Positions 1 through 64,000 of a stretch of DNA of 64,000 bases are shown here, in pieces; the stretch's first letter is position 1, and each line of letters starts with the position of its first letter. The stretch covers positions 78,836,969-78,900,968 of the forward strand of contig OX377205.1 of the NCBI GenBank assembly GCA_947396885.1, in the 5' to 3' direction. Origin of the DNA: Heligmosomoides polygyrus polygyrus (Eukaryota; Nematoda; Chromadorea; Rhabditida; Heligmosomidae). The notes under the pieces are model-generated. The model was not told where the DNA came from. It did not search any database and saw only the letters and a list, made by a program, of their open reading frames with translations. The translations under genes and the position numbers were made by a program.

Positions 1-960
1 CAAGAGTCTCTGAATCAAGAACCAAATTCCTAATCCAGAGCAGGCTTATCTTTTTCCCTAATAATTTTGGGTCTGGCCTGGAACACCAATTCTAGATCCA
101 AATTCGATAAGCACTCTTAGGTTGCTAACATTGCTTTCCATAGGGAACATTGGGTCCGTCTTAGTTGGAGGAGTGCATGCGGTGTCTTGCCTCTTTTGAG
201 TTTGTCCAAACTTCCTGCTGTTCCAAGTGATGCTGTGGTACCCATGCGAACTTAGAGAGTCACCGTCGTGTCGTTGGTACCGAATACAAATATAACCTTA
301 CGCTGCCCCCTCCAAATTATTATAGTTCTAGTACATTCAATAAGACCGGTCAAGTGTTATGAGTGGCGAAATCTGGCATTTTACTCGTCAGCTATTTCAT
401 TGTGTTCAAAATACTATCTTCCTACTTGCATAAAGATTGTGCATAAACTTCGATTTGTTACACTAGTAATTTTTTTGAAATTTCACCTTACTAATGATAC
501 TAGTACAAGGATTTCTTATTGTTATATGTTCCTGAAGAGTTCCTCACCGAGCGCCAAGCACGCCAGAGAATCCATTATCCATAAGATATTGGTCGAATGA
601 TCTGCCTATTCTCACTTGGCTCTGCTTCTACCAAAATACTTTTGCTCGTTACCTGGTATAGCTGAGGAGGAGAGAATGTTTTTAAACGATTTGCGAAGAA
701 CGCTATCAAGAGAAAATTTGAGGAGCTACTTTTGCTGAACATGATGGGAACCACTGATAGGCCTTTAATTGTATTTTTTATGCTTCGACACATTTGTTTA
801 AATCTACTCCACCTGGTGTCCCTCCATCTCTGGAAAATTTGTTAAAACAGAGTTACTAGTAAGGCCTTCAGCTCAACCGGTTCAATGCTGATATCAGCGG
901 CCGGGTCATACCAATGTCACGGGCGAGTGCTGTTGCCCCTCCAGGATCTCGCGGATATTA
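1..960. other. No gene recognised
   Basis: AT-rich non-coding sequence. The short open frames at 268-600 and 575-793 show no domain or splice support. Confidence 0.5.
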
Positions 961-972
961 CGTGCTGTCGAA

Positions 973-1072
973 CAGCGCTGGTGGTGTAAGGTGTCGTATC
1001 ACTGTAAGAAAAACAGAAGGTGCTGGTTCGAGTCCCGCCTAGCACAAGTTTTGTTCGCGGCAAAACATCACC
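973..1072 (+). mobile_element. tRNA-derived SINE, family 2
   Basis: It has GCGCTGGTGGTGTAAGG (A-box-like), AAGGTGCTGGTTCGAGTCCC (B box), the acceptor-like GCCTAGCAC, then TTTTGTTCGCGGCAAAACATC. The same head and TTTTGATCG-CAAAACATC tail recur at 12722-12838, 12898-12985, 29827-29925 and 48700-48803. Confidence 0.65.
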
Positions 1073-2483
1073 TGTTTTTATTACTTCCTTTGGCATAGAT
1101 GTGATCGGATGGGGTCATCATAATGTACGACAGACCTATACAACATCAAAACATTGTCTTGTACGAAATTAAAAGTTTTATGCAACAAATTTGTGTTCAC
1201 CGCTAATGATTAATTGATCTAGGTCATTTATGATATGACAAAGTGTGGACATACATGCTCCTTGGTGCTAAGGCGGAATACCCACTAAGTATGAGGTGAC
1301 CATCCTCTCTTCCCGAGCTTAACAGTAAACAGTCGCACAAAGAGGTTTTTCAGGGAACTAACAAAGGGAGGGCCTCCGAGATCTGCCTGATCTATTAAAC
1401 CTAATTCGCTGAAAGCTGGTTTATTTTGCTGTCCACTATTTGTTGGTAGTAAATTGTCGTGTTACATTGTAGTAATATGTTGCATTGTGTTCGTAGAATT
1501 ATAGTTATTCACCTGTCGAAGTAGGAATATAACAAGTTTTTTTCCCGTTTTTTTTTAGTTTGAAGTAACGTTTAACAGCTAATTCTATGTTTTAACGAAA
1601 TATACCGATTTATCGGAAATTTAACGAAAAATTTTCGATAAAAAATCGTTAGACAGATTTAATATCCAGGACTTTGGGTGCGCCTCTGGTTCGCCCGCAC
1701 CCGACTCTGGCCGGGCGGGCCGCGCTAGGCTAGCCGGCTTCGCCGGCGTCGTGTGTGGTGAGCCATGTGGGGTCAGAAACCCAACCCAACCTCGAGCCCG
1801 CTAGGAATGCTTCCTTACCCAGCGACTGCTGCCGGCTTCGCCGGCAACCGACGCTGAGTAAGGAAGCATCTCTAGCGTTGATAGCGAAAAAGTGCAGAAA
1901 AGAGTAACCGGCCGTCATTGTGCACAATGGAGAGAGATTCGGTATTTGAAGATAGATTCGTCAACAGAGTGGGGTAACGGTCAAGGTAGGGCTGTAGACA
2001 TAGAGGAAAATTGAACGGAAGAAATGCCATCTGCGATGCAAAATAATAGTAAAAATGTGCAAAAAAGAGGAGCCGGTTGTCATACTGAACAGTGGAAGAG
2101 GATTCAATTTCTGTAGTAGCAGCAACCCTGGTAGTGGGGTAGTGGTAAAAGTATGGCGGTAAAAATAGTGGAAGGTTGCACCACACAGGAGAGCTGGGAA
2201 GGAACACTGAGGTATGACCACTAGACACGTATTGGGAAGAGACCTCTTTCGAAATCACCCTACGTCAGGTAGTCAATGGCAGTCGATGGTAAAGAACATT
2301 GGTGGACAACTGTCAAGCGTCTTCGTTTGGACAACTGGCAACCGCACCCCAAACTTGGGTGATCAAACCGACTAGCTAGCCAGTGTACGAATTGCGGGTG
2401 GCTAACATCGGACAAAAAACCTTTCCTCTTTTATATATGGGGGATTGATTGATTTTCTCCCAACGGGGGAACGCGAGCATACG
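1073..2483. other. No gene recognised; holds TTCG hairpins
   Basis: AT-rich to 1670, then a GC-rich island with paired GCCGGC-TTCG hairpins (1680-1880). Short frames at 1730-2258 (minus) look like chance. Confidence 0.45.
1799..1877. repeat. Long hairpin capped by a TTCG loop
   Basis: GCTAGGAATGCTTCCTTAC pairs, with one or two mismatches, with GTAAGGAAGCATCTCTAGC. Inside are CAGCG/CGCTG and GCCGGCTTCGCCGGC. A second GCCGGCTTCGCCGGC lies at 1733-1747. Confidence 0.65.
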
Positions 2484-2630
2484 GCTCCGGGAACAGTGTT
2501 CATCAACCGCTTACCGGCCGGTAAATGTATATCGGTTATCGTATCTGTAACTCTGTATCTTTCTGTATCACTTACTACGTAGGCCGTTATGGTGAATCCG
2601 CCGTGATATGACCCCAGGTCTGGGACATTC
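2484..2630. mobile_element. MITE copy related to 50835-50995
   Basis: TTCATCAACCGCTTACCGGC, TCTGTATCTTTCTGTATCAC, TACTACGTA and TGGTGAATCCGCCG also occur, in the same order, in 50835-50995. Confidence 0.5.
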
Positions 2631-5600
2631 GCTGGCCTACCCGCAGGAGCAGGTCATACACTTCTACTGGATACGTTAATCTGCCTCATGCTCTTAAGGA
2701 GCACTTGCAAAATACACCGGTCCCGCTATGTTCCACATGGGCCGTTGTATGGGTGCAATTCAAGTTAGGTGGGTGAAGTCGTCTAGTAAAGAGATGCTTG
2801 CTCATGCAATTGAGAGTGCAGATTTTACAAGAGCGGGAACAAAACGGTTGCAAGCTCTTTTCTTTCCGATTCTTTTGCATTTTTACTCCTATCTTCTCAA
2901 CCCTAGGGGAACTTCTCAGCTGTGTCCGATTCAAAATAGAAAACAAAGGCAGAAATGGTGCCGGTACTTTATTACAAAATAGAACGATGCTATGCGGTTA
3001 GAATGGAAGAGTGGATTTTTCATAAGAGTGGATTTCTTCGAGGTACAGCTTACACTGGGAGGGAATGCTTCTTTATAGTGATTGACCCCCAGCTCTGGAA
3101 GTCCTTTGTAATATGAAGCTATAGTAAGAAAAAGGAGTAATAAAAGTCACTACAACTTTGCACTTCGCTAGCACGCATCGCTCCAATGTGCCTAGGAGTT
3201 CTTCGTAACAGTGCATGATGTCCTTCTAAACAGGTGTTCTGTGGTTCGACGACTCTGCCGTCTATCTGCTTCTCGGCCACAAATCTTTCGAAGCGTGGAC
3301 GGAACAACTGGAAGGCGGAGAAGTTTGTGCTCTTTATGTCACGTCACAGAATCACGCGTGTCATTTTTGACTTTCAGTTTCCGCGACATGGACGATGCAT
3401 CGGTCTCTTCTGGTGCAAGTGGCGAGCGCGGTCGACTGACGCACGACGGAACGCCGGACTTCTTCAAGAACTTGAGCGCGCGCCTCCACTCTGATATCAA
3501 TGCTCATTACTGGGCGTGAATCCAGTGAGCAACCCTGCTCTGTATCATTATCTCATATTCATTAGTTGAGTTTGGTTTTTTCACTAGTTGCTGTAATGCT
3601 TTTTAACCGGTTGTTCTTGTTTTTGTTGTTCACAGTTATTCTAGAAGTTAATTCCGTCTCATTTACGGCTACTAATATTCCTGGATGCAGGTCTAGAGCC
3701 GGAGTCCACTCTTCTCGCTCCTCATAATACCTGAGGAATTCGTATAAGAACTTCTATGATGAAAACAGTAAACACACACGGTGATGTACTGATTAGAACT
3801 ATGGATAGTATCAAAGATTCTTGCTGCTAGAGTAGAGCTACCTGCTACGGGAAGTGTAGGGCGTGGACTCCTCCAGGCCTGCATCTATTTCTGTATATGA
3901 GGTGATTTTATCATTGAATGTTCTATAGCGCTGACTGTAGAGCTTTTGGTTTACTAGGTAGTGTATAGTTCTTGGTATGTACTTGTGAAGTAAAGGTTAG
4001 TTATAAAACGCATAAGAGTGCGAAAAATTGAGGTGTCAAAAAAGAACAGCTTACCTTAGATGAGGATGTGGGATCAGTTTCATACCACAGATGCTTCTGC
4101 GACTAGAATGATGCCTCGCGGCCGCGGACAGAGTTTGCCTGATAAATCAAGGGTTGAGCAGTTATGACAGAAGTATGTTCTTCTTCTTACCTAGTAGTAA
4201 CTGCAAAGCCGGTTGCGGGGCTACTCGCCCCCGCGACCGCGGTTGCGAGCTCAGCAGGGGAGATTCCAGACGGTTAGCGTGCACGCGGGCGTCTCCATAC
4301 TTGGTCCACGTGTCAACCACGTGCTCGCGGCCGCGAGGAGGGAGTCTCCGAGCGTGATGACGGCCTGCGAAATCTACAGTGGCTGAGACCGGCCAGCACA
4401 CTAGAGCTGGTGGCATGCAAAAGTTTGGGAGGCTACGTTGAAGCCTTCAGGATACACTTTAGGAAAGGAAAGGGATTTTTTGGGAGCGAGAGAGGTAATC
4501 TTGAGTCACATGCTTCAAGCAGACAACGCATCGCTTCTCAAACGACACTCCAAGCTGCCTAAGGACGAACGGAAGCTCTCTCTGTCCACCTGCGGACCTT
4601 CGAGGCCTGACTCGTCCATATTAGAGGTCTTCCAACACTCCTGAGATCTTCCCGACCGAGTTACGATAGTTGAGTACGACAGTATACAATATTTGAAGAC
4701 GTAATCGCATCCTTTTTGAACTAGAATGCCGAACACGTCCTAACATTACGGCTGCAAACGATTGAATGGTACAATGAAAGCACATTTTTAATTGTGTTGT
4801 GTTTTTTTATCCGAAAGCATCCAAAGGGTTCTGGATACAAGATGGGTAGTGTAGCACTCGGCAGTTTCAGAGGACCCTGATTTCACCATGTGTGAGCGAC
4901 TTGGTTCACTGGTGTGTGCCTCATGAAGACACAGGGGTAGGAGGCGGAGCGTCTCAGTGAGGCTAACTTGTATTCAGTTGTTAGTCACATTTGACATAAA
5001 GCAAATGAATACTCACCTATATCAGAGTTATTTAACATCACCGATAAAATGTTTGCGGTCCAGGAGATCTCTAATTCTAAAAGATTACTAGTTATCACCC
5101 ATTTATTATAGGTCGACGGAATATAGTTCAATAAATTATCAGGAACATCTGCAATACCATAGGCCATAAACATCCCTCCAATCCTAAAACGCTAACCTCA
5201 AGCGAAAAGCACAAGGATTATAATCATTATCGATCATTGATCGATATTGAACGTATTTTCGATTTTAACGATAGTAGGCAAATTTGGCATTTTCTCAGAC
5301 TTACCGACACTTCTGTGCGTCAGCCCAGAATTGGATACTACTGCGAGGTCGCCAAAAATATAAATAGAATCAAGCAACTGATCGATATTCTAGGCTTTTG
5401 TGCTGTGATGTGCTTTTACATTGTATGTATGTACAATGTAAATGTATGTCTCCATTTTTGCTCAGGACTGTTCGATATTTGTTGATCCTTGTTGCTTGAT
5501 ATTTGTTGATTTTGATATTGATCCCTTTTTGTTGTTAATTTGCTATCGATAAAAACTCTTTTATTCGATCGTACCATTCCCTTAACTTACACTTCATCTC

Positions 5601-5785
5601 CAACCCCACTTCAACTTCAACTAGATGGTTTACTACCACTGAGTGAAACGAATTCCAATGGAGACACGAGCACCACACTCCGTGCTGTAAAAGCGCGCTC
5701 CGTTGAAGAGCGGTGAGAGCCCATCACGTGCAGAGGAGCATGGCGGAAGGGACGCTGCGGCTACGAGTGACAGATCCGGTAAGGC
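2631..5785. other. No gene assigned
   Basis: Several short frames occur; the best (3211-3519, plus, 102 codons) has no recognised domain. A GC-rich patch at 4200-4400 includes the palindrome CTCGCGGCCGCGAG (4324-4337). Confidence 0.4.
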
Positions 5786-5924
5786 CTATGGTATGCTCCC
5801 GCGTCGCTCCAGCGACGGGCGCGGGGCAACTGTCAACGGCGCGCCTTCGCTGCGGTGGCGGACGGCGCAGTGGGGCGCGGTTGTCAGTTGACGCGCCATC
5901 GCTCCTGCGATGCGCGGAGAGAGC
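5786..5924. repeat. GC-rich direct repeat at the RTE 3' break
   Basis: Two imperfect copies start GGGCGCGG at 5818 and 5873. Each runs about 36 bp, includes an internal GTCAAC/GTTGAC-type palindrome, and ends GCGCGCC/ACGCGCC and TCGCT. The base composition is unlike the surroundings. Origin unknown. Confidence 0.5.
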
Positions 5925-7747
5925 TCAGTACCATCGATCTTAATAGATCCGTGCTCATTCACATCCGTCGTCAAGTATTCCGTCTTTTTGACGTTTAGCT
6001 TGAGACCGAACAATGCCAAACGATCGCACCACGCCTGTGCCTGTCGCTCGAGTTCGGTTTTGTCTTCACATGCAAGCATGACGTCGTCAGCATACAGCAG
6101 CGTCCAAGGTGCCGCCATTTGGAGATCTCGTGAGATTGCATCCATCACGACCACGAAGAGCAGTGGGGATAGCGCAGATCCCTGATGCACCCCTACAGAG
6201 ATGGGAAACTCCATCGAGGTGCCCGCTGGCGCTCGCACTCGACTCCTTGGGCAAGAGTATAGAATGCGCACCCACTCAATAAGCTCTTCAGGGATACCAT
6301 GTTGTCGCAACGCGTACCATATCACTTCACGCGGTACACGGTCAAAGGCCTTCTCTAAGTCGAGGAAGGCGATATGCACCGACTTCTGTTTCTCACGATG
6401 CTTCTCTATCGGGAGGCGGGCGGCGTGTATGGCATCAATGGTGCCACAGCCAGCCACGAAGCCGCACTGATTGCTGGAAAGCTGGACGATGTCACGAATT
6501 CGTCCGTCGACAATTTGCTCAAAGATTTTCATGGTGTGCGAAAGAAGACGAATTGGACGGTAACTGGCGCAGTCTGCAGGACTGCCCTTCTTCTTCCAAA
6601 TCGGGATGGTCGTGCTTTGCTGCCAACCCTCAGGCACTTTCTTCTCAGCAACAACCTGATTGAAAAACGCAGTCAGCCAGTCAGCAGGGCACCAGCCCTT
6701 CGACTTCCACAGGTCAGCTGGCAGGTCATCGGGACCAGTGGCTTTGCCTGACTTCATCTTCCTCAGGGCTGCTTCAGTTTCGCTCACTGTGATCTTCTGA
6801 ACGGGACCGTATACAGGTGATGCAAAAGGAACAACAGGATGTTCAAATTCTACATTCGAGATTTCCTCGAAGTAGTCGTGCCATCGCTTCACAGCCCTCT
6901 TACGATCCATCAGAAGATGACCGCTCTCGTCGTTAATGCCAAAGAACTTCTCAATGTCTTCTGCTTGGCGACAGCGAGCTTTGGCGAGTCGGTAAATATA
7001 ACGCTCACCATCGCGCGTTTCCAATTTTTTGCTGACATCAGCGTAGTATGCGGCTTTAGCAGCGGCCACTGCCTTCTTTGCCGCTTTCTTTGCTTCTCGA
7101 TAGTTCCGCCAATTATGGACTGTTTTGTCACCGATAAACACGTGATAGAGCCGTTTCTTTTCTCGGACTTTCTCTCTGACATCATCACTCCACAGCCATG
7201 CCTGCTTGTCGACCCAGCGTCGTCCAGGCTTCGTTGTGCCGAGTTCAAGGCGTGCAGCCCGAGTTATCGCATCGGTAGCGTCCTTCCAGGTTTCGTCGAC
7301 AGTTGTCACTGTCGGCAACCGAATGCGAGAAATAACTGCCGCTTCCTTCTCTTTCAGTCGCCACCATTTGATTCTAGCCGACCCACATCGCTCGACATGT
7401 TTACACCTCGAAGGTGTGATCTTCAGCGAGCAGATCAGTGGACGGTGTTGCGAGGCAACCGTCTCATACGGCACGGTCTTAGCGTCTGTGACAAGGCCTT
7501 GGTCGCGACGCCTAACAAGGACATAGTCAATCTGCGTTTTAGCATTCCCGCTATAAAACGAGATGAGGTGGGAGTCACGCTTTCGAAATTTATTGTTCAC
7601 GATGGTGAGGTCATGTGAGTCTGCATACTCAAGTATACGCTCACCATCGGCGTTGCGCGACCCATATCCAAAACCACCATGACAGTTGTAGCCGTCTTTC
7701 GTTGCTCCGACGTGACCATTAAGGTCACCTGCCACAACAACAGTTTA
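5925..7747 (-). mobile_element. RTE-type LINE, truncated at both ends, long open pol frame
   Basis: An almost uninterrupted minus-strand reading begins inside the APE endonuclease domain (VAGDLNGHVG), keeps SQHRPLICSL, and continues into reverse transcriptase. Visible motifs are the FLDLEKAFDRVPR block (first catalytic Asp), GVHQGSALSPLLF, and YADDVML. The N-terminal third of the endonuclease is missing, as in 5'-truncated LINE insertions. The reading leaves RTE similarity at about 5925, after DGTEL, so the C-terminal domain present in the copy at 57927-58502 is absent. The frame runs on to 5786 in unrelated GC-rich sequence. Confidence 0.9.
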
Positions 7748-9076
7748 AAATGTCCGTTTAAAAGGAAATGGTGTCAACCGAGGAAGGAAGTGTGAAGGAA
7801 GTAAAAGAGTTTGGAGAGGCTGGGCACGATCAGTATCTAAGCAGGAGGGCGAAGAACGTGGAAAACTGTCTTTCAGGCGTGCGATATGCGATTCACGGAC
7901 GTTTAGATCATTGGATCAGCTATTGCGGTGCGTAATGTTTGCACTCAGCAGAGCAACCGGGTTTTGCTTCGTCACTCCTTGTATCTTCATTATACCGGCG
8001 TGGAGGTCTACCTCATTTATTTTTCCTTATTTCCTCCTTCACCTTAATTAACTCTTTCCCCCAACAACCATTCCCACCTTTTCTAGTAATCCACTCCCTT
8101 GCCCATGGTGAATCTTCTCGTTGAGCCACGTTGCGCTCTCCGTGCCGCTGCTGCGAGTTGTTCTATCTATTCTAATTTACTGCTACCCTTACTACATCTC
8201 CTTAATGCCTTTCATTCAAGGTTTCTGGTGGTATCTTTATAGCATTAATTCTCTATAACATTTTAAAGTTGCTTCTTTAGGTTCAGTTGTTGCTCGCCAA
8301 GTCCAACTTCAACAGGAGGAGCTCAGGTTAGTTTACAGCAGCAACTCCTTCTTCCTTCCCCTCCCTTACTGATGGGCACAGGGGGAAGGATACTCTATCC
8401 GTTTGGTTTTCGTCTAAAGGCCCGTGCGAAGCGAAAACCAAACTAATTCTTTGTTTTCCATACTTTCATATTAAACTGTCAGAATTATATGGTTTTGCTC
8501 ATTTATCATACCGCATCAGTTTTTTCGCGCTTTGTTCAAGTCGAGGAATCAAGGTAACTTTTACTTGGCGAAGTGATCAAGATTTGTAAGGGAATTGCAG
8601 AAGAATGAACAGCAACTGCAAACATCAGTTGATACACATAGGATTACTGCGGGCGTTACATCACACCGGCTTTATATGAAATGTTACTTTAATTAATTTC
8701 TTGGAAAAATACTTACGCATTTTAAGGTATTTTTCGATTAAATTTTCGACTGCACACTGTACCTGCTTTACCGATCTTATTGAGATGGGAGCTAGCTGAG
8801 CTAGTGAGCCTGATAGAGCCACTGAACTGCAGCACAAGACATTTAGCAAGAAAATCGTGGATAACCAGCTAACCCATCTTGAGTTCTTATCAGCATTTAC
8901 CTTGTTGTTCGTTTTTCTGGAGGCTTGACAAGATGTAACGAGAGGACAAAGGGTTGTCCCGGCGGTTATCAATCCCTTCGTAGAAGACGCCATGCGTTCT
9001 AAATAAGCGCTTCGAGATCTGTTTGCGACTCATTCCTATTCAAGATGTCAGTGCAAACAAGAGATATGAGTTCACC
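7748..9076. other. No gene recognised
   Basis: Intergenic sequence between the RTE copy and the 3' end of collagen A. A C/T-rich stretch lies at 8000-8110. Confidence 0.45.
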
Positions 9077-9112
9077 AATCTTTATTGGGATGCTTCAAAG
9101 TGCACTGATCAA

Positions 9113-10553
9113 CTAGGCAGCGACGTGAACACGTCGGTTTGCGTACGAACCGGCGGATACTCCACCGGAGTAAGATCCGCTTCCACCTCTGGCGCCACCT
9201 GAGTACGCGCCACCGTGGCCTGCTCCGCCAGCCGCTCTGCCACCCGAATACGATCCTCCCGAAGTCGCTGTAGGTCTTCGGGCTCCTCCTGAATACGCGC
9301 CTCCACCGCCGCTTCGAACAGCGGCAGTCGGCCTGTAGTTGACATGTGATGCCGAAGAGAAGGATCCTCCGCTCGATACAGCTCCTACGGAACCTACGCC
9401 CACGCTGCCTATGCGGTTCGGGCAAGGGCAGTATGCGGCGTCAGATCCAGGTGATCCGCTTGTTCCTGGCTGTCCGGCTCCTCCAGGAGTTCCAGGATAT
9501 CCGTCGTTACCACGGGGGCCCGGTGCTCCAGGTGCTCCCGGCGATCCTGCACCGAAGCTGTTACTTCCGTCTTGACCGTTTGAACCAGGTGGACCAGCTG
9601 GTCCGGGCGCTCCTGACGGGCCAGGTCTTCCGTATGATCTCGTTCCTGGAATGAGTAACGATACATCCTGCTTTGTGTTGGCGTTAATTCATGGAAGTAC
9701 CTGGTGCTCCAGGTTGACCGTCCTGTCCAGGTGCTCCAGGGTTTCCGTTAGGTCCCGGAGCTCCAGGAGCTCCAGCCGGTCCAGGTGCACCTGCAAAATT
9801 TTCGTGTTTTATAGCAGGGAAGACCAAAGAAGGAAGAGTTGTTTACCTCCTCCACCACCCTGTCCATCTTGTCCAGGGTTTCCAGATGGTCCTGCAGCTC
9901 CGGGGCCTCCATTAGGTCCTGGTGGACCAGGAGGTCCAGCTGGGCAAGAAATACAACCACTTCTGACGCTCTCCGAATGACTTGCTACTCCTGCTGAGCC
10001 TGAGCCTCCTGGTGCACCGGCTAGACCGTCTTCTCCTGGATGACCGGGTTGTCCCGCAGGCCCTAAATGTCATTTAATGAGTTGTTGGGAGTCACATCGT
10101 CGCAAGATTTTGAGGAGCGTAGCTGACCTGGTGGCCCTCGCGGGCATCCAGACGCCGCAGCAGCACACTGACAGCCTCCACCTCCGCCGCCACCACCTCC
10201 AGAGTAGCCTCCTCCACCACCTTCTCCAGTGCTGTAGCTGCCGTCTCTTCGGATTCTGGCCGAGAACACAGAGATGCGTGTAATGTCTTTTGGCTGCTGT
10301 GAGACCATCATGGTTTTCCAGGCGTCGTTTGCGATGGTCTGAATTGCTTCGCTTAATGGATGGCGTGACATTTACCTGTGGCATGGCTTCCCTTTCCGAA
10401 ACTCGCCTTGAATTGATCGAGGTCTTTCTCGACATCCCTCTGGAATTCGTTGATACCGTTGATGACGTCGAATATGATGACGAACGTCACAGCGAGGATC
10501 ACGCCGGTGCTAATGAAGGTACCAGCTATGGTGTAGTGGAGTATCGCGCCCAT
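9113..10553 (-). CDS. Cuticle collagen A (five coding exons)
   Basis: Predicted exons (minus strand) are 10553-10407, 10338-10128, 10062-9847, 9790-9701 and 9645-9113, giving about 398 residues. The N-terminus has a hydrophobic segment at about residues 8-32, as in nematode cuticle collagens. It is followed by ANDAWKTMM and a subtilisin/furin-type site RIRR at residues 77-80. Gly-X-Y blocks are separated by the cysteine motifs CQCA, CISCP and YCPCP, which would form interchain disulfides. The C-terminal tail repeats YSGG; such tyrosines are known cross-linking sites in nematode cuticle. All introns after exon 1 are in phase 1. Intron 1 begins with GC rather than GT, the only donor there that keeps the frame. 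The ATG directly follows a TTTCAG acceptor. A polyadenylation signal AATAAA lies at 9086-9081. The product would be secreted into the extracellular cuticle. The exact orthologue is not assigned. Confidence 0.92.
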
Positions 10554-10836
10554 CTGAAAGAGGAACAGTTTCGCCTACACTCTCTCGTTTTGGAAAGCAG
10601 TGGACAAATTTCAAGTACAGTAGGAATTTGGATCAGATAGTGTAAAACGCCCTTAAAGGTATGGCTCAAAGCCGGTAAAAATTCCGAGATGAGTGCTAAC
10701 TTGATTGCATAAATGTGAAGTGACCCCTTTAGGTAAACAGAAATTTCGGAGGTCAAGGTCGTTCTCGGTCTGTTTCTTTACAGTATTTCCTCGAATGCAA
10801 GAGTGGAAAGGTACGAAAAAGGTACAACCGCCTTAC

Positions 10837-10862
10837 CTTTGACGAGATCGTCGGTGATGCTT
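10837..10862 (-). promoter_or_regulatory. Leader exon of collagen A with TATA box upstream
   Basis: A short non-coding exon ends at 10837 in a consensus donor (AAAG/GTAAGG). The intron it opens (10836-10554) ends in TTTCAG immediately before the collagen ATG. A TATAAAA box lies at 10888-10882. The exon contains AGCATCACCG, which is also present in the leader exon of collagen B. The transcription start is not visible and is estimated from the TATA distance. The acceptor could instead receive SL1 by trans-splicing. Confidence 0.6.
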
Positions 10863-10974
10863 CTGCAGCAGCGGTGTCGTCTTTTATAGTAGTATTGCCG
10901 TATAACTGATCTGGTTCCGTCTTACCACAAGTGCGAGGGTGTTGCGCGCGCCGCACAGGTGTTTGGTCGTCGTG

Positions 10975-10999
10975 CCGTTGTCTTTTGCATCATGGAACC
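10975..10999 (-). promoter_or_regulatory. Conserved upstream block of collagen A
   Basis: A roughly 25-bp block reading GGTTCCATG then AGACAAC on the gene strand. It recurs upstream of collagens B (18373-18399) and D (30354-30377), each time about 70-110 bp beyond the TATA box. It sits within a wider patch of similarity that includes the plus-strand GGGACAATGGCG near 11092, shared with B near 18493. It may be a transcription factor site or simply residual duplication similarity; the sequence cannot decide. Confidence 0.5.
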
Positions 11000-11284
11000 A
11001 CAAATCCAGTCTTCTCCCCTCTGCGCAGTGACGGCGGGCTCGCGTCGCTTGATGCCATTGACAGGCAGCCGGCCGGTCACTTACCCCTTCCGGGACAATG
11101 GCGTTTCCGTTGTCAAGTATGCACGTGATGGTGATGGGTTTAAAAGTGTCCCGTTTCCTCAAGAGGCGATGGGAAGCACAAGAGCTTTGGCTTAGGAAGG
11201 TGATGGAGTATGCGAAATTGAGCGGATGCTTTGCACTCCTTGTAAAATATCCTATTTTCACGTCGAATTGAAAACTTTTCACAT

Positions 11285-12064
11285 CAAATTGGACACTCTT
11301 TAATTTGAAATCAAGCCGAACTCTTCCAAATCGGAATAAGCTTATCTACATTAAACTAATGCTCTTCAAAAAGGACAGATCAATTTTTCGCACAAGGAAA
11401 ATTTTTAGAACAACTTTCTTTGAAGTTCTAACTTATCTACCCAACAAGTGAACACATTGTTTGAAATTTTATAAAATTTTCCTTTTTTTGAGGGGAAATA
11501 ATGGTGTAAAGCCAGAAAGAACGAGAAGATGGTCATTTTTAGTGTCAAAAAGCAGAGCGCAATATTGCGCCATGCCGTCTTACGAGACATCGCGCATTTT
11601 ATTCGATTGATATAAATTTTCGGATTTTCTTTTGCATGGAGTTTGACACCTGTTAACGATACAACAAAAGCAACTGTTAAGAACAAACATATCCTCACGT
11701 TGATGGTTCATGTAAGCATCATTTACCCTGTCAGTCGAATAAAATTTGTCGCGAACTTTTTAGTGCATGGTGCAATCTGATCTTTTAATGCGCTATATGC
11801 TTGCTGCCTTGTTGCGCTTTAAAACAACATTTAATTTTTTTCTCAAAAAATTATAAAATTATTACACACCTTGGGGCATATGAACTAAAAAATTTCGAAT
11901 AAAGTTACCGAATTTGCTGCCGAACCGAATTATCCTTGAACAAAAAATTATTTTAACCATCTTATTAAGTCTGCGATTTTTCCAGCCTGAAGGTCATTTC
12001 GATTTGGAAGAGTTCGCTGTGATTTTAAATGTCTTAAAGTCAGCTTAGAAAAGTGTCCAATTTG
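11285..12064. mobile_element. MITE-like element with imperfect ~65-bp inverted ends
   Basis: The left end CAAATTGGACACT-TTTAA, with GAACTCTTCCAAATCG about 40 bp in, is mirrored at 12000-12064. A related end sequence recurs alone at 42111-42241. No coding potential inside. No clear target duplication. Confidence 0.5.
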
Positions 12065-12529
12065 ACGCTAAATTGATACATACATTGGTAAGCGAGTCTA
12101 AAGGCTGTTCTACTGAAGAACTTTATAGGACTGTCGTCGAAAGCTGAATCCACCATTGCATTTCAATTATCTCCATTTGCTAATTGCGTTTTTCATTCGT
12201 CTTTTCGTTCGTACTTTTTATTATAAAAACTGGGTTTAGTTCATATCAAAGCCATCAAATTAACGGGAAAGCTTTGTTAATTTTCGTCGAAAAATGCTGC
12301 CACTCTTTTGTTGAGCCAAACTCTCGATGTCGTGCAGGTAGAACATATGTATGCAGTAAGTGCACCTCTCATGAACCTCTATTATGGGCCGCTCTTTCTT
12401 GACGCTGTCGCTTGCGGACTATGATAGACGAGATGAAGCAGGGCATTAGTTAGTCCATGTTTTTAATGTGCAGACGTTTTACCTCTATGTATATGATTTC
12501 GTGCAGACAATTAGAATGCATATTTGGCC

Positions 12530-12566
12530 CGACGGCATGTAATAGCGCAGTGGGAGAAGGCGCCGA
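12530..12566 (+). mobile_element. SINE family 1 head fragment
   Basis: AATAGCGCAGTGGGAGAAGG then CGCCGAATGTTGC matches the 5' head of family 1 only. Confidence 0.4.
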
Positions 12567-12721
12567 ATGTTGCATGCTTCAGGAGTGTACAGTGAATGGT
12601 TGTCGATTCAACTGCTATTTTCCGTGAGGACGACTTCACGAAGTTTTCCAGAAATTTAACGGAAATTTTAACGGATTTTTTCTTAGTAGGGACACTATTA
12701 AGGTCATCCAATAAGTGATTT

Positions 12722-12838
12722 CGTTACAGAATGTTTTGCTACGATCAAAACTCTTGCGCCAGGCGAGACTCGAACCGGCACCTTCTGCTTTCCGGGCAGC
12801 GATGCTACGCTTACACCACCGGCGCTGTTTGACCGCAC
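12722..12838 (-). mobile_element. tRNA-derived SINE, family 2, most tRNA-like copy
   Basis: The minus strand reads GCGCCGGTGGTGTAAGCG, a CTGC/GCAG stem with a seven-base loop, GGTGCCGGTTCGAGTCTCGC, then a pairing acceptor end TGGCGCA. It continues into the SINE tail AGAGTTTTGATCG. The anticodon loop lacks T33, so it is not called a tRNA gene. It pairs with an inverted copy at 12898-12985. Confidence 0.65.
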
Positions 12839-12897
12839 GTAACATCCGCGATATCTCGAGGTCTGTCAGCACCCATCCGTGATATTGGGCTGTATCT

Positions 12898-12985
12898 GTA
12901 ACATCGCTGCCCGGAAAGCAGAAGGTGCGGGTTCGAGTCCCGCCTGGCGCAAGAGTTTTGATCGCCACAAAACATCCTGTAACAA
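12898..12985 (+). mobile_element. tRNA-derived SINE, family 2, inverted partner
   Basis: The plus strand has ACATCGCTGCCCGGAAAGCA, the B box GGGTTCGAGTCCCGCC, then TGGCGCAAGAGTTTTGATCG and CAAAACATC. It mirrors 12722-12838 with about 60-100 bases between. Confidence 0.6.
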
Positions 12986-13261
12986 CATGTAGCCTTTCTA
13001 CCAGCCGCTCCTGGCTTAAGCAATTGCGTTAAAAGATTATTATTATGTGATGTCGTTTCTTCGATGTTGATTTGAACTGAACCAGTTTTTATCAAAATTT
13101 TTATTTTCAACCAACAATGTAATGACAGTCATTATCATAAACACTTCTCCATCCAGTGATCAAATTTTCAATACCGAAACGATAGAAATGTTGTGGTTTT
13201 TCAGTGAAATAATTGGACATGTTTCACTGAAAAAGGTGAAGCAGGGCCTCCCCACTTCATC

Positions 13262-14030
13262 AATTTTTCCAGTGTCCGTTTTCGTCAGTGCAGTCACTGT
13301 CGTGTTGCATCCCGACGCCTTCTCTGTTGACGATCGCCGGATACTTTTCCGCGAAAGCTTGATTCGCTCGATCCAGTTGTTCACAGCGAAGATCCGCTTG
13401 AACAGTTTGTCCAGATTTAAACACTTCAAAATGAAGAATTCTACGGATAATCCGCCAAGCACACAGGAGCGCCTTTTTTGGGATGTAAGGTCGGTTCCGA
13501 GTACGTTTTAGTGGATCATTTGGAGGTAGCCACTGCTTTTTACGCTTTGGATCCTCATACAAACCCATTCTTCGTCTCCTACGATAAGTCGATCAAAAAA
13601 AACCGGTCTGTAAGGGGTCGTGAATGCAATGTTACAAGTCGTCGGTCGGTTAGCTCGGTTTTCGACGGACAGATTGTGTGGTACCAAACACCTGCTCAGC
13701 GCACCTGGCCAATCTGTCGTAGATGGAAAGGAATGGCCGATTCAGGTTAGTTGCAGGTACTCGATAGTTCCTCCACTGTTGGACAAGGATTTGTCTCCAC
13801 TTCTGCCCTAAGAATGTCGTTGTCAAATGTGACGGGTGTTGTAGATCGAGAGCAGCCCTATCAAAATTACCGGGTCCGAGCTTGGAAAACCATCCATCGC
13901 ATTTCCGAACGTCGAATGCACTTCGATATTTGTCGCATATATTTTTGGTAGCGACTTTGGTGTTACTACACTTTCGAAACGGAAACGCATGCAATGCCGG
14001 ATATGCTTCTCTGAGATTTCGATGGTCATT
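13262..14030 (-). mobile_element. Mariner fragment, 5' two-thirds
   Basis: The broken minus-strand reading is EISEKHIRHCMRF, AFDVRKCDGWFSKL, FFDRLIVGDEEWV (first catalytic region, near 13590), KKQWLPPNDP, ALLCAWRIIRRILHFEV, SGQTVQADLRCEQLDRANQA, then QHD near 13290. It stops before the third catalytic region. Terminal repeats were not found. Confidence 0.75.
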
Positions 14031-15414
14031 TCACCTGAACTTCCAAACTAAAAATTCAAGAAATAGTTGTTTTGAAAAGAGAAGGTCTCATTTACGTTGG
14101 AGTAACCTGGCACACCTTTAGTCTACAAATAATAAGCAAATATAGTAATGCACAATATAGTTGTGGCCGAATGTATTCGAACGTTCGAAAAAACGCGATT
14201 TTCGAATGTATTCGAATTCGAATGCTCGAAAATCGTCGCTATTAGAATATGTTCGGTTATTCGAAATGTTTGGGAGAGCACAACTTTAATGCACAATAAA
14301 CGACATTACTTATTGGATGACTTAATATTTTTCTAGTCTCCATTGATATTGCTCACCTGAGAAAAATGCAATTTAATCTGGTGTTCGTGAAAACTTTCGA
14401 ATTAAGCAAAAAACTTAAAGAATAAGCGAACCCAGCTAAGTGTCAGCTGGGAGCACGAATTTTTTGGCGCTTTCAGTTCTGGCGCGCTACCAAATTTTCT
14501 ACGTGTTCTATCTACTCCAACTGACTTAGCTAACGCCTTACACTTATTATGGATGTTATCTCGACCGTTCACAAAACTTTGGAAGCAGCCTTCAGCCCGA
14601 GCCTTTGGTTGGATTCAATGTATCTTGGAGTAGTCCATAGATCCAGTTTTTCTTTTGAAATTTCGTGAGCTTATGTGTCTCTTCCTTATTCTCCCATCGA
14701 GTAGAGTCGTTGCCCCTATCTGTTAGCTTATAAAAATTATTACAGGATCAGTGACTTAGCAACGAATTCGCTGTTCTTCTTAATACGTGATATGCGTGGA
14801 AAACATTTCTAGAAAACCACCACAGAATAGCAACAATTATTAGTGGCTGCTAACTGATCTTGGGACGAAATAGGACGCCGTTGATTAGAATGCTCAAATT
14901 AGAACTCTGAGAAGGATAAGGATAAAGCTTCTGAAAATGGTCCTAGCTTTCGTCAGAAATCCTATTTATGAAAGCTCTCACAGTCGCCAGTTCAACAGCA
15001 TTCGTTAGCGATCTCAGTGAGTCCCGTGCACATTGACTGCATACTTCCCCTTCGATAAGCAAACGTTACATACTTCCTTGTCTTATGAAGAGGTCTATTA
15101 CAATGTTCCTCATTTGTTATTAAAACCTCACATTTCAGTACTCTCCCGTGTTTGAAGATTTCAGCTAGCGTTCCTCCGTCTAAATCTAAGACTTCATCTT
15201 ATGCCCTCAAAGATAGCCAAGATTCCGTTGTTCCTTGAGTGTCGTTGTTGGATTTTTCATTCAGGGCAGAGTAGTTTAATAAATTATTCGACATTTCGGA
15301 TTGTAGTATAGTAGTGGAGAAGCGTTAAAATGCGAAATATCCATCTCAGTTTTAGACAGAGACATCGAAAGCTTCTTGCCGCTTCCGTTCTGCCTTTTTT
15401 ACTCTTAAGTCACA
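14031..15414. other. No gene recognised
   Basis: AT-rich intergenic sequence after the mariner fragment. Apart from the TTCGAA patch at 14164-14262, nothing stands out. Confidence 0.45.
14164..14262. repeat. Minor TTCGAA-rich palindromic patch
   Basis: Several TTCGAA and ATTCGAATG motifs resemble the 42-bp repeat but have no clear period. Confidence 0.35.
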
Positions 15415-15830
15415 TTAAGTGTACTCCCAAATAATGTCGACCATGCCTATGTACGGGAGTGAGTAGGATCTGCCTGCAGAGAAGACACTGTGACAGCAAA
15501 CCAGTTGTCGTGCACAAGAATGCGGTGAACGCGACTTGAACATACCTCTAAAAACGTTGAAGTTCATGAAAGCAGTAACAATAAAGAAGCCCTCCAAAGC
15601 GAATCTTCACGAAGCTACCACTATCCACAGTCCCTTAAGCGGGAAGCTGTCTGTTGGAATCCCGGATACAATGCACAGAAAGTACATAAATGCAGGCCTC
15701 CACAGTTTAATGCGTAACCACGAAATGACGCATTCATCATATACATACCTTGCCCATCCATTTGCGGATATACTGCTAGGTGGAGGACATTCGTGGGTAT
15801 CTTCGTATCTTTCGTCTTCTTTTCGCCCAA
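15415..15830 (-). CDS. Possible spliced gene fragment, function unknown
   Basis: On the minus strand there are good donors at 15749/15748 (GGCAAG/GTATGT) and 15546/15545 (TTAGAG/GTATGT), and a good acceptor CTCTGCAG before 15473. The last two exons join in frame as MNFNVFRG then RSYSLPYIGMVDIIWEYT and stop at 15415. A hydrophobic stretch FFIVTAF precedes. The upstream exon can join through a weak acceptor GTGAAG at about 15585. The family is not recognised. It may be a decayed gene. Confidence 0.3.
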
Positions 15831-15954
15831 CTGCACTGGACTGTTTGTCTTGCCTCATCGTGCTTCATTTCCCCCTCCTCCCAACCTCTGATTCACCGCT
15901 GTGGTCTGAAATGGTTCTTGGACGGATGGTTTTTCAAACTTTACTTGACCCTTC

Positions 15955-15995
15955 CACGCTCTGAAGAAGGCGGTTACGCCCAAATTTAGCCGGAA
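15955..15995 (+). ncRNA. Decayed hammerhead-like motif (Penelope 3' end remnant)
   Basis: GCT, CTGAAGA (15961-15967), a perfect 4-bp stem II with GTTA loop (15969-15980), then CAAAT instead of GAAAC, TTAGC, and GGAATAAAGGATCTATA. It aligns with 60111-60160. The G-to-C change in GAAA and a one-base loss should abolish cleavage. No recognisable coding part of the element is left around it. Confidence 0.5.
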
Positions 15996-16624
15996 TAAAG
16001 GATCTATACCAATCTTGGTTCGCCAGCTGTATCACTTGGGTATTCATACTGATCAATATCATGCCAAGATTCAATGACAGTCGAACATGGAATATCTTCG
16101 TATATCCACGAGGGTTTCTTTAACTTTACCCCGAGATTGATGAATCTGGACCCAGGTTTCAAGGCAAGGCACGCGGTGACCTAGCACTCCCATGTCGGCA
16201 GTGTTCTACCCGAAAAAGCTTGAAAGGGAAAGGGGTCTAAATGTTTTGTTGAACAAGTCCAACGCGTTGGCAAATACTTGGCGTTACTTGAAAGAACGTT
16301 TCCTAGAAAGCTTTTGGCTCTCTAACGGGCAGTTGGGGAAAAAATGTTGTTATCTATCGCAATAGAAAACAGACGGAAAATGGTGGTGGAATGCGGTAGG
16401 CATAGTATTTTTTTCTGTTAGGCGACATTGCAAGGCCAAAGCTCACAATCCTGGACCCTGAGGTGTGTGTTTTTAATCAGTCATTTATACTGCCTTCCTT
16501 TGCTTTCTTAAGAATGCCTCAAATGAACCTGAGCACTGCTTTCCCACGGACAGCCTCAGTTTTTGCTGTTTTTCTGTGCATGCTTGAGAAGTGAAGAGCT
16601 GCAAGATATACGAATTCGTGAATC
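15996..16624. other. No gene recognised
   Basis: Sequence between the decayed ribozyme-like end and the polyadenylation signal of collagen B. No domain or repeat identified. Confidence 0.45.
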
Positions 16625-16657
16625 TTTATTTGAGTTGCTTGTCAAAGCAGTAGATGT

Positions 16658-18082
16658 TCAGACAGCGGCATGAACAAGGCGGTTTCTGTACGAACCGGCT
16701 CCGCCTGCACCAGCGGAATAAGTGGCTCCTCTGGCACCACCTGAGTATCCGCCACCGCGAGCAGCTCCAACAGACGCCCTTCCGGCTGAGTATGAGCCTC
16801 CGACGGGCTTTCTGATTCCACCTGAGTACGATCCACCGCCGCCTCCTCCTCCACCACCTGCTACGGCTCCTACGCTTGCGACACGAGATGGACATGGGCA
16901 GTATGCGCCATCACCTCCCGGTGATCCATTTCCTCCCGGCTGTCCAGCTCCTCCAGGTGCTCCTGGAGCTCCGTCATTTCCGCGAGGTCCCGCTGATCCT
17001 GGTGCTCCAGGAGTTCCGGCTCCGTAGCTGGTACCGTCCTGTCCGTTTGGTCCAGGTGGTCCAGCTGGTCCTGGTGCTCCTGATGGGCCAGGTTGACCGA
17101 ATGATCTGGTGCCTAAAAGGGCTCAGTTGTGATTCTGCCTTTCTTTGCGATCGTTTTTCAAGGTTACCTGGTGCTCCGGCTTGACCGTCCCGTCCACGTG
17201 CTCCAGGGTTTCCGTCAGGTCCGGGAGCTCCAGGGGGTCCAGGTGGGCCGGATTCGCCTGAAGCATTAGCATATTTTTGAGATGTGCATGACAATGTCAA
17301 AGACTTTCTTACCTCCACCGAAGCCCTGTCCGTCCTGTCCGGGGTTTCCAGAAGGTCCTGCTGCTCCAGGTCCTCCGTTAGGTCCAGGTGGGCCAGGTGG
17401 TCCTGCTGGGCATACAATACAGCCGCTTGACACACTCTCTGTGAAGCCTGATCCTCCAACTCCGCTCGCACCTGTTGCACCAGCCATACCGTCCTCTCCA
17501 GGATGACCCGGTTGACCAGCAGGTCCTAAAAGTTGCTTAGTGAATTGAGCTCAGTAAGGGTTATTCTGAGAGGATATAAGGTTTGTTTGGTTTGCTAACC
17601 TGGTGGTCCGGGTGGGCACCCAGCAGCCATAGCAGCGCACTGGCAGCCTCCTCCGCCACCACCTCCTCCAGCGTACCCTCCAGCGCCGCCGGCCGCGTAG
17701 CCTCCACGGCCACCTCCGGTGCTGTAGCTGCCACCTCTTCGGACTCTGGCCGAGAACACCGAGATCTCCGAGGGATCGCTGGTTTGTTGTGGGACCATCA
17801 TCGTCTTCCATGCGTCGTTCGCGATGTGCTGAAATCGTTGAGCTTCATGTCAGCTCGCAAAAATGCTTTCAGTCTGTACCGCTTGAGGAAACAGTTTGAC
17901 GTGTGGAGAAGACTTAAAGTGGTCTTTAGTCTCACCTTGAACTGGTCCAAATCCTTCTCGACATCCCTCTGGAACTCGTTGATATCACTGATGACGTCGA
18001 ATATGATCACAAACGTCGCTGCCAGGATGACGGCGGTGCTGATGAATGTGCCGGCGATGGCGTATTGGAGGATAGCACCCAT
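16658..18082 (-). CDS. Cuticle collagen B (five coding exons)
   Basis: Predicted exons are 18082-17936, 17828-17600, 17525-17313, 17257-17168 and 17112-16658, giving about 377 residues. All introns are GT-AG with the same phases as the other four collagens. The layout matches collagen A: an N-terminal hydrophobic segment, the conserved [17 protein letters not shown] stretch, ANDAWKTMM, an RVRR cleavage site at residues 77-80, and Gly-X-Y blocks flanked by CQCA, CIVCP and YCPCP. The tail is rich in GG-SYSAG type repeats. AATAAA lies at 16630-16625. Exon 2 is nearly identical to exon 2 of collagen D, more than the other exons are. The product is a structural component of the extracellular cuticle. 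Confidence 0.92.
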
Positions 18083-18252
18083 CTGAAAGCGGGGTTTGAC
18101 AGAATCAGGAAACGAAGGTCGTTGTGATGTCTGATAAGAAGTACAGCTCTTCAGAAATAATTGAAAAAAAAAGATAATAAAGGATTTTTTCGGACCAGCG
18201 AGAACAAGCAAATAATAGGGAAAAGTGTGAGACTGATGACTTCTAAGGCTAC

Positions 18253-18285
18253 CTTAGGTTTGCGAAAGGCGATGATGCCGGTGAT
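18253..18285 (-). promoter_or_regulatory. Leader exon of collagen B with TATA box
   Basis: The non-coding exon ends at 18253 in donor CCTAAG/GTAGCC. Its intron (18252-18083) ends TTTCAG at the ATG. A TATATAA box lies at 18315-18309. The exon shares AGCATCACCG with the collagen A leader and the TTTCGCAAACCT-like 3' end with the collagen D leader. The conserved upstream block is at 18373-18399. Confidence 0.6.
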
Positions 18286-18372
18286 GCTTTTGGAGCGGCG
18301 GGTTCAGTTTATATAGCGTGGTTGTTCGACTGTTCTGCAGTGAGCTGTGTGTTTGCGTGTTTTCGCCGACAG

Positions 18373-18399
18373 CATTGTTGTCTTCCGTGCCATGGAACC
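18373..18399 (-). promoter_or_regulatory. Conserved upstream block of collagen B
   Basis: On the gene strand this reads GGTTCCATGGCACGGAAG followed by ACAACAATG. It aligns with the blocks at 10975-10999 and 30354-30377. It lies about 60-85 bp upstream of the TATA box. Confidence 0.5.
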
Positions 18400-18419
18400 G
18401 GTCATCTGTCCTCGCCAAC

Positions 18420-20457
18420 TCGACCGAGATGTGGTGGCAGATGAACGGCTGCCGCTTGATGTTATTGAAGGTTAGTTGGTCACTCGTTTGCATCGGGACA
18501 ATGGCGGTCTCCTAACCAGTTGAAGGGATCAGAGTCAATAGGTGTTCCTCTTCCTGCGAAACGCTTAAAAGGAGCGTATAGTTGTTTTCGCCAGTCATTG
18601 GAATGACTGTAGTTGCAAGACATAGGCTACTGCTTTTCGCGTGTAAGCAGCACTACGCTTAAAGCTTATTGGAGGAATTGTTCTTCTTACCCATAGTAGG
18701 TACCGCAGTTAAGCTGATCAAGGATATCCAGGTGCGCTTTGAACGGACATATGACCGCTCTTTGGTCAGGATTGTTACCACTTCATCAACTACCCTGCGA
18801 AGCTTCTCACTCTGACTTGCCCATCGGCTTGCCACTCAAGCATTTCTGACTGCTGAGCAAAATATAACGAGATTGGCGTTATTCAATTCATATGTGGGTT
18901 GCGCCACGTACTCTACTTCTCGAGATATCGTAGAGGCGACCGATACTGACGACTGAAAGGCCGACTGCTGATTTGGCCCAACAATGAATGTCTTGCGATG
19001 GTCAATCGGCGGAAAGTCAGAGCGTTCGCTTTTCAAGAACGCATTTATGATGTCACTAAAGTTGCTCCAACCACTTCGTACGTTCCCGGGTTTCGTGTTA
19101 GAGGAGGGTCGCAATTCCGTGCGTTTGCAAAGATTATCAGACTGGCTCGCTTTATTGAAAGAGTAGCAATCCTCGTCCTATTTCACTGAGGATATTGTTT
19201 TAAGGGCGAGTGTAGCGCAGTCGGGGGAGGCGCCGACTGTCGATACCATGTTCCTGGTTCGGATTTCCCGCCCAGGCTAACCAAGCCTTCCATCCCTCCG
19301 GGGTCGGTGAATTGGTACCAGACTTGTCGGGGAGAATAAAGCTCTGACTTGTTCATCGGCTGGCCACCGCAAGTCATTGTATGGCCGAACACGCATTCAA
19401 ATCGCCTCCACGACATCCCGTAGAAGTAGAATGCGTGGCGTATCCCAAACGGGATTGAATAACACCGTCCTTTATCCTTTATCCTTATATTGTTTTAAAA
19501 CTTTTGTCCACATCTATCTTGTAGAGCCTTCTATGCGCTATCTGATGCCGCTTAATTTTTGGAAAAGGCTCAAGTATAAAAATTAACGGCAATTTTATGC
19601 TCATGGATCATCGGAGAAGAACATCAGCAAATAAGAAGACCTTCAAAAATGGCTTGATGAATGGATCGTCACAAAAACATACCAATCTTTTTAACGATAT
19701 AATCCACAAGCTGCCTATAAATTGGAATAACGTTGTTGTTAAAAATGGTGATTATAAATAATAAAAGCTGGTTGAAAACAATTTTGAATTGTTTTACTTC
19801 AATTCGTAAAAAAACGAGCTTTTGTAGTTGCGCGTCTAATAGACGAATGAAAAGAGGAGGAGGTGGTTGAAGAAAAAAGGAGAAGAATGAGTGAGACAAA
19901 AGAAAGGAGGACTAGAAGAAACATGGGGAAATAGCCAAAAAAGATGATTAAGAGGAGGAGGATGGACAAGATGATGAGTGCTACGAAGTGAAGGAAGTCA
20001 AAGAAATTAGGAGGGACTTGAGTAGTTGTTGACGAAGAAGGTGACGACGGTTTTGAGAGAGTTCTCGTAGTGGTTTTCTTTTAGGAGAGCCATGACTAAC
20101 CCATTTGTGGGGTGCGCCACACACTCTACTTCTATGAGATGTTGTGAAGATGATTAGAATACGTATTTGGGCTTCATAACGGCTTGCGATAGGCTGCCGA
20201 TAAAAACCTCAGTGTTTTTCCTTCCTAAGGACTAAATCACCGGAGAGGTTGCAGGGTTGATTAGGCCTGACGTCAGCTATCTTTGATTCAGGGTCCTTTC
20301 ATTAGGCCCTTTTGTGCTGCGGGTTCCAAGAGAATCGACTGTAAATTTTGAAGGCATCATGGAAAAGCACCAGCACCTGCGCTTCTCAGTTTTAGATTTT
20401 TATCAAAGGTAGCTGAAATATGCTTGCATGTGGTGACGAACAAGGGACTAATGAACT
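18420..20457. other. Intergenic between collagens B and C; one SINE
   Basis: Contains the SINE at 19204-19489. Purine-rich sequence at 19845-19950. No gene recognised. Confidence 0.45.
19204..19489 (+). mobile_element. tRNA-derived SINE, family 1
   Basis: It has A-box-like TAGCGCAGTCGGGGGAGG and B-box-like GGTTCGGATTTCC. A tail region includes CATCGGCTGGCCACCGCAAG and CGCCTCCACGACATC, and it ends in CCTTTATCC repeats. Related copies lie at 32141, 46447 and 50447 (minus). Confidence 0.7.
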
Positions 20458-20483
20458 TTTATTTCGCATATTTCAGTAGCCAT

Positions 20484-21873
20484 CTAAGCCTGAACGCGGC
20501 GATTTCTGTACGATCCAGCTCCTCCACCGGCCGGATAAGATCCTGCTCCACTCTTGGCACCGCCTGAGTATGCGCCACCGCCAGCTGGTCTGCCAGCTGA
20601 GTACGATCCTGCTCCAGATGGCGCTGGAGCGCTGACTCCGGCTGAGTACGATCCTCCTCCACCGCCTACGGGGGTGCTACGAGAGGGACATGGGCAGTAT
20701 GCGGCGTCGGCTCCAGGTGATCCGGTCGCTCCAGGCAGGCCAGCTTGTCCGGGTGCTCCTGGAGCTCCGTCATTACCGCGAGGTCCTTGTGTTCCGGCTG
20801 GTCCTGGCGCTGCGTCGTTGTAGCTTCCACTGCCGTCTTCACCATTTGGACCCGCTGGACCAGCTGGTCCAGGCGCTCCCATAGGCCCGGGTAAGCTGAT
20901 CGTCCTTGTTCCTGAAAGCAATTATTTGTCACCACCGTCTAGCGTTGCTACTGTCTTTGCGGAGATACCTGGAGCTCCAAGTTGACCATCTTGTCCGGGT
21001 GCACCAGGAGTTCCATCGGGTCCAGCTGGCCCAGGTGCACCAGCTGGTCCAGGCTCTCCTGGAAAGCCAATTGGATTTTTCTAGCAAGGCAGAATAAAGC
21101 GTTTCAATGGGTTGATTACCTGGACCACTGCCTTGACCGTCTTGTCCAGGATTTCCAGAAGGCCCTGTTGGTCCTGCGCCTCCGTCCGGACCTGGTGGAC
21201 CTGGTGATCCAGCTGGACAAGCAATGCAGCCAGTTCCTACGCTTTCTGCATAGCCCGATTCTCCTGCAGCGCCTGCACCTCCTGGAGCTCCTGCTAGACC
21301 GTCTTCACCAGCATGACCAGGTTGTCCGGGAGGTCCTAAACGTCACCCAATGAGGTTATGGAAGAAGAGGAAGTGTTCGAATTTCCGAATGTAGTTGTTT
21401 ACCTGGTGGACCTGGTGGACATCCAGTTGTCGCTGCGGCACACTGGCAACCTCCTCCGCCTCCGCCAGCGACATATGAACCGCCTCCACCGCCTGCTGCG
21501 TATCCTCCGCCACCACCTCCAGTGCTGTAGCTGCCGCCTCTTCGGATTCTGGCTGAGAACACGGAGATCTTCGATGGCTGTTGGGTTTGCTGTGGGAGCA
21601 TCATGGTTGTCCACGCATCATTCGCAATCGACTGAAACATTTGTTCTTAATTGAGCGTTCAGCGGAACGCAGAACGTTTTCCGATGGGTGGAAACATCCC
21701 GAAGAGGCGCGGGGTCTTATGTGTACCTTGAACTGGTCCAAATCCTTCTCTACATCTTTCTGGAACTCGTTGATATCGCTGATGACGTCGAAGATGATCA
21801 CAAATGTGGCGGTGAGGATGAAAGCGGTGCTGACGAATGTGCCGGCGATGGCGTAGTGGAGTATAGCACCCAT
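20484..21873 (-). CDS. Cuticle collagen C (five coding exons)
   Basis: Predicted exons are 21873-21727, 21631-21403, 21335-21120, 21058-20969 and 20911-20484, giving about 369 residues. It has the N-terminal hydrophobic segment, the ANDAWTTMM motif, and an RIRR cleavage site at residues 77-80. Three Gly-X-Y blocks are bordered by CQCA, CIACP and YCPCP. The tail repeats GSYSAG and YSGG and ends SYRNRRVQA. All introns are GT-AG and the phases match the other collagens. AATAAA lies at 20463-20458. The acceptor before the ATG is TTCCAG. The leader exon is probably far upstream (ending at 23204), which would make a 1.33-kb leader intron holding a 31-bp hairpin. Confidence 0.92.
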
Positions 21874-22695
21874 CTGGAAGTAAAGCGGTAGTAGTTTCGT
21901 TGAGCGGTTTGAAGAAGACCACTTTATAAGGTATCCCAAAAAATCATTGCCTGTTTGAATGGTAATACATTTCTTGTTCCTTTAACTACAGTAGGGCTGC
22001 ATAAGGTGCTTCAAAATGTAAGAAGGCCGTGGGTCATGCTGCGTGTTTAGTACGCGCCGCGCTGCTGTTTAGCGTGCCGTGATGTTTGATTGGTTGATAG
22101 TTTACATTTCGCTTTTGTGAAGCTTTACAATCGAGTAATATAGTAGTAGTAATAGAAACAGTTTCGACTAAGGGAATAAGCAAAAGAAGAACTAGGACTT
22201 TATCTGGAAGAAATAGAGAATGGACTTGTAACAAATCGTGAAAAGAGGTTTAGTTTCACCGGCGTATTAAGGTGAACCTTTGCGTGATTCCTAAGGTTAA
22301 TGGTGTAATTTTCCGCCAGAACTTTTGCCATGAGGTGATCCGAAAGACTCGATAACAGCACAATTTCCTGGTCGAGAAAGGTTTTTCTTGAAAAGTGCAT
22401 TCTCCAAATCCGAAAAATGATAAACTGGTTAAGGTTCAATTCCTAAGTCAACAATTCTGGAATGAAATATCAAATATAATCGTAGTGAACTCAAAATATT
22501 GCTCAAGTTAAAGGTCGTTTTTAGGCCTCCGAAGACGACGACAAGGTCGAGACGTCAGGTCAATAAAAGTTCCAGCTAACAACCTTGTGGTACAAAAGTA
22601 TTACATATATGTAAGCGTTCAATTTAAAGGTCTTCAAGGGCAGCGTAAAAATTCGTGCAAAAAATGTTACTCGATTTCGAATTCTACCTAAACGG

Positions 22696-22786
22696 CAGTT
22701 ACACTACCATTCACGCTGGCATTCCATCGGTCAGACGCGTGGCGTGACCAATAATTGGAATGCCAGCGTGAATGGTAGTGCAACTG
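22696..22786. repeat. 31-bp hairpin in the collagen C leader intron
   Basis: Arms 22696-22726 and 22756-22786 match at 30 of 31 positions, with a 29-base loop. It starts CAGTTACACTACC. Possible small-RNA precursor, MITE remnant or cruciform. Confidence 0.8.
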
Positions 22787-23203
22787 ACGTGAACTTGTGC
22801 CACACTAGAGGACCAGGCTAAACGTCTTTTTTAGGCACAAAGAAGCTATTCACTGCAGCTTGAAACTGGAGGAGAAGCTTTCCAAGACTGTCCAAGCAGT
22901 GCAAATATTTTCTCTGCACTCTGTGCTCTGTATTAGGAAAGTTATGGCTCTTATAGCTTAATGCGCATTCTCTCAGATTTCAAATGCAAGGGGTATTCTT
23001 TATTCTACTGTTGCAAAATTCACGAAGATGATTTTGCATCCCTTTATGTTTCTTTAAACCACAGAAATATTCTAAAACACGACTATATGCATTTTAAGGC
23101 TCAGATTCACTACGAGCAGTACAAAATGCTTGGAATATTCCCCACAGCGCGCGAGTATGAGAATTAAAATTTGACGCTCTCTGAAGACGGAGTATGAGCT
23201 CAC

Positions 23204-23255
23204 CTTTGGCAAGAACAACTGTTGGTGAATCGAGGGTAATTTCCATTCCTTATGT
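23204..23255 (-). promoter_or_regulatory. Candidate leader exon and promoter of collagen C
   Basis: On the minus strand CTTGCCAAAG is followed by the donor GTGAGC, with the exon end at 23204. This resembles the CTTTGGCAAACCTGAG end of the collagen D leader. Upstream, 23320-23440 weakly resembles the promoter regions of A, B and D (GCGCCGTT, CGGGACAACAGCG). No clear TATA box is visible; TACATAAGG near 23250 is the best match. The link to collagen C is inferred from order and similarity. Confidence 0.35.
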
Positions 23256-23616
23256 ACCTACTGTTCTCGTAAAAGTGTTCTAGTTTCTTAGGAGAAGCAT
23301 TAGGGTTATGTGTTTGTTATCTGCTTGGTTGCGGCGCCGTTCGCTTTTATGGTATAGCACTACAAATCCGGTCCTCACCTTGGTAGAACCATGTTTGTCG
23401 GCGGACAGACGGTCATTTATTCGAGTCGGGACAACAGCGTTCCCGTGAGAAGTCGCGGAGGAGGTGACGCGTCTAATGGATTTCCGCTCCTCTGAGAGTC
23501 GCTTAAAGGAAAGCGGGTTTGGCTTCGGTGGTCACTGCGGTGACGGGGATAGGGCGAGGTTGGGCTGGAAACTCGCGACTGCTAGCAGCGTGCAGTCGAA
23601 GGAAATTATGGTGCAA

Positions 23617-23661
23617 TCCCTGTCGGGGGGAGGTGGGGGGGGGGGGGAGGGGGGGGGGGGC
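23617..23661 (+). repeat. G-run tract, potential G-quadruplex
   Basis: Runs of G interrupted by single A or T between TCCCTGTC and CAGTCCAT. An inverted C-run copy with the same flanks (GACTGCTCC ... GACAGGGATTGCACC) is at 24130-24170. Confidence 0.7.
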
Positions 23662-24129
23662 AGTCCATTATGAATTGTTAACGATAGCTACGTAGTATCT
23701 GTACTTGCAACATGCAATACAACATATGAATGCTTAACTTACCTGATCCCCTCTCTTGAAAATGTCCGAGCGTTACGATGAAACATTGAAAAAGTTTTAA
23801 TATGGGAATATGCACCGTGCAGGGAGGGGGGCACTATGCACGGCAGCACGGTTGTGGTCCAAAACTCTATTTGCTTTGGAAATAAATCGCAAACCGCTAT
23901 GCACTAATTGATTAAGGTAATAACGTTGCTTTAACGTGTTTTCGTGGTTTCATAGTATTGTAATTGTTACAGGTTTCTATTCAATTTGCTGTGTTTTCGT
24001 TACTCCCTCCCCCCGACTAAGAAAGCAACTTAGAAAGCTGATTTTATTGGAAGGATAGAAATGGATAATGTAAGCATATTTTTATATTTACATGTTGTGA
24101 TGCATGTTGCATCTCTTTAGAACTTGAAA

Positions 24130-24170
24130 TGGACTGCTCCTCCTCCCCCCCCCCGACAGGGATTGCACCG
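24130..24170 (+). repeat. Inverted C-run partner of 23617-23661
   Basis: ATGGACTGCTCCTCC, a C run, then GACAGGGATTGCACC, the reverse complement of the flanks of the G-run tract. The two form an inverted pair about 470 bp apart. Confidence 0.6.
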
Positions 24171-24397
24171 AAATTATTATTAAGCATTAAAGTGGTAATT
24201 AATACGTATAAAAAGATAAAGGACAAAAACAATGAAAGTCCTTCATGGGGTGCGTCACTATATAATTCCACCAGGGTGGTAAAAAAGTCTTGGGAGTTCA
24301 ACGTCTTTTCTTTGCTTTTTATTGAGCATACAATGGATATCGCTGAACAATATAATCACCATCATTGGTCACTATAGTGTGCTACCTAATAGGCAGA

Positions 24398-24510
24398 TCA
24401 GCGATTCTCTTCTCCAAGAACTTCGGAGATTGGGAGTCAAAGAATTCATTAGCTACTCTTTCATCATCTTCAATTTTAGTGATATTTTTCTTCGCTAGGA
24501 GTGCCTGAAG
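24398..24510 (-). mobile_element. Short mariner 3' fossil
   Basis: The minus-strand reading LAKKNITKIEDDERVANEFF followed by DSQSPKFLEKRIADLP resembles the C-terminal end of mariner transposases. No flanking element structure is visible. Confidence 0.35.
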
Positions 24511-24910
24511 GGGATGAACTAACAAGGTGAGCCTCCAATGAGGCGATGAACTTTTGCGATGCAGTTTTTCAGGATGTCGGGTCGCTTGTGGGGACTCCCA
24601 AACCGTAGTTAATTTTTCGGAATGCTTTTGTGAAGTCGAAAAAGGCATATGGAATCGTGAGCGCGAAGACGATCATGCCCTGCTGCCACCCAACCAAATG
24701 TGGTTGGCTGGCGTACATAGTGGGTAGCGAATGGCTTCTCGGCCACACCAAGTGGGTTTTACGGTTCGACACCCGGTTTCGCCATAGTTTTTGCACACAC
24801 CGTATCGTTATCATCACGTGCTTGCGTGACCAAAGGAGACAATTTGTGCACGATTTATGCTTCTAGTAGGTAAATATGGCCTTTTTGTGCTTTCATTTGA
24901 GTTACCTCTC

Positions 24911-26374
24911 ACAAGGGAAGGGTCTGAAGCGTATGTCTGAACGATGGGAGCGAGTCATATAGGGAGAATCCTCATGCCTCAATTGGTTTGAAAATGTGTT
25001 TATTTTTTGCCAAGTCGTTAAACCCAAGGAGTAGGGGGTCACAATAGGATACGGCGCAGCACGCGTTTGGGGATCTTGTACGCCCGCGAAGCTTCTGCAG
25101 CCAGTAGCTCGGAGCGCAGGTGGGTAGAGGGTTGGCTCATGCGAGAGAGGTCAGGGGTTTGGCAACCTCTGCGTTGGTGGACTTTTGCAATTTAACTGAT
25201 TGGTGAGATTTGTGGGATTCTGACGTCTATACCATTTTCAGTCGTTTTCTTCGCATTTTCCAGTTGTACGCTGTAGTGTCCAACATGGTGATAAATGTTC
25301 AGCACCAGTGATACACAGGTAGAAAGTGCATGAAGCACCACTGGGCACCTTACGGGTAGCGTATCAAGGCAACAGGCTCCTCATATTCTGTTTCCATACA
25401 TGGACCAAAGGCCTCGGGAAAAACCATCCTGCTCGGATTTTCAAAAGAGACAGACCACGTTGTGACGTCGGAGGTGGTTCAAATGGGAAACGAGGTGTGC
25501 GGATCCCGCAAATTAAGCTAAACGGCATCGTGTCTGCCTGTCACCTGGAAATCAGAGGTCTGCTGAAGGTTTTCTAGAACCTAACACCAACAATGTCCGC
25601 CGACGGTCGAGTGTCCATCTGCTCACGCTGGAGTGAGGCCCACCTTTAGACAAGGAATCTTCGAGGGAAGAAATCAAGCTGGCCGAACGGATGACCAGCA
25701 TATTCAAGGACTCGAAGCATGCCAACTTGAAGCTGACGAAAACGAACAGCGGAAGTGGTGAAAGAACAAGAAAAAGATTGGGATCCGCAAGATGAACTGA
25801 TGGACCTGGAGAGGCAAGCGAGCAGTGGGCATATTATAACGTTTTCGGGTGGAACTCTTGTTTCGGAGGAAAGGGTACGTCTTCAACTGGATTTCGGTTG
25901 CGTGCTCATAACCATGGAGGAAGACACCGCGATTCACTACACAGGCACTTTGTACCTGTGTATCACTGGTGCTGAACATTTATCACCATGTTGAATACCA
26001 CAGCGTACAGTTGGAAAAATGAGCAGAAAACGTCTGAAAATCGTATAGACGTCAGAATCCTCCAAATCTCAACCAATCAGTTGAAATGCAAAAATGCAGC
26101 GGCACAGAGGAACCAAACCCCTGACCTCTCTCGCATGAGCCAACCCTCTACCCATCTGCGCTCCGAGCCACTGACTACAGGCGCATCGCGGGTGTACAAG
26201 ACCCCCAAACGCGTGCTGCGCCGTATCTCATTGTGACCCCCTAGTCTAGTCGGCGGACATTGGTTTAGCGACTTGGCAAAATTAAATACATTTTCAAACC
26301 AATTGAGGACTGAGGATTTTCTCTATATGACTGCCTCCCCCCGTTCAGACATACGCTTCAGACCCTTCCCTTGT
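24911..26374. repeat. Large inverted repeat (fold-back) with ~420-bp arms
   Basis: The left arm 24911-25329 and right arm 25945-26374 are inverted and similar through most of their length. Both contain AAGGGAAGGGTCTGAAGCGT, TACGGCGCAGCACGCGTTTG, GAGAGAGGTCAGGGGTTTGG, and CAACATGGTGATAAATGTTC (right arm read on the minus strand). The 615-bp centre has no recognised gene. No transposase or clear target duplication is seen. Confidence 0.75.
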
Positions 26375-26526
26375 TAGTGTTTTATGATTTTCACTGTTTT
26401 GCTCGCTGTTTGCCAGAAATTGTGTTATAAGGTTTTAATGTTTCACGTATTTCACTGATGTTGCATAGGGAATATTCCTTTGGCTTCTTTCATCGTTTCG
26501 TCGTTCAGGCTAGAAACTCTTACTTG

Positions 26527-26860
26527 GGTTTAATTACCCAAGTTTGAGTTTTTAGGCTTTAAGGATGCTGCGTCATATCTTGTTTTCTACGAGACCTGTG
26601 CATATGAGCCTGGCTGCCCGGCGGTTACTGATAGGAATGAAGTTCGTTTCTACACATCTCGCCGGTTCAAACCGATTCAGTGGAAGGAGTCGGACTCAAG
26701 TTCGGACGTATTCCGCAAAGGCACCCCTTGTCCAGGAAACGCTGGACGAGCGTATTCTACATACTGGTGCTCTTCGATAAGATCGATCCGAAGAAGATGA
26801 CTGTGGGCTCTGATTACGTTAAGGATCTAGGCTATCGATTCGCTGGACCATGTTGAAATA
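26527..26860 (+). pseudogene. Mitochondrial acyl carrier protein retrocopy, 5' part with SL1
   Basis: It begins with a 22-base exact match to nematode SL1 (26527-26548) followed by 16 bases and ATG at 26565. No splice donor follows SL1, so this is not an SL RNA gene. The reading has an Arg/Ser-rich mitochondrial-type presequence and then, after a frameshift near 26778, FDKIDPKKM. After a second shift it has DSLDHVEI, where the Ser (26840-26842) is the phosphopantetheine attachment residue of acyl carrier proteins. The family is the mitochondrial ACP (NDUFAB1), a complex I subunit and fatty-acid synthesis carrier. There are no introns. The copy is cut at 26860 by a mariner and resumes at 28126. 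Confidence 0.85.
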
Positions 26861-28125
26861 TTAGGTTGGTGCATAAGTTCTCGGACATTTGATCCCTCCT
26901 GAATTGAAAGCGCATTTTCCCGCCAAATTTCTCACATATATCAACGCGTAAATGATCGATCGATAGAGAAAGGAAAGGGCTACAAAACTGTTCCTAACAT
27001 TTACTTCTGAGTTGTTAGCGTCAGCTATTATGGCTAAGCAATTCATCCCAACTGAGACGCATATTCGGCACGTCATGTTATTCCTGCATCAATCTGGCCT
27101 CAATGCCAACGAATCGTATCGTCGCCTGAAGGACGTTTACAACGAGAGTGCTCCGAAGTACTATGTACCAGTGGTTCTCGAAGCTTGCAGTTGGTGAATT
27201 CTCCGTTGAAGATAATGAACGAGAAGGGCGCTCGATGACGCTGGATTTGGATGGCCTCCGAAACAGAGTGGAAGCGGACCCATACCGAACCACTCGCGAA
27301 CTATCAAGCACTCTTGGTGTTAGTCACTCAACAGTCGCTCGAGGATTGAAGTCGATTGGCAAGGTGCAAAAATTGGGTCGCTGGGTACCTCACGACTTGA
27401 CACAACATGACATGGATCGCAGAGCCGATGTCGCTCTGTCTCTCCTTACCCTCAGACGTACCCACAGATGGCTGGACAACCTTGTCACCGAGGATGGAAG
27501 TGAATACTCTACTCTAATTACCACGGGCGTGCACAGTGGGTTGATGCAACTGGAGAGGCAGAGGACGTTCCGAAACCCGACCTTCACGTGAAAAAGGTGA
27601 TGCTATGAATTTGGTGGAGCGTTCTTGGCGTAGAATACTAGGAGCTGCTGGACGAAGGCATAACAGTGACGGCAGAGGTTTACGTCAACCAACTGAGGAA
27701 GTTGAGGGCCCACCTTCAAACCACACGAGGAGAGCAAGTGAAGGTGTATTTTCAACACGACAACGCTAGACCGCATATTGCTAGAGCGACGGCGGCTGAG
27801 TTGGCGGACTACGGATGGACCGTTCTTCCACATCCACCTTACTCACCAGATCTCCTTCTGATTATCATTTGTTTTCAAGCCTTCAACGCTATTTGGACTG
27901 CCAGCAATTTAGGAAACGGGAGGATGTCAAGGAGGCACTGCTCACCCTTTTCAAATCACAACCGGCCACGTTTTGGAGAAAAGGCATCCGTGACTTACCA
28001 GCACGTTGGCGAAAGACAATTGATGTAAACGGTGGTTACTTCAAATGAATTGATATTGTTGTTCGTATGTTGTGATTATAAATATTTCATGCCCCAAATG
28101 TCCGAGAACTTATGCACCAACCTAA
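26861..28125 (+). mobile_element. Full-length mariner with perfect 31-bp inverted repeats
   Basis: The terminal repeats 26861-26891 and 28095-28125 are identical over 31 bp and start TTAGGTTGGTGCATAAG. The flanking TA duplication is at 26859-26860 and 28126-28127. Length is 1265 bp. The transposase reading starts at 27030 (MAKQFIPTETHIR), shows WFSK and GEFSVEDNEREG, then YFQHDNARPH with the second catalytic Asp, HPPYSPD, and SPSDYHLF. Frameshifts lie near 27165, 27590 and 27850, and the first catalytic region is degraded (VTEDGSEY). The source protein is therefore dead, but the ends are intact. Confidence 0.92.
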
Positions 28126-28298
28126 TAATAAAGGCTATGAAGGATGAGGAGTTCGGGTTCGAAATTCCTGATGGAGGCGCCTGCAGACTCAAGACGCCAC
28201 GAGATATCCTCCAATATGTTGAGGATCGCGAATATGTCTTTACTGGTTCGACTTTTGATCGACTGCTAATTTTAGGAGTTGTGCTTTTCTTGTGGTGA
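28126..28298 (+). pseudogene. Mitochondrial acyl carrier protein retrocopy, 3' part
   Basis: This continues the reading broken at 26860. If the mariner and one TA copy are discounted, EII-KAMKDEEFGFEIPD follows in frame from DSLDHV. It then encodes RLKTPRDILQYVEDREYVF, typical of the ACP C-terminus. The remaining sequence to the stop at 28298 is less conserved. No poly(A) tract is visible. The arrangement shows the mariner arrived after the retrocopy. Confidence 0.85.
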
Positions 28299-28454
28299 CA
28301 ACATAGATTCCTAGTACAGTGTCGTTTGCTTGAGTCGTTAAAGTGCTGGATAAAACAAAACAAACTCCTGAAGCTGAGCCCTAAAACGTGAACACAAGCG
28401 GCAGAGAGAAATTCATAAGTCTTTATTTGAGGTGCTCCACGGTGTGGCTGTGAT

Positions 28455-29809
28455 TTAAGCGGCAACGTGAACGCGTCGCTTGTTATATGAACCAGCGGCT
28501 GCTGCGCCTGCGGAGTAAGATCCCCTTCTGGCACCAGCCGAGTATGCTCCACCGCGGACAGCTCCGCCGGCCGAGTACGATCCTCGAGAAGGAGCTGCTG
28601 GCCTGACTGCAGCTGTGTACGCTGCTCCTCCTACGGCTGCGACACGAGATGGACATGGACAGTATGCGGCGTCTCCTCCAGGTGATCCACTTGCTCCCGG
28701 CTGTCCAGCTCCTCCGGGTGCTCCCGGAGCTCCGTCATTACCACGAGGTCCCGGTGGTCCTGGTGCTCCAGGGGTCCCAGCTTCATAGCTGCCTCCGTCT
28801 TCACCATTTGGACCAGGTGGACCAGCCGGTCCGGCAGCTCCTGATGGTCCAGGTTGACCGAACGATCTTGTTCCTAAAAAACTGGTTAGCCGTTTTGTCC
28901 TATCATCGTTGCTGCTCAGAAGTTACCTGGTGCTCCGGGTTGACCGTCTTGTCCAGGTGCTCCAGGGTTTCCGTCTGGTCCGGGTGGTCCAGGAGGTCCA
29001 GGTGGTCCGGATTCACCTGGAATGTTTGAGTATTCTATTATAGAAGGATGAACCTGATAAATAGAAGGTAGTTTACCTCCAACATAGCCTTCTCCGTCTT
29101 GTCCAGGGTTTCCGGAAGGTCCTGATGCTCCTGGGCCTCCGTCAGGTCCAGGTGGACCTGGTGGTCCTGCTGGGCATACAATGCAGCCTGTTGACGCGCT
29201 CTCTGTGTAGCCTGATCCTCCTACTCCACTTGCTCCAGGTGCACCTGCCAGGCCGTCTTCTCCAGGATGACCCGGTTGACCAGCGGGTCCTGAACGTTAC
29301 TTATTGATTATGAGTAATAGGCCACTGTGAACTTATGGAGATGTTCACTGACCAGGCGGTCCTGGTGGACATCCAGCAGCTTTGGCAGCACATTGGCAGC
29401 CTCCTCCGCCACCACCTCCTCTAGCGTATCCTCCAGCGCCGCCGGCCGCGTAGCCTCCACGGCCACCTCCGGTACTGTAGCTTCCTCCTCTTCGCACTCT
29501 GGCTGAAAACACCGAGATCTCCGAGGGATCGCTGGTTTGTTGTGGGACCATCATCGTCTTCCATGCGTCATTCGCGATGTGCTGAAATTGTCGCGACAAT
29601 CAGCAGGAAATCAGTTAGATTCTGGAAGGAATCATCAAAGAGAAGAATCATCCTTGGCTTACTCTGAACTGGTCTAGGTCTTTCTCGACATCTCGCTGGA
29701 ACTCGTTGATATCACTGATGACGTCGAATATGATCACAAACGTTGCTGCCAGGATGACAGCTGTTGTGACGAACGTACCGGCGATGATATAGTGAAGTGT
29801 AGCTCCCAT
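28455..29809 (-). CDS. Cuticle collagen D (five coding exons)
   Basis: Predicted exons are 29809-29663, 29581-29353, 29289-29077, 29016-28927 and 28873-28455, giving about 365 residues. It has the same exon phases, N-terminal hydrophobic segment, [13 protein letters not shown] site (residues 77-80), CQCA, CIVCP and YCPCP motifs as the other copies. The tail has SYSAG repeats and ends NKRRVHVAA. Exon 1 ends Q-F-R with donor AGA/GTAAGC. AATAAA lies at 28427-28422. The leader intron (29810-30213) carries a tRNA-derived SINE. The product is a secreted cuticle component. Confidence 0.92.
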
Positions 29810-29826
29810 CTGAAAGCGAAGCAGTG

Positions 29827-29925
29827 GTGTAAAGGCGTAGAGCATTTCCGCCCGGTCAGAGGGAGGTGCGGGTTCGAGTCCCGACTGGCGCTAGAAGTTT
29901 TGATCGCAACAAAACATCGTTGTGA
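29827..29925 (+). mobile_element. SINE family 2 inside the collagen D leader intron
   Basis: TGGTGTAAAGGCGTAGAGCA, then GGTGCGGGTTCGAGTCCCG, ACTGGCGCTAGAAGTTTTGA and CAAAACATCG. It lies 18 bp upstream of the collagen D ATG, on the opposite strand. Confidence 0.65.
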
Positions 29926-30213
29926 AACAGTGGAAGTTTTGAGGCACTACAGTATATATTTTTCAAATGGAGGGGCCAAGGTGTTGCGTGCAGTGCAGTG
30001 TACAAGATAAATTTTTGGGGCAGAAAAAGTAAAGCTCCCAGTTATTTTGACCTTGAACGGATTGTCTTGGAGATTCTTGAGGTTTAGAATGTAGATCCTA
30101 TTAATTGTCGGTTCACTAAGGGAAACAAAAGTAACTTGGAATGGTTCTCAGAAAAGTTGGGCGGTGAAGGTGAAACTGAGGTGCTTTTGAAAGAAGGGAA
30201 AGAAAGGAATTAC

Positions 30214-30245
30214 CTCAGGTTTGCCAAAGGTGACTGCGATGGTGC
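30214..30245 (-). promoter_or_regulatory. Leader exon of collagen D with TATA-like box
   Basis: The non-coding exon ends at 30214 in donor CCTGAG/GTAATT. The intron runs 30213-29810 and ends TTTCAG at the ATG. A TATTTAAG box lies at 30273-30266. The leader end GGCAAACCTGAG matches the collagen B leader. Confidence 0.6.
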
Positions 30246-30353
30246 TTCGAGGGCAACGATCTTCGCTTAAATAGGGCAACGCTAGTTCAACTATACTGGT
30301 TTCCAAGAGCAAGTGGTACGCCTGCAGGTGTTTGTTTGTTTTCGGTTACTGCA

Positions 30354-30377
30354 CCGTTGTCTTCTGCGCCATGGAAC
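30354..30377 (-). promoter_or_regulatory. Conserved upstream block of collagen D
   Basis: On the gene strand it starts GTTCCATGGCGCAGAAGACA and ends ACGG. It aligns with the blocks upstream of collagens A and B and lies about 85-105 bp upstream of the TATA-like box. Confidence 0.5.
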
Positions 30378-30879
30378 AGTGCCGTCAACAAGGCGAAAAG
30401 GTGTCGGACTGTTCGATGCTATCGGTAGAAACTGGTCATTCAACTTCAGCGAGGCTACGGCGTTCCAGTAAGCACCTGGTAACAGTTGGGTTCAATGTTC
30501 TGTTCTGCTATGGAATGGTGGAAAAGAAGATTCTGATCCGCTTGGAATGGTGGAAAAGAAGATTCTGATCCAAACAAGTTGGAATTGTAGTTTGAAGAAA
30601 AATTCGCTTTCTGATTCACCTGCCAGATGAAGTTATTATAGCCAGCGGATGTCATGATCAAGATAGTTCAGGATGGTCCGTAGGTCTTTACACATAATTA
30701 GACTGCCTTATTAGGTGATTTATATAGGAGGATTTTTCCAATTTCATAGAGCAGCATACGGACTGTTATGTAACACTTTCTTAGCACTTTAATCCTAGAA
30801 ATTATCATGGTAGTATTAGTCTCCATGCCCGACGTTCATAAAACCAGAGCATCTCATCATCTGTATCACCTGTCGTCCC

Positions 30880-31045
30880 GTTGATCATCGACTTGCTCGA
30901 GCGGGCGCCAGCAGCGTCTCCATTCGTCCCTGTCGCACGAAGAGCGTCATATCGGTCGTTCAGGGGTTTCACGAAGAAGTCTGACCAACGCGTTGGTGGG
31001 CGTCCTGGTGTTCTCTTGACATCCCGCGGAGCATGTTATAAGAAT
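30880..31045 (-). mobile_element. LINE 3'-end fragment
   Basis: The minus-strand reading PRDVKRTPGRPPTRWSDFF followed by LNDRYDALR is the conserved end of a nematode RTE-like polymerase. This is probably the same family as the fossil at 60270-61215. Confidence 0.6.
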
Positions 31046-31829
31046 AGATTTTCTCCTTCTGTGCCACTCAGGTATCATGGCTGTAGTAACTGTTCTCAGA
31101 AAGTGGTGCGCTCTCACGTAAAACTACCGCCTATCTTCCTCTGGTCCACGTTCGATCAATCCGATTCCGAAGTGGCTCAATTTCTGGAGACTTGTGGTTG
31201 AACATTCAGCATTATGGAAGCGTGTAGGACACCTCAAGGATTTATCAACAGTGAACATCAAATGAATGGATCTGGGTTACAAATGAGGAACGCTATTACA
31301 TAGCTTGCTGATCATACACAACATAGTAACGATCAGGAACAAATGCAATATTCAGCTCCGTGCGTAACCTATTATGAAGCAGTATCTATTTTTTCAGCTA
31401 CAAGAACAGGGTGCAAAGGGTGAGTGTTGTCCAACTATTTTTTTAATCCAGAAAAGTGATTCCTTTCGTACTCATAAGAATGCTCTTATTTTAGTATCGA
31501 TTCGAATACTCTCAGAAGACGAAGCGCTCCATCTACAAGAGATATAGAAGAATGTTTTCCATATACACATCTGCAATTTAGCCCTGACACATGTCACTGG
31601 AATGCCCATGAAATGTGAAATCATTGTAGAACCGCTGATGATACCTTGCCACATATCAAGAACGCATCGACGTTTCAACAATAGTATCTTATTGCAATGA
31701 TTCAGAAGTGACTTGGTCCCTTCTGAAACGGGCAAGCAGAAGATTTCCAGGGTTTTCTGTAAATTATTTGGAAAATCAGCGGCGAAAGGTCATCTACGAT
31801 TAGCTGGACAGCGCGTTGGACGGACCTAG

Positions 31830-32080
31830 AGATGGAAAGTCTTTAATCACTTAGCAAAGCAGAGAGGAAAGAGTTAGATTTGAATACAAGTAAATGGATC
31901 TCCTTCGGAACAGTGGTGTCTTGCGATGAGGACGAATTCAACTTTTCGGAATCGTCAGAACACTAATGCCGCAGAAATTAAGGTGTTCCAACAAAGCTCG
32001 ACTACCCAGAATAAAATATGGCGGGTTAAGTCATGGTGAGGGGTGTTCCAGCGGACAAGGAATCGGATTTGTTCAAGTGA
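31830..32080 (+). mobile_element. Tc1-like transposase fossil
   Basis: The degraded reading ISFGTVVSCDEDEFNF followed by RIKYGGLSHGEGCSSGQGIG resembles the DEKRFNLDG and GGGSVMVWG blocks of Tc1-like transposases. No terminal repeats were seen. Confidence 0.5.
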
Positions 32081-32140
32081 TAGCGTTATAGCTAACAAAG
32101 TTCAAGTGAAGATAATATAATGTCTAGATATGCATTATGT

Positions 32141-32433
32141 GGGCGCGCGTAGCGCAGTCGGAGGAGGTGCCGAGTGTCGCATGGGCCTGTTTCATGGTTT
32201 TGTTTCCGATTTCCCGTCCAGGCAAACCAAGCCTTCCTTCATTCCGGAATCGGAGAATTGATACCAGCCTCGTCTGGGAAGGATAAAGCAGTGACTTTTT
32301 ATAGGCTGTCCACCACAAGGCACGGTTAAGGCAAGGGTAAAGGCATTCAAATCGCCTCCACGACATCTCGTAAAAATTGAAGGCGCGGCGCATCCTAAAA
32401 GGGATCGAGTAACGCCGTCCTTTATCCTTTATC
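32141..32433 (+). mobile_element. tRNA-derived SINE, family 1
   Basis: Same order as the 19204 copy: GTAGCGCAGTCGGAGGAGG, a body with CAAACCAAGCCTTCC and CGCCTCCACGACATC, and a 3' CCTTTATCC repeat. Confidence 0.7.
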
Positions 32434-33882
32434 TTTTTTTAAACTTAACATTTATTACACTTTCATAGCGCAAATGACGTAATGATAGAACCAAGAAGAA
32501 ACTATCACAGGTGACCGGATAACGTAACAACAAACAAAGCGGAACACATAATAAAACCTATCATCTATAATGTGCATAGGAGACCATTCTATTCTGGTTG
32601 AATTTTCAACACGCGAATAGACATAGTATGAGTGTCAGCACGGGAATGGTTGCGCGGAATGAAGTGAGCAAAAGAATGCAGCATTATCGTCTTCCGAGCT
32701 TATTCCAGTTGAGCTAGCTCGCAGCCATCTCGAAAGATGCACAGCAAACTAAAAACTACAATATGACAAAAATAACCTTCCATGGATCCTTTTGCTAAGG
32801 AACATGGAAGGCCGGCCTCCTAAGAACAACGGTCGATGGCGTCGCGGAATTTAGAGAGGAGATTATAAAGGAGAAAAGCTGGTATTAGTGAGAGCGAGGT
32901 ACTGGGAGCATGCAGGAATGCGAACGGTGGTCCGCACCTGTTTGGCCATTCACACCTTACCGATCATACGATGCGTGGTCTAAGGTATTGTTTAAAGAAT
33001 TTGCGCATTGGTTCATATGCCGGCCGTATTTTCATGATGTTCAGATTCTGTATTTTACTACGATAGACCTCTAATGTATGCAGCTTCCGTACCATCACCT
33101 AGTAGCTTCGATAACCTGAGAGCACCCCTCCAAAAGCACGTCATTTTTTCATGCTCGTCGCGTTTCCGTGCATCCTCAAATGTTCGGTCGATCCACTGGC
33201 GGTGCACTTGGTGCGGTTTAAAGCACAGTATCTACTTATTAGTTCTGTGATTAGATTGTCGAGGAGCCCTCGGTGTGTTTGAGGCTCAGGAAGGAAAGTA
33301 CTATATCAGCTATGTTATCCATGTCATGATGGGTCTACAAGTGGGATAAAAGCCGATGAAGTCTTTGAACTCTCAGAGTCAACTCCAATATCAATATATT
33401 CACATCCAATATATATTCACATCTAACTGCATAACATCAACACTTATTTATTTATTTATTTATTGCGTGGGTAGATGGTCGTACACACTTGTGAAACAGG
33501 ATAAAAAAAGAGTTGAAGCAGTACTAAAAAACAGTAGAACGCAAAACATAAACACTAGAAGATACGATAGGTCTGCCTGTGAAACAACTACATATGTACT
33601 ATTGCAATCTAGTAAACAGAAATTTTTTGAATTTAAGCAAGAGTAAGCATTGAGGATTTTCCGCAACAGTAAGTTGAGCTCTCGCAAGCTTTCGTATGTC
33701 AAACATTTTGGTTGACAGGCTAGTTTGATAGTTCGAGACTAGTTTGGTAAGGATTCCTGACCATCTCAGAGCTTCTCCAAATCCAACTTTATTGATCCAA
33801 CTTTATTGAGTGTCCAGATCAGTTTATTCTGGGCTACGTAATGTAGAGTTTTGGTGGTTCATTAAACACAACCTTCATTTTA

Positions 33883-34776
33883 TTAGGTTGGCAACTAATT
33901 TCGTGGACTCTCAAGCGCCTTCAACAAAAGTAATCATAAACAAGTAACAATTATCAGTTTTCAACCAAAGTAAGATCTCTTGGAACGCGGAACTGCTTAC
34001 CATTTACCAGCTACCTGGCCCATCCCACAGCTGTAGAATTCTTGTGCTTTTGAAGCCAAGAATCCTTGAAGGTGCATTTTGACCCGGTCCACATTATTGA
34101 ATCGTCCTCCAACCAAGAAGTGCTGCAGCGTGCTATGAAGGTGCTAGTCATTTGGCGCATAGCCTGTGCTGTAAGATGGGTGAGCTAGACGCTCCCAGCT
34201 AAGGTCTTCGATTTTTTTGAAGCTCCCGATACGTGACATGTGATCTGGCGTCATCTTGCTGATAGATAATTCCGCTCCTGAAAATCTGTCTGAACCGATT
34301 CCAGCGGAGTTCAGCATGCGGCGGCCAGGTTGAGAAGAGTAGATTACAGCGTTAATGCTGGAACCGTTCTTGACGAGCTCCCAGAAGTTAGTGCCTTCTT
34401 GACACCACCAAGCAGAGGGAACGTAGCGAACCGGACGCCTCAAAAAATAGAAGACCTTGACTGGGAGCGTCAAACCCATTCATCTTACAGCCCAGACATT
34501 GCGCCGAGTGACTACCACATTTTTAGTTCGGTGCAGTACTTCTTGGTTGGAAGACGATTTAATAATGTGGACCGGGTCAAAATGGGCCTCCACGGATTCT
34601 TGGCCTTAAAAGCACAAGAATTCTATGGCCGTGGGATAGACCAGCTACCTGATATATGGGAAGCACTTCTGCGTTCCGAGGGATCTTATTTTAATTAAAG
34701 ATTGTCATTAGTTATTTGTTAATAAATACTTTTGCTGAAGATTCTTGAGAATCCACGAAATTAGTTGCCAACCTAA
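33883..34776. mobile_element. Fold-back mariner derivative (inverted 3' halves)
   Basis: Terminal repeats 33883-33915 and 34744-34776 (32 of 33 bp match, starting TTAGGTTGGCAACTAA) are flanked by TA at 33881 and 34777. Inside, both strands encode the same transposase end. The plus strand (34470-34698) has SSYSPDIAPSDYHIFSS then DQLPDIWEALLRSEGSYFN, and the minus strand (34230-33970) has AHPSYSTGYAPND. The element is therefore two inverted 3' halves joined near 34250-34440, with no catalytic domain between. Non-autonomous. Confidence 0.85.
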
Positions 34777-36379
34777 TATATACATAATTTTTTAAAGACT
34801 GTTTGCACCGCTAGCCTACCATTTATCCATCACAATCTCCAGAAGCATCACCTTAATTGAATATATTGAAGATTGGATGCCGGTCTTATTACTGAATCTT
34901 TGAGTTCCGTGAACCTCAGCAAGTCCACCTACCGGCAGCTAGATTGCACATGTACATACTGTCCCAGACTGACGTGACCCTATTGGAACGATTTGGTCAG
35001 GTTCACACTTCGTTGAACGGACAATAACCCCGATGACTCATGGGATCCACTTTTATCCTGTGTTAGGTAGGAGGAGTGATCTTCGGGTTTAAAGTTCATG
35101 GAACTGCCTTTACCTAAAGTGGGAAAAAGTGGAAAAAAAATGGTTGGCTGGGCTTTAAACGGGGAAATTCCTACTGTAGAATCTTAAGAGACATGGACGA
35201 TGACGAGATTTGAGCTCATTAGATATAGAGATAGAATGGCGTTGCATTTGGGGTTCAAAAGGCATAAATTGCGAAAATTTGCCATAAGGAAAACTCTGTT
35301 GAGGTAAATGATGGGAATACTTCTATAGGACTTCCTTTCCCCTACCAGCGGATGTTTATATATGCGAACTACTATTCATAGTGGCGGGAAAGACATTCTT
35401 GAATGCAAGTAGTCGTAAATATCCAAAAATTATGTATCAACCTAATAGTATGCGTACAGCTGTCCTTTATCACTTTTGTCCCTTAGTGCAGCCGAATTTG
35501 AAATCGGGTTAGAAATTCATTCCGGCAGGGTTTTCGAGCTCATTTGGAAAGGCTTTTGTAGATGGGAGACCACACCCGCGGCTAATGGCTTAAACGAACC
35601 AGTTATCAGCCGCTAACATAAGAACGTAGTAAATCCGCTGTTGCACCGTAAAAACTGGTTGCGGTGCAACAAGCGCAGCGATTGTCATTTTCGTTGGTGG
35701 TGGTCGGGTTCCATTGGCTGTCTTGATCACGTCTCAGGTTAAACTCACTGTCAGTTCAAAGTCATGTAGAAAAGGGAAGAATGAGTCCGTGATGGAGATG
35801 AACTGCTATATTAAAATAAGGAGCTGCTATATTTAAGAGCGTCCAAGCTCTTCCTGACCCTCCTTGGCTGGGTGAAAGGCAAGATGAAGATATGCTAGTA
35901 GAAAACCTTGGACTATTTTAAATCGTGCGTGGTTATTCCAGTTCTATAGCACCATGTAATGGCTTTCCGCTGACTGCCCACGTGAAGTTGCAAGGGAAAC
36001 GTTGAAGAAAGAAATGAAATGAACGGACTCTGATGTGTTCCATCTGCAGAGTCATTTTTACAAAGTCCCGGAACCTTCCAATTTAAGAACTTCGATAGTT
36101 TACTATGTAGCCGCAGTGTCATAAGGCAATACCTTTCAAATAATGAATATGCGGAAAATATAAAAATATTGTAAGGCAAGGAGCAGGGCGAAAAATGTTT
36201 ACATGGTCTTAATTTTCGCATACTATGCTCGTTTATATGAATCTAAACCACGGGCCCTTCTCAGCGAGCAGTAGATTTGTTCCTGGTATAATATTCCTCA
36301 TTCGTTGCTACATATATAGAAAATTGTAGAGCTGTAATGTTTTTTTTCCGGAATTAGATTTTGTTGTTCCGTTATTGGC

Positions 36380-36382
<3 letters not shown>

Positions 36383-36419
<37 letters not shown>

Positions 36420-36421
36420 AA
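36383..36421 (+). repeat. (AAAT)n microsatellite
   Basis: About ten AAAT units. Similar shorter TTTA runs occur at 33447-33472, 46038-46063 and 47372-47388. Confidence 0.95.
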
Positions 36422-37171
36422 GAATCGGAGCCTGAACCCATGCTTATGAAGCAGAATTGTTGCTTTTTGCACACTCGATGCTTGGAAACTACTGCTTTAT
36501 GAGATGGCGATTCCATAGTAAACTTTTTGTGTGCCGAGTGCCGTAACTCGGTAGGTTCCAGGACATTGCAAAAATGGAACATATTATTCTACTAGTCTTT
36601 AGGTGTTCTCATCTGGAAGCCTAGGGATCGCAATGAGCTGTGTTTCTGCTTCTGTACCAGACCAGTAGCGAAACGCCAACGTAGCGAAACGTCAGGCCTA
36701 GAATAAACTTTTCCACCTACCAACCTACTATTTGAAGGGCAACGATTCTCGCTTTATTCATTTTCGTCGTTGAGACATACGCCAGACGTCTTTGCTTGCA
36801 AGACTCCACAGACTTCTTCTGTGGTCTTTGGTTAACTTCTAACGACTCATGGTATGTTCGCATTGTGCTCGACATACCGCAACTTGGCGAAGAAGATGTT
36901 GATTTCTGTGAGCTACGCACACGGCAAAGCTTATTGCAAAACAGTGGTAGATCCAATTCGTGATTAATACCACCTGATTAATCGTGATTAAACGAAGTGT
37001 GAAAAAAAAAACATGTGCGTGTCCCAAAACTAAGCACTGATTGGTTAACGATGCCACTTCTTATGATTTGCAGTAGTCGCTCAAAAAGTTCCGGTTGAGC
37101 ACGTGAAGTATTCCAGGCCCACTTATGACCGATGACGCTTCTTATTTCCTTCCAATTCTTTTATACTACAT

Positions 37172-37270
37172 ACCAGTCGTTCGACGGCCTAGCGGCCGCC
37201 TACGACTGGTTGGGGGCTTCGCCCCAAACCCCGAGAATAGGAGGCCATGTCCGCTACGGGTTTCCTATTC
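37172..37270. repeat. Three adjacent short hairpins
   Basis: ACCAGTCGT (37172-37180) pairs with ACGACTGGT (37202-37210). TTGGGG...CCCCAA follows with a TTCG loop (37210-37227). GAATAGGA (37235-37242) pairs with TCCTATTC (37263-37270). They directly precede the 108-bp repeats. Confidence 0.6.
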
Positions 37271-37329
37271 TTTACTATGCCTTCTGACCATTATGTTAAT
37301 CGAGATGGATCGGCTGATCTTCCTCAACG

Positions 37330-37760
37330 TGATCCTCAAAAAATCGATAATATCGATCGATATCGATTGGACGACTTCAGATTCGTGTTCAGCGACCTCG
37401 ATTACCCACAAGGCCGAAGTTTCGCGCCACTTGAGCGCCATCCTCAAAAAATCGATAATATCGATCGGTATCGATTGGTCGACTTTAGATTCGTGTTCAG
37501 CGACCTCGATTACCCCCAAGGCCGAAGTTTCGCTCCAGTTGAACGCCGTCCTAAAAAATCGATAATATCGATCGATATCGATTGGTCGACTTCAGAATCG
37601 TGTTCAGCGACCTCGATTACCCGCATGACCGAAGTTTCGCGCCACTTGAGCGCCATCCTTAAAAAATCGATAATATCGATCGGTATCGATTGGTCGACTT
37701 CAGATTCGTGTTCAGCGACCTCGATTACCCCCAGGGCTGAAGTTTTGTACCGCCGACGTG
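37330..37760 (+). repeat. Tandem repeat, ~108 bp x 4
   Basis: Units begin at about 37333, 37441, 37550 and 37657, each with TCGATAATATCGATCG, a TTCGTGTTCAGCGACCTCGA segment, and CCGAAGTTTCGC. The 108-bp unit equals 36 codons, so the first two copies read in one frame. A base loss shifts the last two. Confidence 0.85.
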
Positions 37761-37845
37761 TTCGGCACGTCTACGGCTCGCCATGCATGGTTGCCGACGT
37801 GTTCGGCACGTCTGCAGCTCGGTATGCACGGTTGCCGACGTGTTC
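37752..37845 (+). repeat. Tandem repeat, 41 bp x 2.3
   Basis: Copies start GCCGACGTGTTCGGCACGTC at 37752 and 37793, with a partial third at 37834. Each start is itself palindromic. Confidence 0.85.
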
Positions 37846-38014
37846 ATTCTTACCCTGACGCGTTGTTCGCTGAATACATCGTAAACTTGGGTGATCCGCC
37901 GCCGGGGTTTCAGTTCGCTGGCAATCGCCCATTGTTAAGCTGAAAGAAAACCCGGCTGGCATACGCCGCACTGTCCTAGGCATGTCTTGGTTTCAGTCCT
38001 CCCTCCCTGTCGTC

Positions 38015-38089
38015 CGAACACGGTCATTATGCGTGCAACTTCGAGACGTCCAGAAAGTCTCGAAGTTGCACGCATAATGACCGTGTTCG
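38015..38089. repeat. Perfect 33-bp hairpin with 9-base loop
   Basis: Arms 38015-38047 (starting CGAACACGGTCATTATG) and 38057-38089 are exact inverted matches. The loop is GTCCAGAAA. It lies just after the tandem repeat block at 37330-37850. Confidence 0.9.
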
Positions 38090-38991
38090 ACACCGTCATG
38101 ACTAGCCTGGACAGCTCCTTCAATCTTTTAGCGCATCTTGTACGCTGCCCTGCGGCGTGAAAAAGTTAGCTTTTTCGGTGTGCTGCATGTATGGTCATGC
38201 CTCATTATGCTTTTTTGCTTGCTTCTAGCCTTCCAGTCAGTCTTTTCAAGTTGACAAATATTGAAAAGGTCTTTCTTCGCTCCCAGGTAACCAAAATAAT
38301 TTTCTCATCGGGAGATATTTTTACTACAATTAGGTGGGTCTCATCCCTATGGTATTGTCCCTTAAATGAACCGTTGTTGATGTTTCTCAGCGTATGTGGG
38401 GATATAAAGCTAAATCCCCTCAGGCAAGAAGGGAAATCACAGATTTGGATTAACAACTCTCGCTTGTATATGGAGGAAAAATTACCTGTTATTGTTCCTT
38501 AGGATCGTAAATCATGAATGTAGTATTAAAATCTCGGATATGGTGTCGTTAAAGGAGTCTAGCACTAGAAGATGTAGCACCGATATGACGCTGGTAGTGT
38601 TAAACGCAACTGAAGGCGTTCTCTTCGTCAATAAGGCGCCTTTGTCATTTGAGAAGATTCGCAAACAGCATACCGTTCCATCATGCTACAGCGCTTTCAA
38701 AAAATTTCTGCACGCCCATATGAGTCCGCAACAAATAGTTGCTTTAGACTGTTTACTTTAGACTTACCAAAGTTTACTTGCTAGTTTCCATCTATTCAGT
38801 AGTTAATAGTAACACATGGAATAAATAGTAATAAATAATAAAAGCTGGGCTCGCTTTGTTCGCAAGATTCTGAGTACTTCACGTTTAATTGGAGCAGTTT
38901 TCGTTGTAAGACGAAGAGCCCGCATTATTTCTGACGACGGTACAAACAGGTGGAAGAACTATATTTATTGTCACTATAGCAACTGTGCCGC

Positions 38992-40243
38992 TCAGAGGGC
39001 GTGCAGACGACGCTTGTTGTACGGGCCGGAATCACCGCCTCCGCCGTGGCCGAAAGAAGCGCCTCCGCCGCTGCTGACCTGAGCTCCTCCGCCACCGCCG
39101 AATGAGCTGGTTCTCGCTGGACATGGGCAATAGGCAGCGTCTGAGCCCGGTGCTCCTGATGATCCTGGCTGTCCTGCGCCTCCTGGTGCTCCGGACGTTC
39201 CAGGGTTACCAGCTGGTCCAGGTGCTCCTGCGGGTCCAGGTGCTCCCGCTCCATAGCTGCTGCCGTCCTGACCATTTGAACCAGGTGGACCCTGTGGTCC
39301 TGGTGCTCCAGCTGGTCCTGGGTAGCCAGTCGAGCGAGTTCCTGAAAGTAACTTCTGAATGTGGAAAAAAGTTGCTCTTCTAGAGACTAGGGTAGAAAGT
39401 ATTGAAGATTACCTGGTGCGCCGGGAGCTCCATCTTGTCCTCGTGCGCCAGGGTTTCCGTTAGGTCCAGGAGCGCCGGGAGCTCCGGCTGGTCCAGGTGC
39501 ACCTGCATAATTATTCGTACACTATTGCATCTCTCCATGTGGATATGAGAGCGTGAGGCTACGTACCTCCGCCGCCGCCCTGTCCGTCTTGTCCAGGGTT
39601 TCCAGATGGTCCCGCTGCTCCTGGTGCTCCATTAGGTCCTTGAGGACCGGGTGGTCCGGCGGGGCAGCTGATACAACCGCTGATATGAGGACTGCCAGAA
39701 ACGGCTTGGCCGGGGTATCCTGACTGTCCAGGAATTCCAGGCTGACCGTCTTCTCCGGGCACTCCAGCATGTCCAGGAGGTCCTGAAACGCGATGAGTAT
39801 AGAAAGAGAAGGGGTTGATAGTTCAAATGGCTTTACCAGGTGGTCCACGAGGGCAAGATGCGGCCTGCGCAGCGCACTGACATCCTACAGATTCGCCTCC
39901 GCCTCCACCGCCGTAAGATTCGGCAGTTCCTTCCGAATACGAGCCTTGTCTTCTGACTCGGATAATCGACTCGTAGAAGGCGTGCTGTTCCGGCACCGGG
40001 GCGTTGGTGGCCATCATTACTTTCCAAGCGTCATCGGCAAGATTCTACAAGTGTGCTTTGCTGACCTGTAGACTAAAGGTGGCCGTGAAGACTCACCTTG
40101 AACTGGTCGAGATCCTCCTCGACTTTCGTGCGGAACTCGCCAATTTCGTCGACGATGTCGAGGACGATGAGGAAGGTGGTTCCGAGAAGAATGCCGGTGC
40201 AGATGAAGGTGCCGAGAATGCTATAGTAAGTGACAGCACCCAT
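38992..40243 (-). CDS. Cuticle collagen E, divergent member (five coding exons)
   Basis: Predicted exons are 40243-40097, 40044-39837, 39782-39567, 39502-39413 and 39341-38992, giving about 336 residues. Exon number and phases are the same as A-D, but the sequence is the most divergent. The hydrophobic segment and the ADDAWKVMM motif are altered, and the cleavage site RVRR is at residues 78-81. The CQCA, CISCP and YCPCP cysteines are kept. The tail is short, Gly-rich and lacks the YSGG/SYSAG repeats of A-D, ending [14 protein letters not shown] lies at 38969-38964. The ATG follows TTTCAG. I could not find the promoter block of A, B and D upstream, so its expression may differ. Confidence 0.9.
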
Positions 40244-40984
40244 CTGAAAGTCGATCTTAATGAATAGGTAAGGGCAATACAACGGCAAAGAGACGCACCA
40301 TTCGCGACCATGTCATGCGACACATCTTGTGGCGAATGACTCAATTCAACCTTACAACGACAACAGCAACAAGACGAGGGCCAGTTTCTTCTTTTTTGCT
40401 GACCGCGCGCGTGCATGTCATCGCCGTTGTTTAAAGTACGTCGTGAACGCGAAATAGGTGGAATACAAAGGTCTCATTGAAAAATACTGGGCGCCGTCTG
40501 TTAGGTGACGGATGCCAACCAAAAGGAATTGACCGAAAGTCGAATAGTACTCGGCGAATGCGACAACAGTTGTTTCGGTCAGAAATCGTGGAACCTTGGT
40601 ACTCGCCAAGAGCCAAGAAGCGTCGGATGCCGTCACATCGCTCCTCCAGGTAGCCAAGATGGGATTGAAAGGTCTTAAGGTAGAGAGATCGTCAAGGACA
40701 AGACTTTGTACGGCATATGTGTCCCAGTTTAATGCGTGCCCGCATTTTCTATTGAAGGGATGGAATAGTTCAGTCAGAAATGTCTTTCAAATTCAGAATT
40801 GCTTGGAAGTGGAGAGAAAACAATAAAATGAAACAAAAAAATGTTTAAGATAGTCAATCCCTTGGGGATGCGTCTCTTGGACCTAGGACGAGTAGATTGC
40901 GGTGCAAAAATACCATAGAAATCTCCCGGCACCAACGAATACCCCGTTTAACGTGCTTTTGTAGACTACAATCTAGGCCTAATA

Positions 40985-41898
40985 TTAGGGGGGGGGGCCA
41001 AAAGTAATGAGACAAAATGAAAAAAAAATCTTTATCTCCTCATAACTCAATTACAACTCAACGATGCTGAGGAGTGTATTTGCCATTAAGTGCAAGGACC
41101 TTGCTGCCATCGCTCAGTCAACTTCCCGATCCCATCCTTCCAGAACTGCTGAAGCCTGGTGTTGATCAACTGCTCGATATGGTTGTCAAGGACTGCTTGG
41201 GTTCTTGTGTCCCTTCCGACTAGGAAGTATTGTAGGCTCAGGTAGTAGTGGTAGTTGCATGGAGAGATGTCAGCGAATACGGTGGGTGAGGCATGTGAAC
41301 GTAGCCCAGCTGGCCAAGCTTATCCGTGCTTACTTGTTCCCGATGGGGTGCGGCGTTGTCGAAGAGGAGAACCTTCTTGAAGCGCTGCGAATGAATGAGA
41401 GCGAGTCGCCGGCCCATCTCCTCTATTTCGTTCACCATGGCCTTGGAGTTCATCGCGGTGCTCTTGGGAAACAGCCTCCGGTAAACCGATCCATGGGCGC
41501 AGACCCAAAAGCTCCAAAGATGCTTCTCGCCGTGAACATCTCGCCGAACGAAGGTCGGTAACAATTCATCAGGCTTCACCCAGACTCGCTGCTTGGCAGA
41601 GTGAAGGTAGAAGACGTACTTCTCATTTTGCGTGAATATTGAGCCCAGGCTGCTCGGGGTTGGGAATTGGGGGAGATTTGCGCGACACAGGTCGACTCGT
41701 CAGACTGGGGTTTCGGCATGGGACAGGCTGGGGTTTTTGGCTTGCTTCTGGAAAGGGCGGAAGTGGCAACTTCTCAGATGGGCTTCAATAAGTAGCATAC
41801 AAACATACGAATACAACAAGTACGAATCCAGACTCCAGCCACGAGATATATGGACACGGCATGGGGTGTCTCATTACTTTTGGCCCCCCCCCCCCTAA
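40985..41898 (-). mobile_element. Internally deleted mariner with G-run termini
   Basis: Terminal repeats start TTAGGGGGGGGG and continue CCAAAAGTAATGAGAC at both ends, with TA duplications at 40983-40984 and 41899-41900. On the minus strand the transposase remnant reads TQNEKYVFYLHSAKQR (first catalytic Asp replaced by Asn), LLFDNAAPHREQ, HPPYS, then after a frameshift CNYHYYLSLQYFLVGR. Length is 914 bp; the N-terminal DNA-binding part is absent. Confidence 0.85.
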
Positions 41899-42110
41899 TA
41901 GCAGACAGGATAAGAGCTTCGCACTTCAAAGATGGAGTGATGTAAGTTCCTACATGAGCGACGCCACGGGCTCGCAACTTGAGCCATCAGATGTCTGTAG
42001 CTCCCTTAAGAGAGCGACCTACAGATATAGTACCTTTGAATGCATCAGCGTCTGGTGTGGAACTTTTTGCTACAATCACATCCTAAATGCTTATATGCGG
42101 TGTAGGCGTC

Positions 42111-42241
42111 AAATTGGACACTTTTGAAGGTCATTACGATTTGCAAGAGTTCAATTTGATTTCGAATGTCTTAAAGCTAGCTTAGAAGGGTGTCCAACTC
42201 GTTTTGAAAAGTGTTCAATTTGATTTGAAAAGTGTCTAATT
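42111..42241 (+). repeat. Solo end of the 11285-12064 MITE family
   Basis: CAAATTGGACACTTTTGAAG, TTGCAAGAGTTCAATTTG and GTCTTAAAGCTAGCTTAGAA match the ends of the element at 11285-12064. Confidence 0.45.
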
Positions 42242-43276
42242 CGAGGTGAGAATGGTATATATTGAAATTAGTGTTCTCCTCATCCCTCCGAAAGAAGATT
42301 AAATATAAGTGATAGGGACTACTGCTTGAATGCTGCTAGGCTTTCTGATTTGTCCTTTAAGTAAAACTTCGGTCCAAATTTGCCAAGATTTTTGCTTGGT
42401 TTTTTAAATGAAAGAGAGGTCCCAGAGCAACCTCAATTATGCAAAAGTGGAACACAAGTCTGATTCTAGTGCACCATCCACTTAGAATCAGTTCATTTTT
42501 ATTCTCTTCGTGAATTTTTGTGGGACTAAACATTACAAACTAAGATACAAATTCAGTAATTGTTAACACAAAATAAAGGAATGGAAGATGTGTGGACGAA
42601 AAGCAGTGCTCATCTGTGCGTATGAGTGTCTTCGTGGAGTCTGCGGTTTTATATTACGGCTAAGATCTGGTTTGGTCTGTTTACCACTCAGCTTCAGTCT
42701 GTTGACAGCCCGCCCCTCTAACGACTCTTAGCGGAGTAACGCGAAGACAAGCACACCTAAGTCGTAGTCGACTGTACAATAATTAGCATCGCTTATCGCC
42801 AAATGTTCTAGTATTGGAGACAAGTGATAAGTATACCAATTCATGAGGGCTGGTAGCAATATCAGCAAGTACAACAAGCATCAAAGGCTATACCGAAGCT
42901 GTGGCTTTCCAAAAATCTACCCATTTCGTGGCCAGATGTTTTCTTTCAGTTGTGCATCAGTTCGCCGTTCCTTCTGTGAAGCGCATCTCAAATCGATTTT
43001 AGTGGCGATTGCGTTCGTTTCTTGAGCGACATCTCATCGCTCTGAAATCTAAGAATTGCTGCTGATCTTGCCAGAAGAAGCGAACATGCCACTGTGAACC
43101 ACTATGTGTGTATTATAGTCAGCTACAGTACATACAAACGATGGAGCGAGTAGTAGGTGCTCTCGGAGGAATTGTCGACCCGCATGCACCGCGAACGAAC
43201 TTTCAAGGTTCGGGTCAGTTTTTTCTTTATGACTCCTTAGTCGTAAGAACCAAATTTTTCTGGGGCTTCGTATGTA
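42242..43276. other. No gene recognised
   Basis: AT-rich sequence between repeats. No domain, splice pattern or repeat stood out. Confidence 0.4.
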
Positions 43277-44181
43277 CAGGGTAAGCCAAAATAACGTGGA
43301 CAAATTTCGTCATAACTATAAAACAACCAACAATTCGAGAAAACGACGACTAATTTACAACAATACAAGCAATAGAGTACGTTGCGTTCAAGTGATTTCG
43401 TAGTGGCCTCCCTGGGAGCGGATGCAGAGGGCCAAACGTTTCGCAATTTTTCGACGATGGGCCGCAGGTCGTACCTGGGAACGGATTCTGTTCACGGATG
43501 AGAAGCTGTTCACCGTGGAGCAGGCGCACAATCGCCGAAATGGTAGGATGTGATCTACAGAGGTTCCAAGCACCTCTGCTATCGTCCAAAACCCACAATC
43601 TGTCATGGTTTGTAGGGGAGTCTGCTCCAGCGGCAAGACCTCTGGTTTTCGTGGATAAAGGAGTGAAAATCGACGAAGATGTGTACTAGCGAGACATTCA
43701 TGAGTCCGTAGTTCTTCCTTGGGCCCACCAGCACTTCAGCGATGCCATTGGATGTTCCAACAGGACTGCACCCGCACATAGTGCGAAGAGTGCGCAGGGG
43801 TGGTGCAAGGTCAATTTCCCCGACTTCACCACGCCTTCGGAATGGCCGCCGTATTCTCCGGATTTGAATCTGATGGACTACAGTGTGTGGGGCATTTTAG
43901 AGGCTAGGCTCGGCGTCAAACGCCACTGCAGTCTCCAGTCCCCGAAGGAGTCCTTGCGCCAAGAGTGGGAACGGTTGTCTCCTGATGATCGGCGGACCAT
44001 CCGAAAAATTCGCGAAACGGTTGGCCCTCTGCATCCGCTCCAAGAAGGCCACTTCGAAACTACTTGAACATGATGTGCGCTAATGTTTGTATTGTTGTAA
44101 TTTAGTCATCGTTTTCTCGAATTGTTGGCTGTTTTATAATTATGATAAAAAGTCTTGTCCACCTTATTTAGGTTCACCCTG
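43277..44181 (+). mobile_element. Tc1/mariner element with long inverted ends
   Basis: The ends start CAGGGTRARCC and are flanked by TA (43275-43276, 44182-44183). The left 190 bp is an inverted copy of the right end, which includes the last part of the transposase gene. Between them lie FTDEKLFTVEQAHNRRN, RPLVFVDKGVKIDEDVY, PPYSPDLNLMDYSVWGILEA and EWERLSPDDRR, typical of a DDE transposase of this superfamily. Shifts and the missing 5' half make it non-autonomous. Length is 905 bp. Confidence 0.85.
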
Positions 44182-44941
44182 TAAAATACTGATCAATCCG
44201 TTTCACCGCCACCTTGAATTTTTTCGCGTGGTAACTATGACTGCCGAATTCAGACTGTTTTTATGACACTCCTTGGAAAAAATGTGTTAGGGTTGATAAA
44301 CATGATTAAGTGAACAATATAAAAAGAGTGAAAAATAAAAATATAATCGAATAATAAATATGAATTCTAAGAATATAAAATAAGAACAGAAACGCCTAAA
44401 ATGAACTAACATACCCAATCCTTATCCTACCATTTGAGACTTTTGTACTAAGTGTAGAAGAAGTCGCAGAAAATGGTACTGCTTGCCAGAGGCAGTAGTT
44501 TTATCGTCAACCGCGATTAACCAATCGTAAACTCGAAACGCACCTTAAGCAGATCGGTTTTTTTACGGATTCTTGTATAAATCCCAGATATGGTAGTAAC
44601 AATACGCAAATTTCAACCCATCCCATCGTTGACCCTTTGCCGGATACGTTTGTCAAAATCAAGGTTCTAATAATTTTTCAAAATTTTTTTGCTCCAACTA
44701 TTCTAAATTGGAATGAACTGCTATTGTAACAACAGTTCGCCGTATTAGACTCTTTTCTCAGTAAGTGATTTCTTCTTCTCAGTGAAAAGTGTGAAACACT
44801 GAAGAAGCCTGTTTCTCAAAGGGATTCTATGGAATCCGTTTCATTACACAGGGTGTCTCAAAAATGTATACACTGTTTGAGAGCTAGTAACTTTGTTCAC
44901 GATAAAGGTACTGAAGAAGTTAAAAACTCACATAAAAGCTT

Positions 44942-46020
44942 AAGAAAGTATTAATTTTCTGACATATGAGAGATTTGAATTGTGCCATGCACTCGCCTGA
45001 AATTTTGCGTTCTACACTCGATTGATTGTGTTTCGCCCGAATACTTGTTGCAGTTTCGTGGCCGTATTGAATGAGCAATGCTTTTTTAATGTTTACGGCT
45101 TAAAAACACACTAATGCTTGCAAAAAATGCTGGATATCCTAATAATGCACTAACTGTTTGGATGGTGCTAACATTGCGGTTAGTGAAGCTTTTGAAGATG
45201 TTTGAGACTCATATGAAAGCACTGGGTATCGAGATTCTTACGACGTGTAGACAGTCAAGATCGCGCCGTGCCCACGCCTGAAACTTTGCAATTCCAACTC
45301 GAATGATGATTCATTGGCTGAATGCTTGATACAATCGTGTTACTACTCGGCCAGATTGACCTGTGCTGTGTTTTTTTTGATGTTTAGAACTTGTCAGTAA
45401 CGTGAAAGGCACGTGACATGCGAGTTCATTGATCGCGCAATTTAAATGTGAGCAGAAACACCCATTTTCCAGGACGAGTTCTGCGGAGTGATGAAGCAGC
45501 ATTCAAGTTGAATGGTGAGGTTAATCGTCATAATTACAGCTACTGTACGAAGGAAAACATCAAACAAAGCACAGCGCAAGTTAACCTGGCTAAGTAGTAT
45601 ATAACAAGACTGTAACAAGCATTCAGCTCATGCACAATCAATACAATCAATCGAGTCTGAAATGCAAGGTTCCAGGGGAGAGCATGGCGCAATCGTGACT
45701 ATTTATACGTTGCAAAAATCTTGATATCCTTTGCTTTCAAATCAGTCGAACATCTTTGAAAGTTTTCAAGCAGTAATTATACAAGCTTTCAGATAGAACT
45801 TGTATTTTTGACATTTTCTACATTTCACCAAAACCTGCATTGTGTTTTTGAAATTTAAACGTAATAAGAGCACATTTAAATCAATACGGTCATCTTGTGG
45901 CAAAACTATAACAAGTATTTAAGCGAAGCACAATCACACGAGTGTAAAACGCAAAATTTCAGGCGAGTGATAGGCGCAATCCACACTGCTTAATGTCAGA
46001 GATTCGATACAATTTTCTTA
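44942..46020. repeat. Nested palindrome of four related repeats
   Basis: A roughly 140-bp sequence with GCCTGAAATTTTGCG and ACTCGATTGATTGTG occurs four times: plus at 44942-45085 and 45190-45355, minus at 45722-45585 and 46020-45885. The order plus-plus-minus-minus suggests one inverted-repeat element inserted in another. The left side begins after CAGGGTGTCTC at 44850. Confidence 0.6.
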
Positions 46021-46446
46021 AATGCTAAACTATACCTATTTATTTATTTATTTATTTATTCATGACGTTGACCGAGACTGCACGTGAAAACACCACATCA
46101 GAATAAAACGCCAACCAACTCAATCAATTGAAATTATAACTGAAGGCACTCATTGGACACGTAGAAGTTTCTTGAAGCAATGTAAAGATATACCTAAGAC
46201 GTCATAGTTTGCACTCATATTGGTGAACTCCATTCAATTTTTGTATTTTTTAATTTTTGTATTTTTGTATTTTTGTACCAATTCAGCTACCCCGGAGGTG
46301 AATAAAATATATTCGCGCTGGGGATTTTGCTCTTTAAAAAACTGAAAAATTAATATTGTATAATTTTTGGCTGGATAGGTATCTTTATCCCATGATTTCA
46401 TCCTTTTTTACATTATTCTGAGGAAAATAGGCAGGCAAAGTTCGTA

Positions 46447-46715
46447 CGCAGTTTGCGACAGCAGTAGCCTTCGTGGCGAATGCTCCTGCACCTACCAGGT
46501 TCCTGGTTCGGATCTCCCGCCAAGGCCAACCAAGCCTTCCATCCTTCGGGGTCGGTGAATTGGTACCATTCTTGTCTGGGAAGGATACGCTGATATGTTC
46601 ATCGGCTGGCCACCGCAAGTCAAATGTGGTGTGGTCAAATACTCCTTCAAATCGTTCCCAAGAGGTCCTGTGGAAATGGAATGCTTGGCGGATCCAGAAA
46701 CCTGCAGAGTTCAAT
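46447..46715 (+). mobile_element. tRNA-derived SINE, family 1, 5' end degraded
   Basis: It keeps GGTTCGGATCTCCCGCC, CCAACCAAGCCTTCCATCC, GGGGTCGGTGAATTGG and TCATCGGCTGGCCACCGCAA. The CCTTTATCC tail is missing. Confidence 0.65.
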
Positions 46716-47446
46716 GAAGGTGGGCATAATTTGAGGTAATCTCCTTATTTTTCTGTTTAATATTCTGTTTTTAGCAGCTGCTCCTCCTCAATTTCCACCT
46801 GACACCTCTGTTCAGTTCTTCACCTTTAGGACTGTTCTGCACTACCTCCCTCTCTAAACTTCGACGGCTTCACAAAACCGCTTTTCCATGTCACTGATGG
46901 ATTTCAGTCGTTTGAAGATACTACATATTTGATGAAATTTTGGTACCGAATAACGGCTTCAGTTTTCTTCAGATGGTAGATGTCGCTTTTCTTCAAACTT
47001 TCCCGTTGCTCCAGTTTACCAGCTCTACAATGAGTACACATAAGGTGAAGAATGCATAGCAGTTTCTATTCTTGGTTGTCCATAAGTGTGGTGCACGAGT
47101 ACCTCATTCAGCGCCATGTCGAGCCCGTTCGATGGGAGGCAACGGAATACTTGTAGCCAGTTACGAGTGTGGTAACCGGTTTCGTGGTGGCGGCGTGCTG
47201 ATACTTTCTACACGTATGCCGTGGTTGCTGAGATTCATCCAAACGAGTCGGATCGTTTATCACTGGAAGGCATGGCTAGAGTGGGGCGACGACCGACACC
47301 ATGGTGACAGAGAGCTTCAAAGGGTAGAAAGATGGTAGCATCGTCTTTTCTTTGGCAGGACAATTTTCGAATTTATTTATTTATTTACTCATAGCGTTGG
47401 CATGATACTCACGCATAAAACAAATGAGAAAAAGGTACAGGTTCTA
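46716..47446. other. No gene recognised
   Basis: Frame 47072-47338 (plus) has no recognised domain. A TTTA run lies at 47372-47388. Confidence 0.4.
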
Positions 47447-48354
47447 TTAGGGTGTCCAGAAAGTATCTACAGAAAATTCCGCAATACTCCAGTTTTTTCT
47501 AGAATGTTTCGAAGATTTCAACATAGGTGCTGTGTAAGGACACTATCCTGTTGTGTCTTCATAACATATACAGCTCCGTCTTCCTTGCCTATCTCAATGT
47601 ATGATGGCCGAACTGTCTACCCATGTCTGCTGTCTACTCGTCTGGACATATGCACTCAGCTGCTCTCCCGAAGTCACACCTTCAACTGGCTGGACACCAT
47701 CGTCAGAGTAGAAGAAAAATGGGTCCTCTACGTCAACCACGCTCGTAAACGTGCATGGTGCCAACGCGATGGAGTACCGAAATCTTTCGTAAAAGGAGAA
47801 ATTCATGCGAGGAAAGCCATGCTAGACGTTTGGTGGAGAGTTTACAGGATTTATCATTTCGAGCTGCTGCCTCACAACGCGCCTTTTACTGCCGAGGTCT
47901 ACGCTATCCAGCTGCAGAGACTGGCCGACAAGATGCGAAAGGAGCAGCCCAGGCTCGACAAAATTCGCTTGCTGCACGATAACGTGCGCTCACACATCAC
48001 ATCAAGAAGACGACTTCTCAGAGAATTCTGGAACTCGGATGGGAAGTTCTGCCGCATCCACCGTACAGCCAAGATCTGACCCCAAGTGACTACCACCTTT
48101 TTTCGATCACTTCAGCACCATCTTGAAGGGAAGCGTTATGAAGATCGCGACCACCTCGAAGATGACCTCCGAGATTTTTTCGTCTCCAAGTCGCCGGATT
48201 TCTACTCCAGAGGAATTCGAATTCCTGTGGAACGTTGGCGGAGAGTAGTTGATGTTGATGGAAATTATTTGGTTGATTAATAAAATGTTGATAAACATTG
48301 TGCTATTTTGAAAAAAACTGTCGTATTTCTGCAGATAGTCTCTGGACACCCTAA
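47447..48354 (+). mobile_element. Internally deleted mariner
   Basis: Terminal repeats TTAGGGTGTCCAGA (47447) and its complement ending at 48354. The left flank is TA and the right flank is AA, so the duplication is damaged. The transposase remnant shows VEEKWVLYVNHARKR, AMLDVWW, HFELLPHN, LLHDNVRSH, then after a shift YSQDLTPSDYHLF and VERWRRVVDVDGNYL. The N-terminal DNA-binding region is deleted and the first catalytic Asp reads Glu. Length is 908 bp. Confidence 0.85.
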
Positions 48355-48699
48355 AACTAAGGAACGTTACAAATCAGCAATAAACCGTGGATAAGAAGCA
48401 TTCGTAACTTTGAAAGCAACTATGAACAGAATTTAGTCAACGGCAATTTCTTGAACGAATGCACGGATAAGGACAGGAGATTTTCGTTTCTCGCAAGCAG
48501 GTAGTTGAGCTCACGCAGCCTTCTGCATGTCAAAAGTGCGATTGTGGTTCTAGCAATGGGAACGTGCAGCCGTTTTTATTTAAACCAAAACGCGCGTTTG
48601 GAACGCGTTCCGGCGTATAGGCGGTGGTCTACTGGTGTAGCTGCAGATAATACAAGGAGGCAATAGCACTTACCTTCTGTCAAGCAATCGATCAAGCGG

Positions 48700-48803
48700 A
48701 GCCGGTGGTATAATGGCGCACAGCGTTCAACGCCCTGTCAGCAGGAAGTGCGGGCTTGAGTCCCTCCTGGCGCTAGAGTTTTGATCGCAACAAAACATCG
48801 TAA
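48700..48803 (+). mobile_element. tRNA-derived SINE, family 2
   Basis: GAGCCGGTGGTATAATGGCG, GTGCGGGCTTGAGTCCC, CTGGCGCTAGAGTTTTGATC, then CAAAACATCG. Same family as 973-1072. Confidence 0.6.
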
Positions 48804-50227
<1,424 letters not shown>

Positions 50228-50447
50228 CGAGTCTTTGTTTTGGGATGCCTATGCATTCCACTTTCAGGGATGTCGTCAAGGCAATTTGAGTGCGTTTCTG
50301 GCCTATACGATGACTTGCTGTGGTCAGCCGATGAACAAGTCGGTGGTCTTTCCTTCCTATACAACCTAGGTAGCACTTCACCAGTCTCAGGCGTGTTGTC
50401 TCGGAGGGACCCGGACCGGAAACCTCGCTTCGGGGACCACATGACAA
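50228..50447 (-). mobile_element. tRNA-derived SINE, family 1, partial
   Basis: On the minus strand it contains CTTGTTCATCGGCTGACCAC and GACGACATCCCTGAAAG, which align with the 19204 copy. The tRNA-like head is degraded. Confidence 0.6.
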
Positions 50448-50834
50448 CATAATTCCGAACGTGCTGTCTCTTGTCTACTTTTTAACTATAAGGAGTGTGA
50501 GAAGAGGTGTGGAGGAATATTTGCCTCTCATGAAACCACATTCTTTGTTACCATTAAAAATGTACTAGACCAATTTTGAAGCGCTTAAGATTGAGCTGTG
50601 CAGTTGTTTAGTGTGTCGTGATGTCTACTGATAGTGTAAATGTCGTTTTCACAAAGTCTTGCACTTTTGGATGGCACTATCACACCATCAATTTAATTCT
50701 CGCTCCCACGATGGAACTGAAGAAGTTCTTGTCAACGGGTGTGCTGGTGATTGATGCTTAGTAATTTTTCTACTGAAATGTCGCAAATTAGAAACCGTTT
50801 TCCGCCAAGAAAAATCCTTCCTAATTCAAGACTG

Positions 50835-50995
50835 ATCAGGGACCAGATTCCTCAATCGCCTACCGGTCGGTAACGGTATGTCGGTTATCTGTACCTCTGT
50901 ATCTCTCTGTATCACTTATGTACTACGTACGCCGATATGGTGAATCCGCCGGTAGATGATACCGGCGGTATCGTTAATGAATCTGGCCCCAGGTT
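50835..50995. mobile_element. MITE with inverted ends (GGCCAGATTCATTAACG type)
   Basis: The left end GGACCAGATTCCTCAATCGC and the complement of the right end GGGGCCAGATTCATTAACGA are inverted matches. The centre has GCCGGTAGATGATACCGGC. A related copy is at 2484-2630. Confidence 0.55.
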
Positions 50996-51224
50996 ATGCT
51001 GCTCATGGAAGGATTTAAAAGCACTCCTTTAGCTCACTTTCTTTGCCAGTTATCTTATCTAATCGTAACCATTGAGTAAAGTAAAGATTCAGTGAAATAA
51101 AGTCGCCAAGATGCTTGCGATTGTCTGATATTCGACTACACAATAACTAAACATTATAAAGCACAATATCATTCTAAACATTCAACCCCTTTGCACGATG
51201 CGATGCAGAATTCCTGGTTGGACT

Positions 51225-51306
51225 GGACGGAAAAAAGGAACCTGGAACCTAGAATCGGGTGTGCATTTCGGCTGGCGCCTCATCCGACTGCGCTACCACG
51301 CTCCCA
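51225..51306 (-). mobile_element. SINE family 1 head fragment
   Basis: The minus strand reads GAGCGTGGTAGCGCAGTCGG then ATGAGGCGCC, the tRNA-like 5' part of SINE family 1. It could also be a decayed tRNA gene. Confidence 0.45.
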
Positions 51307-51351
51307 AACATCATGATATATTAGAGATGTGATTTGCGAAATCTAAACTAG

Positions 51352-51572
51352 GGCCAGGTTCATCAACCGCTTACAGCCCTCTAACGGTAAAATTACCACC
51401 GCTAATGAATGTCATCAAAGGATTTTTTCGGTATTTTCACCGTTAGAGGGCGGAAAGCGGTTATGGATCTGGCATGACCTTGATATGACATTTATCAGCA
51501 TTCATTTATCCATTCGTTTGGCGGTATTTTTACCGATATAGGGCGGCAAGCGGTTGACGAATCCGGCCAGTG
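51352..51572. mobile_element. MITE with ~50-bp inverted ends
   Basis: The left end GGCCAGGTTCATCAACCGCT and its right mirror (complement GGCCGGATTCGTCAACCGCT) continue through CCCTCTAACGGTAAAA and CCCTATATCGGTAAAA. About 220 bp. Related at the ends to the MITEs at 50835 and 2484. Confidence 0.6.
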
Positions 51573-51922
51573 GAGTAAGAAGTCGGTTTTGCGTTACTCA
51601 ATTCATTTTTGGTTGGGTATCGTGGAGGTCATTTGAATGGATATCTACACAGATTACAAAAATTCTGGCGGTGGTTCTCCGATATGCGATTCACTGGTTT
51701 CTCTTTCAGAAATAGGTCTTGTACCATTTATTCGAGCTTGAAAGTGTTGCCTTGCTGTGGTTTGTTCTCTTCCTGCTGAAGAAGTTCTACGACAACACTA
51801 AGCATGCCGACAGCGTGCCGATATGCAGTTTTGTTTCTCATAGTTGTATATTTTCAGGCTTATTTATTATTTAATAAAATGTGTTATATCTCGTATCATA
51901 GCATAATTCACTGTGTGGTGGA

Positions 51923-52019
51923 TCATTTCGCCTTCGGCGGCTTCTGATTGCAAGGTCTGGTCTCGGTCATGTAAGTGCCGACGACGTGTTCGACATCCTT
52001 CGCCTTATCGTATTCATAT
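51923..52019 (-). CDS. Candidate terminal exon of the 62.6-63.5 kb gene
   Basis: A minus-strand exon follows a good acceptor (CATTTTCAG) and codes 31 residues including HVVGTYMTETRPC before a stop. AATAAA lies at 51868-51863. It begins with one base completing a codon, exactly what the phase-2 end at 62639 requires, and gives a plausible joined reading across the junction. This implies a 10.6-kb intron filled with transposons. It could instead belong to a different or dead gene. Confidence 0.4.
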
Positions 52020-54019
52020 CTGAAAATGAAACCCGAAGCGAAGACCTTGTTGGGAAGATGTTTCGATGACATGGTTGGCATCATCGGAACGCGCCGTGAG
52101 CTCGTATTCCTCATCGTTTCTAGACTAGACTTAAAGCAAAGCAACTCAAAGCACTCTATTCAAGCCGACACAACTGACAGCATTTTGTGTGAATAAACGT
52201 CAAGTGTTACCGCTGAGAAGATCTGGCGTAGATACGGTACTGTGGGGAGAATCGCTGTGGTGACTAATACAGCTTGCCTTTTTATTAGTATAGTACTATA
52301 CACTAGCCACCTAACACAGTTGCTTTCTCTAATTGCTTTTTTAACTTTAATACTCCAATTTTCTATTAATCCCCTACTAATAGTCGGATTGCTAGGTCTA
52401 CCTTAAAGCCCAGCGGACCAACTTTAGCGCGAAGGAATACGTGTGTACAAGTCACAGGAGTCTGGAAGTCGCAGGTCTTATTTTAGCAGATTGCAAGCAG
52501 ATATAGACTCACATCATGCACGCGTGGAAAGCGTTCGTGAGTCGTAGTGACGAAGGCGGTTTCTGCACGTATTTTCTGTCTTCGTCCAACTCGGGGATTT
52601 TTCCTTTCAAGTTGCCCTCTTTGTAGGACACTCCCATGCTTCGTATGATCACACGCCAAATGCGATCAGTCTCAAATGAAGTAATTTCTTTTATACTATT
52701 TTCACTTTAATTTTTTTTATTTTTTAATAAACAACCCGACACCTTTAGAAATAAAATAGACATTTTACAGATTGAGCAGATATTGTAACCTATCTCTATT
52801 CACTTTTTCAATTTTTTAAGCATTCTAAACAATTTTTTCTCGAAAATTCAGCTCCGCAGAGTGTCTAAACAGTAAACAACTACGCACTTTCAATGAACCC
52901 AAGTTCTATATACAGTAACAATATCTTTAGATTCTTCTTAACGTGCTGGAGATCAGCGGAAAGAAAGATTGGAAAAATTGCGACACGCATTCGTTCTAAA
53001 CACTGTGTTGTATACTGGGTTTCGCAGCTGCTGTTTACACACGTTTAAATCTAGAAATAGCCCTCACTACATATGTACCTAGGCATATTAGCTGCTAATG
53101 AAATAGGAATTCATTCAAGACTCGGTTTTCTGAAGATGTGTTGTGTAAGACTTTTTCACACAAATTTGACAAAGACTATTTTCCTTTGTTATAAGTGCCT
53201 ACTTTGACATTCGATATGCTTGTCTTTGAGTGAAAAGTCTCCAGTTTAATAAGGAAAGCGGTAAAGTGAAAGTGGCATATATTTTCCTCAATATTTCCTT
53301 TTATGGAAAGAAAATAAAAGACGAAGAGGGTAGCTAATTGAAGGAGTATTTCGTTGTAGTGTTTCGCTTTACCGCTTATTGTCTGTTGCTTAGGTTTGGT
53401 ACAAGTATGAGTCGCATGTCATGCACGTAACAAAGCGTGCTTGATTCATCGAATCGCAATATATTTGGAAGAAGTGCATAAAATTATTCGTCATTCACTG
53501 GATATATTTTCGACCGGAACGGCGGTGTGCTTCCTGTTATAGGACATTACAAGTCGCTTTAGAATGACGTGAAATGAAGTGCTTTTTGAGAATTAGTGCT
53601 GAAGTGAGCAACGAAAACAGCACAGACCTCTAGGCTCTTTGATTCATAGTGGCACCGCGTCATCAGGTCTTCGTCGACGAATAGTGAGGCTAGCACCGAG
53701 CTGAAGTTGTGAACTGTTCGAAGCTGAATGTCGTAGACTACTAAACTTGTGTGCAGTCAATTTTGAATATAATGGGCCTGCTCATTTCGCTCTCAATTCT
53801 ATACCCCTGAAAAACTCGCGCACTGTCCTTCTTCACAAAGAGGCGACCAGGACAATCTTCGGAGCTAGCGTCCTACACACTTTCTGAGCAAGCTCTTCAG
53901 ATTGTCCAGAAAGATTATTTTGGACGCATATCAAGGCACTGGAAGATGCCTTACCTGTGGAGCAGACTGAACTCCCTAAGGGATTCGGCTGTGGGGCCAT
54001 CTGACGGTTATACGAATCT
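52020..54019. other. Intergenic or intronic sequence, nothing recognised
   Basis: If the terminal exon at 51923-52019 belongs to the gene at 62.6-63.5 kb, this is the 3' part of its large intron. AT-rich, no coding signal. Confidence 0.35.
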
Positions 54020-54626
54020 TTATTGGCTAACGTTTCGGCGGCATCGCCTTCTTGAGAGCCCGTAAGGAGGTATCAAGTGAAAATATGGATACTGCGTCAG
54101 ATGTCGCCTCAGCTTTAAAAATTCAAGGCCAACTTTCGATGACGTGGTCAATAGAAAGATCGAGACCCTCACCTTACAGAAGCCAGACGGGCCAATCGGT
54201 CGGTAGCAGGACCGTTGTCGAGACACAGGCGCCGCAATCAGAATGCTAACCTGATGTAGGGCTTGAGCTCTCGTGTTATATAGAGACATTCCGATTTAGC
54301 TTGGGGTCTTTGGCATGAATCCAAAACGCCTCCAGAGTCTTGCGGGCGGCACTTTGGACTTCACTGCCAGCAGCTTGACCCTGACCTCAAATTCCTCCCA
54401 CGTATGCCTGTGGACTCCATGGTGACCCATTGCAGTGGACGTTCTGGACTTGGCTTTGCCGTCAAGGTGTTTCTTGACCCTAACATGTAGGGTCTCACCG
54501 ATATATTCCTCGCCACAGCTCTGGTAGGTAGTGAGGTATACCACACCTGATAAGGTGCAGTCCTTTGCTGCCATGTGGGCAGACGGCGCAACCAGGGTGA
54601 GAGGCGATCGTAAGGACGATTTCGAA
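54020..54626 (-). mobile_element. Penelope-like element fragment: GIY-YIG domain and 3' end
   Basis: The minus-strand reading (54626 to 54296) contains SGVVYLTTYQSCGEEYIGET, a GIY-YIG endonuclease motif, and RVKKHLDGKAKSR. This is the C-terminal domain of Penelope-like retroelements. The 3' region continues to about 54020 and aligns with 59880-60150. Near its end is a hammerhead-like motif (54060-54027) with CTCAAGA in place of CTGANGA. The reverse transcriptase is missing; the element is cut at 54626 by the 42-bp palindromic repeat. Confidence 0.7.
54027..54060 (-). ncRNA. Decayed hammerhead-like motif in the minus-strand Penelope copy
   Basis: On the minus strand: GGCT, CTCAAGA, a stem II with GGC/GCC, GAAACGTTAGCC and AATAAAGATTCG. 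It differs from the 60111 copy by C in place of the invariant G of CTGANGA, which should inactivate it. Confidence 0.5.
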
Positions 54627-54630
54627 CTAT

Positions 54631-54880
54631 ACTTCGGACCGAATCGAATAAATTCGAATGAATATTCGAATAAATTCGAATATTCGAATATTCATTATTC
54701 GAATATTCGGTGAGGCCCAAAATTCGAAAATGTTCATTATTCGAATATTCGATGAGGCCAAAAATTCGAATATATTCGTTATTCGAATATTCGACAAGGT
54801 CCAAAATTCGAATATATTCGTTATTCAACTATTCGACGTGCCCCAAAATTCGAATATATTCGAATATATTCGACGCTACT
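54631..54880. repeat. 42-bp palindromic tandem repeat, block 1
   Basis: AT-rich units built on TTCGAATATTCG, each followed by a short spacer such as GTGAGGCCCAAAA. Unit starts at 54694, 54736 and 54778 show a 42-bp period. The block starts ACTTCGGACCGAATCGAAT. It interrupts the Penelope fragment at 54626. Confidence 0.85.
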
Positions 54881-55042
54881 GAGATAGACTACTGGGAGTC
54901 AGTTTTTGCGCCTTCTGGATATAACTCGCCTAAAGTCAAGTATATGAAAAACCAAGGGTAATTTGAGCTCAGCAGCTCGAGCTCTATCGTTTGGTATACA
55001 TATTTCATATGGAGCCATGAAATTGTTCGAAATTGGAAACAT

Positions 55043-55369
55043 GTTTAATTACCCAAGCGAAGGCCGACCAATGGACTTGAGAGACATGAACGATGCGGCC
55101 AAGGACGACCTCTGTCTAAAGTACTTCATCGTCGGTTTGTTTGGTCTACCGTTGGTGTGGCTTAGGAACACATTCTGGTTCTTTGGTTGAGGCTTTCTTC
55201 GACCGCAATCACCGGCCACCAATACCAATCGGAACACGCTGAATACCAAGGAGCGATCTTCTGGTTAATAGTAATATGTGTCTGGGAGACCATCTTCCAG
55301 TCGTACCGTTCGAAAAGTGTCGGATGGGCAGACTATTTGACATTCATCTTCTCAGTCGGAAGGATATAG
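55043..55369 (+). pseudogene. PEN-2 (gamma-secretase subunit) retrocopy carrying SL1 remnant
   Basis: The 15 bases GTTTAATTACCCAAG (55043-55057) match the SL1 spliced leader and lie 13 bases upstream of ATG at 55071. The reading MDLRDMNDAAKDDLCLKYF followed by LPLVWLRNTFWFFG is typical of PEN-2, the small membrane subunit of the presenilin complex. A frameshift at about 55188 precedes EAFF. A second shift and a loss of about ten residues precede AIFWLIVICVWETIFQSYR and WADYLTF, ending at 55369. There are no introns. This is a processed copy of a trans-spliced mRNA; the functional gene must be elsewhere. Confidence 0.85.
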
Positions 55370-55569
55370 ACTGGCTGCGATCTCACCCCAAATTGCCACA
55401 GCATCATTCATCCTTCTCAAAGTCCTTTTCTGTGATTCACTTGTAGGAGACCTTATTTCTCAGCTTAACGACGAGGTGTTTCCTCACTCAATTGTTGTTT
55501 TATCTTGCCCGGGTTTGTAACATAAAACATCATATACATATTAATATAATGCCTTTAAATAACATGTCG

Positions 55570-58513
55570 TGTTTGAGATTACGTTTTGGTGGCGATGTCC
55601 GTTCCTCCTCGTGGTGCCACTGGAAACTGCTCGCTTCTGCGAGCTAAGCCAATCACGGACATTCGAATGCAGGCGACAGGCCCTCGTGACAGGCCGGCCT
55701 ACGAACAACCCAATGTCACATCACATGGTGTATGTCATTTCATGTTTTTCGAGATAATGCTACGGCGTTCGCGGGAGCCGACGCGCATTCGCGAAGCCCG
55801 GCGAGTGTGAGAAGTATGCGAGGGTCCCTGGTGCGAGGACGGCATCGGGGGCAACTGAGCTAGTCCGAAAGTCCCGTAACGTAAGCAGGACCCGCGTAGC
55901 AACGCTGAATGTGGGTACGTTGACGGGCCGCTCGTGCGAGTTGGTGGAAGCACTTGAGCGTAGAAGAGTTGATTTTTGTGCGGTGCAGGAGATGAGGTGG
56001 TCCTGCCGCAAGTCAAGGGACATAGGACGTGTCTTCAAGGCCGTTCTATGTGGAAGTCCCAGGACCACCAGTGGTGTTGGTATAATCGTCTCTGAGCGTT
56101 TCCGAGACTCGATTGTAAGCGTCGAGCGCTTTGACGATCGATTGATGAAGATCGTTGTCGCCGCTAAGGAACGACTCTTCCACTTCTTCTCTGCGTATGC
56201 TCCGCAGACTGGCTGTTCCGATCAAGCCCAAGGATGAGTTTTGAAGCCTGCTTGATGAGAAGACGGGTGAGCGCTTTCGTGATTACGCGGAATCGCACAA
56301 CCTCACCATAATGAACACCGTGTTTCGCAAACGCAACTCCCACCTTATCTCGTTCTATAGTGGGAACACCAAGACGCAGATAGACTTCGTCCTTGTGAGA
56401 GATCGTGACCGAAATCTCGTCACAGACGCGAAGTATGAACGGTCGCGGTGCTGCAAGAATCGAGTGGTGGCGAATGAAAGAGAAAGAAGCAGCTGTGATT
56501 TCTCGCGTACGGTTACCGACAGTCACGACTGTCGACGAAACTTGGAAGAAAGCGACGGACGCGATACTTCAAGCTGCGAGGTCAGAACTTGGCACTACGA
56601 AGCCTGGACGACGAAGGTCGACATGCAGGCATGGATGTAGACGAACGATGTGATATAAAAGGTTCGAGAGAAGAAGGCGCTTTATCATGTGTTTCTCGGC
56701 GACAAGACCACCAATAATTGGCAAAAGTACCACGAAGCGAAAAAAGCTGCCAAGAAGGCTGTGGCCATAGCAAAAGCCACTCGTTACAATGATGTCTACG
56801 AAAAGCTTGAGTCGCGCGATGGCGAGCGGTATTTGTTCCGACTTGCGAAAAACCGTCATCGCCAATCCGAGGATATAGAGAAGTTCTTTGGCATCAATGA
56901 TGAGAACGGCCATCTTCTGACAGAGCGCAAAAAGGCCTTGAAGCGATGGAGCGATTATTTCGAGGGAATTTCGACTGAAGAGTTTCCTCATCCGGCCGTC
57001 CCTTCTGTGGCTCCTATCCACGGTCCCGTCCACAAAATCGCTGTGGAGGAAACTGACGCGGCTCTGAAGATGATGAGACCGGGCAAGGCGACTGGTCCAG
57101 ATGACTTGCCAGCTGACTTATGGAAGTCGAAGTTCTGGTACTCTGCTGAGTGGTTGGCCAAGTTTTTCCACCAGGTTGTAGCGGAGAAGAAGGTGCCTGA
57201 TGTTTGGCAGGAAAGTACGACGATCCCGATTTGAAAAGAAGAAGGGCAGCCCTGCGGACTGCTCAAATTACCGTCCGATTCGGTGGCTCTCGCACAGCGT
57301 GAAGATCTTCGAGCGAATCCTCGATAACCGAATTCGCGAAATCGTCAAGCTTTCCAGCAATCAGTGCTGCTTCGTGGCTGGTTGTGGCACTATCGACGCC
57401 ATACATGCCGCCCGTCTTCTGGTAGAGAAGCATCGCGAGAAACAGAGGCCGGTGCATCTTGCCTTTCTGTACTTGGAGAAGGCCTTCGATCCCGTACCGC
57501 GTGAGGTTATGTGGTACGCCCTACGACAGCACGGTGTTTCCGGAGAACTTGTAGAGTGGGTGCGATTGCTATACTCTTGTCCAAAGAGTCGTGTGCAAGC
57601 GGCAACAAGAACCTCGACGGAGTTTCTCATCTCTGTTGGGGTGCACCAAGGTTCAGCCCTTTCTCCGCTCCTCTTTGTTGTAGTCATGGATGCCATTACG
57701 CGAGATCTTTACAAGCCCGTCCCTTGGACGTTGCTATATGCTGATGACGTGATGCTCGAAACAAAGTTGAGCTCGAGCGAGAGGTGCAAGCTTGGTGCGA
57801 CCGCCTGGCCATGTTCTGACTCAAATTGAACGTCAAGAAGACCGAGTATTTCACGACTGACGTTAATGAGTTCGGCTCCCTAAGATTAACGGTACTGAGC
57901 TTCCACGCACTTCGGTGTTTAAATAGTTGGGATCAGCAATAGCCTCTGATGGTAGTCTGATGGTTGAAGTGAACTTACGCGTGAGTGCAGCATGGTCGAA
58001 GTGGCGCTCGTTGACTGGAGTACTCTGCGACAAGAAGATGCCAGAGCGCTTAAAGTCGAAGATCTACAAAACCGTCGACCGGCCGGTAGCGATGTACGGA
58101 GCGGAGTGTTGGCCTGCGACAAAGGAAACGGAAAGTCGCCTCAGCGTAATGGAAACGAAGACGCTGCGCTGGATGGCTGGAGTCACGCGCCTGGACCTCA
58201 TCCGAAACGAGACTATTCGGAAGAAGTTCGGTGTCGCGCCGATAGCGGACAAGATGCGCGAAGCTCGCTTACGATGGTACGGCCACGTTCTACGTGGAAA
58301 GGAAGACAGCGCCCGTAAGATAGGTCTTAACTTCGTAATGTCTGGAAAACGGCCTAGAGGGCGCCCGAAGCAGCGCTGGGCTGATACGTTACACAAGGAC
58401 TTTAAAGTAGCTGCTGTCCACCCTGATCTAGCACGGGATCGGGAAAGATGGCGACATGGCACCAGAAAAGCGGACCCCGTCATGAAGCGGGACAAACGCT
58501 GAAGAAGAAGAAG
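55570..58513 (+). mobile_element. RTE-type LINE, nearly full length but frameshifted
   Basis: From 5' to 3': the endonuclease start TLNVGTLTGR and CAVQEMRW (55900-56000), SAYAPQTG (56195-56220), a linker matching the 5925-7747 copy, reverse transcriptase with FLYLEKAFDPVPR, GVHQGSALSPLLF and YADDVML (57460-57770), and a C-terminal domain (57927-58502) with AVMYGAECW-like and GRPKQRWAD motifs. It ends in a GAAGAAGAAGAAG tail at about 58513, the short-repeat 3' end typical of RTE. Stops and shifts near 56237, 56440, 56640, 57230 and 57770-57830 make it non-coding. The FLD catalytic motif reads FLY here. Confidence 0.88.
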
Positions 58514-58763
58514 TTTGAGATTACGTCTATTTCTGTATTTGCTTTACGAGGGTCATTAGAAGCCGTAGAATGTTTACAATTTCAACCAAATATTCGCTAT
58601 TGATAAATTTTGTGGCACTATGTCAGTTGTGCGTTAGGTCGGAATTCATTAAGACTAGAAGAGTTTGGATTTGAAAATTCAAGACACGATCTTACAGAAG
58701 AATTTGGAAAAAGCATTTAGCCTAGGGCTCAATTTGACATCCATTTCAAATACATCTGTCGTG

Positions 58764-59040
58764 TACTTCGGACCGAATCGAATAATTTCGAACGAATATT
58801 CGAATAAATTCGAATATTCGAATAAATTCGAATATTCGAATATTCATTATTCGAATATTCGGTGAGGCCCAAAATTCGAAAATGTTCATTATTCGAATAT
58901 TCGATGAGGCCCAAAATTCGAATATATTCATTATTCGAATATTCGACAAGGTCCAAAATTCGAATATATTCATTATTCGAATATTCGGTTTTTCGTGAAA
59001 CCGAATATATTCGATTATTCGTTTATTCGAAAAAATTTTG
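58764..59040. repeat. 42-bp palindromic tandem repeat, block 2
   Basis: Same unit, orientation and start (TACTTCGGACCGAATCGAAT) as block 1, 4.1 kb away. It is also adjacent to Penelope sequence, which begins at 59053. Confidence 0.85.
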
Positions 59041-59052
59041 GAAGGACACAAG

Positions 59053-60150
59053 TATATTTCGAACTAGCTGCCGCCTCAGGTTGTCTGGCAGCACCTCGAC
59101 AATAGCTACCACATTCTCCAGCCCGGCTCTCCTCACACATTTCAGAAGGGAGGTGCCTACATCGTCGGAGATGGATGGCTCCTTGAAAGGTGCCTTCCCA
59201 GAAATGGCGCGGCTACTGCGTTCATCCACGTAACACCTCCGTAACACTAAAGATATAACGCTGGGCTTATGCTTATGCTATTGCTAGCCTTTCTTGTTCC
59301 AGCTTCCTTTACTCTTTACGCTTTTCCACTGGACCACACTGGAACAAGAAATTTCGGCTAGCAATAGCATAAGCATAAGCCTATCGTTACATATTCAGTG
59401 TTACGGAGGTCCTTCCGGGATCGAAACGATTACCGCGCCATTTCCAGGAAGCTAATATTCAAGGAGCCATCCATCTCCGACGTAGGCACTTCCCTTCTGA
59501 AGTGTGTGAGGAGAGCCGGACTGGCGAATGTGGTAACCACCAGAGAATCTAAGACGGCAGCTAGATTGGAATCGTCCTTACAATCATCTCTGTGCTATTC
59601 CTGGTTGCGCCGTTTGCCCGAATGGCAGGGAAGGGGACTGCACCGTATCAGGTGTGCTATAACTCATTACCTGCAAGAGCTGTGGTGAGGAATATACCGG
59701 TGAGACGGCGCGACCCCTAAATATTAGGGTCAAGGAACACCTTGATGGCAAGGCCAAGTCCAGGATGTCCACTGCACCATAGAGTCCACGGGCATACGGG
59801 GGAGGGCATTGAGATCAGGTCAGGCTCCTGAGAGTCGAAGCCCAAAGTGCCTTCCTCAACGTCCTCTAGGCGTTTTGGATTCATGTTAAAGATCCCAAGC
59901 TAAACCGGAAGGAAGAGTGCCTCTATGTAACACGGGAGCTGCTGTGTCTTGACAATGGCTCTGCTACCGACCGATTGACCCGTCCGGCTTTCTGTAAAGT
60001 GAGGGTCTCGATCTGTTTATTCACTACGTGATCGAAAGGTGGTCTTCAATTTCTACAGTTGAGGCGACGTCTGACGCGGTAGCACATTTTGATTTGATCC
60101 TTCATTTCAGGCTCTGAAGAGGGCGATACGGCCGAAACGTTAGCGAATAA
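59053..60150 (+). mobile_element. Penelope-like element fragment with inverted 5' arm and ribozyme-like 3' end
   Basis: The plus-strand part (59339-60150) encodes the linker SISDVGTSLLKCVRRAGL, then CAIPGCAVCPNGREGDC, then SCGEEYTGET and RVKEHLDGKAKSR of a GIY-YIG domain, with an in-frame stop and a shift. Its 5' portion is duplicated in inverted orientation at 59053-59302, forming a palindrome of about 250-bp arms around a 36-base loop (59303-59338). The element ends in a hammerhead-like motif and AATAAAG. Partly inverted copies are typical of Penelope elements. No reverse transcriptase domain remains. Confidence 0.7.
60111..60144 (+). ncRNA. Hammerhead-ribozyme-like motif, core intact
   Basis: The order of parts is GCT, CTGAAGA (60114-60120), a short imperfect stem II (60121-60133), GAAAC (60134-60138), GTT, and AGC (60142-60144) able to pair with the GCT. 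This fits the minimal type I hammerhead reported in Penelope-like elements, where stem III is so short that two copies must act as a dimer. Predicted cleavage is after 60141. Activity is inferred. Confidence 0.55.
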
Positions 60151-60269
60151 AGATCTGTATAACATGTTGTGGAGCTTAGTCGAAAGTCAGTCAACGCAAC
60201 AAGATCTTTGTTGCCGAGGTTCATAGAGAGTCGTACATAGCGACTTCTGGGAACACTGATGACTGCCAA

Positions 60270-61215
60270 GAATACTGTCTGTCCCTTGTTCTCACCCTCG
60301 TCGACTACGCGAAGGCACTCGACAAGGTTGAGACGAAGGTCACTCCCCTGCTCTCATCAACCAAGGAGTGTACTCGGCGAACATGAGACCAGTTGCATAC
60401 TGGGTTCAAGACGACAGTTCAGATGTCCCCCATTACGGTTCCCACTGGGAAGGGGTGCGAGAGGACGGCATCGTGTTGAAAGTTGTTCACCACAGCGCTA
60501 CAGTGGATATTGAAGTCGCTCGGTAGAGGTATATGAGTGCTTGGATTATTCCTCTCAAATCTGAGTCTTACTGGCGACATTGCCCTAGAATTCTGCCACT
60601 GAAGTGGAGGTGATGCTTGGTAAGCTAAGGAAAGCAGGAAAATATAGGACTACATATCAACCGAAGAGGGACTCAGTTAATGAAGAACGTCCTCTGGGAG
60701 GGAGGAGGAGTGCGATTGGAAGGCTCTCAGCTCACTGAGAGATCCTCCCACGTGTACCACGGACGTTTGATCAACACGGAGAACGACATAGACAACAAGG
60801 TGGATAGGAAACGCAGAGCTGCATGAGTCGCTTTCGGAGCCCTTAAGGACGCTGCAGAACATCTGACGGACCCCGATCTCTGATCAAACCTATTCGACTG
60901 AATTGTTCTGCCCTCTGTTACGCGACGGAGACGTGGGCCTACAATGCTGCCTCGTCAAGGACCACGCTAAGCACCACACACATAATGCTGAACGATGCCT
61001 TCTTGAGTACAACTGGCGGACTTCACATCGAGCTGGACTCGGCAGTTTCGAGATGAAAAAAATAGCTCATATTCGTGACCCAGCGGACTACATGTGAAAG
61101 GAATACTCATAAAGTGGCCGACGGCTCAGCCACTTTATGAGGAGGTACGACCGTTTAACGAAAAGGGCACTGGGGTGGAGGGCGGTCTTTGAGGCAAACC
61201 TTTAGGATACGTTCT
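60270..61215 (+). mobile_element. Fossil of a second RTE-like LINE, 3' half of pol
   Basis: A broken plus-strand reading holds VLTLVDYAKALDKVET (reverse transcriptase first block), ITVPTGKGCE, LEGSQL-like sequence near 60720, LCYATETWAYN near 60915, and IRDPADYM near 61070. The order matches a common nematode LINE polymerase that differs from the RTE copies at 5.9 and 55.6 kb. It has many stops and shifts. Confidence 0.6.
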
Positions 61216-61385
61216 TTGTACAGCTGATCCAACCGGGATTTTAGTTAGAAATTAATCGAGCTGCTCGTTGACGCCACAAATATCGAATGGCTACAACGTT
61301 CTAGATGATGATGGGAAACAATGAAACGAATGGAAACGATGCTGTGGCTAGCATGAGTAGTAAAAATGGGCCACCTTAGTAAGTT

Positions 61386-62618
61386 TTAGGTTGTCCGGAA
61401 AGTACTCAGCGTTGTTTTGTTACTATTTTTCAATCGCGTTTATTTTTATTATTAAGTAAAAGTTCAACTTGCATTGCATATTAATGTTACTTTCTGTACA
61501 GAACTTTCCGCTCTGAATAAAAATAAATGGATAAATAGTTAATGTGTCAACGTTGTTTTATATTCCTTTTCTTAAAGGGCTTATTGAAGTGTGTCGAAGG
61601 AGCGATTCCGAACGGTATTTCATTTTAAATGCAAATTGGGACAATCCGCAAAAGAGACGGCTCGACAAATCAATCACGTGTGGGCGCCTAATAGTTTGGG
61701 AGAAAGCACCGTGCGCCAGTGGTTCAGCAAATTTCGGACTGGGGATTTCAGCCTCGAATGTGGCCCCGTAGCGGTCGATCTAGAGCAATCCTGGGCGATG
61801 AGTTGAAGGAATTGGTGGGAGCTGAGCCATTCCAAACAGATCGCGGGATCGTGGAAGAGCTAGACGTCAGCACAACTGCTGTTGCTAAGGCTCCGAAACG
61901 CCTTGGGAAGGCGAAGAAGCTCGAAAAGTGAGTCCCACGAGATGAGTGAGCGGAAAAAATTCTCACGTTTCTAGACTTGCTGTTCACTATTTCTACGTGT
62001 ATCCTGTACGATAACAGGAGACGTTCCGTACAGTAGTTGGACGCCGACGAACCCCCTAGGCATTTCCCAAAGGCGAACCTCTACCAAAAAAAGGTAGTGG
62101 TCACTGTGTGGTGGTCGGCGGCTGGTGTGATCCACTACAGCTTTTTTTGTACCAGGCCAAACGACAACAGCAGAGTCCTTCTGCAAGAAAACCACCGAAA
62201 ATTACGTGAACTTCAGCCAGCCAGCAACAGAAGAGGTCCGGTCCGATGCTTTTACACGATAACGCCCGCCCACACGTTCCACAAATCGCTATTCGAAAAT
62301 TGAAGGAATCAAGGGTTGAAGCTCTGCCTCACCCATCATTTCTCGAAAGCTCTCACCAACCGACTACCACCTTCCACACATTTTTAGAGCTTTCTTGCTG
62401 GTAAAACCTTCACCAATCAGGACCAAGCCGAAATAGCCTTCGTGGATTTTGTCGAGTCTCGGCCACCTAATTTTTCCCTGATGGAATAAGACGGCCGCGG
62501 CCCTTTGGCAAAAGCATGCTCTTGTAGGGCACTTATTCCGACTAAACCCGATAAGATTTGAGAATGTTGTGGTAGTTGAAATTGAGTCAAAACGCTGAGA
62601 GCTTTCCGGACAACCTAA
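61386..62618 (+). mobile_element. Mariner of the SETMAR/Hsmar1-like group, decayed
   Basis: Terminal repeats start TTAGGTTGTCCGGAAAG (61386) and end at 62618, followed by TA; the left flank reads TT. The transposase shows LGQSAKETARQINHVW, STVRQWFSKFRTGDFSLE, ILYDNRRRSVQ, PPRHFPKANLYQKKVVVTVW and LLHDNARPHV. The DEKW segment with the first catalytic Asp is lost. Several stops and shifts are present. It lies in the intron after the 62639-62822 exon. Length is 1233 bp. Confidence 0.88.
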
Positions 62619-62638
62619 TAAATAAGTAAGAAACGCAC

Positions 62639-63179
62639 CTATAAAGACGAATTCCCTTTGTTCGAAACGGTTCTCGGTCGAATAGCGTATTCAACTTTGG
62701 CATCCATCTGTACTCCTGCGGCAGTTCTTTGTCGAGCCTTGGAATTTCGTAACCTGCCTTTCGAGTGAGGTAACAGTGAGCTGAAACCCGCATTCCGTAC
62801 CAGTCATCCTTTTTAATATGTCCTGCAGTCCAACTTAAGAGCAATCATAATTAGTGTTGACAGGTGAAAGAAAAAGTAAATGGAAAACTTGTGTGAAAAT
62901 CTGAATTAAACCGTTTTTTCTAATTCTATAGCTCACCAAAAGAATGCTGAATCGAGATTCTCATTTGTTCTTCAAAACCGTTGAAGATTTACCTTCTCGC
63001 TTCTGTACTTGCCGATTTTGTTCACATTCACTCCAATCATCCCAGCGCACTTCTAGGGCCAAATTCAGTTCGAATTTTTCGGTTTCTATTTCCCTCCTTA
63101 ACGATTAGAAGAGTAGGATTAACAGATAAATCACAGAAGGCTCATAACGAGATAGAGATATTGTGACATTCAAAATTCA

Positions 63180-63213
<34 letters not shown>

Positions 63214-63460
63214 GCAACCATCGAGAATCGTGTGGAAGCACATAAGCTCTACCTCCTCTTTGACAGTTATGAATTTTGTTAAGTTCTTTGTTACTTCTGC
63301 TCGCAAAGCTCGGTTCACTCCAGGATAAAAGCTGCGAGCCTGGTCGAGGATCAGGACGATCTTCTTCACCGTACTTCTCCACCACTGCCTTTCTCTCCTC
63401 TCCTGCGTCGAGTCGCCACCGATCGACCCCGAGACGGCGATGCTCTCCCAGTCGGCGCGA
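62639..63460 (-). CDS. Partial gene: probable extracellular protein, three internal exons
   Basis: Three minus-strand exons fit by splice site and phase: 63460-63219, 63085-62993 and 62822-62639. Exon 1 starts after GAGACAG and ends phase 1 at a weak donor GATG/GTTGCG next to a (TA)n run. Exon 2 ends GAAG/GTAAAT, and exon 3 ends ATAG/GTGCGT. The joined reading contains EEVELMCF, reminiscent of an immunoglobulin-fold B strand. It then has VRWDDWSECEQ, similar to the WSxWSEC start of thrombospondin type-1 repeats, and later SAHCYL. These domain calls are tentative. The 5' end is not in view or not recognised. A mariner (61386-62618) sits in the next intron. Confidence 0.5.
63182..63211. repeat. 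(TA)n microsatellite
   Basis: A TA run of about 30 bp, next to the proposed weak donor of the exon ending at 63219. Confidence 0.95.
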
Positions 63461-64000
63461 CTGTCTCATCTCACCTATATCAGATCTTTACCTCCCTAAC
63501 ATGTGCCTTGATGTGTTATTCACCAGTAATAACCTAATAGGATAGACAAGCCTATGAGTCAGACAAGAATTCTAAGATTCTCCAACATAACATATCAAGG
63601 CTTAACCTCTTATGCATTTCGCTGGTGACGCCGCGGAAGCCAGACGTGCATAAGTAGCAAGAGCATTTTCCGCTGGGCGACGTTGTCTACAGGTAACAGC
63701 AAGTGGTTTACTATTATAAGGCTACGAATTACTTTCAAATTTGAATAAAAACGAGGACAAAAAGGTGGTGGAGGAGCAGTTCGGAAACGACTAGTGTTCT
63801 AATAAACTGAACTGGTACAAGGTTTGAGGGATTAGATCGTTATCCGTTGGCCCTGTCCTACTCTTTTACCAGATAATGAGAGGTATGTACCTGCAGAAAT
63901 TCAGTGTGCAGTCGTCCTCAGTTTCTGTTTGAGTATACTGAAGGCAAGGTTGTATAGGGTGTGGGCCACAAATCAGGCCATGAGCCTTGAACAGCTACCA
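63461..64000. other. Right edge, nothing recognised
   Basis: No further upstream exon of the minus-strand gene could be supported before the window ends. Confidence 0.4.

What the first reader, a model, noticed from the sequence alone, without database searches (positions are those of the whole stretch)
55043..55369. Second SL1-marked retrocopy: PEN-2 pseudogene next to an RTE element
Fifteen bases of SL1 lie 13 bases upstream of an ATG opening an intronless PEN-2-like reading with two frameshifts and a short deletion. A 15-base chance match at this position is very unlikely. The copy lies about 200 bp before the start of an RTE LINE, a plausible source of the reverse transcriptase. Two such cases in 64 kb suggest that retrocopying of trans-spliced mRNA is frequent in this genome.
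Basis: partly seen in the sequence, partly recalled or inferred. Interest (0 to 1): 0.8.

Follow-up and report, generated by a model that had tools for sequence, protein, structure and literature searches.

The report
Leader-tagged dead gene copy in transposon
A roundworm gene's messenger RNA, with its added leader tag, appears to have been copied back into the DNA, died, and now sits inside a larger inserted DNA unit; the neighbouring retrotransposon inserted on its own and does not show what made the copy.

Summary
SL1 bases 2-16 lie exactly at 55043-55057, 13 nt before the ATG of a broken PEN-2 reading; 0.0007 such 15-mers are expected in the window. The copy is contiguous where gene models of two related genera imply an intron. 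The tag lacks SL1's first base and last six.

The RTE (55585-58513) has its own 13-bp target duplication, so it inserted independently and does not identify the source of the copy. PEN-2 and RTE both lie inside one inserted unit (54630-59056) with S repeats at both ends and a 10-bp target duplication; joining its flanks restores homology to another copy of the target element. So PEN-2 was probably carried there as a DNA passenger.

Four PEN-2-like models are named Heligmosomoides polygyrus. One, P0003, shares the SL1-derived stretch, two codons before it and, by inference, two lesions. Nested shared changes suggest copies of copies. The mtACP copy at 26527, with complete SL1 and an apparently lost intron, is the cleaner retrocopy.

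'Frequent' is untested: the genome search did not complete (14 of 14 calls).

The parts
55043..55057 (+). SL1 remnant, spliced-leader positions 2-16
   Evidence: exact 15-mer
55071..55369 (+). PEN-2 processed pseudogene (stop TAG 55367-55369 at the native place)
   Evidence: Pfam PF10251 and PDB hits to both halves, tblastn of relatives
55188..55190 (+). in-frame TGA in place of Glu40
   Evidence: probably shared with P0003 (inferred from its shifted-frame residues LWLRL)
55230..55249 (+). region where the reading frame is lost (6-bp deletion against P0003, 1-bp loss against P0002); bounds approximate
55300..55301 (+). FQ|SY junction, contiguous here; intron position implied by gene models of Nippostrongylus and Ancylostoma
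54630..59056 (+). single inserted unit: S' repeat, PEN-2 region, nested LINE, S repeat
   Evidence: joined outer flanks align through the junction to a homologue of the target; TSD
54620..54629 (+). left copy of the unit's TSD, TTTCGAACTA (8-bp parse TTTCGAAC and 11-bp parse ATTTCGAACTA also possible)
59057..59066 (+). right copy of the unit's TSD, TTTCGAACTA
54630..54873 (+). S' repeat, left end of the unit (may run to 54945, CAAGTATA)
58764..59056 (+). S repeat, right end of the unit
55585..58513 (+).
   Evidence: RVT_1 1.9e-23; own TSD
55572..55584 (+). left TSD of the LINE, TTTGAGATTACGT
58514..58526 (+). right TSD of the LINE
26527..26548 (+). complete SL1 (22 of 22) of the companion mtACP copy, whose ATG is at 26565

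Best explanation
An SL1 trans-spliced PEN-2 mRNA of a Heligmosomoides-like nematode was reverse transcribed and inserted, leaving an intronless copy headed by SL1 (shown: the tag and the uninterrupted reading; inferred: the event and the lost intron). The copy decayed. A stretch holding it, bounded by two S-family repeats, moved as one unit into a GIY-YIG (Penelope-like) element and made a target duplication of about 10 bp (shown: the duplication, the restored target, the S repeats at both ends; inferred: movement by a DNA transposase using the outer S ends). A LINE of RTE type inserted into the same stretch with its own 13-bp duplication (shown); whether before or after the unit moved is not shown. 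Copies in H. polygyrus arose at least partly from earlier copies (inferred from nested shared changes).
For: SL1 match far above chance. PEN-2 identity. Phase-0 intron after Gln77 implied by P0021 (ends FQVCFFG) and P0013 (insert ending FTFQ before TYR), absent at 55300/55301. LINE TSD. Unit TSD: TTTCGAACTA occurs twice in the window, 0 of 100 shuffles with two; a 10-bp duplication at 6 of 200000 random junction pairs; joined flanks align to the target homologue with no gap at the junction, though with gaps elsewhere. Both unit ends are S repeats with the same 21-base start and, over the first 200 bp or so, 192 matches, 3 mismatches and 22 gap columns; possible short inverted ends TATACTT/AAGTATA. 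P0003 shares MFNYPSEGRP, GN before it and the shifted middle frame. At sites invariant in P0002 and the seven proteins of other species tabled: I21V in 5 of 5 copies, I53N/D in window, P0010 and P0004, P97S in window, P0003 and P0004; the copies without P0011 group at 94/94 in a 13-row tree.
Against: SL1 is incomplete: base 1 and bases 17-22 are missing. No A-run over 5 after the stop and no firm TSD of the PEN-2 copy itself (14 of 200 shuffles as good). The parent gene's 5' UTR and exon map were not seen; P0002 lies on one 3564-bp contig of unstated kind, and if that is genomic DNA the parent itself may be intronless. S' and S agree only over their left parts; the shared CAAGTATA scores no better than chance as a local match (185 of 1000 shuffles). 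Whether P0003, P0004, P0010 and P0011 lie in S-flanked units is unknown; some may be haplotypes. P0003 may be the same locus in a sister species. The tree, with 34 of 101 columns of P0003 masked, puts P0003 with P0010 (83/72), not with the window.
Confidence: 0.68

Rival explanations
1. The S repeat alone was inserted in the target and then duplicated in tandem; the PEN-2 mRNA copy was later retroposed between the two S copies, so PEN-2 never moved as DNA.
For: S is repeat-rich and prone to expansion (inference); S' lacks the right part of S; a weak TSD candidate GAAATTGGAAA/GAATTTGGAAA brackets PEN-2.
Against: The self-comparison found no S-like match in the bases between S' and PEN-2 or between PEN-2 and S; P0003 shares two codons upstream of the SL1 remnant, as passenger flanks would.
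Confidence: 0.2
2. The 15 SL1 bases are a chance match in a PEN-2 leader, and the copy is an ordinary duplicate of a PEN-2 gene with an N-terminal extension MFNYPSEGRP.
For: The stretch is in frame and kept in P0003; SL1's last six bases are absent.
Against: Expectation about 3e-7 in a given 50-nt stretch; none of the other 11 PEN-2 proteins has the extension; an inferred intron is missing.
Confidence: 0.06
3. The nearby RTE supplied the reverse transcriptase or carried PEN-2 as a 5' transduction.
For: The LINE lies 215 bp downstream and has a reverse transcriptase domain.
Against: Its own TSD begins after PEN-2, so PEN-2 is outside its insertion. A relative elsewhere could still have made the copy; this one gives no evidence for it.
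Confidence: 0.05

Closest known systems
SL-tagged retrogenes of dinoflagellates (DinoSL relicts; PMC6050394, passages read)
   Same: A spliced leader kept in DNA 5' of a copied coding sequence marks the mRNA origin
   Different: Nematode SL1, a dead copy, apparently carried on by a DNA unit; the dinoflagellate cases are abundant retrogenes
Retrocopies of Caenorhabditis (PMC3532220, start of abstract and passages read)
   Same: mRNA-derived gene copies in nematodes; [quoted passage not shown]
   Different: 'SL1' and 'spliced leader' have 0 occurrences in that text
Transduplication in Turmoil-1 of C. elegans (PMC2572040, abstract read)
   Same: A nematode transposable element carries pieces of host protein-coding genes
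   Different: There the pieces lie in inverted terminal repeats; here a processed copy lies between two direct repeats
Processed pseudogenes made by LINEs (recalled)
   Same: Intronless, decayed, full-length coding region
   Different: No poly(A) tail or firm TSD of its own seen

Membership tests
processed pseudogene / retrocopy | introns of the parent missing | tested here: met
   FQ|SY junction contiguous although P0021 and P0013 imply an intron there; met against gene models of other genera only, the parent's own gene was not seen
processed pseudogene / retrocopy | poly(A) or other 3' tail | tested here: not met
   longest A-run 4 in 55370-55584 and 5 in 58527-58763; age may have erased it
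processed pseudogene / retrocopy | target-site duplication of its own | tested here: inconclusive
   11 nt with 1 mismatch; 14 of 200 shuffles as good
SL-tagged retrocopy | spliced leader in DNA directly 5' of the copied mRNA | tested here: met
   15 of 22 bases exact; partial tag
RTE-made retrocopy | 3' end like the LINE's (GAA)n tail | tested here: not met
   tail of the LINE is GAAGAAGAAGAAG; no such run seen by eye between the PEN-2 stop and S, only AGAAGAA at 58697
composite DNA-transposon unit | TSD around the outer ends | tested here: met
   TTTCGAACTA twice, restored target
composite DNA-transposon unit | terminal inverted repeats | tested here: inconclusive
   7 bp, TATACTT, only if an 8-bp TSD is assumed
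composite DNA-transposon unit | same unit in other genomic places | not testable with these tools
   The genome search did not answer in 14 of 14 tries
LTR retrotransposon carrying a captured gene | two LTRs alike over their whole length | tested here: not met
   S' and S agree only over their left parts

The most novel reading that the evidence does not exclude
In Heligmosomoides an SL1-tagged PEN-2 retrocopy was captured between two short transposons and then multiplied through the genome as DNA, so that SL1 remnants mark the descendants of one ancient retroposition and have entered public gene models as peptide (FNYPS in P0003).
Probability: 0.35. Interest if true: 0.65.

Novelty: new variant of a known kind. 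Interest (0 to 1): 0.5.

Why it matters
A spliced leader frozen in DNA marks an mRNA origin even when tails and duplications are gone, so SL1 could serve as a genome-wide tag for retrocopies in nematodes as DinoSL does in dinoflagellates. The nested anatomy warns that counts of SL1-plus-coding matches overstate retroposition if tagged copies are multiplied as DNA, and that SL1 remnants can be annotated as protein.

Tried and rejected
Looked for other PEN-2 DNA in genome contigs and viral contigs with P0002: 62 and 9 pattern matches, none a relative by tblastn. Searching with P0003 gave 10 proteins, none but P0003 itself with the MFNYPSEGRP extension. LTR reading rejected because S' and S differ in their right parts. 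5' transduction by this LINE rejected by its TSD. A TSD of the mtACP copy itself: none convincing (98 of 200 shuffles as good). Rfam at gathering scores found one tRNA in the window and no SL RNA gene. The third SL1-like site (2369-2348, minus strand, 19 of 22) has no Pfam hit in the two overlapping reading frames tested downstream. Order of LINE insertion: I first took it as later than the unit's insertion; the data show only that it is nested, so the claim was dropped.

Literature: in listings (20 of 1,150 shown; 12 of 107 shown), 67 and 68 no title or shown abstract start describes SL1-tagged retrocopies in nematodes. Beyond listings I saw passages of PMC3532220, PMC6050394, PMC10682056 and PMC13195028 (0 occurrences of RTE, retrocop, spliced leader, hAT or Penelope in the last) and the abstract of PMC2572040.

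Full report
What is there. The window holds an exact 15-base piece of SL1 (positions 2-16) at 55043-55057, 13 nt before an ATG at 55071. The only longer exact SL1 match is the complete 22-mer at 26527. A third-order Markov model expects 0.0007 SL1 15-mers in the window and 2.8e-7 in a given 50-nt stretch. The reading that follows is PEN-2: Pfam PF10251 hits both halves above its cut-off and human PEN-2 chains match both halves. Against the closest intact relative, P0002 (101 aa, source 'lgn', species not named), the native reading carries an in-frame TGA at Glu40 and loses frame between about 55230 and 55249.

Processed origin. Two public models point to an intron after Gln77. The Nippostrongylus model P0021 runs on as FQ-VCFFG, as it would on reading into a GT intron. 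The Ancylostoma model P0013 has an insert ending in FTFQ just before TYR. In the window FQ and SY are contiguous (55300/55301). This is an inference from protein models; no relative's DNA was seen, nor the Heligmosomoides parent. P0002 lies on one 3564-bp contig; whether that is RNA or genomic DNA is not stated, and if genomic the parent itself may be intronless.

Companion case. At 26527-26548 a complete SL1 is followed after 16 nt by an ATG and a mitochondrial acyl-carrier-protein-like reading, broken by frameshifts and a mariner transposon. Its last part matches mitochondrial ACP chains (best E 2.7e-7); its first part does so only weakly (E 0.7), and Pfam scans of its pieces gave no ACP hit. 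The H. polygyrus model P0016 has 18 extra residues, VSFSEVHRLSRSSIRSFQ, between YSAK and APL, which read like a 54-nt in-frame GT-AG intron. The window copy and P0014 lack them. This case is stronger than the PEN-2 one.

The LINE. It ends in GAAGAAGAAGAAG and is bracketed by TTTGAGATTACGT (55572-55584 and 58514-58526). It is therefore an insertion event of its own, beginning after PEN-2. It gives no evidence about what made the PEN-2 copy. Whether it came before or after the larger unit moved is not shown.

The larger unit. Outside both PEN-2 and LINE lie two S repeats, 54630-54873 and 58764-59056, in the same orientation. They share the first 21 bases and, over their first 200 bp or so, have 192 matches, 3 mismatches and 22 gap columns; their right parts differ. 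Directly outside them TTTCGAACTA occurs on both sides and nowhere else in the window. When the two outer flanks (54401-54629 and 59067-59230) are joined at this duplication, they align to a second copy of a GIY-YIG (Penelope-like; weak Pfam hit, E 0.048, under the cut-off) element on the other strand, searched in 59381-59860. There is no gap at the junction, though there are gaps elsewhere. So 54630-59056 most likely entered as one unit. Its ends can be read as TATACTT/AAGTATA with an 8-bp TSD, or TACTT/AAGTA with a TSD of 10-11 bp. The first would be like hAT elements (recalled, not tested). Without the LINE and one copy of its TSD the unit is about 1.5 kb, and its inner part holds the PEN-2 copy.

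Copies elsewhere. Of 12 proteins found with the PEN-2 query, four are named Heligmosomoides polygyrus: P0003, P0004, P0010 and P0011; some could be haplotypes of one locus. P0003 begins MGNMFNYPSEGRPMDLR, which is the window's SL1 stretch and the two codons before it, read in frame. It then continues in the same shifted frame as the window, which in the native frame implies the same stop at Glu40. The two differ at 8 of 108 aligned residues and by one 2-residue gap. They probably descend from one dead copy with one 5' junction. They could be the same locus in sister species, since H. bakeri and H. polygyrus differ by 6.6% at synonymous sites (PMC10682056, passages), or duplicates in one genome. 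The window's species is not known to me; its nearest named relatives include H. polygyrus (closest named for PEN-2).

Nested changes. Across the five copies (window and the four models), I21V is shared by all. I53N/D is shared by the window, P0010 and P0004, and by P0003 on an inferred reading. P97S is shared by the window, P0003 and P0004; P0010 has no residue there. These sites are invariant in P0002 and the seven proteins of other species in the table. A tree of 13 rows puts the copies and P0002 together (95/98) and the copies without P0011 together (94/94). Inside, it joins P0003 to P0010 (83/72) rather than to the window, with 34 of 101 columns of P0003 masked, so the order there is not settled. 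Repeated retroposition of a conserved parent would not easily give such nested changes at conserved sites, so at least some copies are probably copies of copies. A second, diverged source gene is a remaining alternative; P0004 has an intact reading.

Judgement. SL1-tagged retrocopy: well supported. Origin from the neighbouring LINE: not supported. Passenger in a mobile unit: supported for this locus by the target duplication and restored target, though the order of events inside the unit is inferred. Genome-wide frequency: untested, because the genome search failed in 14 of 14 tries.

Noticed in passing
26527-28280 (+): Complete SL1 plus mtACP-like processed copy, split by a mariner with TA target; the H. 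polygyrus gene model P0016 appears to retain a 54-nt in-frame intron that the copy lacks.
   Followed up: yes
2369-2348 (-): Third SL1-like site, 19 of 22 bases, GGTTTGATCACCCAAGTTTGGG; two matches within 3 mismatches in the window (this and 26527) against 0.01 expected; no Pfam family in the two frames tested downstream.
   Followed up: partly
P0003 (H. polygyrus protein model, 110 aa): Public gene model that appears to be a pseudogene: its start translates an SL1 remnant (FNYPS) and its middle is read in a non-native frame.
   Followed up: partly
59067-59560: Inverted repeat: the target element continues from 59067 and reappears on the other strand within 59381-59860.
   Followed up: partly
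9116-10563, 16661-18250, 20487-21981, 28458-29828, 38995-40264 (-): Five collagen-like genes or remnants on one strand by eye (approximate bounds, not scanned for families), 64-79% alike in the pieces aligned.
   Followed up: no
5789-7744 (-): A second LINE of the same kind with a 652-codon frame between stops; 76% identical to the one beside PEN-2 over 1458 aligned bases.
   Followed up: no
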